Assembly: GCF_000012985.1 (NCBI RefSeq)
Contig: NC_007645.1
Coordinates: 4,114,581 to 4,178,580, forward strand
Direction: 5' to 3'
From: Hahella chejuensis KCTC 2396
Lineage (GTDB): Bacteria > Pseudomonadota > Gammaproteobacteria > Pseudomonadales > Oleiphilaceae
Length of the DNA stretch: 64,000 bases
Below are positions 1 to 64,000 of the stretch, in pieces (position 1 is the stretch's first letter; every line of letters begins with the position of its first letter). The notes below the pieces were generated by a model. The model saw nothing but the letters and a program-made list of their open reading frames with translations, had not been told where the DNA came from and did not search any database. A program made the position numbers and the translations under genes.

Positions 1-303
1 GCCTTCTCCGCCCTTCAGGCGCACGCACACCCCAACCATGACAGGCTGCAGTCAATCCCTGAGGAAACCGCTCAGGATCGCGGAGATTTCGTCATGAAGA
101 AAATGGTCGGCGCCAAACGTCTGGACGCAAGCTGGACCCATGCGGAAAGAGTCGAGACCCTGTATATGGACAAGGGAGAAGAACACCTCTGGCGGGTGAG
201 CTATAAAAACTCCAGCGCCGCCGATGCGGTCAAGCAGACGTTTTTCATCTTCCTTGACGATAACGGTAATTACGTCACGTCCAACTACACAGGCCAGCCT
301 TAA
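1..303 (+). CDS. Small exported protein, DUF6488-like (5' end cut by window)
   Basis: The frame is open from base 1 to the TAA at 301-303, so the gene begins outside the window; an internal ATG at 94 is not the start. The visible part begins with the tail of a hydrophobic segment ending ALQAHA, like a signal peptide cleavage region, then a short domain with ASW near the middle and a conserved-looking end (AADAVKQTFFIFLDDNGNYV, then ANYTG-like SNYTG). That ending resembles the DUF6488 family of small periplasmic proteins; this is recollection of the family pattern. No catalytic residues are apparent and the function is unknown. Confidence 0.6.
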   Translation, partial: AFSALQAHAHPNHDRLQSIPEETAQDRGDFVMKKMVGAKRLDASWTHAERVETLYMDKGEEHLWRVSYKNSSAADAVKQTFFIFLDDNGNYVTSNYTGQP

Positions 304-346
304 CTTCCCGTTTTCCCCGGGGCGCATGCGAGCCCCTTCCTTCTGA

Positions 347-380
347 ATAAACCTTCAGTTCACGGATAAACCTTCAGTTC
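347..380. repeat. Direct repeat, two 15-bp copies
   Basis: ATAAACCTTCAGTTC occurs at 347-361 and again at 366-380, a period of 19 bp, between two convergent genes and just before the terminator hairpin. It is probably a slippage duplication of no function. Confidence 0.6.
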
Positions 381-385
381 GTAGA

Positions 386-420
386 TAAAAAAGCCCCGGC
401 GCACGCAGCAACCGGGGCTT
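386..420 (-). terminator. Intrinsic terminator of the LPMO gene
   Basis: AAGCCCCGG at 391-399 pairs with CCGGGGCTT at 412-420. Read on the minus strand the hairpin is followed by a run of T, so it terminates the leftward LPMO gene ending at 451. It may also stop the rightward gene ending at 303. Confidence 0.85.
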
Positions 421-450
421 GAAATCAGGAATCGGAATTTCCTTAGTCGA

Positions 451-1899
451 TTACTTCACCAGTTCCCAGGCGTCGCTCCAGTAGGCGCCTACGCCAGGTT
501 CGTAGTGGTTGGCGTTGTCGCTGTATACCGTACACCAGCCGCTGTACGGGAAAGGCTTACAACGATAGATCTTGCCGTCTTTAGCCAAAACGGTCGTTCC
601 CGCTTTATAGGCGCTCAGGCTTTCCGGGAAGACGTAATCGTAGTCTCCGCTTGGAGGTGTATCGCCGCCGTCTTCCTTCAACAGGAAGCCCTGGGTTTTC
701 TGCACTACTTTGCCGTCGTCGCTCTCGCCTTTGATGACCAGGGAGTAAGCGCCAGGCTCGGCTTTGTCGATATCGATGCGGAAGTTGTGAGACGCGTTAT
801 CCACCTTGGCTTCACCGAAACCAGCGGCGGAGCCGTCTGGAGCGTACACGTAGCTGCTGACGTTCATCGCCGCATTGGTGGACACGGTGAAGTCGATGGT
901 AGCCATACCATTTTCGATCATGTACTCGCCTTGCAGGCCGCTCAGCTCAACAGCCGGATCAACGGGGCCATCATCGCCTTTGACGATTTCAATCTCAACG
1001 CGGTCAACGTCGCCATCCGCTTTGCCGAATACATCATTGCGACCGTAGGCTGGAACGATGTCGCCTTTCGCGTTCATCTTACCGGCGCGCAGCGCGTCGG
1101 ACTCTTTGTTGATGGCGGTGGCCAGCAGGAACGGCCACTTGTCTTTCTTACCGTCATCCGCGGAGTTGATGTTCAGTACAGTCTGCAGTCCGGGATTCTC
1201 GCCATTGCGATCGAATACGCGGGTTTTCACCTGGTCGCCGGTCTGCAGATCGATGGACGGATTGATGTCGCCGATATCGCGCCATTCCTGCGGCTCGGAC
1301 GGATCACCGCCGCCACCGCCGAAATCCACATCGACTACTTGGTAGAAACTGTTGACGGTATCTCCTACATCCCAGACCCCCAGGATCACCTGATAACCGC
1401 TGCGGCTGGGCACGTTACATTCATGGGACAATTCCGTGGGCGGACGCTGATTATTGCCGTCATAGCTACAGAACGGCTGCGCTTCAAACGAGTTGCGGGT
1501 CAGCGGCGCGTTGGGATTCCAACCCTCTTTGGTGATGTAGTAACGCCAGTCACGGGTGGCGTGATTGGCGGTGAAGCGCCACATGAAGGTATTGGAGCCG
1601 GCCTGGATCGGCGTTTTTTTCCAGCGGTTGACGGACTGCTCATCCAGCTCGGAAAAGTGGGACACCCCGGCGCTGGCGATCTTGCCGTCGGCAGGGCCGC
1701 CCTCAGGATAACGGTCGGGGCCTTCTACACTCTGCGGCTCCCACTGAATAGCGCCGCAGTTAAGGTTTTCCCCCAGTTTACATTGGTAGGAACGGGACGC
1801 CGGCTTGGAAATATAGCCGTGCGCGAGAACGTTTTGGGCGATGAAAGGCAAAGTTACCAGACACCCAAGAACGAGTTTCTTGGTATGTGCTCGGTTCAT
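451..1899 (-). CDS. gbpA: GbpA-like AA10 lytic polysaccharide monooxygenase, chitin-active
   Basis: A 482-residue secreted copper enzyme. The start at 1899 is chosen because GGGGAG lies 8-9 bases upstream and gives a clean 26-residue signal peptide ending VLA; the frame stays open upstream. Mature His27 (LAHGYISKP) is the N-terminal half of the copper histidine brace and His113 (TANHATRDW) the second ligand, as in AA10 LPMOs that oxidatively cleave chitin. A Gly/Pro-rich linker follows at about residue 195. The middle resembles GbpA domain 2 and the last ~60 residues form an aromatic- and Cys-rich chitin-binding module of the CBM5/12 or CBM73 type (CKPFPYSGWC). It is secreted, probably by the type II system. 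It could aid chitin use or surface colonisation. Confidence 0.9.
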   Translation of the reverse strand: MNRAHTKKLVLGCLVTLPFIAQNVLAHGYISKPASRSYQCKLGENLNCGAIQWEPQSVEGPDRYPEGGPADGKIASAGVSHFSELDEQSVNRWKKTPIQAGSNTFMWRFTANHATRDWRYYITKEGWNPNAPLTRNSFEAQPFCSYDGNNQRPPTELSHECNVPSRSGYQVILGVWDVGDTVNSFYQVVDVDFGGGGGDPSEPQEWRDIGDINPSIDLQTGDQVKTRVFDRNGENPGLQTVLNINSADDGKKDKWPFLLATAINKESDALRAGKMNAKGDIVPAYGRNDVFGKADGDVDRVEIEIVKGDDGPVDPAVELSGLQGEYMIENGMATIDFTVSTNAAMNVSSYVYAPDGSAAGFGEAKVDNASHNFRIDIDKAEPGAYSLVIKGESDDGKVVQKTQGFLLKEDGGDTPPSGDYDYVFPESLSAYKAGTTVLAKDGKIYRCKPFPYSGWCTVYSDNANHYEPGVGAYWSDAWELVK

Positions 1900-2377
1900 A
1901 TTAGAGCTCCCCTTATTATCAATTGGTATAGTCCTTTCTTCAAGGAAGAGCAGGGATTTTATTACGCGCATATTTCGCGCAATATCGGCTATTTACCTCA
2001 TATTTGTAAGCCTCTAAAACTAAAGGACTAATAAAATCGCATTATGCTATTGGCATGCTTTTGGTATGCTTTCAATTCACAAAACGACCGAAACTGGTAT
2101 TTAATTTCAACGTTACCCGGCGCCAAGACCGAGCGTTAGCGCCTCCCGCACGCCAAGCTTTGTTTGAGCGATTCTGTTTCCCATATACGGGACAATAAAC
2201 CCCTGTTTTCACATTGCTTTCGACATATCGAGCCGGTAATTTTTTAAACCAATCTGACGTCAAACAGAATGTTGAGCCACTTCCGGAAACGACGCTTTCG
2301 TCGCCCGGGCATGGACGGCATAAACACCCGGTTAACCAGTGTTTCCTTAACCTGAAATTAAAATACGAGGAGTATTT
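1900..2377. promoter_or_regulatory. Divergent promoter region with phased 11-bp repeats
   Basis: This 478-bp gap separates the leftward LPMO gene from a rightward secreted protein. At 2043-2075 three near-copies of an 11-bp unit follow each other (TATGCTATTGG, CATGCTTTTGG, TATGCTTTCAA), one per helical turn, about 145 bp upstream of the LPMO start. Such phasing suits cooperative regulator binding, but no regulator is identified. No gene is seen here. Confidence 0.4.
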
Positions 2378-3016
2378 ATGTTCGAAAAAGTGAAACGCCA
2401 GGCAGGCATGAGTTTCATGCTGTTGGCCGGGTTGAGCGCGGGCGCGGCTAATGTTTACGCGGACTCCGATTTTTTTAATGGAGAGCGCCATCGCCCTCCT
2501 CGCTACCTTGAAGCGGAGTTTGGATTCACCACCGACCAGACCTGCGTGCGCAGTTTGCCGCAGGCGCCAGGAACCGTTTCCATAGATCCGGATACCCGTC
2601 AGTTGCTGGTGGATGCGCAAATCGTCGATATGAGCGGTTACGGGGTCATGACCTTCAGTCGGGACGGCACTATGACGCTGGAGCAAGCGGCGGCGGGTGA
2701 GTTGAACAAAGCCAGCCTCACCAGCGGCGACTTTCCGATTCAAACAGGCTTCAGCCCTTACTGCGAAGGCACTTATGAGCTTAAAAAAGATAACTTGGTC
2801 TCCGTCGCCTTCAACTGCGTTATCGATGTACCCGCGCAAGGCGCCACCATTCACGCCGGTCCTGTCTATGCCGACGGCTACTTGGCCAGAGGGGGGCGCG
2901 GCATGACGCTGAACCTGCAACAAAACATCCAGACACTGACTGTTGAGCTGCCGGGAACTTCCATTGAGTTCCAGCGCATGTGTCTGCAGCGCTTCGCTTT
3001 GGAAAAAATTAAGTAG
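2378..3016 (+). CDS. Secreted protein of unknown function
   Basis: A 212-residue protein with a clear signal peptide (hydrophobic stretch at residues ~11-25, cleavage near NVYADS). The ATG follows AGGAG with good spacing. The mature part has four Cys that could form disulfides, is rich in beta-forming sequence, and has no recognisable domain or catalytic motif. It stands alone between the LPMO gene, divergent from it, and an SDR gene 209 bp downstream. A shared role with the LPMO is possible but rests only on adjacency. Confidence 0.75.
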   Translation: MFEKVKRQAGMSFMLLAGLSAGAANVYADSDFFNGERHRPPRYLEAEFGFTTDQTCVRSLPQAPGTVSIDPDTRQLLVDAQIVDMSGYGVMTFSRDGTMTLEQAAAGELNKASLTSGDFPIQTGFSPYCEGTYELKKDNLVSVAFNCVIDVPAQGATIHAGPVYADGYLARGGRGMTLNLQQNIQTLTVELPGTSIEFQRMCLQRFALEKIK

Positions 3017-3225
3017 CAGTGGATTAACGAATAGAAATGAGCCGGTAATTCATTTTCTGCTCAAAAAACGACATAGTCCAAGTCCCGACAGAGGCGTATG
3101 ATCGAACTGTAGTTCGGGAAATGAGCGGTCAGGACAACAACGCGGCCCCGCCGGATGAACATCCGTCTCGACAAGAAGAGGCGAATGGAAGTTCGGCGGG
3201 GCGTCATGTAAACAAGGAGACTGTC

Positions 3226-4257
3226 ATGGACACAGGACCAAAAACGCGGGTGCTGGTCACCGGCGCGACTGGCTTTTTGGGAAGCAACGTTATCAAGGCG
3301 CTGATGAACCGCTCAGATGTGGAGCCCATCGCCGCCTGTCGCACCCCCTCAAAACTGATCCCCCAATTCAAAGGCGAGATACGCAGCGGCGACCTGATGG
3401 ACGCGGCCTACCGTAAAGCAGTGGCGCAGGATGTGGATGTGGTCTGCCATACCGGCACCTGGGGCGCATTCTGGGGACACGCCGCCTTGGAGCGCACCCA
3501 TTTCTTCGAACCTGCGGTGGACCTGGTCGACCAATGCATTGACGCCGGCGTAAAGCGATTCCTACTCGCCAGCACCGTCGCCATCGCCGCCATCCGCAAG
3601 GACGGCAAACCTCAGGACGATTTTTCCGAACCTCGTTACACCGGCTACTGGCCGCACGTCGACAAGCTGATCGACGTGGATAACTACATGCGTGAAAACA
3701 GCCAGCGCGGCACGCAGATGGTTAATATGCGGCTGGGGCATTTCGTCGGCAAAGGCAACCACCTTGGTATGGTGCCGGCGCTGGTTCCCCGTCTGCGCAC
3801 GTACATGGTGCCCTGGTTATCCGGCGGACGCAGCCGCATGGCGCTGGTGGCGGATTCAGACCTCGGCGAATCATTCGCCCTGGCTTCCGTGGCGCAGGGG
3901 CTGGACAACTATGAGTCGTTCAATATCTGCGGCAAAGATTTCCCCACCACCCGGGAAGTATTTGAATTCATCTGCAAGGAAACCAACTCACCCAAGCCCA
4001 TCTACAGCGTGCCTTATTTCGCGGGCTACGCCTTTGGCTGGCTGATGGAGACGTTGCTGCCCATTCTGCCGGGCTCTTCCCCGTTCCTCACCCGTTCTCT
4101 GGTGCATGTGGCGGAAGACTGGCTGTGCCCGACAGATTACGCCCATAAAAAAATCGGCTATACGCCACAAAAAGATTGGCGCGTCGCAGTAAGCGAGGCC
4201 CTCGCGGAACTCAAGGAACAAGGCTACCCCTGGCCGCATCTGTCCCAGGCCGCCTGA
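3226..4257 (+). CDS. Extended SDR family NAD(P)-dependent epimerase/dehydratase
   Basis: A 343-residue protein. The ATG at 3226 is preceded by AAGGAG at 6-bp spacing; an in-frame ATG at 3121 has no ribosome site. The N-terminus has the Rossmann motif TGATGFLGSN and DVVCHTG, typical of extended SDRs acting on nucleotide sugars, steroids or similar substrates. The usual YxxxK active-site motif is not obvious: the corresponding segment reads GYWPHVDKLIDVDNY, with Tyr and Lys six apart. The catalytic centre is therefore altered or the reaction differs. The redoxin gene begins 9 bp downstream, so the two are probably one operon. Substrate unknown. Confidence 0.8.
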   Translation: MDTGPKTRVLVTGATGFLGSNVIKALMNRSDVEPIAACRTPSKLIPQFKGEIRSGDLMDAAYRKAVAQDVDVVCHTGTWGAFWGHAALERTHFFEPAVDLVDQCIDAGVKRFLLASTVAIAAIRKDGKPQDDFSEPRYTGYWPHVDKLIDVDNYMRENSQRGTQMVNMRLGHFVGKGNHLGMVPALVPRLRTYMVPWLSGGRSRMALVADSDLGESFALASVAQGLDNYESFNICGKDFPTTREVFEFICKETNSPKPIYSVPYFAGYAFGWLMETLLPILPGSSPFLTRSLVHVAEDWLCPTDYAHKKIGYTPQKDWRVAVSEALAELKEQGYPWPHLSQAA

Positions 4258-4266
4258 TTCCACAGC

Positions 4267-4908
4267 ATGTCGGACAATAAGGAACACACCGCCGTGAAAC
4301 CAGGATTAGTAAACAAAATCCAGGCGGGCGACCTCGTCGCCCCCAAAACCTTAACCACTATCAAAGGCCAACCGACGCAATGGCCGGACCCGGAACGACT
4401 GGTCCATTTACAGTTCCGCCGTTTCGCCGGCTGCCCCTTTTGCAATATGCATATGCGCGCCATGACATTGCGGCATGCGGAGCTGGCCTCTGCGGGGATA
4501 CGGGAGGTTGTCATATTTCACTCCAGCGAAGCCTCCATGCAGCCGTTTCAGGGAGACGCGCCTTTCGATGTGATCTCCGATCCGGAGAAAAAGCTGTATC
4601 AGGAGTTTGGCGTAGAGAAATCCTTGCGCGCCCTGATGGACCCGCGAGCGATCGCCGCAGCGATTAAAGGCGGCGCGCGCAAGATGAAAACCGCCAATCC
4701 GGATAAGGGCGAAAGTCCGCTGGGTCTGCCCGCGGACTTCCTCATCGCGCCGGATGGCTCCGTGGTCGCCTGCAAATACGGCGTTCATGCGTACGACCAG
4801 TGGTCCGTAGACGACGTGTTGACGTTGGCGCGCGGTTTTCACGCCCGCGCATCAACACGGTCGGAACCGGCCCCATCGCCCGCTCCCAAAAGTGCCGCAG
4901 CCCATTGA
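4267..4908 (+). CDS. Peroxiredoxin-like (AhpC/TSA, redoxin fold) protein
   Basis: A 213-residue cytoplasmic thioredoxin-fold protein. The segment FRRFAGCPFCNMHMRAM holds Cys56 and Cys59, a CxxC pair at the peroxiredoxin/redoxin active-site position; later DVISDPEKKLYQEFGV and LPADFLIAPDGSVV are typical of AhpC/TSA-like proteins. A thiol peroxidase or disulfide-handling role is likely; the substrate is not known. The C-terminal ~20 residues are a Pro/Ala/Ser tail. It follows the SDR gene by 9 bp and is likely co-transcribed with it. Confidence 0.8.
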   Translation: MSDNKEHTAVKPGLVNKIQAGDLVAPKTLTTIKGQPTQWPDPERLVHLQFRRFAGCPFCNMHMRAMTLRHAELASAGIREVVIFHSSEASMQPFQGDAPFDVISDPEKKLYQEFGVEKSLRALMDPRAIAAAIKGGARKMKTANPDKGESPLGLPADFLIAPDGSVVACKYGVHAYDQWSVDDVLTLARGFHARASTRSEPAPSPAPKSAAAH

Positions 4909-4986
4909 TGCGGCGGTTGAATGAATGTCGTTGCAGACAAATAGAAAATCACTATTGGTCTGCAGGAAATGAAGGAGGGACAAACC

Positions 4987-5460
4987 ATGCGCACACCAAC
5001 ATGGAAGCAAGCCAAACCCTTTGCGCAACTTGTCGCAGCGGGCTGTCTGGCGACGCTTGGCGCTACCATAGTCCTGGCGGCGGACACGCCGACTGGTTCA
5101 ATTGAAGTACAACTGCAGCGCCTGGAGAACGACAACGGGGGGCTGATGGTGCATTTGTACACCAGCGCAGACGGCTTTCCCGACACCCCCGCCAAGGCCT
5201 CCATCAAGCTATATGTGAAGCCCACGGACGCCAGCGCTCACGCCACGTTCGCCAATGTGCCTTACGGCGTGTACGCGGTGGCGGTGTGTCACGACGCCAA
5301 CAGCAATGACGACTGCGACGCCAATTTTCTGGGTATTCCCAAGGAAGGCGTCGGCGTTTCCAACAACGCGAAAGGGTTTATGGGGCCGCCCAGTTTTGAC
5401 AAGAGCAAGTTCACCCTGCAGGAGCCATCCAAAGTAGTTTCTATTGATTTGGATTATTAA
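4987..5460 (+). CDS. DUF2141 exported protein
   Basis: A 157-residue protein. The ATG at 4987 is chosen because GGAGGG lies 7-10 bp upstream. It has a signal peptide (residues ~10-35, cleavage near VLAADT) and one DUF2141 domain, recognised by GSIEVQL, FANVPYGVYAVAVCHDANSN, and the acidic turn DCDANFLGIPKEG. DUF2141 proteins are small exported beta-sandwich proteins of unknown role. The gene lies 78 bp after the redoxin gene and could share its transcript. Confidence 0.85.
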   Translation: MRTPTWKQAKPFAQLVAAGCLATLGATIVLAADTPTGSIEVQLQRLENDNGGLMVHLYTSADGFPDTPAKASIKLYVKPTDASAHATFANVPYGVYAVAVCHDANSNDDCDANFLGIPKEGVGVSNNAKGFMGPPSFDKSKFTLQEPSKVVSIDLDY

Positions 5461-5899
5461 GGCGGAGTCGTTTGGCGCTCTCTCCTGTCACGTTCATCAA
5501 CGCCCGGCTGGTCTTCGCCGGGCTGACTCCAGACCTCCCTCTCACCTCAGGTTCAAATTCAGCGTCCCGCAAGCATTAAACTTTCCTAATAATCCGCTTA
5601 TTCCGCCGTCTTTTTCTGGTTCTGCGTCGGGCCTAGTCTGATTGGCGTCTGGCGAAATTACGTTAACGGGCCAAACTATAAGTATCGCAGAGGCTTCTAT
5701 CGCGACGCCCGGCGACCTCCAGCGTTGTCTAGTCGCAAAGAAGACCCGGGCGATTAACGCCGTTGGCGCTTATGCCCCTGTATTTAAAATGAATTATTGA
5801 TGAATACCCTAATATTAATTCGCGAGAAAATGTTGCAGGCTGTTGGTTTTCACCCACATCAACATCAGCGTTAAAACAGAGAGGATAAAAAGCCGCAAA
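5461..5899. other. Gene-free stretch with a terminator-like hairpin
   Basis: GCCCGGC at 5502-5508 pairs with GCCGGGC at 5517-5523, about 40 bp after the DUF2141 stop. No T-run follows, so it may be only a weak terminator. The remainder has AT-rich segments near 5780-5830 that could hold the promoter of the MscS-type gene; nothing else is recognised. Confidence 0.4.
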
Positions 5900-6829
5900 A
5901 TGCTGGAAAGTTTCAAAAGTCTGATCGACATTGCGTCCACACGAGGAGTGCCCGCCACGATAACGCTGCTGATTGCGTTAGCGTTGCTACGATGGGTGGT
6001 TCACCGTCAGATCAAGCGCAATAGTTCGCTGTCGGAAGACTTCAAGCTGCGCTGGTCCAACATCCTCAAAAACTCCACCTACCTAATTCTCATCATCGGT
6101 CTGGTGCTGATCTGGGCGCCGCAGATCCAGACTTTTGCGCTGTCGCTGACCGCCTTCGCCGTGGCCATTGTGATCGCCACCAAAGAATTGATCCTGTGCG
6201 TAAGCGGCACCCTGTTGCGGGCGGGCAACCGCCAGTTCGCCGTGGGGGATATTATCGAAGCGGGAGACTACCTGGGCTACGTGGTGGACCAGAACCTGAT
6301 CACCACCACCCTGAAAGAGCTGAACCGGGACTTCTATTCCAGCACGGGCAAGACGGTGGTTATCCCGAACAGCCTGTACCTGAGTTCGGCGATCAAGAAT
6401 CACTCGGTGTTACGTCCTTACGTGATTCACAGTTTCTGCATTACTACAGAGCCGGACTTCCAACGCTCCTACGAATATTCCCTGAGAATGAAGGAAGCGC
6501 TGGACAAATACTGGAGCGAATTCCAAAAAGAGAACAAGGATTTCATTCCGTTGATCCGCAGTCGACGCTTGATACTGCAGGACGTGATCCCGAAATTCCG
6601 TTTCACCACCACGGATGTGGCCAAGCATAAATTCGTGGTGACGCTGCCGTGCCGCGCCGACGCCCGGCTACAGCAGGAACAGATGATCAATATGCTGCTG
6701 TTCGCCCCGCCGGTGGAGAACAATGAAGAGACGAGCCAGGAAACCGCGCAGACGGAAGCCTTGCCCGCGCCAGATCAGCAAGCGCCAGAGCCGCTCCCTG
6801 ATGCGGCGCTGGTGCGCACCACCATCTAA
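5900..6829 (+). CDS. MscS-family mechanosensitive channel
   Basis: A 309-residue membrane protein from the ATG at 5900; a TTG at 5843 in the same frame is less likely, and neither has a strong ribosome site. Hydrophobic segments lie near residues 10-32, 55-70 and 75-100. The third leads into the MscS pore and beta domain signature (LLRAGNRQFAVGDIIEAGDYLGYV, later KTVVIPNSLYLSSAIKNHS, a variant of the family's VxIPN). A soluble C-terminal vestibule ends in an acidic Glu/Pro-rich tail. The role is release of solutes under osmotic downshock. It is monocistronic and convergent with the AraC regulator. Confidence 0.85.
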   Translation: MLESFKSLIDIASTRGVPATITLLIALALLRWVVHRQIKRNSSLSEDFKLRWSNILKNSTYLILIIGLVLIWAPQIQTFALSLTAFAVAIVIATKELILCVSGTLLRAGNRQFAVGDIIEAGDYLGYVVDQNLITTTLKELNRDFYSSTGKTVVIPNSLYLSSAIKNHSVLRPYVIHSFCITTEPDFQRSYEYSLRMKEALDKYWSEFQKENKDFIPLIRSRRLILQDVIPKFRFTTTDVAKHKFVVTLPCRADARLQQEQMINMLLFAPPVENNEETSQETAQTEALPAPDQQAPEPLPDAALVRTTI

Positions 6830-6843
6830 TAGCAGGCCTCTTT

Positions 6844-7791
6844 CTAGACCTCCAAAGCCGCTCCCAGACTTCTGTCTCGGGGCGGCGCGCCGAATAAACG
6901 CTTAAACTCTCTGCTAAACTGCGACGGGCTCACATAGCCCACCTTCATCGCCGCCGTACTGGCGTTGATGCCGCCCCGCGCCAACAGATTACGGGCCTGG
7001 TGCAGTCGAATGCTTTTCAGATACTGCAATGGCGAACAGTCCGTCACCGCCTTGAAATTGTGATGCAGCGTAGAGTGACTCATATTAGCCGCCCGCGCCA
7101 TGGTATCGATATCCAACGGCTGATCATATTGCTGATGGATCATTTTCAGCACTTTGGCGATTTGCGCCACGCGGCTGTTGTGATTAGCAGCCGCGCGCAA
7201 CGTTTCGCCGCGATCGCCGCATAACACCCGGTAGTAGATCTCACGCAGAATCTGCGGCCCCAGAATCTTGGCTTCCGCCGGGTCGGACAAGACCTTCACC
7301 AGGCGGATGCAGGCCTCGATCAGCGTATCGTTGAGAGGCGTGGAATAAATGCTTTTGGGAATATCTCCGGAGGTTCTGGAAGGCGGGTCGCCCATGTCGA
7401 TCAACAGATCATTCAAGGCAAGGGTATCCACCAGTATGCGCAAACCGAGCAAAGGCGATTCCGGGGACGCTTCGTAGATTTCGCACTCAAAAGGCAACGG
7501 CACGGACAACACCAGATAGTTGTAGGCGTCATAAGTATAGGTCTGCTCCCCCACGTATCCGCGCTTACCGCCCTGCCCCACAATGACAATCGCCGGCTCG
7601 TACACCACCGGCTGCCGCGGCGAAGGTTTGACGACTCTGAATGTCGTGACTTCCGGCAGCGGCGTATGATTCACGCCGACCTGCTTCGCATGCTGATTCA
7701 GAAGATCGACGAACAGGCCTTTGTTATGGGCGTCCAGACACGCTTCGATGCTGGGTTTCGATTCACGGTTGTAAATGATCTTATCGCTCAT
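6844..7791 (-). CDS. AraC-family transcriptional regulator
   Basis: About 315 residues from the ATG at 7791, chosen because GGGAGAG lies 6 bp before it; an ATG at 7806 overlaps that site. The N-terminal part matches the AraC_N type sensor domain (PSPRQPVVYEPAIVIVGQGGKRGYVG). The C-terminal ~100 residues carry two helix-turn-helix units (LDIDTMARAANMSHSTLHHNF and ASTAAMKVGYVSPSQFSREF) ending FGAPPRDRS. It is divergent from an aldo/keto reductase, the layout of YqhC with its reductase targets, so control of that gene by an aldehyde-like signal is a reasonable inference. Confidence 0.88.
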   Translation of the reverse strand: MSDKIIYNRESKPSIEACLDAHNKGLFVDLLNQHAKQVGVNHTPLPEVTTFRVVKPSPRQPVVYEPAIVIVGQGGKRGYVGEQTYTYDAYNYLVLSVPLPFECEIYEASPESPLLGLRILVDTLALNDLLIDMGDPPSRTSGDIPKSIYSTPLNDTLIEACIRLVKVLSDPAEAKILGPQILREIYYRVLCGDRGETLRAAANHNSRVAQIAKVLKMIHQQYDQPLDIDTMARAANMSHSTLHHNFKAVTDCSPLQYLKSIRLHQARNLLARGGINASTAAMKVGYVSPSQFSREFKRLFGAPPRDRSLGAALEV

Positions 7792-8037
7792 CGCCATCTC
7801 TCCCATGTCATCCTCCGGGATGCGCCATCATTGAATTCAGAATGAAAATACTATCAGGCCCGAAGGGCCTGCGCTTCTGTTAATCACAGCATACGATAGA
7901 ATCAGGCAAGGACGCCGTAGAATCGTGCATTCAGTTTGCCTCTCCCATCTCCTAGCATGAATATACGCCGTCCTCTAAACGGGCCCTTTAGCGACGACGC
8001 CCCACTCATAAGTGAAATACCGCACAGGGAGACAGAT

Positions 8038-9030
8038 ATGAACGATTCATCACGATTAGGCAAGGTCCAGTTAGGCTCCAGTAACTTGTTTGTTTCCCGT
8101 CTGGGATTGGGATGTATGGGACTGAACGCCTTCTACCGCCCGTTTGACGGCACTGGCGCGCATGACGAAAAGGAGTCCGAAAGCTTTCTACGCCAGGCGC
8201 TGGAAATGGGCATGAACTTCTTCGACACCTCGGACTTCTACGCCGCAGGTCGCAATGAACTGCTTGTAGGTCGGGCGCTGAAGCCGGTGCGTGAACAGGC
8301 CGTTATCGCCACCAAGTTCGGCATCACTTGGGATGAAGCCACTCAGACTCGTGGGATCAACGGGCGTCCGGAATATGTACGCCAATGCTGTGAAGACAGC
8401 CTGCGCAGATTGGGAGTAGATGTCATCGACCTTTACTACTACCACCGCATCGACCCGGAAACGCCGCTGGAAGACACCCTTGGCGCCATGGCGGAACTCG
8501 TCAAAGAAGGCAAAGTGCGTCATCTGGGCGTCAGTGAGGCGACCGGAGAGCAAATCCGCCGCGCTCACGCCGTGCACCCGATCGCCGCCGTACAAAACGA
8601 GTATTCGTTATGGAGCCGCGAACCGGAAACAGACGCTCTGCCCGCCTGCCGGGAATTAGGCGTGGCGCTCGTGCCTTACAGCCCTCTCGGACGCGGCTTC
8701 CTGACCGGAAAAATCGCGACAGGCAACGCGCTCAGCGAAGAAGACTGGCGCCGCAACAATCCCCGTTTCAGCGAAGAAGCCATTGAGGCCAACAAGAAGT
8801 TTGTGGATGTATTGGCCGCCATCGCCCAGCGCCATAACGCCACCGCCGCACAAATCGCACTGGCCTGGCTGCTGCGCCAGGGCGAAGACATCATTCCCAT
8901 CCCCGGCAGCAGCCGCCTGAGCCGCTTACAGGAAAATCTCGCCGCCGCATCCCTGCAACTGGATGCGGAAGACGTGGATCTGATTAACGCCAAACTGCCA
9001 ATGGGCTCGACTGCGGGCTCAAGGTACTAG
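8038..9030 (+). CDS. Aldo/keto reductase
   Basis: A 330-residue NADPH-dependent oxidoreductase of the aldo/keto reductase superfamily. The ATG at 8038 has GGGAGA 7-8 bp upstream; the frame extends to 7936 without support. The catalytic tetrad is visible as Asp63 and Tyr68 (FFDTSDFY), Lys93 (IATKFG) and His136 (LYYYHRID). The cofactor loop near the C-terminus (IPIPGSSRLSRLQENL) is typical of the AKR11/AKR13-like group that reduces aldehydes. It is divergent from an AraC regulator, its likely controller. Confidence 0.92.
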   Translation: MNDSSRLGKVQLGSSNLFVSRLGLGCMGLNAFYRPFDGTGAHDEKESESFLRQALEMGMNFFDTSDFYAAGRNELLVGRALKPVREQAVIATKFGITWDEATQTRGINGRPEYVRQCCEDSLRRLGVDVIDLYYYHRIDPETPLEDTLGAMAELVKEGKVRHLGVSEATGEQIRRAHAVHPIAAVQNEYSLWSREPETDALPACRELGVALVPYSPLGRGFLTGKIATGNALSEEDWRRNNPRFSEEAIEANKKFVDVLAAIAQRHNATAAQIALAWLLRQGEDIIPIPGSSRLSRLQENLAAASLQLDAEDVDLINAKLPMGSTAGSRY

Positions 9031-9038
9031 CCGTTCTC

Positions 9039-9085
9039 ACGCCCCGCCCGCTTCCGTTCAAGAAACTGGCGGGGCGTTCTCTTCT
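9039..9085 (+). terminator. Intrinsic terminator of the aldo/keto reductase gene
   Basis: ACGCCCCGCC at 9039-9048 pairs with GGCGGGGCGT at 9068-9077 and is followed by a T-rich stretch. A 7-bp inverted repeat (CTACTGA at 9184-9190, TCAGTAG at 9197-9203) lies further on, upstream of the acetyltransferase gene, and could be an operator. Confidence 0.8.
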
Positions 9086-9250
9086 TTCCTAACGCCTTTA
9101 TTACAGACTGTCAGTCGAAACCTAAAATCCCATCCAGCCGAATCTCACCGCACACAACAGCCTTCTTCCGAAAAGACGTTTCTACTGATACATTTCAGTA
9201 GCCCATTTTTAACGAACAACGTCAGTCGATAAATCGCTCAAGGAGCGCAC

Positions 9251-9679
9251 ATGCAGGGCTACAGAATCAGTACGAACTTGGATGAGATGGATTTGGACGT
9301 CATCCACGGCTTTATCTCCACCAGTTATTGGGCCAGCGGCATTCCCAAAGAGCTTATGGGCAAAGCCATCGCCAATTCTCTCTGCTTCGGCGTTTTTGAT
9401 CCGGAAGACAAACAGGTTGGCTTCGCCCGTCTGATCACTGACAAAGCCACTTTTGCTTATCTGGCGGACGTTTTTATTCTCGATGCCCACCGCGGCAAAG
9501 GCTTGAGCAAACTCCTGATGACCCAGATCATGGACCACCCCGACCTGCAGGGGTTGAGACGTATGATGCTGGCGACGCGAGACGCCCACGACCTCTACTC
9601 CCAGTTTGGTTTCACCCAAGTGGAGAATCCAGACATCCTGATGCAGGTTTGGAAGCCAGAGATTTATCAGGGGTTTTAG
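9251..9679 (+). CDS. GNAT-family N-acetyltransferase
   Basis: A 142-residue protein with one GNAT domain. ADVFILDAHRGKGLSKLLM is the beta4/acetyl-CoA pyrophosphate-binding motif, and LYSQFGFTQVENPDILM the C-terminal motif. The N-terminal YWASGIPKELMGKAIANSLCFGV resembles small E. coli-type uncharacterised GNATs. The ATG at 9251 follows AAGGAG. It transfers an acetyl group to an unknown amine. The next gene starts 80 bp downstream on the same strand. Confidence 0.88.
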   Translation: MQGYRISTNLDEMDLDVIHGFISTSYWASGIPKELMGKAIANSLCFGVFDPEDKQVGFARLITDKATFAYLADVFILDAHRGKGLSKLLMTQIMDHPDLQGLRRMMLATRDAHDLYSQFGFTQVENPDILMQVWKPEIYQGF

Positions 9680-9759
9680 AGCTGATAACTTACCCCTCAT
9701 TTGTGACTTTAGCGCTTACAAGATCTGTGTAGGCGCCCAGCATATAGAAGGTGAAAAAC

Positions 9760-10524
9760 ATGAACTTGGAATACATCGACACCCCTAGCGAAGACTTCCT
9801 TTGCGACCGCTACCACATCACCGAAATCAACAGCTTCGAAGAATTGCTCGTTGCTTACCGCGAGTTGGCGGCCAGCCATCCCGATTGCCGCTTTCTGCTG
9901 ACGTTGGATGACCTCGGACAAGCCTGCTACACCGCCATGCACTCGACACAGTCTCATGACCTGGACAATACGGATGACTTTGATTTATCAAAACTACCGC
10001 CGGAATGCTTCGAAGACGGCGAGCACAAAGGCTACCTGAGCCACAAAGACGAGTTTCCGATTCGCCGACGCAACATGGAAGCCAAACTCAAAGAGCACAC
10101 CCTCGCCGACGTCATCGCCAGAGGCGTCAGCCTGAATGAAGACGCCCCCGAAGACATCGAAGACGTCAATGCAGACCCGTTATCCATCCTCGACGCAGAA
10201 ACCTACTTGCTAAAAGTCCCAGTCACCGCCAGCCACGAAACGATCTTCGCCTTTCCCAACGGCTACTTCACCTGCGACCTGAATCCATTTGAAAACGTAG
10301 TGCTCGCCAAACACCTGGACGACCATTTCGGATACCAACTGATGGGACTCGGCGCCTCCTACCTCGCATTCCTGAAAACCAAACCGCTCGACCACAACGC
10401 CATACAACAACTGATCGATACACTGGATCAAATCTATCGCGATGAGTTTGATGACGAAATGAAGGAAATGCTTCGTGGGATTATCTCCAACAGTTCAGTT
10501 TTGGTTTTGAAATATACGGAGTAG
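9760..10524 (+). CDS. Uncharacterised acidic cytoplasmic protein
   Basis: A 254-residue protein. The ATG at 9760 is preferred because AAGGTG lies just before it; a GTG at 9751 overlaps that site. It has no signal peptide and no membrane segment. It is strongly acidic in the middle (residues ~70-90 and ~125-145) and ends with an alpha-helical, Glu/Asp-rich region. I do not recognise a domain. The upstream acetyltransferase could be in the same transcript. Confidence 0.7.
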   Translation: MNLEYIDTPSEDFLCDRYHITEINSFEELLVAYRELAASHPDCRFLLTLDDLGQACYTAMHSTQSHDLDNTDDFDLSKLPPECFEDGEHKGYLSHKDEFPIRRRNMEAKLKEHTLADVIARGVSLNEDAPEDIEDVNADPLSILDAETYLLKVPVTASHETIFAFPNGYFTCDLNPFENVVLAKHLDDHFGYQLMGLGASYLAFLKTKPLDHNAIQQLIDTLDQIYRDEFDDEMKEMLRGIISNSSVLVLKYTE

Positions 10525-11052
10525 TTGTTTCTTTACGGAACCTCTGAAAAACGTTGGGGACGCCGCAATGGCGCCGCCTATGTTCCCCATGAATAAAGGC
10601 GGCCTGAATTCAGTCATGCGCAAACATTAGGAAATTAAGAAGCCCCCATCTATGCATTCGCACAGCGAGGTTACTTACCCTTGACCCCGCCCACGAACGT
10701 GCCGGATAAGCCTGTTTGTTGGCATGACGTTATCGAGCACCGTTCATAGATGAAATGCCGCTAGAAGTTAGTCTCGGAGCTCCGAACACAACATCAGGCC
10801 TCTTGGCCATGGGACGGATGACCAACCAACCCTATAGGATTCGATACCCTATAAGGATTATCAAAGAAAGACGATATCATTTCTTTTTACAATCTGTTTC
10901 TCTAGAAGCTTATTAGCTGTCAAATAAGTCAACCGAGAATAGCCAATATTCTCGTCACTATGCTCTTTCAGATAAGTAATGGCAGCTTTCGCATATACCT
11001 TCAGTAGTTATCCATAATTTGTCACAATGCAGCATAATGGAATATCAAATAA
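10525..11052. other. Gene-free stretch and left boundary of an AT-rich patch
   Basis: No open frame of note. Base composition turns AT-rich from about 10860. Near-identical direct repeats ACCCTATAGGATT (10829-10841) and ACCCTATAAGGATT (10846-10859) lie at the transition and may be a regulatory site or a junction scar. No transposase or tRNA is seen. Confidence 0.4.
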
Positions 11053-11892
11053 ATGAAAAAAACGATCAAAAAATCCTCATGGGATGCTGTAATAGATACA
11101 GGCGTCTGTGACGCTTACAACAATGCAGATCTCACAATTCAACTTCGTTTAGGCTTCAAACAAATCAACCCGTCCGGCGGCGCAGCAACAGGAACATACA
11201 ATGACTACGGCGACAAAAGCGCCACCGCTCGAAAAATTGTGAAATGGTCAAACTCAGAGTGGCTCTCGTGGAAAACCAACTTTGTAAACTCAGCTAAAAA
11301 TTTTTGGCATGGTAAGTTTTGGCTAGTTAATAATTTTTCTGAGTTTGAGTACGTGGACGCAGGAACAAAATATATACCTAACATTTGGTGTCGCTTTGAA
11401 CTATATGGTGAAGACTACTCTCCCGCAAAAAAATTTCACCATGTAATTGAAGTTGTTAGACTGGATAAATCTGAAACGTGGTTCGGATCTCACTCCAAAC
11501 TGTATGATAGCCTCGACACAAACTCTGTTCAAAAAGGCACTGACAGCAAAGGCAATCCTATTATGCAACGAGCTCACGTCCATGAAATTGGCCACCTACT
11601 TGGCTTAGGACATGTCGACATAGGGAAAAAGCACTGCCCTCCTTCAGGTAATACAAACCTCGGGCCTTGTTACGGTGTTGCTGACAAGGATAAGTACTCC
11701 GTCATGGGCCAAGGTATGGAACTTCGAGATCGACATGCTAACCCATGGAGGCGGGCAATGATTGATTTTACCAAAAAGGGTAGTATGACGAACGCGACTG
11801 ATTGGGCTCCGAAAAGAAAAAGACACTACCCAAGAACGCTTCCAGAAGCTGCCTCAAACGTCCATATCACTGTAAAGCCAAAGCGCAAGTAA
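11053..11892 (+). CDS. Metzincin-like zinc metalloprotease without signal peptide
   Basis: A 279-residue protein. HEIGHLLGLGH at residues 177-187 is the extended zinc site HExxHxxGxxH, and SVMG at 216-219 is placed as the Met-turn, so a metzincin-type peptidase is well supported. The N-terminus is Lys-rich and lacks a signal sequence. The region before the zinc site is rich in Trp and aromatic residues, with no recognised domain. The gene is visibly AT-rich compared with its neighbours and has no clear ribosome site. A small lipoprotein gene follows 52 bp later. The pattern fits a toxin or effector exported by a specialised machine plus its protector. This is inference; a cytoplasmic protease is the alternative. 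Confidence 0.8.
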   Translation: MKKTIKKSSWDAVIDTGVCDAYNNADLTIQLRLGFKQINPSGGAATGTYNDYGDKSATARKIVKWSNSEWLSWKTNFVNSAKNFWHGKFWLVNNFSEFEYVDAGTKYIPNIWCRFELYGEDYSPAKKFHHVIEVVRLDKSETWFGSHSKLYDSLDTNSVQKGTDSKGNPIMQRAHVHEIGHLLGLGHVDIGKKHCPPSGNTNLGPCYGVADKDKYSVMGQGMELRDRHANPWRRAMIDFTKKGSMTNATDWAPKRKRHYPRTLPEAASNVHITVKPKRK

Positions 11893-11944
11893 CCTCACAA
11901 CACTAAAAAGTAATCCAATGAAACTAACATTCCAAAGGAAGTCG

Positions 11945-12295
11945 ATGAAGACTGCATACCTAATGCTATCATTATCAACATTATTTGGCTGCGCACATGC
12001 AGTCGCTGGAGGACAGAATACAATGGAAAATACAAAGCTTTGTGCTAATACACCCACTAAAAAGTCACAAGAAGTTTTGCAAGTGATACTAAAAGACATC
12101 GGTGAGAACTACCCTCATGCGGGAGGCGGAGGCATAACCGAAATAAAGCTAACCACATCAAGCACTTACACAGTATCAATTGCTCAGGAAGAGCGAATTG
12201 ATAAAATAAGTTATGAATTTAGCGTCAACGACAAGTGTGATGTAAAAATACTAAAACGAGAGCTATCTGCTGAAAGCCCCTGGGAAGAGAAGTAG
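11945..12295 (+). CDS. Small lipoprotein, candidate protease inhibitor/immunity protein
   Basis: 116 residues from the ATG at 11945, preceded by AAGGA at 5 bp; an in-frame ATG at 11918 lacks a good site. The signal ends in a lipobox (LFGC, Cys16), so the protein is expected to be lipid-anchored in the envelope. The mature part is small, with beta-strand-like sequence (ITEIKLTTSSTYTVSI, KISYEFSVNDKC) and no known domain. Same strand, same AT-rich composition and a 52-bp gap tie it to the metalloprotease upstream. Its role as inhibitor is inferred from that pairing only. Confidence 0.7.
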   Translation: MKTAYLMLSLSTLFGCAHAVAGGQNTMENTKLCANTPTKKSQEVLQVILKDIGENYPHAGGGGITEIKLTTSSTYTVSIAQEERIDKISYEFSVNDKCDVKILKRELSAESPWEEK

Positions 12296-12315
12296 ATTTG
12301 CACATGCCACGACTG

Positions 12316-12345
12316 ACCGCCAGCGAGAAAAACTGGCGGTATATT
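12316..12345 (+). terminator. Probable terminator after the lipoprotein gene
   Basis: ACCGCCAG at 12316-12323 pairs with CTGGCGGT at 12333-12340 across a 9-nt loop, followed by ATATTGTT, an imperfect T-run. It lies 20 bp after the lipoprotein stop. Confidence 0.55.
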
Positions 12346-12401
12346 GTTACACATTCATCCTGAATGATAAGTTGCTTTCATGCACAAATCTATCTCCGCC
12401 C

Positions 12402-13457
12402 TCACCCACCCAACATCGCCAGATGAGACATCGCGCCGGTAAACCCCTCATGCAGGGAGTGCCCTGGCAGTTTGCCTTCCACCGCGCGGCGGATGGCGGC
12501 GACGGTTCCTACTACGTCGCCGTTGCGGAGGTGGTCGCGGAGATTGACGCCGGCTTCCGCGAACAAGCAGAGGTGGAGTTTGCCTTGTGAGGAGACGCGC
12601 AGCCGATTGCAGGTGGCGCAGAAATCTTTGCTGTAGGGCATGATCAGACCAATGCGCCCACGATAATCCGGGTGTTGGTATTCCTGCGCGGGACCGGCGT
12701 CAATGTCTTTGGGAACCAGCGTCCAGCCTTGCTGTTCCAGTCGCTCTGCGATTTCCGCACCTGATATGTGATTGGCGCGAAAAAATACGGCGTTGTCGCC
12801 GGTTTGCATTAACTCAATGAAGCGCACCGCCACCGGTTTGTCCTTCACCCATTCCAGAAACGGCGTCAGTTGATCGCCATTGTAATCACGCAGCAACACG
12901 GAATTGAGTTTGACCTGCAGCCCCCCTAGTTCCAACGCGCGATCCACGCCGCCAAGCACCGCATGCAAGCGGTCATGCCCGGTGATGGCGTGAAACCGTT
13001 GCGGATCAAGGCTGTCCACGCTCACATTCAATGCGCTTAACCCGGCTTGCGCCCATGCGTCGATATGTTTGCGCAGGTTATAACCGTTGGTGGTCAGAGC
13101 GGCCTTGCGTATGCCCTCAGTTTGCGCGCAGGCGCTGATGATTTGCGGTAAGTCGCGACGAATGGCCGGCTCGCCGCCCGTGATGCGCACCTTGCGGGTT
13201 CCCAAAGCGGCGAAGGCGGTAGTGAGAGTCTGAATTTCGCTCACCGTTAAGGGCAGCGCCTCCGTCTTACATTGATAGCCGTCCGGCAAACAGTAATTGC
13301 AGCGGAAGTTGCAGATGTCTGTGATAGATAGACGCAAATAGTGCAGCCGTCGGCCAAACTTGTCTTGCAATACAGGTGCGTTCAGCTCAGAAGCCTCCAT
13401 ATGATCCGTCACAGACGTGACGCGAAGGCGATTTTTGAAAGAAGCGGAGGCGTTCAT
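12402..13457 (-). CDS. moaA: GTP 3',8-cyclase MoaA (radical SAM, molybdopterin synthesis)
   Basis: A 351-residue radical SAM enzyme of the first molybdenum-cofactor step, converting GTP to the 3',8-cyclo intermediate. Cys49, Cys53 and Cys56 (DICNFRCNYC) bind the SAM iron-sulfur cluster. A second Cys set (FCATCNRLRVSSQGKLHLC) near residue 280 binds the C-terminal cluster, and the protein ends in the conserved Gly-Gly. The ATG overlaps the stop of the upstream DGC gene (ATGA), so they are translationally coupled. Moco is needed by the nitrate reductase encoded 20 kb away. Confidence 0.95.
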   Translation of the reverse strand: MNASASFKNRLRVTSVTDHMEASELNAPVLQDKFGRRLHYLRLSITDICNFRCNYCLPDGYQCKTEALPLTVSEIQTLTTAFAALGTRKVRITGGEPAIRRDLPQIISACAQTEGIRKAALTTNGYNLRKHIDAWAQAGLSALNVSVDSLDPQRFHAITGHDRLHAVLGGVDRALELGGLQVKLNSVLLRDYNGDQLTPFLEWVKDKPVAVRFIELMQTGDNAVFFRANHISGAEIAERLEQQGWTLVPKDIDAGPAQEYQHPDYRGRIGLIMPYSKDFCATCNRLRVSSQGKLHLCLFAEAGVNLRDHLRNGDVVGTVAAIRRAVEGKLPGHSLHEGFTGAMSHLAMLGG

Positions 13458-13834
13458 TGCGAGTCCAGCCCGGCTTGCGCCATGGCGGTCTGAATCTGTT
13501 CGACGACCGTCTCCAGATCGCCTTCGGGGCAGTCCTCGCCGTAGCGTTTTCGGTAGCCCTGCTCATCCAGGCGTACATAGACCTTTGGCGTCACATTCAG
13601 GTTATTCAAACACTGCTTGACGCAACCAAGCAGGCAGCCGTCTACGGCGACGATAGGACGGCCGCTGCAGGCGACTTTGACCAGAGGTTTCACACCACCG
13701 CCAACGCCGGAAATACAGGACATCTCCGCCAGCCCGCGACGGTCCATCGCCACAGCGGCATTGTTGGCCAACTGCGCAACGTTAGAGCAGCCCGAGCAGG
13801 AATAAATCAGGGGAAGATCGGTGCGGCGGTTCAA
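13454..13834 (-). CDS. DGC-domain putative zinc-binding protein
   Basis: 126 residues, starting at a TTG (13832-13834) with GAGG about 9 bp upstream. The motif DGCLLGCVKQCL identifies the DGC family, with further Cys at SCSGCSN and MSCISG that could bind metal. Its function is not established. Direct coupling to moaA (4-bp overlap) suggests a link to molybdenum-cofactor or iron-sulfur metabolism, which is inference from gene order. Confidence 0.8.
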   Translation of the reverse strand: MNRRTDLPLIYSCSGCSNVAQLANNAAVAMDRRGLAEMSCISGVGGGVKPLVKVACSGRPIVAVDGCLLGCVKQCLNNLNVTPKVYVRLDEQGYRKRYGEDCPEGDLETVVEQIQTAMAQAGLDSQ

Positions 13835-13952
13835 AACGGCTTACCTCGGTCAGTGATCAGACAGCCTCATTGTAGAGGGCTCACCGCTCGCGATCCCTTG
13901 ACCCCCGTCAAATGCGTTCGCCCGCCGCCAGGGCATTGGTGGTACCTATTTA

Positions 13953-13980
13953 TTAGTAGTCCTCTTGTTAGTAGTCCTCT
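13953..13980. repeat. Short direct repeat, period 15
   Basis: TTAGTAGTCCTCT occurs at 13953-13965 and 13968-13980, between the DGC gene and the HTH gene, and looks like a slippage duplication. Confidence 0.5.
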
Positions 13981-14006
13981 CATAGCCCTTGCCGCGACAG
14001 CATCGA

Positions 14007-14825
14007 TTAAAGTGGCGTCGCCAATAAACTGGCGCCGCGATACCCGGTGGCGTCGGAGATTTTCTCTTTGATATGCCGCGCTACAGCGTCCGTCGCTGGA
14101 TTGAATAGACCGCATTTCTGTAACGCTTCTCGATTACGGATGGAGCGCCCCAGGTATTCCAGCACCACCTTCACGCACACGGGTTCACGCCGATCACTGG
14201 CGGAAACGCCTAGCTTGAGGCCAGACAGGTAACTCACCCGGCTCTTATAGGTTGGGTAAAGAATCGTCTGCGCAATCTCGTTGTGAGTCAGAGTTTCATA
14301 TCCCACCAGAAAGATACGCTCGGAGAGAAACATGGCCGTTCCTTCATAGCGGGACTTGTATTTCTCTTCCTTGTTGGGCGGACGCATGCGCTCCAAGCGG
14401 CGGAAATAGTAGTCGTTTCCGCTCATGTCGATCTGTAACAGGCTACGAATAATCTGATCAGGAAAGGTCATGGAAAAGTGATATTCGTAGTAATAGCCCA
14501 GATACTTATCCAATCGCCCTTCCGATTGCTGCTGCAAACGCTCCAGTTTCTCTGCATAGGGCTTGTCTGGCGCACGCGCGTCTCTGTCGCTATTAGCCCG
14601 GGATTGAGCCACTTGCATAAAGCGGTCATGAGGAAGATCCAACTCGTGGGGCTCCACGCCAAAGAAATCGCAGATTTTGCGCAAAACGAAGCGCGAGGGC
14701 TGACTGGTTCCGTTCAGGTATTTGTTGAATTGGGCGCGGTGGATTTCCATGCGCCGACAGACTTCGGCGGTGGATTTATAGTGGCTGCACAGCAACTTCA
14801 GATTGCTGCAGAAGTCCTCGGTCAT
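14007..14825 (-). CDS. HTH (XRE-like) transcriptional regulator
   Basis: 272 residues; the ATG follows AGGA at 5 bp. The N-terminal ~65 residues form a Cro/C1-type helix-turn-helix (TAEVCRRMEIHRAQFNKYLNG, then FVLRKICDFFGVEPHELDLP). The C-terminal ~180 residues are a larger uncharacterised sensor-like domain rich in Tyr and Arg (YLGYYYEYHFSMTFPDQIIR). It lies downstream of and on the same strand as the AGCS transporter, 108 bp away, so it could regulate it; this is not shown by the sequence. Confidence 0.8.
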   Translation of the reverse strand: MTEDFCSNLKLLCSHYKSTAEVCRRMEIHRAQFNKYLNGTSQPSRFVLRKICDFFGVEPHELDLPHDRFMQVAQSRANSDRDARAPDKPYAEKLERLQQQSEGRLDKYLGYYYEYHFSMTFPDQIIRSLLQIDMSGNDYYFRRLERMRPPNKEEKYKSRYEGTAMFLSERIFLVGYETLTHNEIAQTILYPTYKSRVSYLSGLKLGVSASDRREPVCVKVVLEYLGRSIRNREALQKCGLFNPATDAVARHIKEKISDATGYRGASLLATPL

Positions 14826-14933
14826 GTGATTCCTAGCGGTTTCCGTTCGCCGCTCACCAGCGCCATAATTCTACAGATGGCGCCGCCGATACGATCAAAA
14901 ACGGTTCTTAATATATTGATATAACCGCTAATT

Positions 14934-16400
14934 TTAGCTGGGAATAACCGGAGCGCCTACTCTTGGCGACACAGAAAGCTCTTCATTCTGCTCTTCGCTC
15001 TCGTCTCGCGTGGAGCGCACCCAGGCGGAATGATCAATATCCAGGTCAGCGAACTTGTCTGGATCGAATACCGGACTCTTCACCCCGGATTGAATCTGCT
15101 CGTCGTAGTCACGCAGCAGGCGCAGCCCCACTTTCAGCAACATAAACAACGCCACCAGATTCACCAGCGCCAGCAGACCCATGGTAATGTCGGCGAACGC
15201 AAACACCGCAGCCAGGTTCTGCAACGCTCCCCACATCACCAGACCAAGCGTAAACATGCGGTATACGACGACGGCTTTCTCATTGGAGGAATTCAGATAT
15301 CTGAGACTGTTTTCCCCCAGATAGTAGTTATAAATAATGGAGGTGAAGGCGAACAACATCAGCGCCAGACTGATTAGTCCACGGCCTAACTCTCCCATCT
15401 GCTTGGCCAGCGCCAATTGGGTCAACTCAACGCCGTTCAAAACGCCGCCCAGATCCAGAGAGTTAGACATCAGGATGATCATCGCGGTGCAGGTGCACAG
15501 CACCATGGTATCCATAAACACGCTGAACGCCTGCACGATACCTTGATCCGCCGGGTGCCCTACTTTGGCCGCGGCGGATACGTTAGGCGCGCTGCCCAGA
15601 CCCGCCTCATTGGAGAACATACCCTGTTTCACGCCCATCATGATGGCGGTGCCGATCAATCCGGAAAATGCAGGCTCCAGCGCAAACGCGCTCTTGAAGA
15701 TCAACAGGAAGGTCGCCGGCGCTGCATGATAATTCATGCCGATGACATAGAGTCCAATGCCAAAATACGCCAGCACCATAATAGGCACGATGACTTCCGC
15801 CACCTCGGCGATGCGACGCACGCCGCCAAAAATAATCAGTCCAATAAACACCACCAGAACAGAACCGGTAATCGGCGTGGCGATGCCAAAGGTATGTTTA
15901 AGCGTGGACGCGACGGTATGCGCCTGCAAAGCATTAAAGGCAAAGCCGAAAGTCACGAGCAGCAATACGGAAAACAGAACGGCGAGCCATTTGAGGCCCA
16001 GACCACGATGAATGTAATAGGCGGGACCGCCGCGGAAGCTGCCATCAGAATCTCTGCGCTTGAACAGCTGCGCCAGAGAGCATTCAAAAAAGCTCAGGCC
16101 CATGCCGATCAAACCAATCAGCCACATCCAGAACACGGCGCCCGGACCTCCCAAAGCGATAGCAATGGCGACGCCCGCAATATTGCCCGCCCCCACTCGA
16201 CCGGCGAGTGTCAGGGATAACGCCTGAAATGAGTTGATCTGATCCTGAGATTCCTTCATCGAACGACGGACGAGACGAAACATCCGACCGAAATAGCGGA
16301 ACTGTACGAAGCGCGAGGTGATGGTGAGCAACAACCCCAGCGCGATAAGGACGGCGACAAGCACCTTACCCCATATCAATTGAGTCAGGAAATCCAACAT
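14934..16400 (-). CDS. AGCS-family sodium:alanine/glycine symporter
   Basis: A 488-residue inner-membrane transporter with about 10 hydrophobic segments. Family signatures are SLTLAGRVGAGNIAGVAIAI, GGPGAVFWMWLIG, FRGGPAYYIHRGLG and GMFSNEAGLGSAPN, all hallmarks of AGCS carriers that import alanine or glycine with sodium. The ATG follows GAGGG. The C-terminal ~50 residues are a hydrophilic tail. I looked upstream for a glycine riboswitch, common before such genes, and did not see one. Confidence 0.93.
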   Translation of the reverse strand: MLDFLTQLIWGKVLVAVLIALGLLLTITSRFVQFRYFGRMFRLVRRSMKESQDQINSFQALSLTLAGRVGAGNIAGVAIAIALGGPGAVFWMWLIGLIGMGLSFFECSLAQLFKRRDSDGSFRGGPAYYIHRGLGLKWLAVLFSVLLLVTFGFAFNALQAHTVASTLKHTFGIATPITGSVLVVFIGLIIFGGVRRIAEVAEVIVPIMVLAYFGIGLYVIGMNYHAAPATFLLIFKSAFALEPAFSGLIGTAIMMGVKQGMFSNEAGLGSAPNVSAAAKVGHPADQGIVQAFSVFMDTMVLCTCTAMIILMSNSLDLGGVLNGVELTQLALAKQMGELGRGLISLALMLFAFTSIIYNYYLGENSLRYLNSSNEKAVVVYRMFTLGLVMWGALQNLAAVFAFADITMGLLALVNLVALFMLLKVGLRLLRDYDEQIQSGVKSPVFDPDKFADLDIDHSAWVRSTRDESEEQNEELSVSPRVGAPVIPS

Positions 16401-16847
16401 CTCAACCCTCTTTTATTTTTATATTGGAGTCTCGAAAGATTGAATGAATAGTCCAGTTAATCACCTGAGTTTTATGATTTCTGCATTAGATTTGTACACA
16501 GAGCCAACCTGCGCGCCGAGTCCGGGTTCCCCATGAAAATGACACCGAATTCAAGTCGCTGATCGAAGGACGAAAACAGGCTTTAGGCAGGTCGTGAATT
16601 TTGCTGTATATACGTGTTTATTGCAATTTCGCTGACAGACGCAAAATGGAGCTAGTTGATGCTATGCAGGCGTCAACCCGATAAAACTCTCCATTTTTTG
16701 GCGAAGAGTACGACTAATGTCGCCGGTTAAACGCTAAAAAACCTGGAAAACACCCTGTTTATCGGGCTTCGGAGGGCGGACATGAAGTGTGAAACTTTGA
16801 AAAATGTGCGTTTGTGAGTGGTTGTGGCGCGGAGTTTCGGGGTCTAA
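16401..16847. other. Gene-free stretch with a long-loop inverted repeat
   Basis: Upstream region of the AGCS gene. AAAATGGAG at 16643-16651 could pair with CTCCATTTT at 16689-16697, followed by TT, and GACGC/GCGTC lies nearby (16638-16642, 16670-16674). A terminator or small structured RNA is conceivable but unsupported. No coding sequence recognised. Confidence 0.35.
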
Positions 16848-17015
16848 GTCTCTTATCAACCTAACAAGAGCATCAAGCTCGGTTTAGTTATAGATGGGCT
16901 TGAGACCTATTTTTTTCTCGAGGGGAAATCAGCTGGCGGAAATGCGGAGCGATTCCTGTCAAGCCTCTTGGCGAAGGCTGAAACGTTTAAATATCGCATA
17001 AGGTGGAAAACTTAA
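16848..17015 (+). pseudogene. C-terminal remnant of an unknown gene
   Basis: After a TAA at 16845-16847 a 55-codon frame runs to the TAA at 17013-17015 with no ATG, GTG or TTG near its beginning. Its residues look like a real protein end (GLVIDGLETYFFLEGK, then NAERFLSSLLAKAETFKYRI). I read it as a degraded gene end at the edge of the AT-rich cluster. It could also be chance. Confidence 0.4.
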
Positions 17016-17072
17016 TGGGGAACACTTACGAAGCGAAGCAGCAATTTATGAGCACCACTTGTTGATAACTGT

Positions 17073-17354
17073 TTACTCATAGACTTTCCCGCAGTACAGA
17101 AACACCGCGAATTGTTTCCATGAGTTCTCTTTCAGCTCTGGGTCCTGACAATTCCCAAAATCACTATCTTCAGCCCAAGCCACTGCTCCTTTCAAAAAGC
17201 CGCTGATGGAGTTACTTGCCCAACCGTCTGTGGAATCAGCCCCGTCGGCAACTTTTCCTTCGTGAGGTTCACGGTCAGCAATCAATGATTTCACAAAGAG
17301 AAGAAAACTCTCCTCGTCAGTCACTTCTTTCAGTAATTCATGAGGCTCTCTCAT
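17073..17354 (-). CDS. DUF7660 family protein
   Basis: 93 residues, acidic, no signal peptide. The order ELLKEVTDEESFLLFVKSLIADRE, then GWASNSISGFLKGAVAWAEDS, then SWKQFAVFLYCGKVYE is the DUF7660 pattern as I know it. Function is not established. Such small acidic proteins often sit in immunity-gene arrays of contact-dependent toxin systems. Here it is the first of a same-strand row of small proteins in an AT-rich patch with no toxin gene visible. Confidence 0.72.
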   Translation of the reverse strand: MREPHELLKEVTDEESFLLFVKSLIADREPHEGKVADGADSTDGWASNSISGFLKGAVAWAEDSDFGNCQDPELKENSWKQFAVFLYCGKVYE

Positions 17355-17447
17355 AATTATCCTTTGGCGTCTAACGCTCAGTTCACTGAGCGAATTTTAA
17401 ACGACTATTTTTGCGAGATATTAAAAAGAACGCTTAAACTTGGCGCC

Positions 17448-17786
17448 TTAGCATTCAATTACCACGTCCCCTTCCCCAAGACGGACACAATTAAACTGCT
17501 TACCTTCAATAGTGACTTCTCGCCAATATTGGGGATCATCCGTTTCACCGTCTTCGATAACCCTATATTCACTACTTGGCGAATCACATCGTTTTCTGGG
17601 GAGCTTGGTAAAAATTGAGCCTGCGTAAACGCCGTGCTCATCACATTTTTTGAGGAGTTTAATTGCATGCTCTAGGAGACCTTTATTACCAGTAAGCTCA
17701 GATTTTCTCTCAACCGTATCGCACAACAATGTTTCTTCAATCAGAGCTGAAATCTCTTTTTCTAATGTTTTATATACGTATTCCAT
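17448..17786 (-). CDS. Small acidic protein, unknown
   Basis: 112 residues. The N-terminal half is helical and charged (LEKEISALIEETL, LEHAIKLLKKCDEHGVYAG). The C-terminal half has YRVIEDGETDDPQYWREVTIEGKQFNCVRL, a beta-rich pattern seen in several immunity-like small proteins. No domain is assigned. An inverted repeat, CGCTCAGT/ACTGAGCG at 17377-17394, lies just downstream between this gene and the DUF7660 gene. Base composition is AT-rich like its neighbours. Confidence 0.6.
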   Translation of the reverse strand: MEYVYKTLEKEISALIEETLLCDTVERKSELTGNKGLLEHAIKLLKKCDEHGVYAGSIFTKLPRKRCDSPSSEYRVIEDGETDDPQYWREVTIEGKQFNCVRLGEGDVVIEC

Positions 17787-17849
17787 AATTCTCTCAAGGA
17801 TAGAATGATCCTACCTACAAGGCCAAATGAAACAATCCGTGTTAAGCGC

Positions 17850-18230
17850 CTACTCTCTTAATGCACTAATATCTTTCACCATTGACTTAAGGTTTCTTAG
17901 CTTCTTTGGATGCTTTGGCGCCCACATGATTTCTGAACCATCTTCAAGCTCCTCATATATAGGCAAAAGGTCGATTATCCCAAGGTACTCCCACTGTACA
18001 GTAACGCCAGTTTCACCACCTTTATATGGTTCTGCGTGCTCGATACCAATTTTCTCTACTTTTTCGAAAGCTTCCTCTAATGTCGAAGCCTTGACTATCA
18101 CTGTGTTTTCCCACGTTTCAAATTGTGCGTCCAGATCATTGTTACGCTCATCATCGACTTCGATAAACCGAGCCATATATGTTCCTATATACCAGCCAAC
18201 GGGGGAGATATTTTTATCCCATGTCTGCAT
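17850..18230 (-). CDS. DUF4288 family protein
   Basis: About 126 residues from the ATG at 18230; the frame is open to 18290 but the family normally begins just before the GWYIGTYMARF segment. WYIGTYMARFIEV, WENTVIVKASTLEEAFEKVEKIG and VQWEYLGIIDLLPIYEELEDGSEIMW match DUF4288. Function unknown. It lies 63 bp upstream of the 112-residue gene on the same strand and is similarly acidic. Confidence 0.75.
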   Translation of the reverse strand: MQTWDKNISPVGWYIGTYMARFIEVDDERNNDLDAQFETWENTVIVKASTLEEAFEKVEKIGIEHAEPYKGGETGVTVQWEYLGIIDLLPIYEELEDGSEIMWAPKHPKKLRNLKSMVKDISALRE

Positions 18231-18427
18231 TCGCGCCACCAGTAGTTTTTGAAATTGGCAAGGGGCAGCACACAAATCGTGCAGTGCCACCTAAACTTGT
18301 TATACATAATCAAAATTAACAAATGCATATTGATCGAAATAAAACTTAATGAAACATACAATATACCACTATCATAATCCTTTTCCGCAGCTAATTTCAT
18401 AACACCTAAAATCCATACAACCAACAC
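18185..18427 (-). pseudogene. Possible truncated small membrane protein
   Basis: A frame starting at GTG 18427 gives a two-helix hydrophobic protein (LVVWILGVMKLAAEKDYDSG, then ILYVSLSFISINMHLLILIM). Its C-terminal third overlaps the start of the DUF4288 gene in another frame and does not look membrane-like. The hydrophobic frame also extends a few codons upstream to 18445 without a start. It could be a fragment of a membrane protein gene fused to foreign sequence, or a small real gene. Confidence 0.3.
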
Positions 18428-18562
18428 TGAAACCAGGATGTACGCCTATAACGTAGCGCTATAAATCACTGCATACATTGCGCAATTTCGTACACGTGCT
18501 TATTAATAGATAGCGAAATACTTTGCAACATGCAGCCAACCAAACTCCCTCTTTTCATATAC

Positions 18563-18731
18563 TCATTCATATTCGATACCAAAGGGCTTTTCGCCATCAG
18601 CCTAGGGAGCAGCTCTCCAAATTAAGCGAATTGCTCGCCTCATTCCGGTTTTCTCTATTAGCGCGAATAATACGATCCCTGAGATCAGTCACATCGTGCA
18701 TATTATTGAGATATAATTCATATATTTTCAT
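18563..18731 (-). pseudogene. Candidate small gene broken by a frameshift
   Basis: From ATG 18731 a 44-residue frame (starting MKIYELYLNN, with RDRIIRANRENRNEASNSL) ends at TGA 18597-18599. A neighbouring frame continues in the same charged style (ADGEKPFGIEYE) to a TGA at 18563-18565. One indel near 18598-18606 would join them into about 55 residues. The gene lies directly downstream of the 134-residue protein on the same strand. No homolog recognised. Confidence 0.35.
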
Positions 18732-18757
18732 TTACAAAACTCTCATGCTCCGACTCA

Positions 18758-19162
18758 TCAGGCACAAGCCATTTCGTACTCACTTTCAGCTAGCTCTACG
18801 AGCTTCCAGTCAAATTTTGTCGTAATCAGTGTGAGCGACATACCGCCATACAGATGCACTTCCCATACAGGGTCTTCATCTTGTAGGTCATTCATTCTAT
18901 GCTGAACTGAAGGCGTTACTTTACTTTTTGTTGTTTCTTTCACACGGGTTTCCAGGACTACAAATAAATCATTGCTCGATGAGTCATCGTCAAGCTCCGC
19001 CTCCATGTAAACGACCTGACCACATTCAAAAACAGCCTTCCAATACTTATCGTCCATGGTTCCATAAACCAGTATATCCAGGGTAACTTTTGGGAAGGCG
19101 CTCAAGTCAATACGCATATCAGCGTTGTCTAAAAGTGTTTCACATACTTGCTTTAGATTCAT
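18758..19162 (-). CDS. Small acidic protein, unknown (immunity-like)
   Basis: 134 residues from the ATG at 19162; an ATG at 19177 is an alternative. Soluble and acidic, it begins MNLKQVCETLLDNADMRIDLS and alternates beta-like strands (VTLDILVYGTMDDKYWKAVFECGQVVYMEAEL) with a conserved-looking VWEVHLYGGMSLTLITTKFDWKLVELAE. No family assigned. Size, charge and location fit the immunity-like array, which is inference. Confidence 0.6.
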   Translation of the reverse strand: MNLKQVCETLLDNADMRIDLSAFPKVTLDILVYGTMDDKYWKAVFECGQVVYMEAELDDDSSSNDLFVVLETRVKETTKSKVTPSVQHRMNDLQDEDPVWEVHLYGGMSLTLITTKFDWKLVELAESEYEMACA

Positions 19163-19216
19163 ACACAGCGCGCCCAACGTCGAATTGCAGCGCAGTTTCT
19201 CCCTGTGGGCGCTTTG

Positions 19217-19345
19217 TTAAACCTTAAATTGCTGAATAATTGTGCGAATTTCATTAAATTTCGTGTCTTTCTTTGATTCAAGTAATTCAAGAAACTGTAG
19301 TACATCAAACCCATCGTAATCTCTTCCGGGGCGATCAATCTTCAT
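19217..19345 (-). CDS. Small ORF, 42 residues
   Basis: ATG at 19343-19345 to TAA at 19217-19219, with an in-frame TAG three codons before the ATG, so it is not the visible end of a longer frame. Residues look protein-like (GRDYDGFDVLQFLELLESKK, then FNEIRTIIQQFKV), charged and helical. No ribosome site is evident. It may be a small gene or the surviving end of one. Confidence 0.4.
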   Translation of the reverse strand: MKIDRPGRDYDGFDVLQFLELLESKKDTKFNEIRTIIQQFKV

Positions 19346-19518
19346 CTCGACTGTCTACATAAGGCTATTCATACTCGCCTGGGTTTGGCGTCCCAAATTC
19401 TATTAAGCCCAGTTCGCCCCCCCCCCTGTAACCAGACATCCCGAGCAGGGCTAGCAATCCACGCGTTCACTCAACCCTCCAAGAATACCGCAAATTTGCA
19501 GTTCAATTCCCTCCGATC

Positions 19519-20805
19519 TCAATCATCCAACAAAAAGTTATGCTCCCTTGCCTCCCGCAACCGCCGCCGGCTGCGTTCATTGCGGATGGCGGCGTACATG
19601 GCCACCATGCAGGCGGCCAGTACGCCGTAGAGCACCATGAAGCTGGCGGAGTGGACCCCCAACGCTTCTACCGCCAGGGCGAAGGCGATAGGTAAGGTGA
19701 AGCCGCCGGCGGCGCCGAGTGTGGCGACGGTTCCGCCGACGCTGCCCATATGATCGGGGAAATAGTCATGGATGATTTTGTACACCGAGGCGCGCCCGAA
19801 GCCTTGCGCCACGCCAATAACCAGCATCAACAAGGTGAACACCCACACATTGACGCGGATTTCCAACTGCACATCCCAATCGACGCCGTGAATAGTCATG
19901 CTGGTCGGTGGATAACTCAAAAAGAACAGGCACACCAGGCAAATCCAGAATACGCTCCAGTTTACCGCCCTGCCTCCATACCGGTCCGCAAACCAGCCTC
20001 CTAACGCCCGCACCATACTGGATGTGGTGACAAACAGCAGCGTCAGCAGCATGGCGTTCTGTAATGACAGCCCATAGGCATTGACGTAGTAGTGCGGTAA
20101 CCACATCAATAACGCCAGGAAACTGCCGAATACGAAGTAGTAATACAAGCTGAAGCGCCACACCTGGGGGTCTTTCAGTGGTTGTAGATGATACGCCAGA
20201 TCCGCCCGCCGCCGGGCCTGCATGTAACGGGTGTCCTCCGGCGCCAGCGCCCAGAACAGCACCAGCGTGACCAGCATCCCCAGGCCATAGGCGGGTCCGA
20301 TAAACTCAGCGCTCCATACCCGCTCGATAACCGGGGCCAGCGCCAGGGTCACCGCCGCGCCGGCGTTACCGGCGCCGAACACGCCCATGGCGAAGCCCTG
20401 GCTGCGGCTTTCAAACCAGGCGGTAACGTAGCGAATGCCAATCGTAAATGATACGCCGGAGACGCCCAGCCATAATCCCGCCAGCAGATATCCTCGATAG
20501 CTGCTGATCCACGGCAATATAAACAGCGCCGGGGGCAACAACGCCATCTGCCAGATAAACAACTTCCGACAAGACATCACTTCGCTCAGCATGCCGGCGG
20601 GAAAACGCAGCAGCGCGCCGCTGAACATCGGCGCCGCCAGCAACAGACCAAACTGGAGGATGCTGAGGTCAAGCTGCTCTTGAATGCGCAACCCCAGCAC
20701 AGCATACAGCGTCCATACCGAAAAGTTGGCGGCGAACGCCACCGTCGCCGCGGCGAGCGCGCGTTGTCCCAGTTTTTCGGTATAGAGCATTGGCGATTTC
20801 CCCAT
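19519..20805 (-). CDS. NarK/NasA-family MFS transporter (nitrate/nitrite)
   Basis: 428 residues with about 12 membrane segments. The N-terminal half has RFPAGMLSEVMSCRK (MFS loop 2-3), SFTIGIRYVTAWFESRSQGFAMGVFGAGNAGAAVTLALAP with the nitrate-signature Gly-rich run, and the second half has DYFPDHMGSVGGTVATLGAAGGFTLP, the second nitrate signature. It is shorter than the other two NarK-type proteins in the window. It is divergent from a second nitrate transporter gene at 21159. The start at 20805 is uncertain; an ATG 15 bp downstream has a better Shine-Dalgarno. Confidence 0.88.
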   Translation of the reverse strand: MGKSPMLYTEKLGQRALAAATVAFAANFSVWTLYAVLGLRIQEQLDLSILQFGLLLAAPMFSGALLRFPAGMLSEVMSCRKLFIWQMALLPPALFILPWISSYRGYLLAGLWLGVSGVSFTIGIRYVTAWFESRSQGFAMGVFGAGNAGAAVTLALAPVIERVWSAEFIGPAYGLGMLVTLVLFWALAPEDTRYMQARRRADLAYHLQPLKDPQVWRFSLYYYFVFGSFLALLMWLPHYYVNAYGLSLQNAMLLTLLFVTTSSMVRALGGWFADRYGGRAVNWSVFWICLVCLFFLSYPPTSMTIHGVDWDVQLEIRVNVWVFTLLMLVIGVAQGFGRASVYKIIHDYFPDHMGSVGGTVATLGAAGGFTLPIAFALAVEALGVHSASFMVLYGVLAACMVAMYAAIRNERSRRRLREAREHNFLLDD

Positions 20806-21158
20806 GCAGCAGTTTGCGCCGACTCGTTATCGGCCTTTAGTTGCAAGAATACTGGGTAAACACGCCAAGAAGACCCTTCTTACCCAAATAAACCATGCCT
20901 CCCGGCACACTGGCGTTTAGCTACCTATTTGTAGGCAGTCCCTGCCTGCATCCCCCACAAACTCCATAATCAAAGGCCTCGCATTGGCTACCCCTTTCGA
21001 GGTATGGCCCTTTACCGCGACCGAACCAGCCGCTGAAGCAATTTGATACTGATCAATTCGATTAGACCGCACAGGTGAAATATTGCAGTCATCCATGGTC
21101 CCTAACGAAAGCCAATGCTTTCCCATGTCCTTTCCAACCCTATGTGAAGGGGAGATGT
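20806..21158. promoter_or_regulatory. Divergent region between two nitrate transporter genes
   Basis: No gene. Small stem-loops occur at 20921-20945 (CTAC...GTAG and GGCAG...CTGCC), and the downstream gene has AGGGGAG before its ATG. Leader hairpins bound by an ANTAR antiterminator are known upstream of some nas genes, but the hairpins seen here are too weak to claim one. No convincing sigma-54 element was found. Confidence 0.35.
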
Positions 21159-22634
21159 ATGAGTACTGACAGCAAACTCAATTTATTCAACTTCAGCGAC
21201 GGCAAGATAAAGACGCTCCACATCACGTGGTTTGCGTTCTTTTTAACCTTTGTAGTGTGGTTCAGCCATGCGCCTTTGATGGTGTTCATCAAGGAGGCGA
21301 TGGATCTGAGCAGCCAGCAGATCAAAGCCCTGCTGATTCTCAACGTCGCGCTGACGATTCCGGCGCGGATACTGATCGGCATTCTGGTCGACAAATACGG
21401 TCCACGTTTAGTGTATAGCGGCTTGCTGATCTCCTCTTCTTTTGTCTGCGCCGGCTTCGCCATGGCCGACACTTATGAGTCTCTGGCCTTGTTCCGTTTC
21501 CTGCTCGGCTTCGTCGGCGCAGGCTTCGTCATAGGCATCCGCATGGTGGGTGAATGGTTTCCGGCCAAGCAAGTCGGCATCGCCGAAGGCATTTACGGCG
21601 GCTGGGGCAACTTCGGTTCCGCCGCCGGCGCCATGACACTGCCCACCCTCGCCCTGCTGTTCGGCGGCGATGACGGCTGGCGCTACGCCCTGGGCCTGAC
21701 CGGCGTACTCACTTTTCTCTACGGCATCATTTACTACAAAGTGGCCCGCAACACACCCAAAGGCTCTACTTACTTCAAACCGAAAAAATCAGGCGGCCTG
21801 GAAGTCACCAGCAAAGGCGACTTTATCTTCTACCTGGTGATGAACGTGCCGATGTATCTGGCCCTGGCCGTGTTGGCCTGGAAGCTGTCTCCCGCTGGCG
21901 TCGCCCTGCTCACCGACAACACCATGTACATTCTGTGGATCGCCCTGGTGATACTGTTCCTGTTCCAGACCAGCCAGATCTGGAAGGTCAACAAAGAAAA
22001 CCTGACTCACGGCGCGCCTGAGTATGAGCACTATAAGTTCAAACAAGTGGCTTTACTGGATCTGGCTTACTTCGTGACCTTCGGTTCAGAACTGGCGGTC
22101 GTGTCCATGTTGCCGCTGTTCTTCCTGGAAACCTTTGATGGCCTGGACCCAGTCAAAGCCGGCCTGCTCGCCTCCGGTTTCGCCTTCATGAACCTGGTGG
22201 CGCGTCCCACCGGGGGGCATTTCAGTGACAAGATCGGGCGTCGCAAAAGCATGATGTTGCTGATCGGCGGACTGGCCGGAGGCTACTTCGTGCTCAGCAT
22301 GATTGACGGGGGCTGGTGGCTGCCTCTCGCCGTGGCCGCCACCATGTGCTGCTCTTTCTTCGTCCAAGCAGGCGAAGGCGCCGTGTTCGCCATCGTGCCT
22401 CTGGTCAAACGTCGCATGACCGGACAAATCGCAGGCATGGCCGGCGCATACGGCAACGTGGGCGGAGTGGCCTACCTGACTGTATTGTCATTCGTCGATT
22501 ACAGCACCTTCTTCCAGGTGATCGCAGTCTCTGCGGCGGTGGTGTTCGTCGCCTGTTGGTTCCTGGATGAGCCCAGCGGCCAGATCGCGGAAGTCATGCC
22601 TGACGGCAGCGTGCATATGATCGATGTGAGCTGA
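21159..22634 (+). CDS. nasA: Nitrate transporter, NarK/NasA type
   Basis: 491 residues from the ATG at 21159, with AGGGGAG 5 bp upstream. Twelve membrane segments; nitrate-signature segments [36 protein letters not shown] and [15 protein letters not shown]; Arg in transmembrane positions as in nitrate carriers. A long cytoplasmic central loop follows residue ~200. It lies 17 bp before a PP2C-kinase fusion gene, the same order as the assimilatory nasA-kinase pair I know from Pseudomonas. So nitrate uptake for assimilation is the likely role, although no nasC/nirBD genes are in the window. Confidence 0.9.
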
Positions 22635-22651
22635 GCCGTCAAGAGCCAATC

Positions 22652-24379
22652 ATGCCTCTGATCGTCCACCACAGCTCTATCACCGCCGCCGGCGTCAAAG
22701 ACCTCAATGAAGACGCGGTGGCGGTGTGCGCCCCATCACAGGAGCGACGCTTGCTCAATAAAGGCGTCGTCGCCGCGCTGGCGGACGGGGTCAGCTCCGC
22801 GGAAGCCGGCAAGGAAGCCAGCGCTACGGCGGTAGATCTGTTCATCGCCGACTATCTAAAGACGCCGGACACCTGGGCGGTGAGTCACGCGGGCCAGAAA
22901 ATACTCTCCTCCCTCAATCTCAGGCTATATCGTAAAAGCCAGGAATTCGTACATGAGGCCAAGGGCTATCTCTGCACGTTTTCCGCATTGATTCTCAAAT
23001 CCCGCACCGCGCATATTTTCCACGTCGGCGACAGCCGCATTTATCTGTTGCGTCATGGCGAACTGACCCGCCTGACCCGGGACCATATCGTCAGCTTGGG
23101 CGGCGGAAGAAAGATGCTCGCCCGAGCGGTGGGCATGGATAACAATCTGCCCATTGATTACAGCAAAACGCCGCTGGAAGTAGGCGACATCCTGATCCTC
23201 ACTTCCGACGGCGTGCATGACTTTCTGGACGACGAAACGATCAAACACATCGTGGACCATGCGCCTACCGCGCAGGAAGCGGTGGATGAGCTGCTGCAAC
23301 AGTCGCTACAAGCCGGGAGCAATGACAATCTCAGCGCTATTGTGCTGGCGGTGGATGATTTGCCTGAGACCACGCTGGAGGATTACAGCAACCAGCTGAC
23401 CCGCCTGCCCTTCCCCCCGGAGCTGGAGCCTGGAATGGCGCTGGATGGACTTGTCGTCGAAGAAGAGATTTTCGCTTCCTCACGCAGTCAGCTCTACTTG
23501 GTGAGAGATCAGGACAGCGGCGAGCGCTGGGTGATGAAAACGCCGTCACGAAATTATCTGGGGGACGTCAGCTATATCGATCGCTTCATACAGGAGGAAT
23601 GGATCGGCAAACGCATCGACAATCCGCATGTGGTGCGCATTATCGAGCAGCCGCAGGCGCGCACCTGCCTTTATTATTTGATGGAGCACGTGGAAGGCGT
23701 CACCCTCCAGCAGTGGATCAAAGACCACCCATTTCCCAAGCCCAAAACCGCCTTTGCACTGATCGCACAGGTCGCAGACGGATTGAGCGCACTGCATAGC
23801 CAGGACACTATTCATCAAGACTTAAAACCGGCCAATATCATCGTCAGCCCGGACAATCGGGCGACCATCATCGACTTCGGCTCCGTCTACGTTGCCGGCG
23901 TCGCCGAGGTCTTCCGCCCCCTGGAGCATATCGCCGCTCTGGGCACCGCCTCTTACTCCGATCCGCTGTATCTGCTGGGACAAAATACCGGCGCGCGCGG
24001 AGATCTGTATGCCCTGGCGACCATCGCCTACGAAATGTTCACAGGCGAACTGCCCTACGGCGACCAAATCAACGAATGCCGCTCCCGCTTTGATTATGAC
24101 CGCCTGCGTTATCGCTCCGCCATGCAGTTCAACCCGGTGATTCCACTTTGGTTTGATCGGGCGCTGCAAAAAGGCGTGGCGTTCGATTTGGACCAGCGTT
24201 ATCAGACCATGGACGCGTTGCTGCAAGATCTGCAAAACCCTAATCCGGCGTTCCTGCAAGACAATCCTCTGGAAATGGAAGACCGCAGCCCGGTGATGTT
24301 CTGGCAAATGCTGTCAGGATTCTGGGCGCTGATACTTATGCTGGTGCTGATTTTGTTTTCCTGTCAGGGACCTTCCTGA
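22652..24379 (+). CDS. PP2C phosphatase-Ser/Thr kinase fusion with C-terminal anchor
   Basis: 575 residues. Residues ~1-235 are a PP2C-type phosphatase (NEDAVAV, ALADGVSSAEAGKEAS, FHVGDSRIYLLR, LILTSDGVHDFLDD, SNDNLSAIVL, carrying the metal-binding Asp). Residues ~265-530 are a Hanks-type kinase with VMKTP Lys, HQDLKPANII as catalytic loop (HQD instead of HRD) and IDFGS. A single membrane segment at ~551-570 anchors the C-terminus. One protein can thus add and remove phosphate. It begins 17 bp after nasA, so it probably tunes nitrate assimilation. Its 3' end overlaps the convergent binding-protein gene by 16 bp. Confidence 0.92.
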   Translation: MPLIVHHSSITAAGVKDLNEDAVAVCAPSQERRLLNKGVVAALADGVSSAEAGKEASATAVDLFIADYLKTPDTWAVSHAGQKILSSLNLRLYRKSQEFVHEAKGYLCTFSALILKSRTAHIFHVGDSRIYLLRHGELTRLTRDHIVSLGGGRKMLARAVGMDNNLPIDYSKTPLEVGDILILTSDGVHDFLDDETIKHIVDHAPTAQEAVDELLQQSLQAGSNDNLSAIVLAVDDLPETTLEDYSNQLTRLPFPPELEPGMALDGLVVEEEIFASSRSQLYLVRDQDSGERWVMKTPSRNYLGDVSYIDRFIQEEWIGKRIDNPHVVRIIEQPQARTCLYYLMEHVEGVTLQQWIKDHPFPKPKTAFALIAQVADGLSALHSQDTIHQDLKPANIIVSPDNRATIIDFGSVYVAGVAEVFRPLEHIAALGTASYSDPLYLLGQNTGARGDLYALATIAYEMFTGELPYGDQINECRSRFDYDRLRYRSAMQFNPVIPLWFDRALQKGVAFDLDQRYQTMDALLQDLQNPNPAFLQDNPLEMEDRSPVMFWQMLSGFWALILMLVLILFSCQGPS

Positions 24380-25140
24380 ACGTGCTCGCCATCCACCAGA
24401 CCATTCTCTTTCAGGATGCGGTCAAACTCACCGTTCTCCTTGATAATGGCCAAGCCTCGGTTGAAGGCGTCGATGTACTGCCGGTGACGGGGGTTCTTCA
24501 TGCCGCTGATAACGTACAGCTTGTTCGCGCTCAGGGGCGGCTCCACGAACTCCAGCATCGGCAATAGCGCAGGCTCCTCCCGCTGGATGCGGTAGCGGGC
24601 CACCAGTTCATCTTCCAGGGTCAGGTTGATGCGCCGTTGCGACAGCATCAGAACGCTCTGCATAAACTGAGTGACTTCCAGACGGGTAAAATAATCGGCT
24701 TCCATAAAAGCGTCATTGTAGGCATACCCTCGCACCACGCCGATCACTCTGCCGCGCAGACTTTCAAGGCCCTTGAACTCGAACAGGTCGCCCTTCAGCT
24801 TGATGAACTTCACTTCATTGGTCAGGTAGGGGTTACTGTACGCGAACAAGTCGATGCGCTCCTGACTCCACCAGGCGTCCAGAATCAGATCGAAAGTTCC
24901 GCGCCGGGTCCCTTCCACCGCCCGCGCCCAGGGAACGATAAGCTGTTTTACCTTGTAGCCCTGGGTGGCGAAAGCGGCGTTGGCGATTTCAACGGAAACG
25001 CCGCCATGTGGATGTTCGGGGTCGATAAAAGGAGGCCAGGGATCAGCCGCGGCCTTTAGTTCAACAAGGTCCGCGGCGGCCGCCACTTTACCGCCCAATA
25101 GAGCGGCGAGAGCGATCAACAGCAGCAGCGCCTTCGCCAT
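24364..25140 (-). CDS. Periplasmic substrate-binding protein, family 3
   Basis: 258 residues from ATG 25140 (GGAG 9 bp upstream); an ATG at 25158 is the alternative. A signal peptide ends near VAAAAD. The mature protein follows the SBP_bac_3 fold: LKAAADPWPPFIDPEHPHGGVSVEIANAAF, FDLILDAWWSQERIDLFAYSNPYLTNEVKFI, LRGRVIGVVRGYAY, and a C-terminal FNRGLAIIKENGEFDRILKENGL. Family members bind amino acids or related ligands for ABC uptake or act as sensors. No permease or ATPase genes adjoin it, so it may be an orphan receptor. Confidence 0.85.
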   Translation of the reverse strand: MAKALLLLIALAALLGGKVAAAADLVELKAAADPWPPFIDPEHPHGGVSVEIANAAFATQGYKVKQLIVPWARAVEGTRRGTFDLILDAWWSQERIDLFAYSNPYLTNEVKFIKLKGDLFEFKGLESLRGRVIGVVRGYAYNDAFMEADYFTRLEVTQFMQSVLMLSQRRINLTLEDELVARYRIQREEPALLPMLEFVEPPLSANKLYVISGMKNPRHRQYIDAFNRGLAIIKENGEFDRILKENGLVDGEHVQEGP

Positions 25141-25321
25141 TTTCGTTTGCTCCGCCATTAAGAAAACATTGCAAGGGAATGAATTAAGTATGCATCAAAA
25201 ACGAAAAAGCGCATTCAAATCAAGTTTCCGCTAAAAATCGCTAACTAGAGGATTTATATAGCGGTTTGTCCTAAGTCATTTTGCCTACTCTTTTGTTTTT
25301 TAAACCAGTATATTTACGCCC

Positions 25322-25349
25322 GCGTGGTTAAAGGGGTATCTAACCACGC
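25322..25349 (+). promoter_or_regulatory. Perfect 9-bp inverted repeat in the leader of the CSLREA gene
   Basis: GCGTGGTTA (25322-25330) and TAACCACGC (25341-25349) flank the 10-nt loop AAGGGGTATC and end 14 bp before the Shine-Dalgarno AAGGAAGG. It could be an operator or a leader stem-loop affecting translation. Confidence 0.5.
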
Positions 25350-25376
25350 CAACATCAAAACTAAGGAAGGAATGAC

Positions 25377-26714
25377 ATGAATAACAAATTAGCGAAAAGC
25401 TACTCCCGGCTAACCTCTTCACTCACCCTCGGCGCTCTCATCGTTGCTGCTCCAGCAGGCGCAACCAGCTTCCAAGTCACCAAATTCACCGACGGCTACG
25501 ACGGCGTATGCGACAGCGATTGTTCTCTGCGCGAAGCCATCCAGCTGGCTAACGAAAATGCAGGTCCGGATAAAATTATCCTGGACGCCGGCGTCTACAA
25601 GTTATCCATCCCCGCTGACAATACGATGGATGAAGAAGACGAGAACCTGAACGGTGACCTGGACATTCTGGACGATCTGGTTATCGAAGGTCAGGGCATC
25701 GACATCAGCATCCTCGACGCAGACGGCTTGGATCGCGCGATCGAGGTGTTGAAAGAAGTGAAAGTGGAGCTGCGCGGCTTCACCATTCGCAACGGCAATG
25801 TGCGCGACTACGGCGGCGGCATCGAAAATTACGGCGAATTGATGCTGCGTCAAATGCGCATCACCGGCAACGTCACCAAAGGCGAGCTGAACCCCGGCAA
25901 TGGCGGCGGCATCTCCAACGAAGGCATGCTCGATATCTATCAGTCCATCCTTGACGACAACCGCGCGCAAGGCGATGAGGCGCACGGCGGCGCTATCTAC
26001 AACACCGGCTCACTGTTCGTGCGTGAGACCACTTTCGAAAATAACTCTTCCGAGAACGAAAGCCTGACTGGCGCTGGCGGCGCTGTCTATAACCGCGGCG
26101 TGGCGGATATTTCCCGCACCACTTTCGCCAATAACGTCGCTGATTCCACCGGCTCTGCGTTCCTGAACGATGACGCCGCCGACCTGTGGCTGAGCAACAG
26201 CACCCTGAGCGGCAACATTGCTCTGGGCGAAAACGGCGCAACCCTGGTGAACGGCGTCACCAATCCGACTCTGCAAGGCGTCGCGACCATGAAAGTCGTA
26301 CACGTTACCCTGGCGGATAACACCGGTCACGGCTTCTATAACTACGGCGACGTCAATGTGCGCAACAGCCTGATGGTCGGCAACCGCCTGCTCGACAACA
26401 GCGGCTTCTCCGATTGTGCGGACTATGGCGTCTCCTATCGCAACAAAGGTCTGATGACCGGCGCGGGCGCGGGCAACTGTAAGGCGGACATGGAAGTGGC
26501 CAGCGAAGACGTGTTCACCGAAGTGCTCTATCCATTGATGGATAACACCGGCCTGACCAAAACCCACCGTCTGCGTGAAACCAGCCCGGCGATCGATGCA
26601 GGCATGGGTCTCTGCGCCAGAACTGACCAGCGCCGTGTAGTGCGTCCTAAAGACGGCAATGGCGACGGCGTTGAGAACTGCGATTTGGGCTCTTTCGAAT
26701 TCGTCATGCCCTAA
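25377..26714 (+). CDS. Secreted CSLREA-domain right-handed beta-helix protein
   Basis: 445 residues. A signal peptide (residues ~12-30, cleavage near PAGATS) is followed by FQVTKFTDGYDGVCDSDCSLREAIQLANEN, the CSLREA domain of exported repeat proteins. Then come repeats of a parallel beta-helix type (GGGIENYGELML, GGGISNEGMLDIY, GGAIYNTGSLFV, GGAVYNRGVADI), as in polymorphic outer-membrane-like and pectin-lyase-fold proteins. No lyase or hydrolase catalytic residues are identifiable. The ending SPAIDAGMG...DLGSFEF is common in this group. A good Shine-Dalgarno and a leader hairpin precede the ATG; an intrinsic terminator follows. Confidence 0.85.
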   Translation: MNNKLAKSYSRLTSSLTLGALIVAAPAGATSFQVTKFTDGYDGVCDSDCSLREAIQLANENAGPDKIILDAGVYKLSIPADNTMDEEDENLNGDLDILDDLVIEGQGIDISILDADGLDRAIEVLKEVKVELRGFTIRNGNVRDYGGGIENYGELMLRQMRITGNVTKGELNPGNGGGISNEGMLDIYQSILDDNRAQGDEAHGGAIYNTGSLFVRETTFENNSSENESLTGAGGAVYNRGVADISRTTFANNVADSTGSAFLNDDAADLWLSNSTLSGNIALGENGATLVNGVTNPTLQGVATMKVVHVTLADNTGHGFYNYGDVNVRNSLMVGNRLLDNSGFSDCADYGVSYRNKGLMTGAGAGNCKADMEVASEDVFTEVLYPLMDNTGLTKTHRLRETSPAIDAGMGLCARTDQRRVVRPKDGNGDGVENCDLGSFEFVMP

Positions 26715-26744
26715 TACGCATCGGTTGAAATGAACAGCCAACGG

Positions 26745-26772
26745 GGGAGCGCTTCATGCCGCTCCCTTTTTT
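26745..26772 (+). terminator. Intrinsic terminator of the CSLREA gene
   Basis: GGGAGCG (26745-26751) pairs with CGCTCCC (26760-26766), followed by six T. Confidence 0.9.
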
Positions 26773-26894
26773 ATTCAGCCCGCCTCTCTCCCCTCATCCG
26801 CAATCTTTCCCCTTGACGCCGTCAGCAATAAAAAAATACGCTGCCAGAATGCCGTAAATAACCACTAACTTAATGAAATTACGAAAATTTACTG

Positions 26895-26919
26895 CATAAA
26901 AGCCCATTTAGGGTTTATG
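26895..26919. promoter_or_regulatory. Imperfect inverted repeat upstream of the ankyrin gene
   Basis: CATAAA-AG-CCC, then ATTTA, then GGG-TTTATG form an inverted repeat about 95 bp before the GTG start. It may be an operator; the rest of the 26773-27013 gap shows nothing else. Confidence 0.3.
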
Positions 26920-27013
26920 ATCCGGGTCCCACATTTTTATTTATTGCGGAAAAACTGGAGCGCCGTGTGAAGCGGCGAAATCCGCAGTCGGTTACAACAC
27001 CAGGACAGTAGTT

Positions 27014-28636
27014 GTGAACAAAACATCCCCAAATCACCCCTTACGCGCGCGACTCCGTCGCAAGCCGAACTCCCTGACGCGGTTCGCCCGTCTTACGCCG
27101 TCCGCCTTGCTTATCGCAGGCGCAGCGTCTTCGGCGTTGGCGGCCGAGAGCAAATATTACGGCCTCATCGATCAATACCCGATCACCATGACGCTGTCGA
27201 TTGAAGAAAACGGTTCCATAAAAGGCGACTACTTTTATGACCGCTACCAAACCGCCATCGAACTGCATGGGGGCATTCAGGGCTCGAACATTCATCTCGA
27301 AACCAGCGCGCCAAAAGACAAAGACGAAGAGAACTTTGACGGCAGCTTTTCCACCACCGTCGTTGCTGACCACAGCGACAACGCAGGCGCCGTCATTCCC
27401 AATGATATCAAGGGATATTGGACCCACTCGGGCAAAAAACTGCCTTTTACTCTTACCCTGGGACCTTACGAAGATGGCAAGCTGACCTGCGAGGAAATGA
27501 GCATGCAGCCAGCGCGCGTATTTTCAGAAGCCCCGGATCTTGGCTCAGGTAGAAGCAGTCCGCTGGAAGTGGACTATCAGTGTCCGCAGAGTTTGGCTGA
27601 ACTACCGTTCCTGCAGAACTTGAAGGCATTGAGCGATACATTCCGCAGCGAACAAGGCTCATACGCATGCACGGGTACGATTGTTTACGTCCAATGGCGT
27701 TATTACCACTTTCAACTGCTTGAGGCAGGCTTCGCGCCGGAACTGAACCTGGCCCGCATTGATGCAAAAAACAGAGCGCGCTATCGCGCAGCGACGCTGG
27801 ACTATCTCCGCTACTGGTCCCTGGAAAGCATCTACAACCTGCCCTATTACCACGAATACCTGCAAGTCATGCAGCAGGCGGAGACCGACCTGGCCGCTCA
27901 CTACGCCAGCCGCTTCGGTATGGACGACGCCAAAGCGCACGCCGCCGCACAAGCGGGTGTGGACTTGTTCCTGCAACGAGCGGCGGGGGCGTATCCCAGC
28001 CACCAGGATCACACCGTCGCGCCGCTGGCGACGTTGATGTTCAACGACGAACCGCCAACGTTGGACACAGTTCGAAAGCTTATCACCGACGCCGACCAAA
28101 GCGCCCGTCTGCAAGCACTGAACGCCGCCTTGGGACTGGGGCTATCGACGGACGTCGTCGAAGCCCTGCTGGAGTCGGTTAAAGACGTCAATCAGGGCGA
28201 TGAGCCCCCCCTGTTCTTCGCAGTGCGCAACCCGGACTATATCCGTCTGCTGCTTAACAAAGGGGCGGATGTGAACTATCAGAATGGTTTTGGTAAGACT
28301 GCCTTGTACTACGCGATTCAGTTCAATCTGCCGAAGTCAGCACAGAGCTTGCTCGACGCAGGCGCAGAGGTTAATCATCGCTACAAGTCCGGGCCGGAAA
28401 TACAATATGACTGCCGCTACAACATCGCCCGCACGCTGCGCAGCCCATTAATGCACGCTGCTCAACACGCGGATACGGCTATGCTAGAGCTGCTAGTTAA
28501 AGCAGGCGCCGATCCTGCGCTGGCGGACGGCCTCGGCGACACCGCGTTGACCTATGCAGAGGAAAACGACAAGCTGGAGAATGCGGCCTATCTGAAAAGT
28601 CTCGCCGCGCAATCCCAGGCAAGCGTGAATCAATAA
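27014..28636 (+). CDS. Exported ankyrin-repeat protein
   Basis: 540 residues from a GTG with AGGA upstream. The long N-terminal signal has an Arg-rich n-region, then PSALLIAGAASSALAAES. Residues ~50-160 form a small beta-rich domain (YYGLIDQYPITMTLSIEENGSIKGDYFYDRY). The centre is helical with no assigned domain. From ~390 there are about four ankyrin units (GDEPPLFFAVRNPDYIRLLLNKGADVNYQ, GKTALYYAIQFNLPKSAQSLLDAGAEVNHR, SPLMHAAQHADTAMLELLVKAGADPALAD). Ankyrin units mediate protein contacts, probably in the periplasm. Partner unknown. It has its own promoter region and a strong terminator. Confidence 0.82.
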   Translation: MNKTSPNHPLRARLRRKPNSLTRFARLTPSALLIAGAASSALAAESKYYGLIDQYPITMTLSIEENGSIKGDYFYDRYQTAIELHGGIQGSNIHLETSAPKDKDEENFDGSFSTTVVADHSDNAGAVIPNDIKGYWTHSGKKLPFTLTLGPYEDGKLTCEEMSMQPARVFSEAPDLGSGRSSPLEVDYQCPQSLAELPFLQNLKALSDTFRSEQGSYACTGTIVYVQWRYYHFQLLEAGFAPELNLARIDAKNRARYRAATLDYLRYWSLESIYNLPYYHEYLQVMQQAETDLAAHYASRFGMDDAKAHAAAQAGVDLFLQRAAGAYPSHQDHTVAPLATLMFNDEPPTLDTVRKLITDADQSARLQALNAALGLGLSTDVVEALLESVKDVNQGDEPPLFFAVRNPDYIRLLLNKGADVNYQNGFGKTALYYAIQFNLPKSAQSLLDAGAEVNHRYKSGPEIQYDCRYNIARTLRSPLMHAAQHADTAMLELLVKAGADPALADGLGDTALTYAEENDKLENAAYLKSLAAQSQASVNQ

Positions 28637-28659
28637 CGTCTCTTTATACGACTACTTAA

Positions 28660-28690
28660 GCCGCCCGTTCTCCCTCCTGGGCGGCTTTTT
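28660..28690 (+). terminator. Intrinsic terminator of the ankyrin gene
   Basis: GCCGCCC (28660-28666) pairs with GGGCGGC (28679-28685), followed by TTTTT. Confidence 0.92.
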
Positions 28691-28710
28691 CATGCCTGAA
28701 ATACGCCCAT

Positions 28711-28733
28711 AAAAAAAGGCCGCTGCGGCGACC
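28711..28733 (-). terminator. Intrinsic terminator of mqo
   Basis: On the minus strand GGTCGC-CGCA-GCGGCC is followed by seven T (seen as the A-run at 28711-28717), 62 bp after the mqo stop. Confidence 0.8.
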
Positions 28734-28795
28734 CTTTCATCTTGGAACTGTTTGGAACTGTTTCGGCGGCGCTTCTGCTTACCGCGCAACAGCCA

Positions 28796-30289
28796 TTATA
28801 AACGCTTTTTATCCAGACCCAGTACAGACAGCGTTCTGGAACGCACACTGTGTAGCAACTCGGCGTTATCCACCAGCGACTCGCCGTAGGAAGGAATCAT
28901 CTCCTTCAACTTGGCCGTCCAGTCTGCGCTGCTTAAACGGTCTTTGAAGCAACGTTCGATCACGTCGACCATCGCCTTCACCGCCACGGATGCGCCAGGA
29001 GAAGCGCCCAACAGCGCCGCCAGCGTACCGTCTTTGGAAGCCACCAGCTCAGTGCCGAACTCCAGCTTACCGCGGCCCTGCGCGTCCCGCTTGATAATCT
29101 GCACGCGCTGTCCGGCTTCCGCCAGCGTCCAGTCGTCTTCTTTCGCTTCAGGGAAGTAGTTCAGCAACGACTTCACCCGGTCTGAATGCGACTGCATCGC
29201 CTCTTTGATCAGGTAACGGGTCAAGTCCATGTTATTGATGCCCACAGACATGATCGGACCAAAGTTATTGGCGCGGATGGAGCCGAACAGATCGAAAGAC
29301 GAGCCTGTTTTCAGGAACTTGGTGGTGAAACCGGCGTAAGGTCCGAACAGCAGCGCAGGTTCGCCGTTGATGATGCGGGTGTCCAAATGCGGCACAGACA
29401 TGGGCGGCGCGCCGATGGCCGCTTTACCATACACTTTGGCGTAATGACGTTTGACGATATCCGGCTTCTTGCACACCAGCCACTGACCGCTGACCGGGAA
29501 ACCGCCATAGCCGTCTCCTTCCGCGATGCCGGATTTCTGCAGCAAGGGCAGCGCGCCGCCGCCGGCGCCCAGAAAGACGAATCCAGCGTCGATGGTTTTG
29601 CTTCCGCCATTGCGACTGTCGGACAGTTGTACGTTCCAGCGCCCGTCCGACGTTTGTTTCAGGCTCTTGACCGGATGGCTCAGCAGCAATTCAAAGTTGG
29701 CGTTCTTTTGCAGATGCTCCACCATGTTGCGCGTCAGAGAGCCGAAGTCGACATCGGAGCCGTAGCGAACGCGCGTCGCCGCTACTTTCTGCATCGGATC
29801 GCGATGTTCCATGACCAGCGGCATCCAATCCTGCAACGTGCGGGGATCGTCGCTGAACTCCATGTCTTTGAACAGATGATGCGCGCTCAATAATTGGTGA
29901 CGCTTGCGCAAAAACGCGATGTCCGACTCGCCCCAAACGAAGCTTTCGTGCGGACAGGTGTTGATGAATTCATCAGGGCTGGGCAATCCGCCGCGCTCCA
30001 CCAGATAACTCCAGAACTGCAGCGAAACTTCGAAAGAAGCGTTAATGGCCAGCGCACGGGTGATTTCAATGTCGCCGTCGCCGGTTTCCGGGGTGTAGTT
30101 CAGCTCACAGTACCCAGCGTGGCCTGTGCCTGCGTTATTCCAGCCATATGTGCTTTCGTGGGCGACATGATCGAGTCTTTCCACCATGACGATATTTAAG
30201 GATGGGTCCAACTGCATCAGCATCGTCCCAAGGGTCGTGCTCATAACACCGCCGCCGACTAGCAGCACATCCGCCTTTTTTACAGTCAT
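28796..30289 (-). CDS. mqo: Malate:quinone oxidoreductase
   Basis: 497 residues, the usual length for Mqo, a peripheral membrane FAD enzyme oxidising malate to oxaloacetate with electrons to the quinone pool. The N-terminal ADVLLVGGGVMSTTLGTML is the FAD-binding GxGxxx region; GWNNAGTGHAGYCELNYTP, RYGSDVDFGSLTRNMVEHL, VFLGAGGGALPLLQKSGI and LLGASPGASVAVKAM are Mqo family segments. The gene is monocistronic with a terminator behind it. Feeding electrons to quinone suits the nearby nitrate respiration genes. Confidence 0.96.
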   Translation of the reverse strand: MTVKKADVLLVGGGVMSTTLGTMLMQLDPSLNIVMVERLDHVAHESTYGWNNAGTGHAGYCELNYTPETGDGDIEITRALAINASFEVSLQFWSYLVERGGLPSPDEFINTCPHESFVWGESDIAFLRKRHQLLSAHHLFKDMEFSDDPRTLQDWMPLVMEHRDPMQKVAATRVRYGSDVDFGSLTRNMVEHLQKNANFELLLSHPVKSLKQTSDGRWNVQLSDSRNGGSKTIDAGFVFLGAGGGALPLLQKSGIAEGDGYGGFPVSGQWLVCKKPDIVKRHYAKVYGKAAIGAPPMSVPHLDTRIINGEPALLFGPYAGFTTKFLKTGSSFDLFGSIRANNFGPIMSVGINNMDLTRYLIKEAMQSHSDRVKSLLNYFPEAKEDDWTLAEAGQRVQIIKRDAQGRGKLEFGTELVASKDGTLAALLGASPGASVAVKAMVDVIERCFKDRLSSADWTAKLKEMIPSYGESLVDNAELLHSVRSRTLSVLGLDKKRL

Positions 30290-30633
30290 TACAATCGCGC
30301 CTTTGCAAGAAAATCAAAATCTGGTGACAAGCATTAAACCGCCGCCGATTATGGAGGATTTGGGCGAAAGGTCAAAGATAAGTGAGACCGCCCCTGGCGA
30401 GAAGCGTTTGCTTTTCTGCTCTGTCGGAGGCTATGGTTCCTGTCGCCCCGATATTGGAAGAGAACCCGAAAAGCCAAACGTACCTGGCCACGGGGTCGCA
30501 ATTATACCTTAATTTAATCGCTAAACGAGCGTTTAATTGCTTACGGATAATTTATTGTGGCGGGCCCCGCTGCATCAGGGCCGGCGCCACCTGCGAGATG
30601 GATACATAACCCTTTGTATTAAAATAGGAAATA
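30290..30633. other. Gene-free stretch upstream of mqo
   Basis: It holds the mqo promoter on one side and the end of the nar operon on the other. An inverted repeat TAAACG-AG-CGTTTA at 30522-30535 is present. No terminator is evident after ppiC and no coding sequence is seen. Confidence 0.4.
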
Positions 30634-31401
30634 CTACTGCAACAGTGGAGATCCGTCCTGCGCAAAGCGGTAACCATGAATTTCCGCCGCCTCCACCAGC
30701 CTGTGCAAATAATCCACAATCGCCCGGCGCTCCGCCAGCTCCTTCAAATAACTGCGCAGTTTTTCCTCAACGTAAGAGTATGGCGCCAGCTCGCCGGGAA
30801 TGTTGCGCTTCACCCATACCACATGAACGCCATAGCGACTCTCCACAGGACTGGGTATCAAGCCATACTCATGACGAAACACCGCCGCTTCGAACTCGGC
30901 GACGGTTTGCCCCCGGGACAGTTGTCCCAATGAGCCGCCCTGATCTTTGGAGGGGCAGGCGGAAAACTTCTGCGCCAGAGAAGCGAACTGTTCAGGATTC
31001 GATTGCAGCCGTTCGATCAGCGCCTTGGCCTGCTCCAGTTTTAATGAGCGCTCCTTGACGTCGTCAGGGGCCGCCGCCAGCAGTATATGATTGGCCTCCA
31101 CCAAAGGAGATGAGGAGAACTGTTCCGGGTGGCCGCGATAGAACCGCTCGCATTCCTCCGCTGTGGGCTCGCGGACAGGGGCTTCGCGTTGCAGCAGCAG
31201 ATCAATGACTTCATCCTGTGACAGCCCTTCTGTTTCCATCTCCAGCGCCTGCGCGCGTTGGCGCAGCAGTTCGCTGACGATCAAGGCGCGAGCCGCCTGG
31301 TTCAAAGCGTCTTCCTGGCTTTCAGAAGGGAAATACTGCATTTCCTGAAACATCGCCGTCTCAGAGATGGCAACGCCGTTTACACTGATATCTGTGCTCA
31401 T
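30634..31401 (-). CDS. Parvulin-type peptidyl-prolyl isomerase of the nar operon
   Basis: 255 residues from the ATG at 31401 (AGGA 6 bp upstream). The N-terminal helical part (EDALNQAARALIVSELLRQRAQ) resembles the NifM/SurA-like chaperone region. The C-terminal half is a parvulin domain: ANHILLAAAPDD, ACPSKDQGGSLGQLSRGQTVAEFEAAVF, SRYGVHVVWV. No signal peptide, so it acts in the cytoplasm. As the last gene after narI it probably helps fold or assemble the nitrate reductase, as in the pseudomonad narGHJI-ppi arrangement. An intercistronic hairpin separates it from narI. Confidence 0.88.
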   Translation of the reverse strand: MSTDISVNGVAISETAMFQEMQYFPSESQEDALNQAARALIVSELLRQRAQALEMETEGLSQDEVIDLLLQREAPVREPTAEECERFYRGHPEQFSSSPLVEANHILLAAAPDDVKERSLKLEQAKALIERLQSNPEQFASLAQKFSACPSKDQGGSLGQLSRGQTVAEFEAAVFRHEYGLIPSPVESRYGVHVVWVKRNIPGELAPYSYVEEKLRSYLKELAERRAIVDYLHRLVEAAEIHGYRFAQDGSPLLQ

Positions 31402-31427
31402 GATTATCCTCACTGACCGCTTTCATT

Positions 31428-31472
31428 CCGCCCCTCGCCTTTTCTTCCTTATTGAAGAAAGACTCGGGGCGG
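31428..31472. other. Nested inverted repeat between narI and ppiC
   Basis: CCGCCCC (31428-31434) pairs with GGGGCGG (31466-31472), and inside it TTTCTTC (31441-31447) pairs with GAAGAAA (31454-31460). No T-run follows on the minus strand, so it is more likely an RNA-stability or partial-attenuation element than a full terminator. Confidence 0.5.
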
Positions 31473-31490
31473 ATGTGGCTTAAAAGGCGT

Positions 31491-32171
31491 TTATCTCGCC
31501 CGAACGACTTGATAGTTGCGGGTGAAGTAGCGCACCGGCACGCTCCATACATGCACCAACCGGCTGAACGGAAACAGCAGGAACAGGGTCATACCCAGAA
31601 AGATGTGCAGCTTATAGATCACATGTACGCCACTAATCGCCGCCGCAGCCTCCGTCGCATTGAAGGTCACCAGAGATTGCGCCCAGGTCATCAGCTTGAG
31701 CATCTCGGCGCCGTCCATATGACCAGCGGAGACGAAGATACTGAGCAGCCCCAGAATCAATTGCGCGAAAAGCAGCAGCAAGATCGCTATATCCATTTTG
31801 CTGGAGTTGGCCCGCACCCGCGGATTGGTCAGACGGCGTTTGATCAGAATAACCAGTCCGACGAAGCAGATAAGGCCGAACAACCCGCCAATTCCCATCG
31901 CCATCGCTTGTTTAAAGCTGGCTGAAATACCCAGTACATGCCACACCGCTTTGGGAGTGAGCAGACCGACAAAATGCCCCGCCAGGATAGCGATGACGCC
32001 GATATGAAACAGCATGCTGCCTATGCGCAACTGACGGCTTTCAAAAATCTGGCTGGAGCTGGTCTTCCAGGTGTACTGATCCCTGTCATAGCGGATCAGA
32101 CTGCCGAGGAAGAATACCGCCAGCGCGATATAGGGATAAACGGAAAACAGAAGTGTATTGATATAGTTCAT
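31491..32171 (-). CDS. narI: Respiratory nitrate reductase gamma subunit (cytochrome b)
   Basis: 226 residues from ATG 32171 with GGAGAAA upstream. Five membrane segments, with His in LFHIGVIAILAGHFVGL and in VIYKLHIFLGMTLFLLFPFSRLVHVWSVP as the haem b ligands. NarI takes electrons from quinol and passes them to NarH. It follows narJ by 11 bp. Confidence 0.96.
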   Translation of the reverse strand: MNYINTLLFSVYPYIALAVFFLGSLIRYDRDQYTWKTSSSQIFESRQLRIGSMLFHIGVIAILAGHFVGLLTPKAVWHVLGISASFKQAMAMGIGGLFGLICFVGLVILIKRRLTNPRVRANSSKMDIAILLLLFAQLILGLLSIFVSAGHMDGAEMLKLMTWAQSLVTFNATEAAAAISGVHVIYKLHIFLGMTLFLLFPFSRLVHVWSVPVRYFTRNYQVVRAR

Positions 32172-32182
32172 GATATTTCTCC

Positions 32183-32917
32183 TCAACCCAGATTGGACTG
32201 GCGCTCGGCCATCGCCGCAGGGTCCAGTAACTGCACAGGCATGACGTCGTCTTTACGCTGCCCGGCCGACGGCCGATAGCGTGCGTCGCCGCAACTGTTC
32301 ATCGCGCTGTCCTGTGTAAAGGTCACCGCTTCTTCTTCCCAGATTTTATCCAGGGCTTCAGGGGTGTCGTCGCGTTCTTCCCCTTTGATCTGCTCGCGCA
32401 GTGACGCCAGATTCACGTCCACCTCGGCAAGCTCGATCAGCGCATGAACAAGCTGGGCATAGGGACTGTCGCGCTCTTCCAGACGCGCCGCCAGCAGGGC
32501 GAGAATATGCGCCACGTCTTGCAGCCATCCTCGCGCCTGTTCGCCCTGCGTCGCGGCGAACTCAAGGTAGACCGGCAGATAATCCGGCAGTTCGCGCACA
32601 CTGATTTCCAACCCCGCCTCACGATATTGTTGCAGCAGGTTGACCATAGCCTGTCCACGATCCCGGGATTCGCCATGCACATGCTCAAACAGGTGCAGGG
32701 ATACCGCCCGGCCGCGTTCGAACAGGCCATCGTATTCACTCTGCAAATCCAATAAGTCGCGACTGAAGAAATCGTCGACAAAATTTTCCAGACGACGCCG
32801 GGTTAAGGTTGTCAGAAGCTGGTCATCCTTAACCAAGCCTCTGACAAGCGCCGAACTTGCATACAACTCCTCGGTAGGGTAATCCAACAACCGGGATATC
32901 AACTTCAAAATGACCAT
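32183..32917 (-). CDS. narJ: Nitrate reductase assembly chaperone NarJ
   Basis: 244 residues, cytoplasmic. LKLISRLLDYPTEELYASSALV and SLHLFEHVHGESRDRGQAMVNLLQQYREAGL are NarJ/TorD-like chaperone signatures; LPDYLPVYLEF follows. It inserts the molybdenum cofactor and iron-sulfur centres into NarG before membrane attachment. Its Shine-Dalgarno AGGAGG overlaps the end of narH, with 2 bp between stop and start, so translation is coupled. Confidence 0.95.
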   Translation of the reverse strand: MVILKLISRLLDYPTEELYASSALVRGLVKDDQLLTTLTRRRLENFVDDFFSRDLLDLQSEYDGLFERGRAVSLHLFEHVHGESRDRGQAMVNLLQQYREAGLEISVRELPDYLPVYLEFAATQGEQARGWLQDVAHILALLAARLEERDSPYAQLVHALIELAEVDVNLASLREQIKGEERDDTPEALDKIWEEEAVTFTQDSAMNSCGDARYRPSAGQRKDDVMPVQLLDPAAMAERQSNLG

Positions 32918-32919
32918 GA

Positions 32920-34452
32920 TTAATCCTCCTGCCGCACCGGAATGACTTGTCGCACCGTCGCCTGTTTACCGCCGAACAGATTCACCGGGTTGTCGCCGTC
33001 GGAGCAGCCATTGCCGAAGCTGAAGCCGCAACTGCTCTTGAGATCGTAGGCGTTCTCCGCGTATTCCCGATGGGTGGTGGGAATCACAAAACGGTCTTCA
33101 TAGTTAGCCAGGGCCATAATGCGATACATGTCCTCCACCAGGGATTTGGTCAGCCCCACCTGCTCCAGCACTTTCAGGTCTTCAACCTTGTCCACGTGCC
33201 TGGCGCGCATGTAGGCCCGCATGGCGATCATACGCTCCAGCGCCCGCACTACCGGCGCTTCGTCTCCCGCCGTCAGCATGTTGGCCAGATAACGCAGGGG
33301 GATGCGCAGGCTTTTCAGATCCGGAATCTCACCGTTCATGCCCACATGGCCCTGCTCCACCGCGTTCTGGATCGGGCTAAGCGGCGGCACATACCAGACC
33401 ATGGGCAAAGTGCGGTATTCCGGATGCAGCGGCAGCGCCACTTTCCAGTCAATCGCCATCTTATAGACCGGCGATTGCATGGCCGCCTCCAGCCAAGCCT
33501 GGGGAATGCCTTCCGCCCGCGCCGCTTCCTGCACTTTGGGATCATGCGGGTCGAGGAAAATATCGCATTGCGCCTGATACAGATCCTGATCCGAGGCGGT
33601 AGAGGCCGCGTCTTTGATGCGATCCGCGTCGTACAGCAGTACGCCCAGGTAACGAATGCGGCCGACGCAGGTTTCCGAACAGACCGTCGGTTGTCCGCTT
33701 TCTATGCGCGGATAACAGAAGATACATTTCTCGGACTTGCCGCTCTTCCAGTTGTAATAGATTTTTTTGTAGGGGCAGGCGGAGACGCACATTCTCCAAC
33801 CCCGGCATTTGTCCTGATCAATCAGCACAATGCCGTCCTCTTCCCGCTTATAGATCGCGCCGCTGGGACAGGCAGCCACACAGGCGGGGTTCAAACAGTG
33901 TTCGCACAGGCGGGGCAGATACATCAGGAAAGTTTTCTCAAACTCGCCGTACATGTCCGCCTGCACCTGATCAAAATTTTTGTCTTTGCGACGCTTGGCG
34001 AACTCCGTCCCCAGGATTTCCTCCCAGTTGGGGCCCCATTCGATTTTCTCCATACGGCGACCATCGATCAGCGAGCGCGGACGCGCAGTAGGCTGATGCT
34101 TGCGATCCGGCGCTGTGTGCAGATACTGATAGTCGTAGTCGAAGGGTTCGTAATATTCATCAATGGTCGGCAGGTCAGGGTTGCCGAATATGTTCGCCAA
34201 CACCCGGTGACGACCGCCGATGCGCGGCTTCAGGGCGCCGTCAGCGCCGCGTTTCCAGCCGCCTTTCCACTTGTCCTGATTCTCCCACTCTTTGGGATAG
34301 CCCACGCCGGGCTTACTCTCCACGTTGTTAAACCAGGCGTATTCCACCCCTTCCCGCGACGTCCACACGTTCTTACAGGTGATGGAGCAGGTGTGACAGC
34401 CGATACATTTGTCCAGATTCAGGACCATTCCGATTTGAGCGCGTACTTTCAT
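32920..34452 (-). CDS. narH: Respiratory nitrate reductase beta subunit
   Basis: 510 residues with four Cys clusters for iron-sulfur centres: CIGCHTCSITCKNVW near residue 16; CEHCLNPACVAACPSGAIY; CRGWRMCVSACPYKKIYYNW, whose Trp replaces a Cys as expected for the [3Fe-4S] cluster; and CIFCYPRIESGQPTVCSETCVGRIRY. NarH carries electrons from NarI to NarG. The length matches the family. Confidence 0.97.
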   Translation of the reverse strand: MKVRAQIGMVLNLDKCIGCHTCSITCKNVWTSREGVEYAWFNNVESKPGVGYPKEWENQDKWKGGWKRGADGALKPRIGGRHRVLANIFGNPDLPTIDEYYEPFDYDYQYLHTAPDRKHQPTARPRSLIDGRRMEKIEWGPNWEEILGTEFAKRRKDKNFDQVQADMYGEFEKTFLMYLPRLCEHCLNPACVAACPSGAIYKREEDGIVLIDQDKCRGWRMCVSACPYKKIYYNWKSGKSEKCIFCYPRIESGQPTVCSETCVGRIRYLGVLLYDADRIKDAASTASDQDLYQAQCDIFLDPHDPKVQEAARAEGIPQAWLEAAMQSPVYKMAIDWKVALPLHPEYRTLPMVWYVPPLSPIQNAVEQGHVGMNGEIPDLKSLRIPLRYLANMLTAGDEAPVVRALERMIAMRAYMRARHVDKVEDLKVLEQVGLTKSLVEDMYRIMALANYEDRFVIPTTHREYAENAYDLKSSCGFSFGNGCSDGDNPVNLFGGKQATVRQVIPVRQED

Positions 34453-34465
34453 AATTTGTCTCCAA

Positions 34466-37400
34466 TCACTCTGTATCTAGCCAGTCAACATTGTTCATTT
34501 TGCGTACGATGACGAACTCATCGCGGTTACAGCCTACGGTGCCGTAGTAGTTAAAGCCGTAGGACTGCTGCGCGTAGCCGCCGATCATATGAGTCGGTTT
34601 CATGACCGCGCGGGTCACGGAGTTGTGAATGCCGCCCCGGGTCTGGGTCATTTCCGCTCCGGGCGTGTTGATGATCCGCTCCTGAGCGTGGTACATCATC
34701 GCCATGCCTTCCGGCACCCGCTGCGAGACCACCGCCCGCGCGGCGATGGAGCCGTTGACGTTGAACACCTCAATCCAGTCGTTGTCTTCCAGGCCGGCTT
34801 TCCTGGCGTCGGTTTCGCTCATCCACACGATGGGACCGCCCCGGGACAACGTCAGCATCAGCAGGTTGTCCGAGTAGGTGCTGTGAATGCCCCATTTCTG
34901 GTGCGGCGTGATCCAGTTAAGCAGGATCTCCTTATTGCCGTTGGGCTTGCTGTTCATCACCGGCGAGGTGGTCTTCAGGTTGATCGGCGGTTTATAGACG
35001 CACATGGTTTCGCCGAAGTCGCGCATCCATTCATGATCCTGATAGAACTGCTGACGACCGGTGATGGTGCGCCAGGGAATCAGCTCATGGACGTTGGTGT
35101 AGCCCGCGTTATAGCTCACATGCTCATCCTCCAGACCAGACCAGGTGGGCGAGGAAATGATCTTGCGGGGTTGCGCCACGATGTCGCGGAAACGGATTTT
35201 CTCTTCCTCTTTGGGCCGCGCCAGATGGGTATGATCGAGACCGGTGGCGCGCCCCAATGCTTCCCACGCCTTCACCGCCACATGGCCGTTGGTCTCCGGC
35301 GCCAGGGACAGAATCACTTCCGCCGCGTCGATGGCGCTTTCGATTCTGGGACGACCGCCGCGCGGGCTGTCTTCGTCGTGAGTCAGATTCAGTTTGGCGA
35401 GAAACGCCACTTCCTCTTTGGTATCCCAGTTGATGCCTTTGCCGCCGTTGCCCAATTTGTCCAGCAGAGGGCCGACAGAGGTGAAACGGTTGTAGGTGTT
35501 GGGGTAGTCCCGCTCCACCACAACCATATTGGGCGCTGTTTTACCGGGAATCAGGTCGCACTCGCCTTTCCACCAATGCTCGACGCCAAACGGCTGGGCG
35601 ATTTCCGCCGGGGTATCATGCAGAATCGGCACAGTCACCAAGTCTTTTTCCACGCCCAGGTGGCCTTGCGCCGCCGCGGAGAACTGCTTGGCGATGCCTT
35701 TAAAGATATCCCAGTCGCTGCGCGCCTCCCATACCGGGTCCACCGCCTTTGACAGAGGATGGATAAAGGGATGCATGTCTGACGTATTCAAGTCGTCCTT
35801 TTCGTACCAGGTCGCCGTGGGCAGCACGATATCGGAATACAGGCAGGTGGTGGACATACGGAAGTCCAGCGTCACCAGCAGATCCACCTTGCCTTCCGGC
35901 GCTTCGTCGCGCCAGATCACATCCTCCGGCTTGGTTTCGCCCATTTCACCCAGGTCTTTGCCCAGCAGACCATGCTTGGTTCCCAACAGGTGGCGCAGCA
36001 TGTATTCATGTCCTTTGCCGGAGGAGCCCAGCAGATTGCTGCGCCAGATAAACATGTTGCGAGGATAGTTTTGCGGGTTATCCGGGTCCTCACAGGCGAA
36101 TTTCAGTTGCCCTTCTTTTATCAGTTTGATGGCGTAATCTTTCGGGTCCATGCCTTCCAACGCCGCTTCCTTGGTCAATATCAGCGGATTCATACCCAAT
36201 TGGGGGGCCGACGGCAGCCAGCCCATACGCTCGGCGCGGGTGTTGTAATCAATGATGGAGGCGCTCCATTTGCCTTTATCCGCCAGGGGCGACACCACTT
36301 CCGTCATCTGCAGTTTTTCATAACGCCATTGATCAGCGTGGTTATAGAAGAAGGAGGTGCCGTTCATCTGCCGGGGCGGACGTTGCCAATCCAGCCCAAA
36401 CGCCAGAGGCAGCCAGCCGCACTGAGGACGCAACTTCTCCTGCCCCACATAATGCGCCCAACCGCCGCCGCTTTGGCCGACGCAACCGCACAGCATCAGC
36501 ATGTTGATCAGACCGCGGTAGTTCATGTCCATGTGATACCAGTGGTTCAGCGCGGCCCCGACGATGACCATGGAGCGACCATGGGTTTTATCCGCATTGC
36601 GGGCGAACTCGCGAGCCACGCGGATAACATCCGCCTGGGGCACGCCAGTGATTTTTTCCTGCCAGGCTGGCGTATAGGGAATATCGTCAGAATAGTCCTT
36701 GGCGCAGGCTGGGTCGTCATAGCCATTGTCGACGCCATAATTCGCCACGGTCAGATCGAATACGCAGGCCACTTTCACCGTGGAGCCGTCCGCCAACTGC
36801 ACATTCTTCACAGGCACTTTGCGGATCAGCAGCTCATCGTGGTGGGTGTGCTGGAAGTAGTCATATTCATGCTCCTGCCCGCCAAAGTATGGGAATGCGA
36901 CAGGCGCGACTTCATCACACAGCGATTTCAGGCTGAGAGCCAGTTTCACTTCCGCGCCGGACTTACCGTCCAGTTGCTGAATATTCCATTTGCCCTGCTC
37001 CCCCCAACGATATCCCACCGCGCCGGTAGGTGAAATCAGCTCGTTGGTAGCTTCATTAACCGCAATGGTTTTCCATTCCGGATTGTTGTCCTGTCCCAGA
37101 TTGCCGGACAGATCCGAAGCGCGCAGGAAACGCCCTTGAATGTAGCGGCCTTCGTGTTCTTCCAGCATGACCAGCATGGGCATGTCGGTGTAGCGGCGCA
37201 CATAGTCCGTGAAATATTCACTGGGATTATCCACGTGAAAGTCTTTCAGGATGACATGTCCGAAGGCCATAGCCAGTGCGGAGTCAGTGCCTTGCTTGGG
37301 CGCCAGCCAGGTATCGCCGAATTTGGAGCATTCGGAATAATCCGACGTGATAACGCAGGTTTTAGTCCCTTTGTAGCGCACTTCGGTCAGGAAGTGCGCG

Positions 37401-38191
37401 TCAGGAGTACGGGTCTGAGGCACGTTGGAGCCCCAGGCGATGATGTAATTGGAGTTGTACCAGTCCGCCGCTTCCGGCACGTCAGTCTGTTCGCCCCAGA
37501 TCTGTGGAGACGCCGGCGGCAGGTCGCAATACCAATCGTAGAAGCTCAGGCAGTTGCCGCCGATCAGAGACAGATAGCGGGAGCCGGCGGCGTAGGACAC
37601 CATGGACATGGCGGGAATCGGAGAAAATCCAGAGATGCGGTCTGGGCCATAACGCTTCGCCGTATAGACGTTAGCGGCGGCGATAATCTCGTTTACCTCA
37701 GTCCATGAACTGCGAACGAATCCGCCCAAGCCGCGACGTTGCTTGTAGGATTTCGCTTTGGCGGGGTCTTCGACGATGCTCTCCCAGGCGTCAACGGGAT
37801 CGTCGTGCCTCTGCTTCGCTTCGCGCCACAGTTTGATCAGGCTTTGTCTGACTTTCGGGTACTTAAGCCGGTTGGCGCTGTAGATATACCAGGAATAACT
37901 GGCGCCACGGGGGCAGCCTCTAGGCTCATGATTAGGGAGGTCCGGTCGTGTGCGAGGATAATCGGTCTGCTGGGTTTCCCAGGTCACCAGACCGTCTTTA
38001 ACGTAAATCTTCCAGCTACAGGAGCCGGTGCAATTCACCCCGTGCGTAGAGCGCACGATTTTGTCATGCTGCCAACGACGGCGATAACCGTCCTCCCAGC
38101 TACGATCGTCTTTGGTGGTGGCGCCGTGTCCATCCGCGAAAGTTTCTCCCTTGCGTTTGAAAAACTGCAGTCTATCCAGAAAATGGCTCAT
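34466..38191 (-). CDS. narG: Respiratory nitrate reductase alpha subunit (molybdoenzyme)
   Basis: 1241 residues, the standard NarG length. The N-terminus has HGVNCTGSCSWKIYVKDGLV, the His-Cys-rich FS0 iron-sulfur site, then YPRTRPDLPNHEPRGCPRGASYSW. The bis-MGD domain carries GGNCLSFYDWYCDLPPASPQIWGEQTDVPEAADW with the Asp that coordinates Mo. The C-terminal region has the MGD-binding segment NDWIEVFNVNGSIAARAVVS. NarG reduces nitrate to nitrite on the cytoplasmic side. It is first in narGHJI-ppiC; FNR and NarL sites lie in the upstream gap. Confidence 0.97.
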   Translation of the reverse strand: MSHFLDRLQFFKRKGETFADGHGATTKDDRSWEDGYRRRWQHDKIVRSTHGVNCTGSCSWKIYVKDGLVTWETQQTDYPRTRPDLPNHEPRGCPRGASYSWYIYSANRLKYPKVRQSLIKLWREAKQRHDDPVDAWESIVEDPAKAKSYKQRRGLGGFVRSSWTEVNEIIAAANVYTAKRYGPDRISGFSPIPAMSMVSYAAGSRYLSLIGGNCLSFYDWYCDLPPASPQIWGEQTDVPEAADWYNSNYIIAWGSNVPQTRTPDAHFLTEVRYKGTKTCVITSDYSECSKFGDTWLAPKQGTDSALAMAFGHVILKDFHVDNPSEYFTDYVRRYTDMPMLVMLEEHEGRYIQGRFLRASDLSGNLGQDNNPEWKTIAVNEATNELISPTGAVGYRWGEQGKWNIQQLDGKSGAEVKLALSLKSLCDEVAPVAFPYFGGQEHEYDYFQHTHHDELLIRKVPVKNVQLADGSTVKVACVFDLTVANYGVDNGYDDPACAKDYSDDIPYTPAWQEKITGVPQADVIRVAREFARNADKTHGRSMVIVGAALNHWYHMDMNYRGLINMLMLCGCVGQSGGGWAHYVGQEKLRPQCGWLPLAFGLDWQRPPRQMNGTSFFYNHADQWRYEKLQMTEVVSPLADKGKWSASIIDYNTRAERMGWLPSAPQLGMNPLILTKEAALEGMDPKDYAIKLIKEGQLKFACEDPDNPQNYPRNMFIWRSNLLGSSGKGHEYMLRHLLGTKHGLLGKDLGEMGETKPEDVIWRDEAPEGKVDLLVTLDFRMSTTCLYSDIVLPTATWYEKDDLNTSDMHPFIHPLSKAVDPVWEARSDWDIFKGIAKQFSAAAQGHLGVEKDLVTVPILHDTPAEIAQPFGVEHWWKGECDLIPGKTAPNMVVVERDYPNTYNRFTSVGPLLDKLGNGGKGINWDTKEEVAFLAKLNLTHDEDSPRGGRPRIESAIDAAEVILSLAPETNGHVAVKAWEALGRATGLDHTHLARPKEEEKIRFRDIVAQPRKIISSPTWSGLEDEHVSYNAGYTNVHELIPWRTITGRQQFYQDHEWMRDFGETMCVYKPPINLKTTSPVMNSKPNGNKEILLNWITPHQKWGIHSTYSDNLLMLTLSRGGPIVWMSETDARKAGLEDNDWIEVFNVNGSIAARAVVSQRVPEGMAMMYHAQERIINTPGAEMTQTRGGIHNSVTRAVMKPTHMIGGYAQQSYGFNYYGTVGCNRDEFVIVRKMNNVDWLDTE

Positions 38192-38295
38192 GTTGGACTC
38201 CTCATCAGAACCTGCTTCGAAGCATGGAGCACAGCGTTAGAGACAGGTCATTTTTTAATTTCAAATTCATTCTAGGAGAGCCTGGGGGACTATAA

Positions 38296-38309
38296 TTGAT
38301 GCAAATCAA
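38296..38309. promoter_or_regulatory. FNR/Anr box between narG and narX
   Basis: TTGAT-GCAA-ATCAA is an exact match to the FNR consensus TTGATNNNNATCAA. It lies 105 bp from the narG start and 176 bp from narX, consistent with anaerobic activation of narGHJI. Confidence 0.88.
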
Positions 38310-38347
38310 AGCGGTTTTTTGAGGACGCGTCAGTATCCTCTGGCGCA

Positions 38348-38363
38348 TACCTCTTAGGGGGTA
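38348..38363. promoter_or_regulatory. NarL 7-2-7 site between narG and narX
   Basis: TACCTCT-TA-GGGGGTA: the left heptamer fits TACYYMT exactly and the right fits its inverse with one mismatch, in the 7-2-7 layout bound by NarL/NarP. It lies about 160 bp upstream of narG and 122 bp upstream of narX. Confidence 0.72.
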
Positions 38364-38484
38364 GGGGCAAAAAATGGGTTGTTCTTATATTTCAATAAGT
38401 TATACATTGGAAGCATAGATTGATTGAGCTAACGACAGGTCTAGGTTCTTTGGTAGTACTCCCCCCTGGAAGGAGTTCGAAACG

Positions 38485-40347
38485 ATGATTGCGCGATTCC
38501 AGAAATCATTAATCTTCCGAATGGGCGCCTTAATGATCGCCATGGTGTCACTGGCGATGATCACTATGCTGGCGTCATTCTTCATCTCCGAGTCAGCGGA
38601 AAAAGACGCGGAGGCGGTGAATATCGCCGGCTCCCTGCGCATGCAGAGCTACCGTATGCAGGCTCGGCTGCTGACCCTGGATACGCCGCCCTCAGATTTC
38701 GTAGCGGCGCTTACCCGCCAATTTGCCGAACGCATCGAAAACCCCGTGCTGGTGGCGGAAGCCATGAAAGACGACTCCTCGGAATTGCATCGACAATTCA
38801 TGCAGGTTCGTGAGAGTTGGGAGAACGATGTCAGCGGCTTTATCGCCACCTACGCCCACAATCCGGACCGCCGCGTTGCGGATCAATTGGGCGAAAAGAT
38901 CGACAAGTTTGTTGATGAAATAGACAACTTGGTGCAGCTCTATCAGATCCGCGCGGAGGATCGCATCGAGAACCTGCGTCTGATACAAATCAGCGCCCTG
39001 TTTCTCACCTTCGCCCTGGTCAGCTTCTCCCTGCTCATTCTCCATCATCATGTCGAGCTGCCTTTGCGCAGCCTGACGCAAAACGCACGCAAGATCGCCC
39101 GCGGCGACTTCAGCGACCGCCTGGAAGTAAAAAATGATGACGAGCTGGGCCTGCTGGCGGAGACGTTCAATCAGATGAGCGATGCGCTATCGGAGATGTA
39201 CGAATCTCTGGAGACACGGGTCAAAAATAAAACCCAGGCGCTAAAGCGCAGTAACGATTCCTTGAATTTTCTCTATCATCTGGCGCGGGAAGTCAGTGAG
39301 AAAACTCATGAGAATATTGATTTTCAGGCCTGGCTGGAGGAACTCACCAGTATTACCGCCGTCGGCGGCGTTGAACTTTGCCTGAAAACTCCCGAGGCGG
39401 TGATTCCCTATGAACACATCCGCAACGACTATATGACGGAGCTGCCTTCCTCCTGTCAGCGCCAGGAATGCGAAAAGTGCATGGTGGAAAAAGCCCAGGT
39501 GTGCCGGGACAATGACGAAGTGCAGGTGCGATATCCTCTGATCAAGGAAGGCGTCCAATATGGCGTGATAGTGTGCACGCTGCGCAACAGCCAATACCTG
39601 GAAAGTTGGCAGCATCAATTATTGCAATCCTTCTCCGACCAGGTCGCCGTGGCGCTCAGTTTGAAAAATCAGGGGGATCAGGAACGTCGGGTGTCTCTGA
39701 TGAACGAACGCAACGTCATCGCTCGGGAGCTACACGACTCATTGGCGCAGAGCCTCTCCTATCTAAAGATACAGGTCGCTCGCCTGACTCGCGCCTTGCA
39801 GTCAAAACAAGTGGAAGACGAACAGATCGACGGCATTACCGCAGAGCTCAAGGAAGGCATCACGTCCGCTTATCGGCAGTTGCGCGAGCTGCTCACTACA
39901 TTCCGTCTGAGCATTTCCGAGAAAGGTCTGCACGCAGCCATATTGCATACCGTTGAGCAACTGACCGAGCAAAGCACGAATGTCAAAATTGTGCTGGATT
40001 ATCGGGTGGAAGACATTCCCTTCTCCCCCAATGAAGAAATTCACTTGCTGCAGATCACACGGGAAGCGTTGCAAAACGCCGTGCGTCACTCTCAAGGAAA
40101 TCTGGTGACAGTCTCCCTGCATTCAGACCCTAAGAAAAAAGTCACCTTAGCCATTATCGACAATGGCGTCGGCATCCCAGAAGATCCAGAGAAGCTGAAT
40201 CATTACGGCCTCGCCATCATGCGCGAACGCACCCGCAATCTGCATGGCGAGCTAGCCATTCAACGCATACCGGAAGGCGGCACTGCCGTATTGTTCAGCT
40301 TTACTCCCAGCTACTTACAGGAGCGGAAAATCTCATACGCCGAATAA
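38485..40347 (+). CDS. narX: Nitrate/nitrite sensor histidine kinase NarX
   Basis: 620 residues; the ATG follows AAGGAG at 9 bp. Membrane helix 1 is at ~10-33. The periplasmic sensor begins with a P-box (AVNIAGSLRMQSYRMQARLL), helix 2 is at ~170-190, then a HAMP. The cytoplasmic central module has a Cys cluster (SCQRQECEKCMVEKAQVC), as in NarX proteins. HisKA_3 dimerisation with phospho-His417 (ARELHDSLAQSLSYLK) and an HATPase domain (EALQNAVRHS, DNGVGIP) follow. It phosphorylates NarL, encoded 7.4 kb away. It is divergent from narG. A GacA-type box begins on the base after its stop codon. Confidence 0.95.
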   Translation: MIARFQKSLIFRMGALMIAMVSLAMITMLASFFISESAEKDAEAVNIAGSLRMQSYRMQARLLTLDTPPSDFVAALTRQFAERIENPVLVAEAMKDDSSELHRQFMQVRESWENDVSGFIATYAHNPDRRVADQLGEKIDKFVDEIDNLVQLYQIRAEDRIENLRLIQISALFLTFALVSFSLLILHHHVELPLRSLTQNARKIARGDFSDRLEVKNDDELGLLAETFNQMSDALSEMYESLETRVKNKTQALKRSNDSLNFLYHLAREVSEKTHENIDFQAWLEELTSITAVGGVELCLKTPEAVIPYEHIRNDYMTELPSSCQRQECEKCMVEKAQVCRDNDEVQVRYPLIKEGVQYGVIVCTLRNSQYLESWQHQLLQSFSDQVAVALSLKNQGDQERRVSLMNERNVIARELHDSLAQSLSYLKIQVARLTRALQSKQVEDEQIDGITAELKEGITSAYRQLRELLTTFRLSISEKGLHAAILHTVEQLTEQSTNVKIVLDYRVEDIPFSPNEEIHLLQITREALQNAVRHSQGNLVTVSLHSDPKKKVTLAIIDNGVGIPEDPEKLNHYGLAIMRERTRNLHGELAIQRIPEGGTAVLFSFTPSYLQERKISYAE

Positions 40348-40365
40348 TGTAGGAAATATCTCACA
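40348..40365 (+). promoter_or_regulatory. GacA-type upstream activating sequence, first copy
   Basis: TGTAGG-AAATAT-CTCACA fits the GacA/UvrY/LetA box pattern TGTnnG-N6-CnnACA. It starts directly after the narX stop and 61 bp before a TAATAT -10 element (40409-40414), giving a box centred near -64, the position known for GacA-dependent sRNA genes. Confidence 0.82.
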
Positions 40366-40419
40366 CGCAATGCAGACATCGCGTCTATTCTCCCACCCCT
40401 CCCCACCCTAATATAGGTA

Positions 40420-40547
40420 CCAAGAGGATGCGCTGACACATAAGGACATGAAGCAAGGAAGCAACAAGGACGACCAACGCCGACGGAAATAGGCATCAAG
40501 GGAAGCATCTGACACGGAAGACGCAGCATGGAACGCTGCGTCTTTTT
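40420..40547 (+). ncRNA. CsrB/RsmY/RsmZ-type small RNA, first copy
   Basis: About 125 nt from a predicted start near 40420, just after TAATAT, to an intrinsic terminator (GACGCAGC 40520-40527, GCTGCGTC 40535-40542, then five T). Eight GGA motifs occur, several as AAGGA or ACGGA, including one inside the terminator loop (ATGGAAC). These are the marks of RNAs that sequester CsrA/RsmA. There is no coding potential. Exact ends are inferred; a homology name (Y or Z) cannot be given from sequence alone. Confidence 0.85.
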
Positions 40548-40664
40548 CTTTGTGGAACACGAACGCTCGGACGCGTCGACTGAATGGAGTCAGACAACAG
40601 CAGGTAAGGACACCGGGGCTGGATGGGATGAAGGATTGAGGGATGAACAGGCGGGACGCCAGGG
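40548..40664 (+). other. GGA-rich spacer between the two sRNA genes
   Basis: About nine further GGA triplets occur in this 117-bp spacer, but it has no GacA box, -10 element or terminator of its own. It may be a readthrough extension of the first RNA or a decayed third copy. Confidence 0.4.
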
Positions 40665-40682
40665 TGTACGAGATATCCTACA
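40665..40682 (+). promoter_or_regulatory. GacA-type upstream activating sequence, second copy
   Basis: TGTACG-AGATAT-CCTACA again fits TGTnnG-N6-CnnACA. A TAATAT element at 40726-40731 lies exactly 61 bp after the start of the box, the same spacing as in the first copy. The bases between also resemble the first copy (CAATGCAGAYAT, CGTCTAT, CTCCC). Confidence 0.82.
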
Positions 40683-40736
40683 AACAATGCAGATATGTCG
40701 TCTATCCTCCCTACCAAGCCATGGCTAATATAGCCA

Positions 40737-40862
40737 CAATGGATGCGAAAACGCGGCAGGGAAAGCCCGCAAAGGACTGCAGCAAGGATAGCAAAAGAGC
40801 CGCTGGAACCGGCAAAAGGAAGCATCAAATGGAAAAGGCGCAATATGGATATTGCGCTTTTT
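40737..40862 (+). ncRNA. CsrB/RsmY/RsmZ-type small RNA, second copy
   Basis: About 125 nt from a predicted start near 40737 to an intrinsic terminator (GCGCAAT 40838-40844, loop ATGGAT, ATTGCGC 40851-40857, then five T). Eight GGA motifs, one in the terminator loop. The body differs from the first copy but keeps matching pieces (GGACTGCAGCAAGGATAGCA against GGACATGAAGCAAGGAAGCA), so the pair arose by tandem duplication and diverged. Expected to titrate CsrA/RsmA under GacA control. Confidence 0.85.
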
Positions 40863-41044
40863 GTTTTTCTGGCCCCCCGCATTTTTAAACTCCCCCCGAT
40901 TCTTATCTCTTCACTGATCAGCCTACACACCAATTTCTTTTCACAACTCTCTGACATGCCTGCGAAATTTTATTTTAAAAACGCTATCGTATATCCTCGC
41001 TGGCTATTATTGAAAAACCTATCAGCTATAGAAAGCCCGCCATT

Positions 41045-41968
41045 ATGGATATGACATTCGTGGAGTTCGCCAACATTCTGGCGCAGAACCTTTTCCCAAT
41101 TACCTTTAACAGCCTCGCCGCCATCATTCTGCTGCGCTACTTCCGCGGCAGCGCGCTGGTCGTCGCCTTGGCGGTATGTTTGATTGCGAGCGCATTTTAT
41201 TACTTGCTATTCCCCTTCACTTTCTACTTGGATACGAGCGGCGACAGATTCATTTTCGGCTTGTATTCAGCGATTGGCGGGGGTCTTCAACAAGGAGTAA
41301 TCATCACTCTCATCGGCTTTCTGCTTTTCAAAAAGGAAAGAGTGGACAGACTTAGAGACTCCACCAAGGCATTGGGTGGATTTACTCTTACACTGCTAGC
41401 CGCAGCCAGCGTCATGAGCGTATACACCAGTATTCTGGCATTCTCAGAAAAGTCCTCATTCATGTATGGCGCAAGTGACGAGCTGATCTACGTCCTGATC
41501 ACTTACCTGTTCGCCACCATTTATTCACTTGTTTCACTGATGTTGATGACATACGTCCAGTGGCGGGTGATTCCTGAATCCAAACGCCCCCATTCCCCCA
41601 AATACATGGCCTGGCTGATGGCGATTCCGGTATTCAATATTTTCTGGCTGTGCAGCAGCCTCAGCCGCTGGGCGCAAACCGTCAAAGGCGCTTTGGGAGA
41701 CGTCAATGCTCGCGAGGCGCAGCTGGCTGATCGGATACGCTATGTCTTCATCAGCCTGCTATGCGGCTGGCTCTTCATCACCCTGATCTCGGTAACCGTC
41801 AGATACCCGGATAAAGCGACTGTCATGTTCATGGGGCTGCTGTCACTAATCTTGCTGGGGCTAAGCATCGCCTACCTCGTATACGTGATAAAACTCATCC
41901 GCAGCCTGCACACGCTGGAGCAAAAGATTCGGCAGACCAATACGGTAGAATCATCCATCGAGAGCTAA
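41045..41968 (+). CDS. Polytopic membrane protein, unknown
   Basis: 307 residues with about seven hydrophobic helices (e.g. residues 14-32, 36-60, 72-95, 110-130, 145-170, 230-255, 260-290) and a hydrophilic loop near 175-225 (WRVIPESKRPHSPKYMAWLMAIPVFNIFWL, which resembles DUF4328-like or Yip-type membrane segments). No catalytic motif. No ribosome site is obvious; a second ATG lies two codons on. It sits 183 bp after the second sRNA and is followed by a strong terminator. Confidence 0.75.
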   Translation: MDMTFVEFANILAQNLFPITFNSLAAIILLRYFRGSALVVALAVCLIASAFYYLLFPFTFYLDTSGDRFIFGLYSAIGGGLQQGVIITLIGFLLFKKERVDRLRDSTKALGGFTLTLLAAASVMSVYTSILAFSEKSSFMYGASDELIYVLITYLFATIYSLVSLMLMTYVQWRVIPESKRPHSPKYMAWLMAIPVFNIFWLCSSLSRWAQTVKGALGDVNAREAQLADRIRYVFISLLCGWLFITLISVTVRYPDKATVMFMGLLSLILLGLSIAYLVYVIKLIRSLHTLEQKIRQTNTVESSIES

Positions 41969-41973
41969 TTCAT

Positions 41974-41996
41974 AAAGCCGCCTTCGGGCGGCTTTT
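41974..41996 (+). terminator. Intrinsic terminator of the membrane protein gene
   Basis: GCCGCC-TTCG-GGCGGC with a UUCG tetraloop (41977-41992) followed by TTTT. Confidence 0.92.
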
Positions 41997-42168
41997 ATTG
42001 AAAGTACCTTCCTCGCCCTAAAGCGTCGCCGAAAAAACAACCGCCCTCTTCCCATGTGCATTAACAAAAACGCATAACAATAGAATTTTTTATTACTTTA
42101 AATTTTATGTTCGTTCCGTATCATGAATTCCGTGACTTGATGACCCGTAGTCTGGAGATGACCGATTC

Positions 42169-42879
42169 ATGAACAGCGCGCAACTGATAACCCGCATAGG
42201 CGACAATAGCGCAGGGCTTTCTTACGAAGCTATCGCCGATTTGAACGCCTCCTATGCCCCGCTTGATTTTGAAGCGCGTATCCGTCGTCTGTATCAGGAT
42301 TTCGCACCGGAAAAGGTGTTGGTGACGTCTTCGTTCGCCGCCACATCCGCTTATTTTTTGCACATCATCTCGCGCATGCGTCCCTCGCAGAAAATTCACT
42401 TTATTGATACTCAGTTCCACTTCAAGGAAACCCTGGAATACAGGGATTACCTCACCCGTTTGTACGGGTTGAATGTGGAGGATGTGAAGCCGGACAGGCA
42501 TCACCATGCCTACTCGGTAAGCGAACGCCTGTGGGAAACCGACCCCGACCTGTGCTGCACCGTCAACAAGGTCCAGCCGCTGGAAGAAGTGAAAGAAAAC
42601 TACGACGTTTGGGTGTCCAGCCTGATGAGCTGGCAGACCGAGCATCGCGCCGGCCTGCAGATTTTTGAAGAGCGTCGCGGCATCATCAAATTCAATCCGA
42701 TGATTGACGTCACCAAAGAAGAGCGTGACGCATATATTCGCGATCATAACCTGCCCTTTCACCCGCTGGTAAGTGAAGGTTACTCTTCAATCGGCTGCGA
42801 GCACTGCACCCGTAAAGGAGAAGAACGCGCGGGACGCTGGCAGGGTAAAGAAAAGACCGAGTGTGGTCTGCACCTGTAA
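42169..42879 (+). CDS. cysH: CysH-type (phospho)adenylyl-sulfate reductase with Fe-S Cys
   Basis: 236 residues. It reduces activated sulfate to sulfite using thioredoxin or glutathione. The catalytic Cys232 is in the C-terminal ECGLHL. Cys129-Cys130 and Cys210/Cys213 form the CC...CxxC set that holds a [4Fe-4S] cluster, typical of APS-using enzymes. The PP-loop region is SSFAATSAYFLH. The usual RRDQS segment is replaced by LMSWQTEHR, a divergent subfamily I recall mainly from Bacteroidetes-like sequences. Monocistronic here, with no other cys gene near it. Confidence 0.9.
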   Translation: MNSAQLITRIGDNSAGLSYEAIADLNASYAPLDFEARIRRLYQDFAPEKVLVTSSFAATSAYFLHIISRMRPSQKIHFIDTQFHFKETLEYRDYLTRLYGLNVEDVKPDRHHHAYSVSERLWETDPDLCCTVNKVQPLEEVKENYDVWVSSLMSWQTEHRAGLQIFEERRGIIKFNPMIDVTKEERDAYIRDHNLPFHPLVSEGYSSIGCEHCTRKGEERAGRWQGKEKTECGLHL

Positions 42880-42892
42880 GCTTGATGCAAAT

Positions 42893-42911
42893 GCGGCGGT
42901 CATACCGCCGC
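42893..42911. terminator. Hairpin between cysH and the convergent gene
   Basis: GCGGCGGT-CAT-ACCGCCGC, a perfect 8-bp stem between two convergent genes. There is no T-run on either side, so termination is plausible but not certain. Confidence 0.45.
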
Positions 42912-42935
42912 CCTTATCACTCGCCCCCTTCCCCT

Positions 42936-43988
42936 TTACGTCTTCCCCTCCAACAGACTCTTTTGCATAGCCACAAGCTTTTCCATTTCGCTTTCTGAAG
43001 CGCTCAATATAAAAGACTCAAATGCGTTTTTATCCATAAAGCTATGTCGGACCTGTTGCATCAACGCCCCCAGTTCGGTTCCGGTCAAACCGGACAGACT
43101 GCTGACTAACTCGCCATTGAATTTGCGCTTGATCTCGCGCTGTCGGGACAGATCCGCCTCAGCGACCCGCCATTCGGCTTCCGCTTCTGGAAACGCGGCG
43201 AAGATCTGCGGCAACCAGGCGGCTTTGCACGCTGGCCAGTCTTTAAAGTCGTCACCCGCATAAGCCTCACGCAGCCATTTGAGGAAGCCCGTATAAGTCG
43301 GTCGCTTGGCGTCGCGGACGCGAGCGTTGTGACTGCGGTTTTCCAGCAAATAAATGTCCTTGTCGAAGTATTTGGAGGCTGAGATAAACTGATATAACTG
43401 AATCAGGTCGTCAAAGCCCTGCCTCCAGCGAGCGATATCAAACCCCAAAAAGCGGACGGCCTTGTCGAAATCCCGGGTAACCAGCACTTCGGTAAACAAG
43501 TAATCTCCTTCCCGGAACGGCAGCCACAAACCATTATGACCGAACTTCATTCCCATTTTGTGGGCGACGCGCCCAATCAGGTTGCCGGCGTCATTCCAGG
43601 AAAAGTAGCTTAATGCGAAATCAAACTGAGACGCAGGCGTATACAGCAGATCCACCTGAAACACGCCCCCCTGCTCCAATGGAGCACCGAAACTGGCCAC
43701 GCCGCCATTGGCGATAAACGGCAGCGGTTGACCACCCCCCAATACGTTACCCAGTAACTCCGACATTGATGCATTGCCAAAATCACGTTTAACGGAGTCG
43801 CTGACCACCATATCAATGTCGCCGTAGGTCTCTTTGTTCCGATAAGCTGTGACTATCTCGGCGCGTACCGGCGCGCCGTCATTACTCTGCAAGGCCTGTA
43901 TAGCTCTGCGAGCCTTCTCGCCAATACGTAAAGCCTCCGCAGCAGACAAGCGCTGTGCGCCATGATCTTTCAATGCATTACCGCCCAA
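42936..43988 (-). CDS. Putative nucleotidyltransferase-fold protein
   Basis: 350 residues from a TTG start with AGGAG 6 bp upstream. It begins MGGNALKDHGAQRLSAAEA and has TAYRNKETYGDIDMVV near residue 60, where a G-x-DxD-like acidic pair resembles the metal site of pol-beta nucleotidyltransferases. A second acidic segment (GVFQVDLLYTP) could supply the third carboxylate. The C-terminal half is helical. Substrate unknown. Convergent with cysH and divergent from ctaG. Confidence 0.6.
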   Translation of the reverse strand: MGGNALKDHGAQRLSAAEALRIGEKARRAIQALQSNDGAPVRAEIVTAYRNKETYGDIDMVVSDSVKRDFGNASMSELLGNVLGGGQPLPFIANGGVASFGAPLEQGGVFQVDLLYTPASQFDFALSYFSWNDAGNLIGRVAHKMGMKFGHNGLWLPFREGDYLFTEVLVTRDFDKAVRFLGFDIARWRQGFDDLIQLYQFISASKYFDKDIYLLENRSHNARVRDAKRPTYTGFLKWLREAYAGDDFKDWPACKAAWLPQIFAAFPEAEAEWRVAEADLSRQREIKRKFNGELVSSLSGLTGTELGALMQQVRHSFMDKNAFESFILSASESEMEKLVAMQKSLLEGKT

Positions 43989-44173
43989 AACTCACTCCTG
44001 TCATATAGATCGTTATTTCGCCGGCGCGTACCGTATTTTTCACCGCGCGGCGGTTATTGTCATTTCTCGCGGCGACTGGTAAAACAAGAACTCTGTCGAA
44101 CAGATCTGAATAACAATAACTTAAATCACCACCGCCCTCACGTTAACGCGGTAGTGTAACGGAAAGGTCGCTC

Positions 44174-45034
44174 ATGCCCGAAAGTGCTCCGACATGGATT
44201 ACCGTTCTCGCGCCCTGGGAGTTTTATCCCTCTGTCGCCCTGATGTCCCTGCTCGCAATCACGCTGTACCTATGCGGCTTGCGCAGACTCCGGGAGTCAG
44301 GCCGACCCATCGGCTTCGCCCGCTCTCTGTCATTCTTCGTCGGCGTAGCGATCACTTACGCCGTTCTACACACAAAATTTGATTATTACGCCCAGTATCT
44401 GTTTTTTGCTCATCGCCTGCAGCATCTGGTCCTGCACCATCTGGGGCCTTTCTTCATCGCATTGGCTGCGCCTTGGTCGGTGCTGGCGGCGGGCTTGCCG
44501 CAACGCCTGCGAGACATCAACTATAGAGCCCTTCCCGGCGCCGGGCTTATTGTATGGAGCTACCGAGTACTGCAGTTTCCTCCCTTGGCCGCCTTTTTGT
44601 TCGTCGGCATCATCTTTTTCTGGTTGACGCCGTCCATACACTTTTACGCCATGCTGGATCTGAAGCTGTATCACCTGATGAACTGGAGCATGTTTCTGGA
44701 TGGCCTGCTGTTCTGGTGGCTGATTCTTAATCCTTCGCCCCAGCAAGGCCCTTCTTTCGGCTGGCGCATCATCATTTTATTAGCCATTATGGTGCCCCAG
44801 ATTCTGCTGGGCGCATATATTACGCTGTCGGAGTCCACCCTGTACGACATCTACGCCATCTGCGGGCGGGCCTTTCCTATTGCGCCGGAAGCGGACCAAA
44901 TGGTGGGCGGCGTCGTCACCTGGATTCCTCCCGCCATGATGAGCGCCATCGCCATTTTGGTGATGTTATCCTATATCCGACGCCAGGATTTGGTGGGCGC
45001 ACGTCCCTCTGGCGCGCTCAGCAGCGCCGCTTGA
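44174..45034 (+). CDS. ctaG: caa3-type CtaG membrane protein, oxidase assembly
   Basis: 286 residues with about seven membrane helices. The pattern of His residues in YAQYLFFAHRLQHLVLHHLGPFFIALAAPW and LDLKLYHLMNWSMFLDGLLFWWLILNP is the caa3_CtaG family, linked to copper delivery to haem-copper oxidases. The gene starts 8 bp after GGAAAGG, and an SCO gene follows 31 bp later, which supports a copper assembly operon. It is not the Cox11 type of CtaG. Confidence 0.85.
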   Translation: MPESAPTWITVLAPWEFYPSVALMSLLAITLYLCGLRRLRESGRPIGFARSLSFFVGVAITYAVLHTKFDYYAQYLFFAHRLQHLVLHHLGPFFIALAAPWSVLAAGLPQRLRDINYRALPGAGLIVWSYRVLQFPPLAAFLFVGIIFFWLTPSIHFYAMLDLKLYHLMNWSMFLDGLLFWWLILNPSPQQGPSFGWRIIILLAIMVPQILLGAYITLSESTLYDIYAICGRAFPIAPEADQMVGGVVTWIPPAMMSAIAILVMLSYIRRQDLVGARPSGALSSAA

Positions 45035-45065
45035 GTTTTTCAGTGACTGTTAAGGAGATCCCTTC

Positions 45066-45653
45066 GTGACGGCGATACGCCTCGTTTTTATCGCAATAGT
45101 AATGACGCTCACCAGCGCTTGTAGTCAGGAACCATTGGAGTGGTCAGGAACCGATATCAGCGGCATGCTGCCGGAGCTGAAGTTTTCGCTACAAAGCGAG
45201 AACGCGGCCTCCGTGTCGGAGAAAGACTTCGAAGGTAAGTACAATATTCTGTTTTTCGGCTACACCTATTGTCCGGATATCTGCCCCACTACACTGGCCA
45301 GATTGAAGTCGGCATTGAGCAAACTGGAAGCCTCCGAACAACAGCGCATCAATATTCTGTTCGTCAGCGTCGACCCAAAAAGAGATGCGCCTGAACAACT
45401 CAAAGCTTATACCGACGCCTTCGGGCCAGAGTTTGTCGGCCTTACTGGCGATATGGACGCCCTACAGTCCATCACCAAGCGTTACCGCGTGGCGTTCGGC
45501 TATGGTAACCCCGATGAAGCCGGCAATTATGACGTCTCGCACAGCTCCGCCGCCTTCGTATTCGACGCGAACGGCAAGGCCCGCCTGTTGCTGCGGGACG
45601 ATCTCAGCGCCGACATGATCGCCAAGGATCTGGACCAGCTTCTTAAAAGCTGA
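45066..45653 (+). CDS. SCO1/SenC copper chaperone lipoprotein
   Basis: 195 residues from a GTG after AAGGAG. A lipobox LTSAC (Cys19) anchors it. The thioredoxin-like fold has Cys69 and Cys73 in TYCPDICP and the copper ligand His159 in YDVSHSSAAFVFD; VSVDPKRDAPEQL is typical. It delivers copper to, or reduces, the CuA site of cytochrome oxidase. It is in an operon with the ctaG-like gene. Confidence 0.92.
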   Translation: MTAIRLVFIAIVMTLTSACSQEPLEWSGTDISGMLPELKFSLQSENAASVSEKDFEGKYNILFFGYTYCPDICPTTLARLKSALSKLEASEQQRINILFVSVDPKRDAPEQLKAYTDAFGPEFVGLTGDMDALQSITKRYRVAFGYGNPDEAGNYDVSHSSAAFVFDANGKARLLLRDDLSADMIAKDLDQLLKS

Positions 45654-45671
45654 CGTTTCGCTCCCCCCAAT

Positions 45672-45695
45672 AAAAAAGCGCGCCCTAAGGCGCGC
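45672..45695 (-). terminator. Intrinsic terminator of narK
   Basis: GCGCGCC-CTAA-GGCGCGC with six A on its left, which is a T-run when read on the minus strand, 72 bp after the narK stop. It may also stop the SCO transcript. Confidence 0.8.
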
Positions 45696-45766
45696 CAAGG
45701 TAAAGGTTCCGTCCCAGCTGCGTGAACGATGGGACGAAACTCCACTCCGCAGGAGTGTCTCGGGAA

Positions 45767-47383
45767 TCAAGGGTTATAAAACTCAGCGCCTTTACGCAGA
45801 TAGAAGAACCAGTTCACCAGAACGCATACCGCATAGAACACCGCAAAACCGATCAGCGCGTATTCCGGCGTGGCGGCTTTGATTTGCTCGCCAAACACCT
45901 GGGGAATGTAGAAAGCGCCGTAGGCAGCCACCGCTGAGGTCCAGCCAAGCACAGGGCCCGCCTGCTCCTTCGGGAACACCATGGCGATGGTGCGGAAAGT
46001 GGAGCCGTTGCCGATGCCGGACGCCGCGAACAAAGCCAGGAACAAGATGAAGAAAGGCGCAAAGTACTCTTCAGGGGTTGCGGAGTTATAGGCCGCGCTC
46101 ATGTAATAGGCTACCGCCAGGGCGCACACCACCATCACCAGTGAACAGATCTGAGTGACCAGCGCACCACCGAATTTATCGGAAATCCAACCGCCCACCG
46201 GACGAATCAACGCGCCGATAAAAGGCCCCATCCAGGCGTACATCAGTGCGCTGGGACCATTGGGATTAACGGTGTTGTGCGTCATTACTCCATCCACCAT
46301 CACATGGCTGTAGCCGAAGATGACCTTGATCGCCAATGGGAACGCCGCTGCGTAACCGATGAAGCTGCCGAAGGTCATGGTGTATATGACGCTCATCACC
46401 CAAGTGTGCCGATTGCCGAAAATACGATACTGACGATTAAGACTGCTGCGGATCTGGCCCGGCAACAGCTTCAGCAGGAAGACCGTTGCGGCGATAACAC
46501 CCACCAGCACCAGTTCTTTGGGAACGCCCCATCCTGCGCCATTGGCGGATTCTGGCAACATCAGCCAAAGTCCGACGACGGAAGTCAGGAAGCCGATCAA
46601 CAGCATGAAGGTGATCTTGGAAAAGGCGCTTATTGGTCCGCCAATATCCGGCGAAACCTCATCGGTGCGAATGTTGTTCATGCCGAACCAACCGGCGAAC
46701 GCCAGTGGAACCAGGAACAGCAGCCAGACGAAGCCGGAGTTTTGAATCCAGGTTTCGGAACCCGCCGGAATCTTTCCGATCAACGTGCCTGACGGATTCA
46801 CCAGCGTCATAGGATCGCCGCCCACTGCGCCAAACGCGCCGAATGTCATAAACAGCGGCACCAGAATCTGCATGCTGGTGACGCCAAAGTTGCCGAGACC
46901 CGCATTCAGGCCTAGCGCCAATCCCTGCTGCTTCTTGGGAAAGAAAAAGCTGATGTTGGACATGGAGGAAGCAAAGTTGCCGCCGCCCAGGCCGGAGAGT
47001 AACGCCAGTATCTGGAAGACCCATAAAGGCGTCTCTTTACTCTGCAAGGCGATGCCTGTTCCAACCGCAGGAATCATCAGCAGCGCCGTCGTAAAGAAAA
47101 TCGTGTTGCGACCGCCGCACAGGCGGATGAAAAAGCTGCTGGGGATGCGCAGCGTGGCGCCGGTCAAACCGGAAATCGCCATCAATGTGAACAATTCCGA
47201 CGCCTGAAACGGAAAGCCCAGATTCAACATCTGTACTGTGATAACGCCCCAGTACAACCATACGGCGAAGCCGCACAGCAAACTCGGAATGGAAATCCAC
47301 AAATTCCGATTTGCTACTTTCTTACCTGTCTTTTGCCAGAACCCACTGTCCTCCGGATTCCAGCCAGCAGTGATGTCCGCCAT
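45767..47383 (-). CDS. narK: NarK-type nitrate/nitrite antiporter
   Basis: 538 residues from ATG 47383 (GAGG 8 bp upstream). Twelve membrane segments. Signature runs are GLGGGNFASSMSNISFFFPKKQQGLALGLNAGLGNFGVTSMQ and the second-half SGIGNGSTFRTIAMVFPKEQAGPVLGWTSAVAAYGAFY. A large central loop carries NPSGTLIGKIPAG, typical of the longer NarK2-like forms of denitrifiers. It exchanges nitrate and nitrite during respiration. It is divergent from narL; FNR- and NarL-type sites lie between. Confidence 0.93.
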   Translation of the reverse strand: MADITAGWNPEDSGFWQKTGKKVANRNLWISIPSLLCGFAVWLYWGVITVQMLNLGFPFQASELFTLMAISGLTGATLRIPSSFFIRLCGGRNTIFFTTALLMIPAVGTGIALQSKETPLWVFQILALLSGLGGGNFASSMSNISFFFPKKQQGLALGLNAGLGNFGVTSMQILVPLFMTFGAFGAVGGDPMTLVNPSGTLIGKIPAGSETWIQNSGFVWLLFLVPLAFAGWFGMNNIRTDEVSPDIGGPISAFSKITFMLLIGFLTSVVGLWLMLPESANGAGWGVPKELVLVGVIAATVFLLKLLPGQIRSSLNRQYRIFGNRHTWVMSVIYTMTFGSFIGYAAAFPLAIKVIFGYSHVMVDGVMTHNTVNPNGPSALMYAWMGPFIGALIRPVGGWISDKFGGALVTQICSLVMVVCALAVAYYMSAAYNSATPEEYFAPFFILFLALFAASGIGNGSTFRTIAMVFPKEQAGPVLGWTSAVAAYGAFYIPQVFGEQIKAATPEYALIGFAVFYAVCVLVNWFFYLRKGAEFYNP

Positions 47384-47590
47384 ATGCCTTACCTCTGCGT
47401 TGGGCCTGAAAAATAATCTTCGGCTCAACTATCTTTATAAATGTATGGGGCGACAATGCTCCGGAGGGGGTAGCGCTTAATGTGGGGGCTACGCGGGTGA
47501 GTTACTCAAAAGTGACTTTAAACGTTTCCGCTATCCCCTCTATTTTCATAGACTTACACAGATATCCGAGAATTTGCTAAAGTCTTCCAA

Positions 47591-47606
47591 TACCCACAAT
47601 GGGGTA
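47591..47606. promoter_or_regulatory. NarL-type 7-2-7 site between narK and narL
   Basis: TACCCAC-AA-TGGGGTA, two inverted heptamers near the TACYYMT consensus with one mismatch each, 208 bp from narK and 182 bp from narL. It suggests NarL control of narK, narL or both. Confidence 0.55.
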
Positions 47607-47670
47607 GACGAATCCGGCGCAAAAGCGGTATGTCCTCGGTATGCGCAGCTCAAGATCATCGTTGGCAAAC

Positions 47671-47684
47671 CTGATATGGATCAA
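47671..47684. promoter_or_regulatory. FNR-like box between narK and narL
   Basis: CTGAT-ATGG-ATCAA matches the FNR consensus at nine of ten positions, 104 bp upstream of narL. It may serve narL directly, or narK with a long leader. Confidence 0.6.
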
Positions 47685-47787
47685 GTCCCTATCGCGCCAT
47701 CGAAGGGGCAGCCCTGAGTTCATGGTATGCTGAAAAACGCCAGGCTGTGCTGGACGTATATGAAAAGAATGACAAGGTGAAGCTGAG

Positions 47788-48426
47788 ATGAGCGAAAAAG
47801 CAACGATTATGATGGTGGACGACCATCCCCTGTTTCGTAAAGGCATCCGCCAGTTGATTGAGTTGGAGGAAGAACTGGATATCGTCGCCGAAGCCAAAAA
47901 CGGCGAGGAAGGCCTTAGCAAGGCGAAAGAACTGGAGCCGGACCTGATTCTGCTGGATCTCAACATGCAGGGTATGGACGGCCTGGATACGTTACGCGCC
48001 ATTCGCGCCGCCGGCGTGGACTCTCGCATCATCATGCTGACGGTGTCCGATAACGAAGCGGATGTGGTGAACTGTTTCCGCGCCGGCGCCGACGGCTATC
48101 TGCTGAAGGACATGGAGCCGGAAGACATTCTGGAAAAAATCAAACAGGTTACGCTTGGCAAAATGGCGATCAGCGAACGCCTGACGGAAATCCTCGCCTC
48201 CGCCCTGCGCAAACCCGTTGAAGCCGCCGATCCTTCCGCGTCTCTGACCAGTCGTGAATATGAGATTCTCACCCGCATTGCGCAAGGTCACAGCAATAAA
48301 GTCATCGCCCGGGATCTGAATATCTCCGACGGCACCGTGAAAGTCCACGTGAAGCACATTCTCAAAAAGATGGGCATGCGCTCACGGGTGGAAGCGGCGG
48401 TATGGCTGGTGAATCGCAAGGGATGA
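47788..48426 (+). CDS. narL: Nitrate/nitrite response regulator NarL
   Basis: 212 residues. Receiver domain with Asp11/Asp12 and phospho-acceptor Asp57 (LILLDLNMQGMDG). The LuxR-type HTH spans ~148-205 (LTSREYEILTRIAQGHSNKVIARDLNISDGTVKVHVKHILKKMGMRSR, read in pieces). It is the expected partner of NarX and activates narG and narK. It is divergent from narK, but separated from narX by sRNA, sulfur and oxidase-assembly genes, which is less usual than an adjacent narXL pair. Confidence 0.94.
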   Translation: MSEKATIMMVDDHPLFRKGIRQLIELEEELDIVAEAKNGEEGLSKAKELEPDLILLDLNMQGMDGLDTLRAIRAAGVDSRIIMLTVSDNEADVVNCFRAGADGYLLKDMEPEDILEKIKQVTLGKMAISERLTEILASALRKPVEAADPSASLTSREYEILTRIAQGHSNKVIARDLNISDGTVKVHVKHILKKMGMRSRVEAAVWLVNRKG

Positions 48427-48532
48427 GATAAGGCGTGAGATGACGCGCGCCACTCGTTTGAGTGATGTCCGCCCTTGGGTAATCGAAGACAATTTTCCTT
48501 CCAACAACAATAAATCATGAGGAAGGAAATCC

Positions 48533-49663
48533 ATGAATCGTTACAACTGGCGCGCCGCGCTCGCCGCCGCCATCCTGCCGCCGTTATTAAGCGGATGCCT
48601 GGAAAAACAGACTATCGTCGCCATTCCCGATGCGGAAAATATTCTATTCACCTCCGATGGCCAATTATTGGTCACAGGAGGCAAAGGCATATACCGCATC
48701 GACGCCCGGACGAACGCCAATGGCGAGACCGCCTACGTCCCCACGGAGCTGTCTCCCCCGGAACTGAACAGCTGCAACTACACGGGTATGGCGCAGCTTG
48801 GCGACTGGGTGCTGACCTCCTGCGTGGAGACGCGCTGGCTGGTCATTCGCAACAATCACCTGTTGGCCGCCAATCTGGCTCGCCCTGACTATCGCTTCGA
48901 ATTCGTTACACGCCGCGATGATACGCAAGATCCATTCGACGCGCTGGCGATTCCTAACGGCGTCGCTTTCGCTCCCGACGGCGCGCTGTTGGTGGCGGAC
49001 GAAAACTTCTTCGCCACATCCGGCCTGACGCGCATTACGCTGGCGTTTCCTGAAGCCGGCTCTGTCGAGTCGCCGCACATAACAGGATTTCAGCGGGACT
49101 GGATCGCAGGCGGGCGCGGACTTGGCTCACCCAATGGCGTCAGAGTGGTGGGCGATCAGCTTTTCGTCAGCGATGGCGACAGCGTGAAGCGCTTCCAGTT
49201 TGACGCCGACGGCGACATCCCCGCCCTGGTTACTGACAGCGACGGCGCCTACCAGACCAACCTGGGCGTCACCCTATGGCGGAAGCCCGGAGCGATCGTG
49301 GACGACATCATGCCTTACTGTGGCGGCGTCGCCTTGACCAGCTTTCTCAGTGGTCGCCTGCATTACGTGGCGTCATACACCGATCCCGCCACTGGCCGTG
49401 AATACTTTCCAGAATTGTACGCCACCCCCTGGTTCGCCTTTGAAAACCCCAGCGCCCTGGCGATCGGCCAAGGCCCAATGTTTGACGGCGGGGATTTGCT
49501 GATTACGGAGAAAGGGATCTTATTTGAAGGCAAGTCGAGTTACGGCAACAAGCTGACCCGCTCCCCTCTGACACTGAATCTGCACGACCCCGACGCCTGT
49601 CTGCTGATACAGGAAGAAGCCAGAAACAAGCTGATCCAGCAAGGCGTCATAGCGGACACTTAA
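48533..49663 (+). CDS. Lipoprotein with beta-propeller-like repeats, unknown
   Basis: 376 residues. A signal with lipobox LLSGC (Cys22) and repeated propeller-style segments (AIPDAENILFTSDGQLLVTGGKGIYRID, AIPNGVAFAPDGALLVADENF, SPNGVRVVGDQLFVSDGDSVKRF, NPSALAIGQGPMFDGGDLLITEKG), like SMP-30/NHL-type six-bladed folds. Two Cys pairs may form disulfides. No metal-binding residues of gluconolactonases can be assigned. The ATG follows AAGGAA. Stand-alone gene. Confidence 0.75.
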   Translation: MNRYNWRAALAAAILPPLLSGCLEKQTIVAIPDAENILFTSDGQLLVTGGKGIYRIDARTNANGETAYVPTELSPPELNSCNYTGMAQLGDWVLTSCVETRWLVIRNNHLLAANLARPDYRFEFVTRRDDTQDPFDALAIPNGVAFAPDGALLVADENFFATSGLTRITLAFPEAGSVESPHITGFQRDWIAGGRGLGSPNGVRVVGDQLFVSDGDSVKRFQFDADGDIPALVTDSDGAYQTNLGVTLWRKPGAIVDDIMPYCGGVALTSFLSGRLHYVASYTDPATGREYFPELYATPWFAFENPSALAIGQGPMFDGGDLLITEKGILFEGKSSYGNKLTRSPLTLNLHDPDACLLIQEEARNKLIQQGVIADT

Positions 49664-49691
49664 AGGGACGGCGACAGACAGGGTAGATATA

Positions 49692-49722
49692 GAAAAACAG
49701 CGGAGCCATGTGGGTCCGCTGT
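49692..49722 (-). terminator. Intrinsic terminator of the CDF gene
   Basis: ACAGCGGA (49697-49704) pairs with TCCGCTGT (49715-49722); on the minus strand it is followed by a T-run (A-run at 49693-49697). Confidence 0.8.
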
Positions 49723-49737
49723 CAATAGCGGATGGGG

Positions 49738-50679
49738 TTACACGTCGACGGCGGGGGTTACCGCCGCCGCCTTTGTGCGACGGCTTTCCGCCTCCACGAA
49801 AATGCGTTTGCACTCAGGGAAAGAGGATTTGATCTGCTCATCCAGAGCGGCGATGCAGGTTTCAATCTCGCCGGCGGAAATACTGTCCTTGAAGTCCACG
49901 GAGAGATTCACCAATACGAAGTCAGGCCCCATATGCATGGTGAGCACTTCGTTGACATGCTCCACGCCGGGGATAGCGCAGGTCATTTCCCGAATGGCTT
50001 TCACTACCTTCTTACTGGCGCTTTCGCCGATCAACAGCCCTTTGGTCTCCACCGCCAGCCACAACGCCGTCAAGCCAAGAATACAGCCGATGATGACCGA
50101 GGCGACGCCGTCGTATACCGGATTCCCGGTCACCTGCCCCATGATAATGCCGCCCAGCGCCACCAGAAGACCCAGCATGGCGGCGGCGTCTTCAAACAGT
50201 ACGACGAACAGGGAGGGGTCTTTGCCCCGTTGCACAGCCTCGAAGTATCCCATCCGCCCCTTGGCGTTGCGGAACTCTTTGACCGCCATACCGAAAGCGA
50301 AGCCCTCAAAAATAATCGCCAGGGACAACACGATGTAGTTAACCACTGGGTTTTCCACCACTTGCGGGTGCAGAATGTGCTCCACGCCTTCGTAAATGGA
50401 TATGCCCGCGCCCAGAGCGAAGATCAGGATCGCGACGATGAAGGACCAGAAGTAGATTTCCTTGCCGTGCCCAAACGGGAAATCTTCCGAAGCGGGACGC
50501 TGGGAGCGTTTCATCCCGTGCAGCAACAATACCTGGTTACCCGTGTCCACCACGGAGTGAACGCCTTCGGAAAACATGGCCGAGCTGCCGGTGAAGGCCG
50601 CCGCCGCAAATTTGGTGAGTGCGACCAGCGCGTTGCCGACCAAGGCCGCATAAATCACTTTTTTAGAACCTGACGCCAT
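49738..50679 (-). CDS. Cation diffusion facilitator family transporter
   Basis: 313 residues. An N-terminal membrane region of about six helices has the metal-site motif EGVHSVVDTGNQ in helix 2 and YDGVASVIIGCI in helix 5, plus FPFGHGKEIYFWSFIVAILIF. A cytoplasmic C-terminal domain ends with FVEAESRRTK. The pattern is closest to SLC30A9-like CDF proteins, which move zinc or other divalent metals out of the cytoplasm. The ATG follows AAGGAG at 10 bp. Monocistronic with a terminator. Confidence 0.9.
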   Translation of the reverse strand: MASGSKKVIYAALVGNALVALTKFAAAAFTGSSAMFSEGVHSVVDTGNQVLLLHGMKRSQRPASEDFPFGHGKEIYFWSFIVAILIFALGAGISIYEGVEHILHPQVVENPVVNYIVLSLAIIFEGFAFGMAVKEFRNAKGRMGYFEAVQRGKDPSLFVVLFEDAAAMLGLLVALGGIIMGQVTGNPVYDGVASVIIGCILGLTALWLAVETKGLLIGESASKKVVKAIREMTCAIPGVEHVNEVLTMHMGPDFVLVNLSVDFKDSISAGEIETCIAALDEQIKSSFPECKRIFVEAESRRTKAAAVTPAVDV

Positions 50680-50953
50680 GCGTTCGGATCTCCTTTTCTT
50701 TATCTGTCGGTGTTGATTAGTCTATCTGTGCTTATTTGTTAAGCCACGAGAGTGTTTCGAGTTTTCATGCGTCGCACGGGTCGCACGAAAACAGAGCAGG
50801 TCCGCCTTTACGCGACCCTCCCTGATATTTCTTTTTCTTGGATTAGGAAAGCGACATAACGAATGAGTTTCCCGCTTTCTCATGAAGCATGGGATTCTAA
50901 GGAAATTTGTGGTGTGACAATAGGCCTAATTTATTCTATGAGGGCATCTTCAC

Positions 50954-52732
50954 TCAGGCGGCGGAAGAAGGACGCTCAGGCTGCGCTTTGCGTTGGGCGA
51001 TCGGCAGCTTGATGATAAACGTCGATCCCACGCCTGGGCGGCTCTCCACTTTGATGTCGCCGCGATGCTTATTGACGATGATGTCGTAGGAGATATTCAA
51101 CCCCAGCCCGGTGCCTTTCCCCACCGGCTTGGTTGTGAAAAACGGATCGAATATCTTGCAGACGATCTCCTGTGGAATGCCGCAGCCGGTATCGGACACT
51201 TCCGCATACACCCATTCCAGATCGCTATGGGTGCGGATGCGCACCTTGCCGTGACGTTGGGTTTCTTTGATGGCGTGACTGGCGTTGACCAGAATATTGG
51301 AGATCACTTGGTTGATCTGTCCTTGATTGCCGCAGGTCAGCTCGGTGTTCTGTAAATCGGTTTCCACATCGCAGTCATACTTCAGTTCGTTCCAGACCAG
51401 TTTAAGCGTGCTGGTGATGACATCGTTGATATTGAAGTCCAGGTGCACATCGCCCTGATCCACCCGGGAATAGTTCTTCAGGTTCTCGACGATTTCCTGC
51501 ACCCGACGGCTGCCCTCCAGGCAATCCTGCAGCATCTCAGGCAGATCATCTTTCAGAAACTCGTAGTCAATTTCCTTTTTCACTCTGTCCAGTTCCGCCG
51601 CAATCTCCACGGTCAGTTGGTCATGATGGGCCTCTACCACCTGGAACAACTTATCGAAATCTGAATAGTATTCTTTCAATCGATTGATGTTACTGGCGAC
51701 ATAACCAATGGGGTTGTTGATCTCATGAGCGACCCCCGCCGCCAGTTGCCCCAGGGAGGCCAGTTTTTCCTGTTGCACCATCTGCGACTGGGTCATCTGC
51801 AACGACTCCAGCGACTCCTGCAGGCTGGCGTTGGCGCGTTTCAACTCCCAGGTGCGCTCCTGAATGCGGTTCTCCAGTTCTTCATTTAATTTGCTTACAT
51901 GTTGCGAACGTTGCGACAGCTCCGACGCCACTGCGGTAAACGCCTGCATTACCTGGGCGAAGGCGCGGATGAAATCCCCCATCTCATCTTCCCGGTGCGT
52001 GTCGATGTCATTCTGCTGCAACAGTTTTCCCAGATCCGGCAGGGCGTTGTCATTACGGTCGCCCTGCTCCATTTCGCGGCGGTATTTGTCCAGACTGCCG
52101 CCCAGGCTAACCGCCAATTGATGCATACCTAAAAAGGGTCGGCTGAACCAGTGGCTGAAGATGTAGAAAAGCGCCAGCAGGTACAGGAATAAAAAACCCA
52201 GCAATGCCAGAACGAAACTGGCGGTTTGCTCTTCCAGTTTGGCTTGCACGGGGTGGTCGCTGAAATACAGATAGGCGTGGCCGATGACCGAACTTTCCCA
52301 CACCACCTCGCGCTCTTTACGAAACACATAGCGATCAGGTTCAGGCTCCAGCACGTCCAGACTGGGAGAGCGCTGGCGCACTTCCTCAATGCCGCCGATA
52401 TTGCCGGTAAAGAAGCTGCCGCCGTTCTGGACAGCGTCGTAAACCTCAAAGATGACGGCGCTGACGACGGGGTCTTTGGCCAGGGATTTAGCGAACTGAT
52501 TGCTTTTACTCAGGTCAAAATCCCACATATTCTGGGCGTTCGCCTGCACGGCGATTTCCATAAGGTAATCGGCGCGGGCGTAGAAGTCTTCATACACCTG
52601 TTTTTTCAGGTTGGACAGGGTGTAAAAGGCGAAGCCTCCGTAAAACAGCAACAACGCCCCGGCGATAGCGACCATCAAGCGCCGGGTAAATCTTAATCTG
52701 CGAAAATAGCCCGCCTTCAACACTATATCCAT
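50954..52732 (-). CDS. Membrane sensor histidine kinase with HAMP
   Basis: 592 residues. Membrane helices at ~18-38 and ~170-192 enclose a periplasmic sensor of about 130 residues. A HAMP-like linker and a coiled coil (SKLNEELENRIQERTWELKRANASLQESLESLQ) lead to the kinase core: LASLGQLAAGVAHEINNPIGYVASN with phospho-His, then GNQGQINQVISNILVNASHAI (N box), DTGCGIP and GTGLGLNISYDII. It is last in the signalling cluster and its core is very like that of the soluble kinase at 54842, suggesting duplication. Its cognate regulator is probably the short RR 217 bp upstream. Confidence 0.92.
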   Translation of the reverse strand: MDIVLKAGYFRRLRFTRRLMVAIAGALLLFYGGFAFYTLSNLKKQVYEDFYARADYLMEIAVQANAQNMWDFDLSKSNQFAKSLAKDPVVSAVIFEVYDAVQNGGSFFTGNIGGIEEVRQRSPSLDVLEPEPDRYVFRKEREVVWESSVIGHAYLYFSDHPVQAKLEEQTASFVLALLGFLFLYLLALFYIFSHWFSRPFLGMHQLAVSLGGSLDKYRREMEQGDRNDNALPDLGKLLQQNDIDTHREDEMGDFIRAFAQVMQAFTAVASELSQRSQHVSKLNEELENRIQERTWELKRANASLQESLESLQMTQSQMVQQEKLASLGQLAAGVAHEINNPIGYVASNINRLKEYYSDFDKLFQVVEAHHDQLTVEIAAELDRVKKEIDYEFLKDDLPEMLQDCLEGSRRVQEIVENLKNYSRVDQGDVHLDFNINDVITSTLKLVWNELKYDCDVETDLQNTELTCGNQGQINQVISNILVNASHAIKETQRHGKVRIRTHSDLEWVYAEVSDTGCGIPQEIVCKIFDPFFTTKPVGKGTGLGLNISYDIIVNKHRGDIKVESRPGVGSTFIIKLPIAQRKAQPERPSSAA

Positions 52733-52838
52733 GCCCTAGTTATCCATACGACTTTTACTTCTCCCTCATCATGAGGACGTCGCGCGGCCGGGTTTTGTTC
52801 GGCGTTCCCGTGTTGGGCCGCTTTATTTTATTAATCAG

Positions 52839-52901
52839 GCAGACAAATAGCTTCCTTCTATTTGTCTGCAACGACTGGGCCTGCACATGTCAGGCCCAGT
52901 C
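52839..52901. other. Two perfect stem-loops in the leader of the membrane kinase gene
   Basis: GCAGACAAATAG (52839-52850) pairs with CTATTTGTCTGC (52858-52869), and GACTGGGCCTG (52873-52883) pairs with CAGGCCCAGTC (52891-52901). Both stems are perfect. On the minus strand the first has the loop AAGGAAG, like a CsrA site. No T-run follows, so a partial terminator or RNA-level control element is more likely than simple termination. Confidence 0.6.
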
Positions 52902-52949
52902 TCCCGCGGCTTGCCGCCGCGCAGGCGTCACTCGCCAGCGACTCTGACG

Positions 52950-53489
52950 TTAAAGTTCGTCGAAGTCTTCATCTATCAGATCAATACTGCCATCCTCATT
53001 CCAGCTCACCTGGGTTATTCCCGGTGTGGCGGCCTCCAGCCGCTGCAGTTCCTCCAACTGCTTCTTCAACGCCCCCTCCTGTTTGCGCACCAACTCCAGC
53101 AGACGTCGGTTCTCACGCACCAGCGCGTTATGCTCCAGGGCGTTCTCCAACGTCATCAACAGATCCTCGTCAGACCAGGGCTTGGAGATAAAACGATAAA
53201 TTTCCGCGTCGTTGATAGCGGACGTCACGCCGTCGATATCCGCCTGGCCGCTCAGCAGAATACGCAACGCCTCCGGGCGCACATCTTTGAGCGAGTTGAG
53301 CAGTTCCACACCGTTCATTTCCGGCATCCTGTAGTCGGAAATCACCAGATCCACCGGCTCTTTCTTCAGTGCGTCGATAGCCTCATAGGGGTCGCTGAAG
53401 ATCAAAACTTTCCAGGGCTTCTTGCGTAATATCCGCTGAATGGCGCGCAGCACGTTTTCTTCATCATCGATAATCGCCAATGTAGCCAT
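52950..53489 (-). CDS. Response regulator, receiver domain with coiled-coil tail
   Basis: 179 residues. Receiver domain: Asp8/Asp9, phospho-Asp52 (LVISDYRMPEMNG), the KPW switch-Lys segment (FISKPWSDEDLL). The rest is a coiled coil (NRRLLELVRKQEGALKKQLEELQRLEA) and an acidic tail with no output domain. It may act by binding partners or as a phosphate sink. It lies 12 bp after the RR-HD gene; GGGAG precedes the ATG. Confidence 0.9.
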   Translation of the reverse strand: MATLAIIDDEENVLRAIQRILRKKPWKVLIFSDPYEAIDALKKEPVDLVISDYRMPEMNGVELLNSLKDVRPEALRILLSGQADIDGVTSAINDAEIYRFISKPWSDEDLLMTLENALEHNALVRENRRLLELVRKQEGALKKQLEELQRLEAATPGITQVSWNEDGSIDLIDEDFDEL

Positions 53490-53501
53490 ACAGACTCCCG
53501 C

Positions 53502-54845
53502 CTATTTTTTCATTACAAACACACTGAGTTTGCGGTTTTCCAATTTCTCCAACGACAGCATTTTTTCGATGATTTTCTCCGTCAGCACATGGCCTTTGGC
53601 GATGAGCAGAATGCCATTGGTGTTTTTTAAGTCCCGGGATAACCGCATACCGGGAACCAGCGCTCCCACGCCGAGCTTATCTTCGTGAGGCAACACATCG
53701 TCGCCGGTGTAGCTATCCACCAGCGGCGCCAGCAGCTTCACCACCAGAGGGTCGTAACGCTTGCCGGCGTTGTCCTGTATCAGTTTGAAGGCGTCATCTT
53801 TGCTCATGGCGTCGGTGCGCATCAGTCCGCTTTGCAGCCCCACGAAGTCGCGCACGGCGCGGATGATGCGCGACCCCATGGGAATAGCGTCGCCCTTCAA
53901 CCTGTCCGGAAAGCCGCTACCGTCCATATATTCCGTGTGATGACGAATAAAACGGGAAGTCGGCTCCAACTCCGCAATCGCCGTCAGCGCCATTTCCCCC
54001 AGCAGTGGGTAACGCTGATACTCCACCGCATCCTGCCGGGTCAGCTTGGCTTCCGCCCGGCTCAGCACATCGTCGGACAGACTGAGTTTGCCCACCTCAT
54101 GCAGCAAGCCGGCGTAGTAAATGTGTTTGACGTCCGCCTCCGACAGCTCCATGGCCTCCGCGATGGTTTTCGATAAGTCCGCCACGCTCTGTGAATGGCC
54201 CTTGATCAAATAGCCGCGACTGGTAATAAACGTGGAGAACACCCTGACGAAATCGTCATAGCTGTCCTTCAGTTGCTGGTAAGCCAGCTCCAGCATGTCC
54301 GCCGTCTGACGCACTTCCTCGGTGCGCGCAGCGACCATTTTCTCCAGGTCTTTGTTGAACTTCTGTAATTCCCGATTCTGTTGCTGGGTGACGTTAAGCA
54401 GGCGCTTCTTCTCCCGCTCAAGTCGACGTATGCGCAGCCCTTCGTGAATCACTTCGACCAGATTCTCATCGTCCCAGGGCTTGCTGATGTAACGATAGAT
54501 ACCGCCTTCATTAAGGGCGGTCACCGTGGCGGAGATATCCGAGTGGCCGGTCAGCAGCATGCGCACCGTCAACGGCCAGCGCGCTTTCACCTGCGACAGA
54601 AACTGCGCGCCGTCCATATTCGGCATGCGCATGTCGGAGATCACCAGATCAACGCGCTGCGACTCCAGAATTTTCAACCCATCCGCTCCGCTCTCCGCGA
54701 ACAGGCATTTAAAGTCCTGTTTTCGCAGCAAGCGCTGAATGGAGGAGAGGATCGGCTTCTCGTCGTCGACAAACAGCACATAATCAACGTCCGCGTCAGA
54801 CGCCGCTGGCGAGGCGGAATCCGGCGAAGCCAGGTCTTGGGTCAT
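53502..54845 (-). CDS. Response regulator with degenerate HD-GYP domain
   Basis: 447 residues. Receiver with Asp27/Asp28 and phospho-Asp71 (LVISDMRMPNMDG), coiled coil at ~150-190, then an HD-GYP-type domain. Several catalytic residues differ from active c-di-GMP phosphodiesterases: HD is HE (LLHEVGK, His249-Glu250), the HxxxG His is missing (EYQRYPLLG), HHE is HHT, and GYP is GFP (DGSGFPDRL). Hydrolysis is therefore doubtful, and a binding or scaffold role like other degenerate HD-GYP regulators is possible. The ATG overlaps the stop of the upstream kinase gene by 4 bp. Confidence 0.92.
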   Translation of the reverse strand: MTQDLASPDSASPAASDADVDYVLFVDDEKPILSSIQRLLRKQDFKCLFAESGADGLKILESQRVDLVISDMRMPNMDGAQFLSQVKARWPLTVRMLLTGHSDISATVTALNEGGIYRYISKPWDDENLVEVIHEGLRIRRLEREKKRLLNVTQQQNRELQKFNKDLEKMVAARTEEVRQTADMLELAYQQLKDSYDDFVRVFSTFITSRGYLIKGHSQSVADLSKTIAEAMELSEADVKHIYYAGLLHEVGKLSLSDDVLSRAEAKLTRQDAVEYQRYPLLGEMALTAIAELEPTSRFIRHHTEYMDGSGFPDRLKGDAIPMGSRIIRAVRDFVGLQSGLMRTDAMSKDDAFKLIQDNAGKRYDPLVVKLLAPLVDSYTGDDVLPHEDKLGVGALVPGMRLSRDLKNTNGILLIAKGHVLTEKIIEKMLSLEKLENRKLSVFVMKK

Positions 54846-56665
54846 TGCGCCTCTCCCTGTTTTGGTTGCTTAACAGGCAAATAGACGTAAAACGTCGTGC
54901 CTTTGCCCAGTTCGCTCTCCACTTCCAAACGGCCATGATGCTTATTGACGATGCCATAGGACAACGCCAGTCCGAGCCCGGTGCCCTGTCCCACGGGTTT
55001 AGTGGTGAAGAAGGGGTCGTAGAGCTTGGACAGGTTTTCCTTGGCGATGCCGCTGCCGTTGTCCGCCACAGAGACGCATACGAATCCATCCTCCACGACT
55101 TTGGTGGACACCCTGATAACGCCATTGTGTTCAATCGCATGACCGGCGTTGACGACCAGGTTCAGTATCACCTGGCCAATTTGCGACTCCACCATCTCGA
55201 TCTTGGGTAAATCGCCAAAGTCCTTGATGACTTCCGCTTTGTATTTGATCTCGTTGTGAACAATGTTGAGCGTCTTGTTGATGTACTGATTCAAATCACC
55301 CAGCTCAAACTGACCGGTATCCGGCCGCGAGAAATCCTTCAGCGACTGGATGATCTGCTTGACCCGATAGATGCCCTCGTTGGACTCCTTCATCAGGTCG
55401 GTGACGTCGCCCCGGATATATTCCGTTTCGTATTTCTCCTCCAGTTCCTTGAAGATGGCTTTGACTTCCGTCTTATCGCCGCCGAAGCGTTCTTCGATCT
55501 CATCCAGCAGCTCAAACAGCGTGCTGATGTATTCGTTCAAAGTAGTCAGGTTGGAGCTGACATAGCCGATGGGGTTATTGATTTCATGCGCCACCCCGGC
55601 CGCCAGCTGGCCGATGGAGGCGAGTTTCTCCGATTGCAGCAATTGCGCCCGGGTGTCCTGCAGCTGACTGATCAGTTTCTCTTGTTGCTGACGCTCCAGC
55701 ACCAGTTGCTGGTTGCTTTTCTCCAGCTCCGCCAGCAGTGCGTTTTTCTCAAAACCGCTATACGCCTGACTGACCATCTGCGAGATATACATTTCATCCG
55801 CCAGGGAGAACACGGGTTTGCCTTTGCTCTTGGCGAGATACAAAGTGCCTTTGCAGACGCCGTCGCCAGTCTGGATAGGAAAAATATTCAACTGATCGAT
55901 CTCATGACAACTGCCCGGCGGCTGGCACTTTTCAGAAAGATCGCCCAGACACAGGGATTTTTCCGACTCCAGAATCGACTCGTCGCCCAGGGCGGCGGCG
56001 ATGCTTTTCAGTTTGGCCAGGGTCAGCCCCTTCTCCAGCCATTTCGACGGCTCGCCGCGCTGTCCCCGCAGTTCCAGCGCGGAACCGCTGGCGCCGGTGA
56101 CAATCTCCAGACGCACCAGTAACTCGCGGAAAAACTCGTCGTCTTCGTGCTCCACCCCCTTTATCCATTCCAGGGTCTCCGCCCACACAACCTGGAACAG
56201 CATTAATTTCTGTAAGTCAGTCAGTTGGTATTGCAGGACTTCGTTACGACGGGTCAGTCCCAGGGTGGTCATCGCCCAACTCAGTTTGCTGTCCAGTCTC
56301 TCGGATAGCTGAAAAGGCTCATCTGCGCACACCGCTATGGCGCTGGAGGCGCTTTCGCTCAGCTTGATCTTGATATGCCAGCCATGCAGAGCTTTACCGT
56401 TGGCCAGCGGCAGTTCAAAACCAATCCAGGCGTTGGGTTCAGACTCATCAACCCGATCGCGTAAGCTGTTCAGCGCCTCTTCTCCCCATTTGAAGCGGAA
56501 TGAGATAACCGAGCTTTGCAGGTGTTGCGCAATATACTGGCTCTGCGGGTCCAGCCACATCCAGCTGACCGAAACGCCTTCGTCTTCCGCAAACAACGCT
56601 TCCAGCAACTCACTGATATTGCCCTGGTTACCGCCAGCGTCATGAACAACCTTATAAAGCAACAT
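54842..56665 (-). CDS. Soluble sensor histidine kinase
   Basis: 607 residues with no membrane segment. The N-terminal ~300 residues are a cytoplasmic input region, with a GAF-like part having Cys residues (SEKCQPPGSCHEI, GDGVCKGTLYLA). A coiled coil follows (LEKSNQQLVLERQQQEKLISQL), then LASIGQLAAGVAHEINNPIGYVSSN (phospho-His), ESQIGQVILNLVVNAGHAI, DNGSGIA and GTGLGLALSYGIV. Translation is coupled to the RR-HD gene (4-bp overlap), its likely partner. GGATAAACGGA precedes the ATG. Confidence 0.92.
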   Translation of the reverse strand: MLLYKVVHDAGGNQGNISELLEALFAEDEGVSVSWMWLDPQSQYIAQHLQSSVISFRFKWGEEALNSLRDRVDESEPNAWIGFELPLANGKALHGWHIKIKLSESASSAIAVCADEPFQLSERLDSKLSWAMTTLGLTRRNEVLQYQLTDLQKLMLFQVVWAETLEWIKGVEHEDDEFFRELLVRLEIVTGASGSALELRGQRGEPSKWLEKGLTLAKLKSIAAALGDESILESEKSLCLGDLSEKCQPPGSCHEIDQLNIFPIQTGDGVCKGTLYLAKSKGKPVFSLADEMYISQMVSQAYSGFEKNALLAELEKSNQQLVLERQQQEKLISQLQDTRAQLLQSEKLASIGQLAAGVAHEINNPIGYVSSNLTTLNEYISTLFELLDEIEERFGGDKTEVKAIFKELEEKYETEYIRGDVTDLMKESNEGIYRVKQIIQSLKDFSRPDTGQFELGDLNQYINKTLNIVHNEIKYKAEVIKDFGDLPKIEMVESQIGQVILNLVVNAGHAIEHNGVIRVSTKVVEDGFVCVSVADNGSGIAKENLSKLYDPFFTTKPVGQGTGLGLALSYGIVNKHHGRLEVESELGKGTTFYVYLPVKQPKQGEAQ

Positions 56666-56690
56666 TCCGTTTATCCTATCTAACAGGGGC

Positions 56691-57542
56691 TCAGGAGCCG
56701 TTTTTCTTGCCTTTGGGAATAAATTCCGACGCCAACTCCTTGAACAACTTCAAGCCATTGAGGGTCATTGCGGGAATATCCGAGATATCCACGCCGCTCG
56801 CTTCCACCTTGCAGGGAGCGATGCAATGCAACTGCACCCCGGCGATGCAATTACCGACAATACTGGTGGCCAGCACATCCCCCAGACTGACCGCCAACGC
56901 CATGGGGGAATTAATTTCACTGCCTGAATTCAACACCTGCACAATATCCTGGGGGAACGACCAGCACTCCAGGACGATCGCCGACAGGGTTCGATGATCT
57001 TTACCAAGAATACTGCGCTCCGACGACACCAAATGCTTCTTTTCCTGGCGGGCGACTCTCACGCACTCCGTAATTTCTTCGCCATAAAAATAGTCCATCA
57101 GCACCACGCCCAGATTGTTGAACAGGCCAGCGGTGAAGGCGGTCAGAAAGTCGATGTTCTGTCGCCGCGACAGTTCTTGTGAAATGCAGGCGGTCATCAG
57201 GCTGTGCCGCCAGATTTGCGTGTAATCGAGCTGAGTATCCTGTCGCGGGCCGTTGAAGCGGGACAGAACAACCAGGGTGTAAATCAGATTGCGAATGGTG
57301 TTGGCGCCGAGAATAACGCACGCCATGTCCACGTCCTTCACTTCCTTGGTGAATCCGTAGAAGGAGCTGTTCGCCAGTTGCAGAATGCGGGCGGCGAGCA
57401 CCGGGTCAGCCAGTACTTTTTTGCCAATGATGCCCAAGTCGCTGATACCGTCGTCCATCATTTTGATGATGGCCTCGATTTCCGGGTTGGGCGATGAAAG
57501 CTCGGAAAGTTTGGTTTTGATCTCCTCCACATTCCAGGTCAT
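56691..57542 (-). CDS. HDOD-domain protein
   Basis: 283 residues, mostly one HDOD domain: IIKMMDDGISDLGIIGKKVLADPVLAARILQLANSSFYG (read in pieces), VILGANTIRNLIYTLVVLSRF, FTAGLFNNLGVVLMDYF, then HRTLSAIVLECWSFPQDIV. The HD metal residues are absent, as usual for HDOD proteins, which act as signalling scaffolds next to two-component systems. GGAGAGAAGGA lies before the ATG. It sits 25 bp upstream of the soluble kinase gene in the same operon. Confidence 0.92.
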   Translation of the reverse strand: MTWNVEEIKTKLSELSSPNPEIEAIIKMMDDGISDLGIIGKKVLADPVLAARILQLANSSFYGFTKEVKDVDMACVILGANTIRNLIYTLVVLSRFNGPRQDTQLDYTQIWRHSLMTACISQELSRRQNIDFLTAFTAGLFNNLGVVLMDYFYGEEITECVRVARQEKKHLVSSERSILGKDHRTLSAIVLECWSFPQDIVQVLNSGSEINSPMALAVSLGDVLATSIVGNCIAGVQLHCIAPCKVEASGVDISDIPAMTLNGLKLFKELASEFIPKGKKNGS

Positions 57543-57577
57543 ATCCTTCTCTCCTGATTAAATCCGCACGGCGCTGT

Positions 57578-58474
57578 TTACCCTTCCGCGGACAGCATCG
57601 CCATAACGGAGCCTGAAACGTTGAAATTTCCGCTGAAGCGTTTGATCAGCAAATTAGTGGGCTGGCCGCCTATAGCCGCCGACACTTGCACGATCTCCCC
57701 TACTGACGATTTCACCGCTTCCATATAGCCTTGGAATACCTTTTCCGGGAACACCTGCATCACGAACATGCCGACCTGTAATCCCTCTCCCAACAATCCA
57801 CGGGCGGCCGCGTTCACTTCTACGATCATGCCGTCGTCGGAAACGCCGACGATGGCGACGGGCAAGTGTTCGAGAATTTCCTGGGAGGCGCGCAGCGAAC
57901 GCACGTTCAAAACCAATTCCAGATTCTGCTCCTCCACCTTCTGCTCCAACTGACGATTCAGTTCCTTAAGCTGTTCGTTGAGACGGGCGTTCTTACTTTT
58001 CAATTCATGGATGGAGAACGCCTCTCGGATATGCTGCAACAGCTTTTCGTCTTCCCAGGGCTTGAGCAGAAACTTGTAGACGGCGCCATCGTTGATGGCG
58101 GAGGTGATGCTTTCCAGTTCGGTATAGCCGCTCATAATCAACCGGATTGTGTCTGGATAGCGGGACTTCACTTCCTTGAACATTTCCGACCCTGTCATGC
58201 CCGGCATACGCTGATCCGACAGAATCACCGCCACCGGTTCCTGCGCCAGTATGTCGAGACCTTCCTGTGCGGAGTTGGCGGTTAAGATCCGGTATCCTTC
58301 GCGACGAAACAGCCGCGTAAGGGACCTGAGAATATTAACCTCATCGTCCACCAGTAATAGGGCGTCGGGGAGCTGATCTGTTTCCACTAACAGTCTCTTG
58401 ATTCCTTCCAAACTCTCTTCACATAGTGTAGTAGCGATATGCTGTTGCGCAAACGCGGTCGGGGGGCTCACCAC
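57578..58474 (-). CDS. Response regulator with C-terminal PAS-like domain
   Basis: 298 residues from a GTG; the true start is unsure, because the receiver domain begins only near residue 36 (ALLLVDDEVNILRSL). Phospho-Asp is in VILSDQRMPGMTG, KPW in FLLKPWEDEKLL, then a coiled coil (ARLNEQLKELNRQLEQKVEEQNLEL) and a PAS-like domain (LEHLPVAIVGVSDDGMIVEVNAAARGLLGEG). No DNA-binding output. It lies 35 bp upstream of the HDOD gene and is likely co-transcribed. Confidence 0.88.
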   Translation of the reverse strand: MVSPPTAFAQQHIATTLCEESLEGIKRLLVETDQLPDALLLVDDEVNILRSLTRLFRREGYRILTANSAQEGLDILAQEPVAVILSDQRMPGMTGSEMFKEVKSRYPDTIRLIMSGYTELESITSAINDGAVYKFLLKPWEDEKLLQHIREAFSIHELKSKNARLNEQLKELNRQLEQKVEEQNLELVLNVRSLRASQEILEHLPVAIVGVSDDGMIVEVNAAARGLLGEGLQVGMFVMQVFPEKVFQGYMEAVKSSVGEIVQVSAAIGGQPTNLLIKRFSGNFNVSGSVMAMLSAEG

Positions 58475-58539
58475 GAAAATGAAACAATGGCCGCCCGGCG
58501 CTTGAGAGAATGCGTGAGGACGAATCGAAAGGGTTCGGA

Positions 58540-58959
58540 TCAGATTTTAGGCGGGCGGATTTTCTCCAGGACATGACTGCGCATGCCGCGCGCCACTTTC
58601 AGTAATTCGCCTCGCGCCAGCTCCCGGTCGACGCCCTGCTCCACCAGAAATTCCAGGAAGTCGCCGAAGCGTTTGCGGCGTCTGAGACCGGCCTCGGACA
58701 GGTCACGACGATTATTGAATACATCCATCAACGTGGAGCCGCAGGCGCAATTGCGAAACACCTCGACGATCATGGAGCCGTCATCATCCTCGGACTCTTT
58801 CAGACCGCTGCGGGTGTGACGAATGTTTTCCGTTTCAGACAGGAACTGTTCCGCTGTTTCATAGACGCGACCACAAGTGTTGCAGCGCTTTGGGAAGGCG
58901 GACTCCGCGACTGCGCGAAGTCCCTTGAACAGTTCCCTATAAAATTCTTTCTCTTCCAT
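58540..58959 (-). CDS. Zinc-ribbon protein heading the signalling cluster
   Basis: 139 residues, soluble. CNTCGRVYETAEQFL near residue 26 and NCACGSTLMDVF near 70 provide a CxxC and a CxCG that could bind zinc. The C-terminal half is basic and helical (RRRKRFGDFLEFLVEQGVDRELARGELLKVARGM). No family recognised. It lies 65 bp upstream of the RR-PAS gene on the same strand, so it may be the first gene of the cluster. It could be a regulator or a metal/redox-responsive partner; that is conjecture. Confidence 0.7.
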   Translation of the reverse strand: MEEKEFYRELFKGLRAVAESAFPKRCNTCGRVYETAEQFLSETENIRHTRSGLKESEDDDGSMIVEVFRNCACGSTLMDVFNNRRDLSEAGLRRRKRFGDFLEFLVEQGVDRELARGELLKVARGMRSHVLEKIRPPKI

Positions 58960-59157
58960 TTCGGCCCCAGGGCGAACAGAGACCGAACAATCAGGGTTGT
59001 CCGGCGCGTTGCTCTACACTGCCTCAAGCTACGCCAAAGCACTTTCAGCGTATATTCCTTCCCCACCCACAGACTTCAATGCCCCGTGGAGGGCATGTCT
59101 GGAATTCAGACGGCAGCCGTTTACAGTGTAGTTTTTATTCCACGCCGGGGCCATATA

Positions 59158-62100
59158 TCACTTGCCGAAGATCTCCTCCTTGGGTCGCGGAGCGCCACTG
59201 TGGCCGCGCACCGGCTGCGGCGGTTCAAGCTCCGCCTCATCCCGCTCACGGCGGCTGGACTTCCGTCGCCAGATGGTGCGCAACCTGGCGCCGGTTTTCT
59301 CGCCGATCACCAGCAGGCAGGGCGTAATCAACAGAGTCAGGAAAGTAGCGAAAGTCAGACCGCCAGCGATGGCGCTGGACAGCTCCGTCCACCACTGTGT
59401 GGAGGGTCCGCCAATGCCCAGGGACGGCGTCATCAAGTCTACGTTCACGCCCAACACCATGGGCATGAGCCCCAGCACCGTCGTAACCGCCGTCAGCAAC
59501 ACCGGCCGCAGGCGCACTTTTCCGGTTTCCAGCGCCGCCTCGTAAGGCGATGCACCGGAAGCGCGCATCTGATTATAGGTGTCGATCAAAATGATATTGT
59601 TGTTCACCACAATGCCCGCCAAGGCGATCAACCCCAGCCCCACCATTACAATGCCGAAAGGTCGGCCGGTGATCATCAGCCCCAGCAGCACGCCGGCGGT
59701 GGAGAATACGATGGCGGACAACACCAGGGCCGCCTGGTAGACGCTGTTGAACTGCACCACCAGAATCAACGCCATCAGCATGATCGCGATAATGAAAGCC
59801 TGTGCGAGGAAGACCATGGTTTCGCGCTGGTCTTCATCTTCTCCGGCGAATTTCACCATGACGTCATCCAGCGGACGCTTCGCCAGGGATTCCTTAAGGG
59901 CAGTGATGCGTTCGTCCGCCTGCACGCCTTCCGCCACATCCGCTTCCACCGTCAATGAACGCTCACCGTCCACCCGATGCAGAGTGCCGGTTTTCGGCGC
60001 GGGAATCAGACGGGTGAAGTTGGAGACCGGCACCGGGCCCAGGGCGGTGCTCACCATCTGCCCGCCCAAAGCGTCCAGAGTGCGTCGCTCCAAGGGCGCA
60101 CGCAGGCGAATATCCACCTCTTCCTCCGCATCGTCAGGACGATAGTCCGCCAGCTTCAGACCCGTGGTCACCAATTGCACTACATTGCCGACGGTGGCGA
60201 CATCCACGCCATAACGCGCGGCTTTTTCGCGATCTACTTCAATACGCCACTCAATGCCCGGCAGCGGCCGATTGTCGGAGATGTCGATAAAGCCGCCCAA
60301 TTCCCGTAAACGCTCATGCAGTTGTCCCACTGCATCCTCCACTTCCTCAGTGGAGCCGGAGAGGCGCACCTTGACGGGTTTACCTTGCGCCGGACCGTCT
60401 TCCTGCTTGCGGAACTCCAGCTTCAACGGCAAATCCTGGGCGCGGGAGCGCATGTCTTCCAAAATGCGATTGGCGGGGCGACGCTCATGCCAGTCAATCA
60501 ATTGAAAACGGATGACGCCGATGACATCTTCCGCCATATCCCCGTCCGCCATGGCGAAGGAGCGCGCGTACAGCGCCCGTACTTCCGGCATGCCGGACAA
60601 ACGTTGCTCCACGCTCTGCAACATGGCGTCTTTTTCGTATACCGACAGGTCGCCTCGGGCGTGCACCAATACCTGAGCGGAATCCGGCTCCACTTCCGGA
60701 AAGAACTCTACACCATGGTTGTAGCGCCCATAAGCCACATAGGTCAGGACCAGCAGCGCCAGGAACATCAGCAGCGTTTTCCCCGGCGCCGCCAGCAGAC
60801 GCGCCAGCGCCACCGCATACCAATGGGTAAAGCGGCTGGGACCATTGGAAGCGTTTACCGGCGCCTTGGAGCGCCCGAAGACGCCGCCCAGCACCGGCAT
60901 GAATATCAGCGCCATCAGCAGTGAGGAGATGAGGCAGACAATCACCGTCGCCGGCAGGTATTTCATGAACTCCCCCACCATGCCCGGCCAGAACAACAAT
61001 GGCATGAACACCGCCAGCGTAGTGGCGGTGGAGGCGATGACCGGCCACGCCATGCGATACGCCGCCTGCGCGTACGCCTCTTTGCGCGCCATGCCGCTTT
61101 CCAGATTACGGTCTGACAGTTCCGCTACAACAATAGCGCCGTCCACCAGCATTCCCGCAACCAGAATAAGACTGAACAGCACTACAATATTGAGCGTGAA
61201 GCCCAGCGCCTGAATCACCAGCAAACTGGCCAGGAACGCGCCGGGAATCGTCAGGCCCACCAGCAACGCCGGACGCATGCCCATGGCGGCGATCATGACG
61301 ATCAGCACCAACACCACTGCAAACAGCACGTTGTTGAGCAGGTCGCGCAACATCTCGCGGATCTGCTTGGACTCGTCAGTGATATAGGTCACCGTCAGAC
61401 TGGAAGGCCAGCGCTCTTCAGCAATTTTGACCACCGCCTTGACCGTCTCAATGGTTTCGATGATATTGGCGCCGGCGCGCTTGGAAATCTCCAACACCAC
61501 AGCTGGTTTGCCGTCTACTCTGGCGAAGCCGCCAGGGTCTTTGAATGTCCTTTGCACGGTAGCGACATCGCCAAATGTAATAACGCGGCCTTCATGAATT
61601 TTGATCGGCATGCCCAACAGGTCAGGCAGATTTTCAATCACCCCGGGCACCTTGATCACCATGCGCCCGGCGCCAGTATCGATATTGCCCGCCGCCACCA
61701 GACGATTGTTATTGGAAATCAGGGAAAACAATTGCGCATAGTCGATGCCGTAACGCTCCAGCACCTGCATATCCGCCACCAGCTCCAGCAGGTCCTCGCG
61801 ATCGCCGCCGATCTCCACCTTCAGCACTTCGGGAATGCCTTCGATGTGGCGTTTCAGTTCACGGGCGATGCGCACTAACTGATCTTCGGCGAAGGGACCG
61901 GAAAGGCTCAAGTTCAACACTGGAAACTGCGACACGTTGATTTCCACAACGCGGGGCTCATCGCTCTCCACCGGCAGTTTGGCTTTGGCGGTATCCACTT
62001 TTTCGCGCACGTCCGTCAACGCCTGATCCGGGTCGAAACCGGCCAGGAACTCCAAGGTCACCGAGGCGTAGCCTTCCGCCGCCACCGAGCGCATTTCCTT

Positions 62101-62334
62101 CAAGCCTTCCAGAGTGCGCAGCTCCTGCTCCAGGGGACGGGCCAGCAGGCGCTCCGCGTCTTCCGGCGCGATGCCTTCATGAGACACAGAGACATAGATT
62201 ATGGGAATGGTAATGTCCGGATTGGATTCTTTGGGCATGGTCATAAACGCCCAATAACCGCCAATCCATAACATCAGTAATACGATCACGCTCGCTCGCG
62301 AGCGATCCATCGTCGCACGTATGAGCTTATCCAT
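59158..62334 (-). CDS. RND-family efflux permease (AcrB/MexB-like)
   Basis: 1058 residues, the usual RND length. Twelve membrane helices in two halves and two large periplasmic loops. Family segments: LIRATMDRSRASVIVLLMLWIGGYWAFMTMPKESNPDITIP near the N-terminus, GMLVDGAIVVAELSDRNLESGM and GIVVNNNIILIDTYNQMRASG with the matching second-half motif. Helix 4 has GAIVV-type charged residues of the proton relay. The closest subgroup is the HAE-1-like pumps with heavily charged loops; substrate not predictable. The ATG overlaps the MFP stop by one base (TGATG), so the genes are coupled. Confidence 0.95.
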   Translation of the reverse strand: MDKLIRATMDRSRASVIVLLMLWIGGYWAFMTMPKESNPDITIPIIYVSVSHEGIAPEDAERLLARPLEQELRTLEGLKEMRSVAAEGYASVTLEFLAGFDPDQALTDVREKVDTAKAKLPVESDEPRVVEINVSQFPVLNLSLSGPFAEDQLVRIARELKRHIEGIPEVLKVEIGGDREDLLELVADMQVLERYGIDYAQLFSLISNNNRLVAAGNIDTGAGRMVIKVPGVIENLPDLLGMPIKIHEGRVITFGDVATVQRTFKDPGGFARVDGKPAVVLEISKRAGANIIETIETVKAVVKIAEERWPSSLTVTYITDESKQIREMLRDLLNNVLFAVVLVLIVMIAAMGMRPALLVGLTIPGAFLASLLVIQALGFTLNIVVLFSLILVAGMLVDGAIVVAELSDRNLESGMARKEAYAQAAYRMAWPVIASTATTLAVFMPLLFWPGMVGEFMKYLPATVIVCLISSLLMALIFMPVLGGVFGRSKAPVNASNGPSRFTHWYAVALARLLAAPGKTLLMFLALLVLTYVAYGRYNHGVEFFPEVEPDSAQVLVHARGDLSVYEKDAMLQSVEQRLSGMPEVRALYARSFAMADGDMAEDVIGVIRFQLIDWHERRPANRILEDMRSRAQDLPLKLEFRKQEDGPAQGKPVKVRLSGSTEEVEDAVGQLHERLRELGGFIDISDNRPLPGIEWRIEVDREKAARYGVDVATVGNVVQLVTTGLKLADYRPDDAEEEVDIRLRAPLERRTLDALGGQMVSTALGPVPVSNFTRLIPAPKTGTLHRVDGERSLTVEADVAEGVQADERITALKESLAKRPLDDVMVKFAGEDEDQRETMVFLAQAFIIAIMLMALILVVQFNSVYQAALVLSAIVFSTAGVLLGLMITGRPFGIVMVGLGLIALAGIVVNNNIILIDTYNQMRASGASPYEAALETGKVRLRPVLLTAVTTVLGLMPMVLGVNVDLMTPSLGIGGPSTQWWTELSSAIAGGLTFATFLTLLITPCLLVIGEKTGARLRTIWRRKSSRRERDEAELEPPQPVRGHSGAPRPKEEIFGK

Positions 62335-63497
62335 CAGTTCACCGCTTGTTTCATCGCCAGACTGGCGCTATCCGCATCCGGCTCTTCATCTTTGTCCTGA
62401 TCGTGTTTCAGCAACTCTTCTTCCGGCGTCGCGTCGACTTTCTCACCCAGTTTGGCGTAGCCGCGTCCCATGGTGATGAGCTTGACGGTTTCCGGCAGGC
62501 CGCTGACCCAGAGTTCCGTATTGCTGGCGCGAATGCGCTCAACCGGCGTGCGGGCGACGCGCTGGTCCGCATCCAGATACTCCACACTGAGACGCCCTTT
62601 CTCATCCAGGCTCAATAAAGCCGCTGAAATGCGGTGCGCCAAGACATCGCCAACGTCGATGTTCAAGGTCGCAGTGGAGCCGGCCAAACGCAGACGCTGC
62701 GGATTATCCAGCTCCGCTTCCACCGTGAAGGAGCGGGTGTTGGGGTCCGCCTGGGCGGCGATATAGGTCACGCTGCCGGTCAGGGTCTCGCCATTCAGCA
62801 GATGCGCCGTCACCGGCTGGCCGATGCTGAGCAGTCCGACCTGTTGCTGGGGCGCCTGCCCCATGAGCTTCAACTTGTGGTCATCGATAAGGCGCACCAG
62901 GGTAACGCCTTCCTGAACAGTCTGTCCCAGCTCCACCATCCGGTCTTCGATCACACCAGCGAAAGGCGCGTGAATACGGGTGTGCTTCAAGTCCTGCTCC
63001 AATCTGGCGACGGCGGCTTCCGCGCTGGCCAGGGCGGCCTGCTTCGCCTTCAATTCCGTTTCCGCCTGCAGGCCCCGTTGCATCAGAGACTTGGCGGCTT
63101 TCAATTCACTGCGCGCCACATCCACCTGCGCTTTGGCCTGGGCCATTTGCGCGGGCAGATCTTCCTCGCTAAGGGTCAACAAAAGATCGCCTTCACTTAC
63201 ACGCCGGCCGCGCTCCGCAGTGACTTTTTCAACAGTCGAACCCAGGCGCGATTGCAGATTCACTTCGCGCCAGACATCAATCTGGCCCTGAATTTCCAAC
63301 GCTTTCTTGATCGTTTCAGCCTGCGCGACTTTATAAGCCACTTTAGTCGGGGCGCCCTTCTCTTGCTTCGTCGCCTCCGGCGCTTCGGTCTGAGCGGTCT
63401 GTACAGGCCCCGCCATCAACCAGACAGCCAATGCGACAATAATTCCGAATGAAATCCAGTAGGTGGGTATGCGCGTGCGCATCAGTGTCTTCTCCAT
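62334..63497 (-). CDS. RND membrane-fusion (periplasmic adaptor) protein
   Basis: 387 residues. A membrane anchor at ~10-28 (ISFGIIVALAVWLMAG) is followed by a lipoyl/barrel-sandwich domain (EIQGQIDVWREVNLQSRLGSTVEKV), an alpha-hairpin (AQMAQAKAQVDVARSELKAAKSLM...LASAEAAVARLEQDL), and beta-barrel parts (TRIHAPFAGVIEDRMVELGQTVQEG). It links the RND permease to an outer-membrane channel not in the window. An ATG at 63482, with GGAG 9 bp before it, is an alternative start. Confidence 0.93.
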   Translation of the reverse strand: MEKTLMRTRIPTYWISFGIIVALAVWLMAGPVQTAQTEAPEATKQEKGAPTKVAYKVAQAETIKKALEIQGQIDVWREVNLQSRLGSTVEKVTAERGRRVSEGDLLLTLSEEDLPAQMAQAKAQVDVARSELKAAKSLMQRGLQAETELKAKQAALASAEAAVARLEQDLKHTRIHAPFAGVIEDRMVELGQTVQEGVTLVRLIDDHKLKLMGQAPQQQVGLLSIGQPVTAHLLNGETLTGSVTYIAAQADPNTRSFTVEAELDNPQRLRLAGSTATLNIDVGDVLAHRISAALLSLDEKGRLSVEYLDADQRVARTPVERIRASNTELWVSGLPETVKLITMGRGYAKLGEKVDATPEEELLKHDQDKDEEPDADSASLAMKQAVN

Positions 63498-63821
63498 TTC
63501 TTGACTCGTGCGGCGCAGAAATACGGCGGACGGGCGCGCCGCGGTGAGACAGCCAGAGAGGCGGCTCTGCGCTTAAAATTTTATAAATGCAAAACAAGGG
63601 CTTAACCTTAGCCCTGCAACGTACTACAGTTTCAGTTTCACCGCGGTCGCTGTAAATCTGAATACGACGTTTTGATACCTTGCATGGCCCGCAAACGGGT
63701 TTTCGGGCGCAACGCCCGCGCCGGTCAGCCTGGTATTAGCGAACTGACAACGCGCCGCCGGGACTAGTCGTTTGCGCCGACTAACACTTTAAATCGATAA
63801 AGGAAAATTTGGAAGTTAACG
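63498..63821. other. Divergent promoter region, no gene
   Basis: It lies between the leftward efflux operon and the rightward last gene. No clear operator pair, hairpin or coding sequence was found; AAGGAAAATTTGGAAG before 63822 may serve as ribosome site. Confidence 0.4.
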
Positions 63822-64000
63822 ATGATAACTTATATATACTGGATCTTCGTTCTTGCGCTCGCCGGAGGAACGCTTTACCTGCTCGGTGTAAAACTTAAGC
63901 AGTGGATTCCCGCAGCGGTGGTCAGCGGCGTTATTCTGGTGGTCTGCGCCTCCTTTTATTATTTTTACCTGCAACAAATGTTCGTGAAACGTTGGGGCGG
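63822..64000 (+). CDS. Small membrane protein, cut by the window end
   Basis: The frame from ATG 63822 runs to the window edge (59 full codons). It has two hydrophobic helices (MITYIYWIFVLALAGGTLYLLGV and WIPAAVVSGVILVVCASFYYF), then QQMFVKRWGG. The GGAAG upstream supports the start. No family can be named from this fragment. Confidence 0.65.
   Translation, partial: MITYIYWIFVLALAGGTLYLLGVKLKQWIPAAVVSGVILVVCASFYYFYLQQMFVKRWG

Follow-up and report, generated by a model that had tools for sequence, protein, structure and literature searches.

Organization of the locus downstream of narX

The window analysed here is a 64,000-nt stretch of the genome of Hahella chejuensis KCTC 2396 (G000; 7,215,267 bp in a single contig), whose genus is known as a source of the red pigment prodigiosin. 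Directly 3' of the nitrate sensor kinase gene narX the + strand contains two adjacent modules (40348–40546 and 40665–40862), the second of which repeats the layout of the first 317 bp downstream (Table 1). The first-pass annotation had described for each module a Gac-type box, a TAATAT element 61 bp downstream of the box start, eight GGA triplets and an intrinsic terminator with GGA in its loop, and had placed the start of box 1 directly behind the last base of the narX stop codon; direct reading of the sequence confirmed both statements.

Table 1. Features of the narX-module locus of H. chejuensis KCTC 2396 (positions in the window).
Feature	Position	Strand	Remarks
NarX/NarQ-type nitrate sensor kinase gene (narX)	38485–40347	+	
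narX stop codon, TAA	40345–40347	+	read directly
Gac-type box 1, TGTAGGAAATATCTCACA, 18 bp	40348–40365	+	directly follows the narX stop codon; 0/18 sites vary in four genomes
TAATAT (−10-like), module 1	40409–40414	+	61 bp from box 1 start
RNA1, ~130 nt, 8 GGA	40418–40551	+	start predicted from the −10-like element
Intrinsic terminator 1	40516–40546	+	12 pairs, T run, loop ATGGAAC (GGA in loop)
Inter-module spacer, 113 nt	40552–40664	+	9 GGA, 0 TCC
Gac-type box 2, TGTACGAGATATCCTACA	40665–40682	+	2/18 sites vary in four genomes
TAATAT (−10-like), module 2	40726–40731	+	61 bp from box 2 start
RNA2, ~128 nt, 8 GGA	40735–40864	+	predicted start
Intrinsic terminator 2	40833–40862	+	13 pairs, loop TGGA
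gacA	~32 kb downstream		NF007018, 313.4 bits (cut-off 280)

The eight GGA triplets of 40418–40546 compare with a mean of 4.15 in dinucleotide-shuffled sequences (p 0.006) and the eight of 40735–40862 with a mean of 3.26 (p 0.0008). The ANGGA motif occurs seven times in each module, against shuffle means of 1.5 for module 1 and 1.2 for module 2 (0/5000 shuffles in each case). GGA density alone is not unique to the modules, since at least eight GGA per 125 nt are also found at nine other places in the window (counting the two modules, five on the + strand and six on the − strand). A terminator scan of a 1,401-bp region gave five terminator-like sites where 1.6 were expected; two of them are the module terminators, and one of the remaining three is the hairpin of the second module on the opposite strand. 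In the predicted folds 6/8 GGA triplets of module 1 and 4/8 of module 2 were mostly unpaired, and the folds were only mildly more stable than those of shuffled sequences (z −2.05 and −1.93, respectively). The consensus structure of the modules contained the terminator hairpin only, with no conserved array of GGA hairpins.

The covariance search with Rfam models, proposed in the first-pass annotation, came out negative: RsmY (RF00195) scored 13.7 of 57 bits at module 1 and CsrC (RF00084) 14 of 61 bits at the terminator of module 2, and the gathering score was reached by no Rfam family, neither in the 64,000-nt window nor in the modules of 13 related loci. When the scan was made permissive, unrelated hairpin families outscored RsmY and CsrC at the modules, the best of them with 28.6 bits. 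The best match of the RsmY model in the whole H. chejuensis genome lay in a further module described below (module 6, with 23.3 bits and E 0.0039), again short of the gathering score, and at E up to 10 the same model also matched 13 of 14 control genomes.

The module family and its promoter in Hahella and relatives

Modules were searched for by BLAST with the locus, by BLAST with module 4 and with a covariance model built from 11 modules. The rows of the model were taken from G000, G001 and G005 (module 1 of G001 among them), so matches in these three genomes arise partly by construction; Hahella sp. HN01 (G004) is nearly identical to the source genomes, and matches in Hahella CCB-MM4 (G003) and H. 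ganghwensis DSM 17046 (G006) are independent. H. chejuensis has six full-length modules in three clusters: m1/m2 behind narX, m4/m3, which flank a VIT/vWA gene and a small, putative sortase gene, and m5/m6 behind a WG-repeat gene. Three other model matches with E ≤ 0.1 in this genome were weak (18–20 bits), two being opposite-strand overlaps of modules. Seven modules each, with m6 doubled, were found in G001, G004 and G005, and three modules each above 80 bits in G003 and G006, together with one weaker match each, that of G003 without a box. G002 gave one match of 47.7 bits and one of 25.8 bits. In another genus of the same family (g7), 4/4 genomes contained three to five matches of 49–70 bits plus a few weaker ones. 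Altogether the model matched at E ≤ 0.1 in 23 of 58 genomes, and beyond those listed above many of the matches were weak or terminator-only.

Synteny links the m5/m6 place to single modules of G003 and G006: Pfam identifies the WG-repeat gene in G000 as well as in G003, and the neighbours in G006 are similar. This synteny points to the m5/m6 place as old in the genus, and to the place behind narX as newer, or lost in other lineages. Each of the seven Hahella genomes gave one csrA match and one gacA equivalog above the cut-off; the single csrA of H. chejuensis is located elsewhere in its genome. Right after module 3 of this genome a group II intron was noticed (Rfam D1–D4 matches, G000:C1 about 98853–99139), and in the other three close genomes module 3 is followed by short stretches unlike that of H. 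chejuensis.

The box in a loose form was too unspecific for a genome-wide finder (100 places in H. chejuensis vs 62 for the reversed control pattern) and was dropped, as was an earlier promoter pattern, whose spacer length was wrong for the modules and whose places were outnumbered by those of its control in 6/7 genomes. A narrower pattern, consisting of the box with the core AT.TC, 43 N and TAATAT with at most two mismatches, the core being learned from the modules, gave six places in H. chejuensis vs 0 for the control. Three of the six were exact and corresponded to modules 1, 2 and 5, one with two mismatches was module 4, and the remaining two had no model match. The boxes of m3 and m6 were too degenerate for the pattern even at two mismatches, which makes the reading of the modules as sponge RNA genes slightly less confident, and these two modules were left out of the promoter consensus. 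A general consensus is known for the Gac box, the upstream box of GacA/UvrY type. The consensus derived here from ten representative modules (m1, m2, m4 and m5 of H. chejuensis and six of G003/G006) reads.GTa.GA.AT.TC..ACA, followed by a linker with GA.AtgTaG.CTtT and then by CTAATAT.

Scanning a genome-contig collection with the exact pattern gave 56 matches in 55 stretches. In nine of them the 150 nt that follow contained at least seven GGA, a threshold chosen post hoc; the other 47 had fewer, two of those having six. All nine were from Gammaproteobacteria and six from Hahella, three of the six being the counterparts of m1, m2 and m5 in strain HN01. The scan links the box, its spacing and a predicted GGA-rich RNA without using the RNA sequence, with a core that is module-derived and with Hahella contributing six of the nine matches. 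The three non-Hahella matches lie in an Oleiphilus MAG, a Gammaproteobacteria MAG and a Coxiella-like endosymbiont, where box and TAATAT are followed by 7–11 GGA, and these are candidate sponge RNAs. The same box and spacing precede GGA-richer, CsrB-like RNA candidates in CCB-MM4 (G003:C1:437001) and H. ganghwensis (G006:C64:7252), for which a DNA search found no counterpart in H. chejuensis. Separately, 14 pattern matches (Gac-type palindromes) were observed in G002, mostly without a GGA-rich RNA downstream, and the regulator of such palindromes may control a larger set of genes in this species of Hahella.

Sequence constraint, ancestry of the modules and the spacer between them

Conservation in related genomes had been named beforehand in the first-pass annotation, and it was found in the four genomes with the locus (G000, G001, G004 and G005): the boxes and the RNA bodies are kept, all 16 GGA triplets are retained in 4/4 genomes and both TAATAT regions are invariant. 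Variable sites among these four amounted to 6/135 (4.4%) in RNA1 and 3/131 (2.3%) in RNA2, compared with 234/482 (48.5%) of the narX third codon positions in the part compared and 38/180 sites in the intergenic stretch after RNA2.

The promoters of m1 and m2 were each other's nearest among the 12 compared (68%). Their RNA bodies were only 40% alike, that of m1 being closer to the remote paralogues m3 (66%) and m5 (64%), and ultrafast bootstrap values for the m1 + m2 grouping were 73 for the whole module, 67 for the promoter and 41 for the RNA. The common ancestry of the modules is clear; a local tandem duplication as their origin, proposed in the first-pass annotation together with later divergence, is likely, not proven.

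The spacer between the modules proved about as conserved as RNA1, with 5/105 non-gap sites varying plus 8 gap columns (RNA1, 6/135; downstream intergenic, 32/174), and its nine GGA triplets are kept in 4/4 genomes. A relic of a third module was considered for the spacer and found unsupported, with no match by model or alignment (best p 0.06 of nine comparisons). Upon readthrough of terminator 1, 40420–40864 could form one CsrB-size RNA of 445 nt with 25 GGA besides the short RNAs. This agrees with the complete retention of the spacer GGA and the lack of TCC, a strand bias matched at only 0.008% of window positions, and with a GGA number above that of mononucleotide shuffles (p 0.03). The number is, however, not above that of dinucleotide shuffles (9 vs 6.8, p 0.13), terminator 1 looks strong (12 pairs and a T run), 8 spacer bases are missing in one genome, no module relic was detected, and the conservation could reflect regulatory DNA for module 2. 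We regard the long RNA as unlikely.

The nitrate sensor gene and the probable identity of the predicted RNAs

The product of the upstream gene shows PilJ, HAMP, HisKA_3 and HATPase_c domains. Its naming as narX held as far as the NarX/NarQ type is concerned, and its scores with the NarX (402 bits) and NarQ (433 bits) models are both below the curated cut-offs. A NarL equivalog is encoded nearby (331.8 bits, cut-off 250), as presumably are narGHJI and narK, which were read from translations. Homologues of narX are present in 7/7 Hahella genomes, with identities of 95–97% in three and 54–59% in three, and modules follow the gene in 4/7 (G000, G001, G004 and G005). None was seen behind narX in G002, G003 and G006 in the ~1 kb viewed, and there was no model match there either; the flank in G006 consists of N from ~0.9 kb. 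In G003 (G003:C151:126402–126543) and G006 (G006:C115:32979–33120) a module was observed ~14.3 kb from narX, not adjoining it.

Other modules likewise lie behind same-strand genes, at 17–24 nt (WG-repeat), 37–39 nt (GST), 61–72 nt (TrkH) and, for the gene preceding m3, 72 nt; m4 and its neighbour gene point in opposite directions, divergently. The first three gene types were identified by Pfam. The gene-to-box distances, worked out by hand, leave aside second modules within arrays, the long candidates of G003/G006 and the modules of g7. Lying at the 3' end of a gene is thus common among the modules, with narX showing the shortest of the distances measured.

A NarL-type heptamer, TACCCCT, was found in the module 1 promoter of 3/4 genomes and is absent from that of H. 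chejuensis. It occurred in 4/33 module promoters, three of these being module 1, with a chance expectation of 0.03 per 70 bp. NarL sites as the cause of the location behind narX are thus a weak candidate, which was set aside.

The location might still be functional, readthrough from narX (a 3'UTR sponge) and/or NarL acting on the promoters coupling nitrate sensing to CsrA. In line with this, box 1 abuts the narX stop codon and no + strand terminator was found between that stop and RNA1's own, so the readthrough envisaged in the first-pass annotation is physically possible; the arrangement is kept in all four close genomes, three of which carry the heptamer; and in P. aeruginosa NarL has been proposed to repress rsmZ and rsmY (PMC3603453, citing O'Callaghan 2011). 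On the other hand, narX occurs without a module behind it in G002, G003 and G006, modules are found at four other places 17–72 nt behind unrelated genes (WG-repeat, GST, TrkH and a putative sortase gene), the heptamer is missing in H. chejuensis and single heptamers arise by chance, and in PMC3603453 the authors' own read-out did not respond to a narL mutation. Since the narX link is lineage-specific and other modules lie behind unrelated genes, the case for a nitrate circuit is weak, and we consider such coupling improbable. Also improbable is a single composite sponge, in which the GacA-driven short RNA1 and RNA2 would be joined by products of readthrough from narX or past terminator 1: either the RNA of 445 nt and 25 GGA or a narX mRNA ending in a sponge. 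Transcription of the nitrate sensor gene would then itself titrate the one CsrA of a cell with six to seven predicted sponges. RsmA has been reported to act on denitrification (PMC11784011); together with the trans NarL precedent this makes a link between nitrate and Csr plausible, though it is not indicated by the sequence. That the pair lies beside the nitrate sensor gene probably reflects chance in the insertion of copies and not a new circuit.

A reading of the modules as duplicates that have decayed or are not expressed, as their many copies could suggest, is hardly credible given the strong constraint and the retention of all GGA.

The features held in common with the CsrB/RsmX/Y/Z family are GGA and ANGGA above chance, an intrinsic terminator and a host with csrA and gacA, to which, for m1 and m2, the sequence adds an upstream Gac box at a fixed distance from the −10; among the six paralogues, the boxes of m3 and m6 are degenerate. 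The modules are very probably two GacA-driven CsrA-sponge RNA genes of the RsmX/Y/Z-CsrB type, as predicted from these features. The CsrB/RsmZ-type reading of the first-pass annotation is thereby well supported by promoter, GGA, terminators, conservation, paralogues and csrA/gacA, with the Rfam models remaining below threshold. Following the known family (PMC7652899 and PMC7911923), phosphorylated GacA would bind the 18-bp box and activate the TAATAT promoter 61 bp downstream; an RNA of ~130 nt would be made, ending at the terminator hairpin; its GGA motifs, many predicted to be unpaired, would bind and sequester the single CsrA; and the CsrA targets would be freed from repression. The modules would have reached their place behind narX in one Hahella lineage, where narX transcripts may run into RNA1, which is not needed for function. 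The mechanism would be ordinary and the predicted RNAs are new as members of the family, while the copy number is unusual and the conserved GGA-rich spacer curious.

No earlier description of Hahella sponge RNAs (rsmZ) was found in the literature searched; CsrB-type RNAs were the subject of a genome scan in 2006, and an older prediction is possible. Hahella is absent from the main text of PMC5568370. The modules indicate that sponge-type RNAs exist which Rfam misses at threshold and some of which a box/−10 pattern finds, that module arrays differ in copy number between close genomes, and that the Hahella Csr system would have six to seven predicted sponge RNAs per CsrA.

In PMC7911923, neighbouring Rsm RNAs of ~110 nt with GacA boxes are described as rsmX-1/rsmX-2 of P. 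brassicacearum and rsmX-3/rsmX-4 of P. syringae, which the Hahella pair resembles. According to the same source, Pseudomonas Rsm RNAs carry 6–10 GGA, and P. syringae has as many as seven of them, a number cited there as correlating with several RsmA homologues (3–5). Two such RNAs are stated for E. coli and for most Pseudomonas (PMC7652899 and PMC7911923). Hahella departs from this link, because six to seven predicted sponges stand against one CsrA, and differs from Pseudomonas also in the pair behind narX and in scores below the Rfam RsmY threshold. In P. aeruginosa (PMC3603453) a link of RsmY/RsmZ to nitrate or low oxygen is possible as it is here, but NarL is thought to act there in trans, whereas here the genes are merely adjacent. 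The E. coli RNAs CsrB and CsrC (PMC7652899) are likewise GGA-rich sponges, driven there by the GacA-type regulator UvrY. Unlike CsrB with its 22 GGA, each Hahella RNA has ~130 nt and 8 GGA, and only the hypothetical readthrough form with 25 GGA would come near it.
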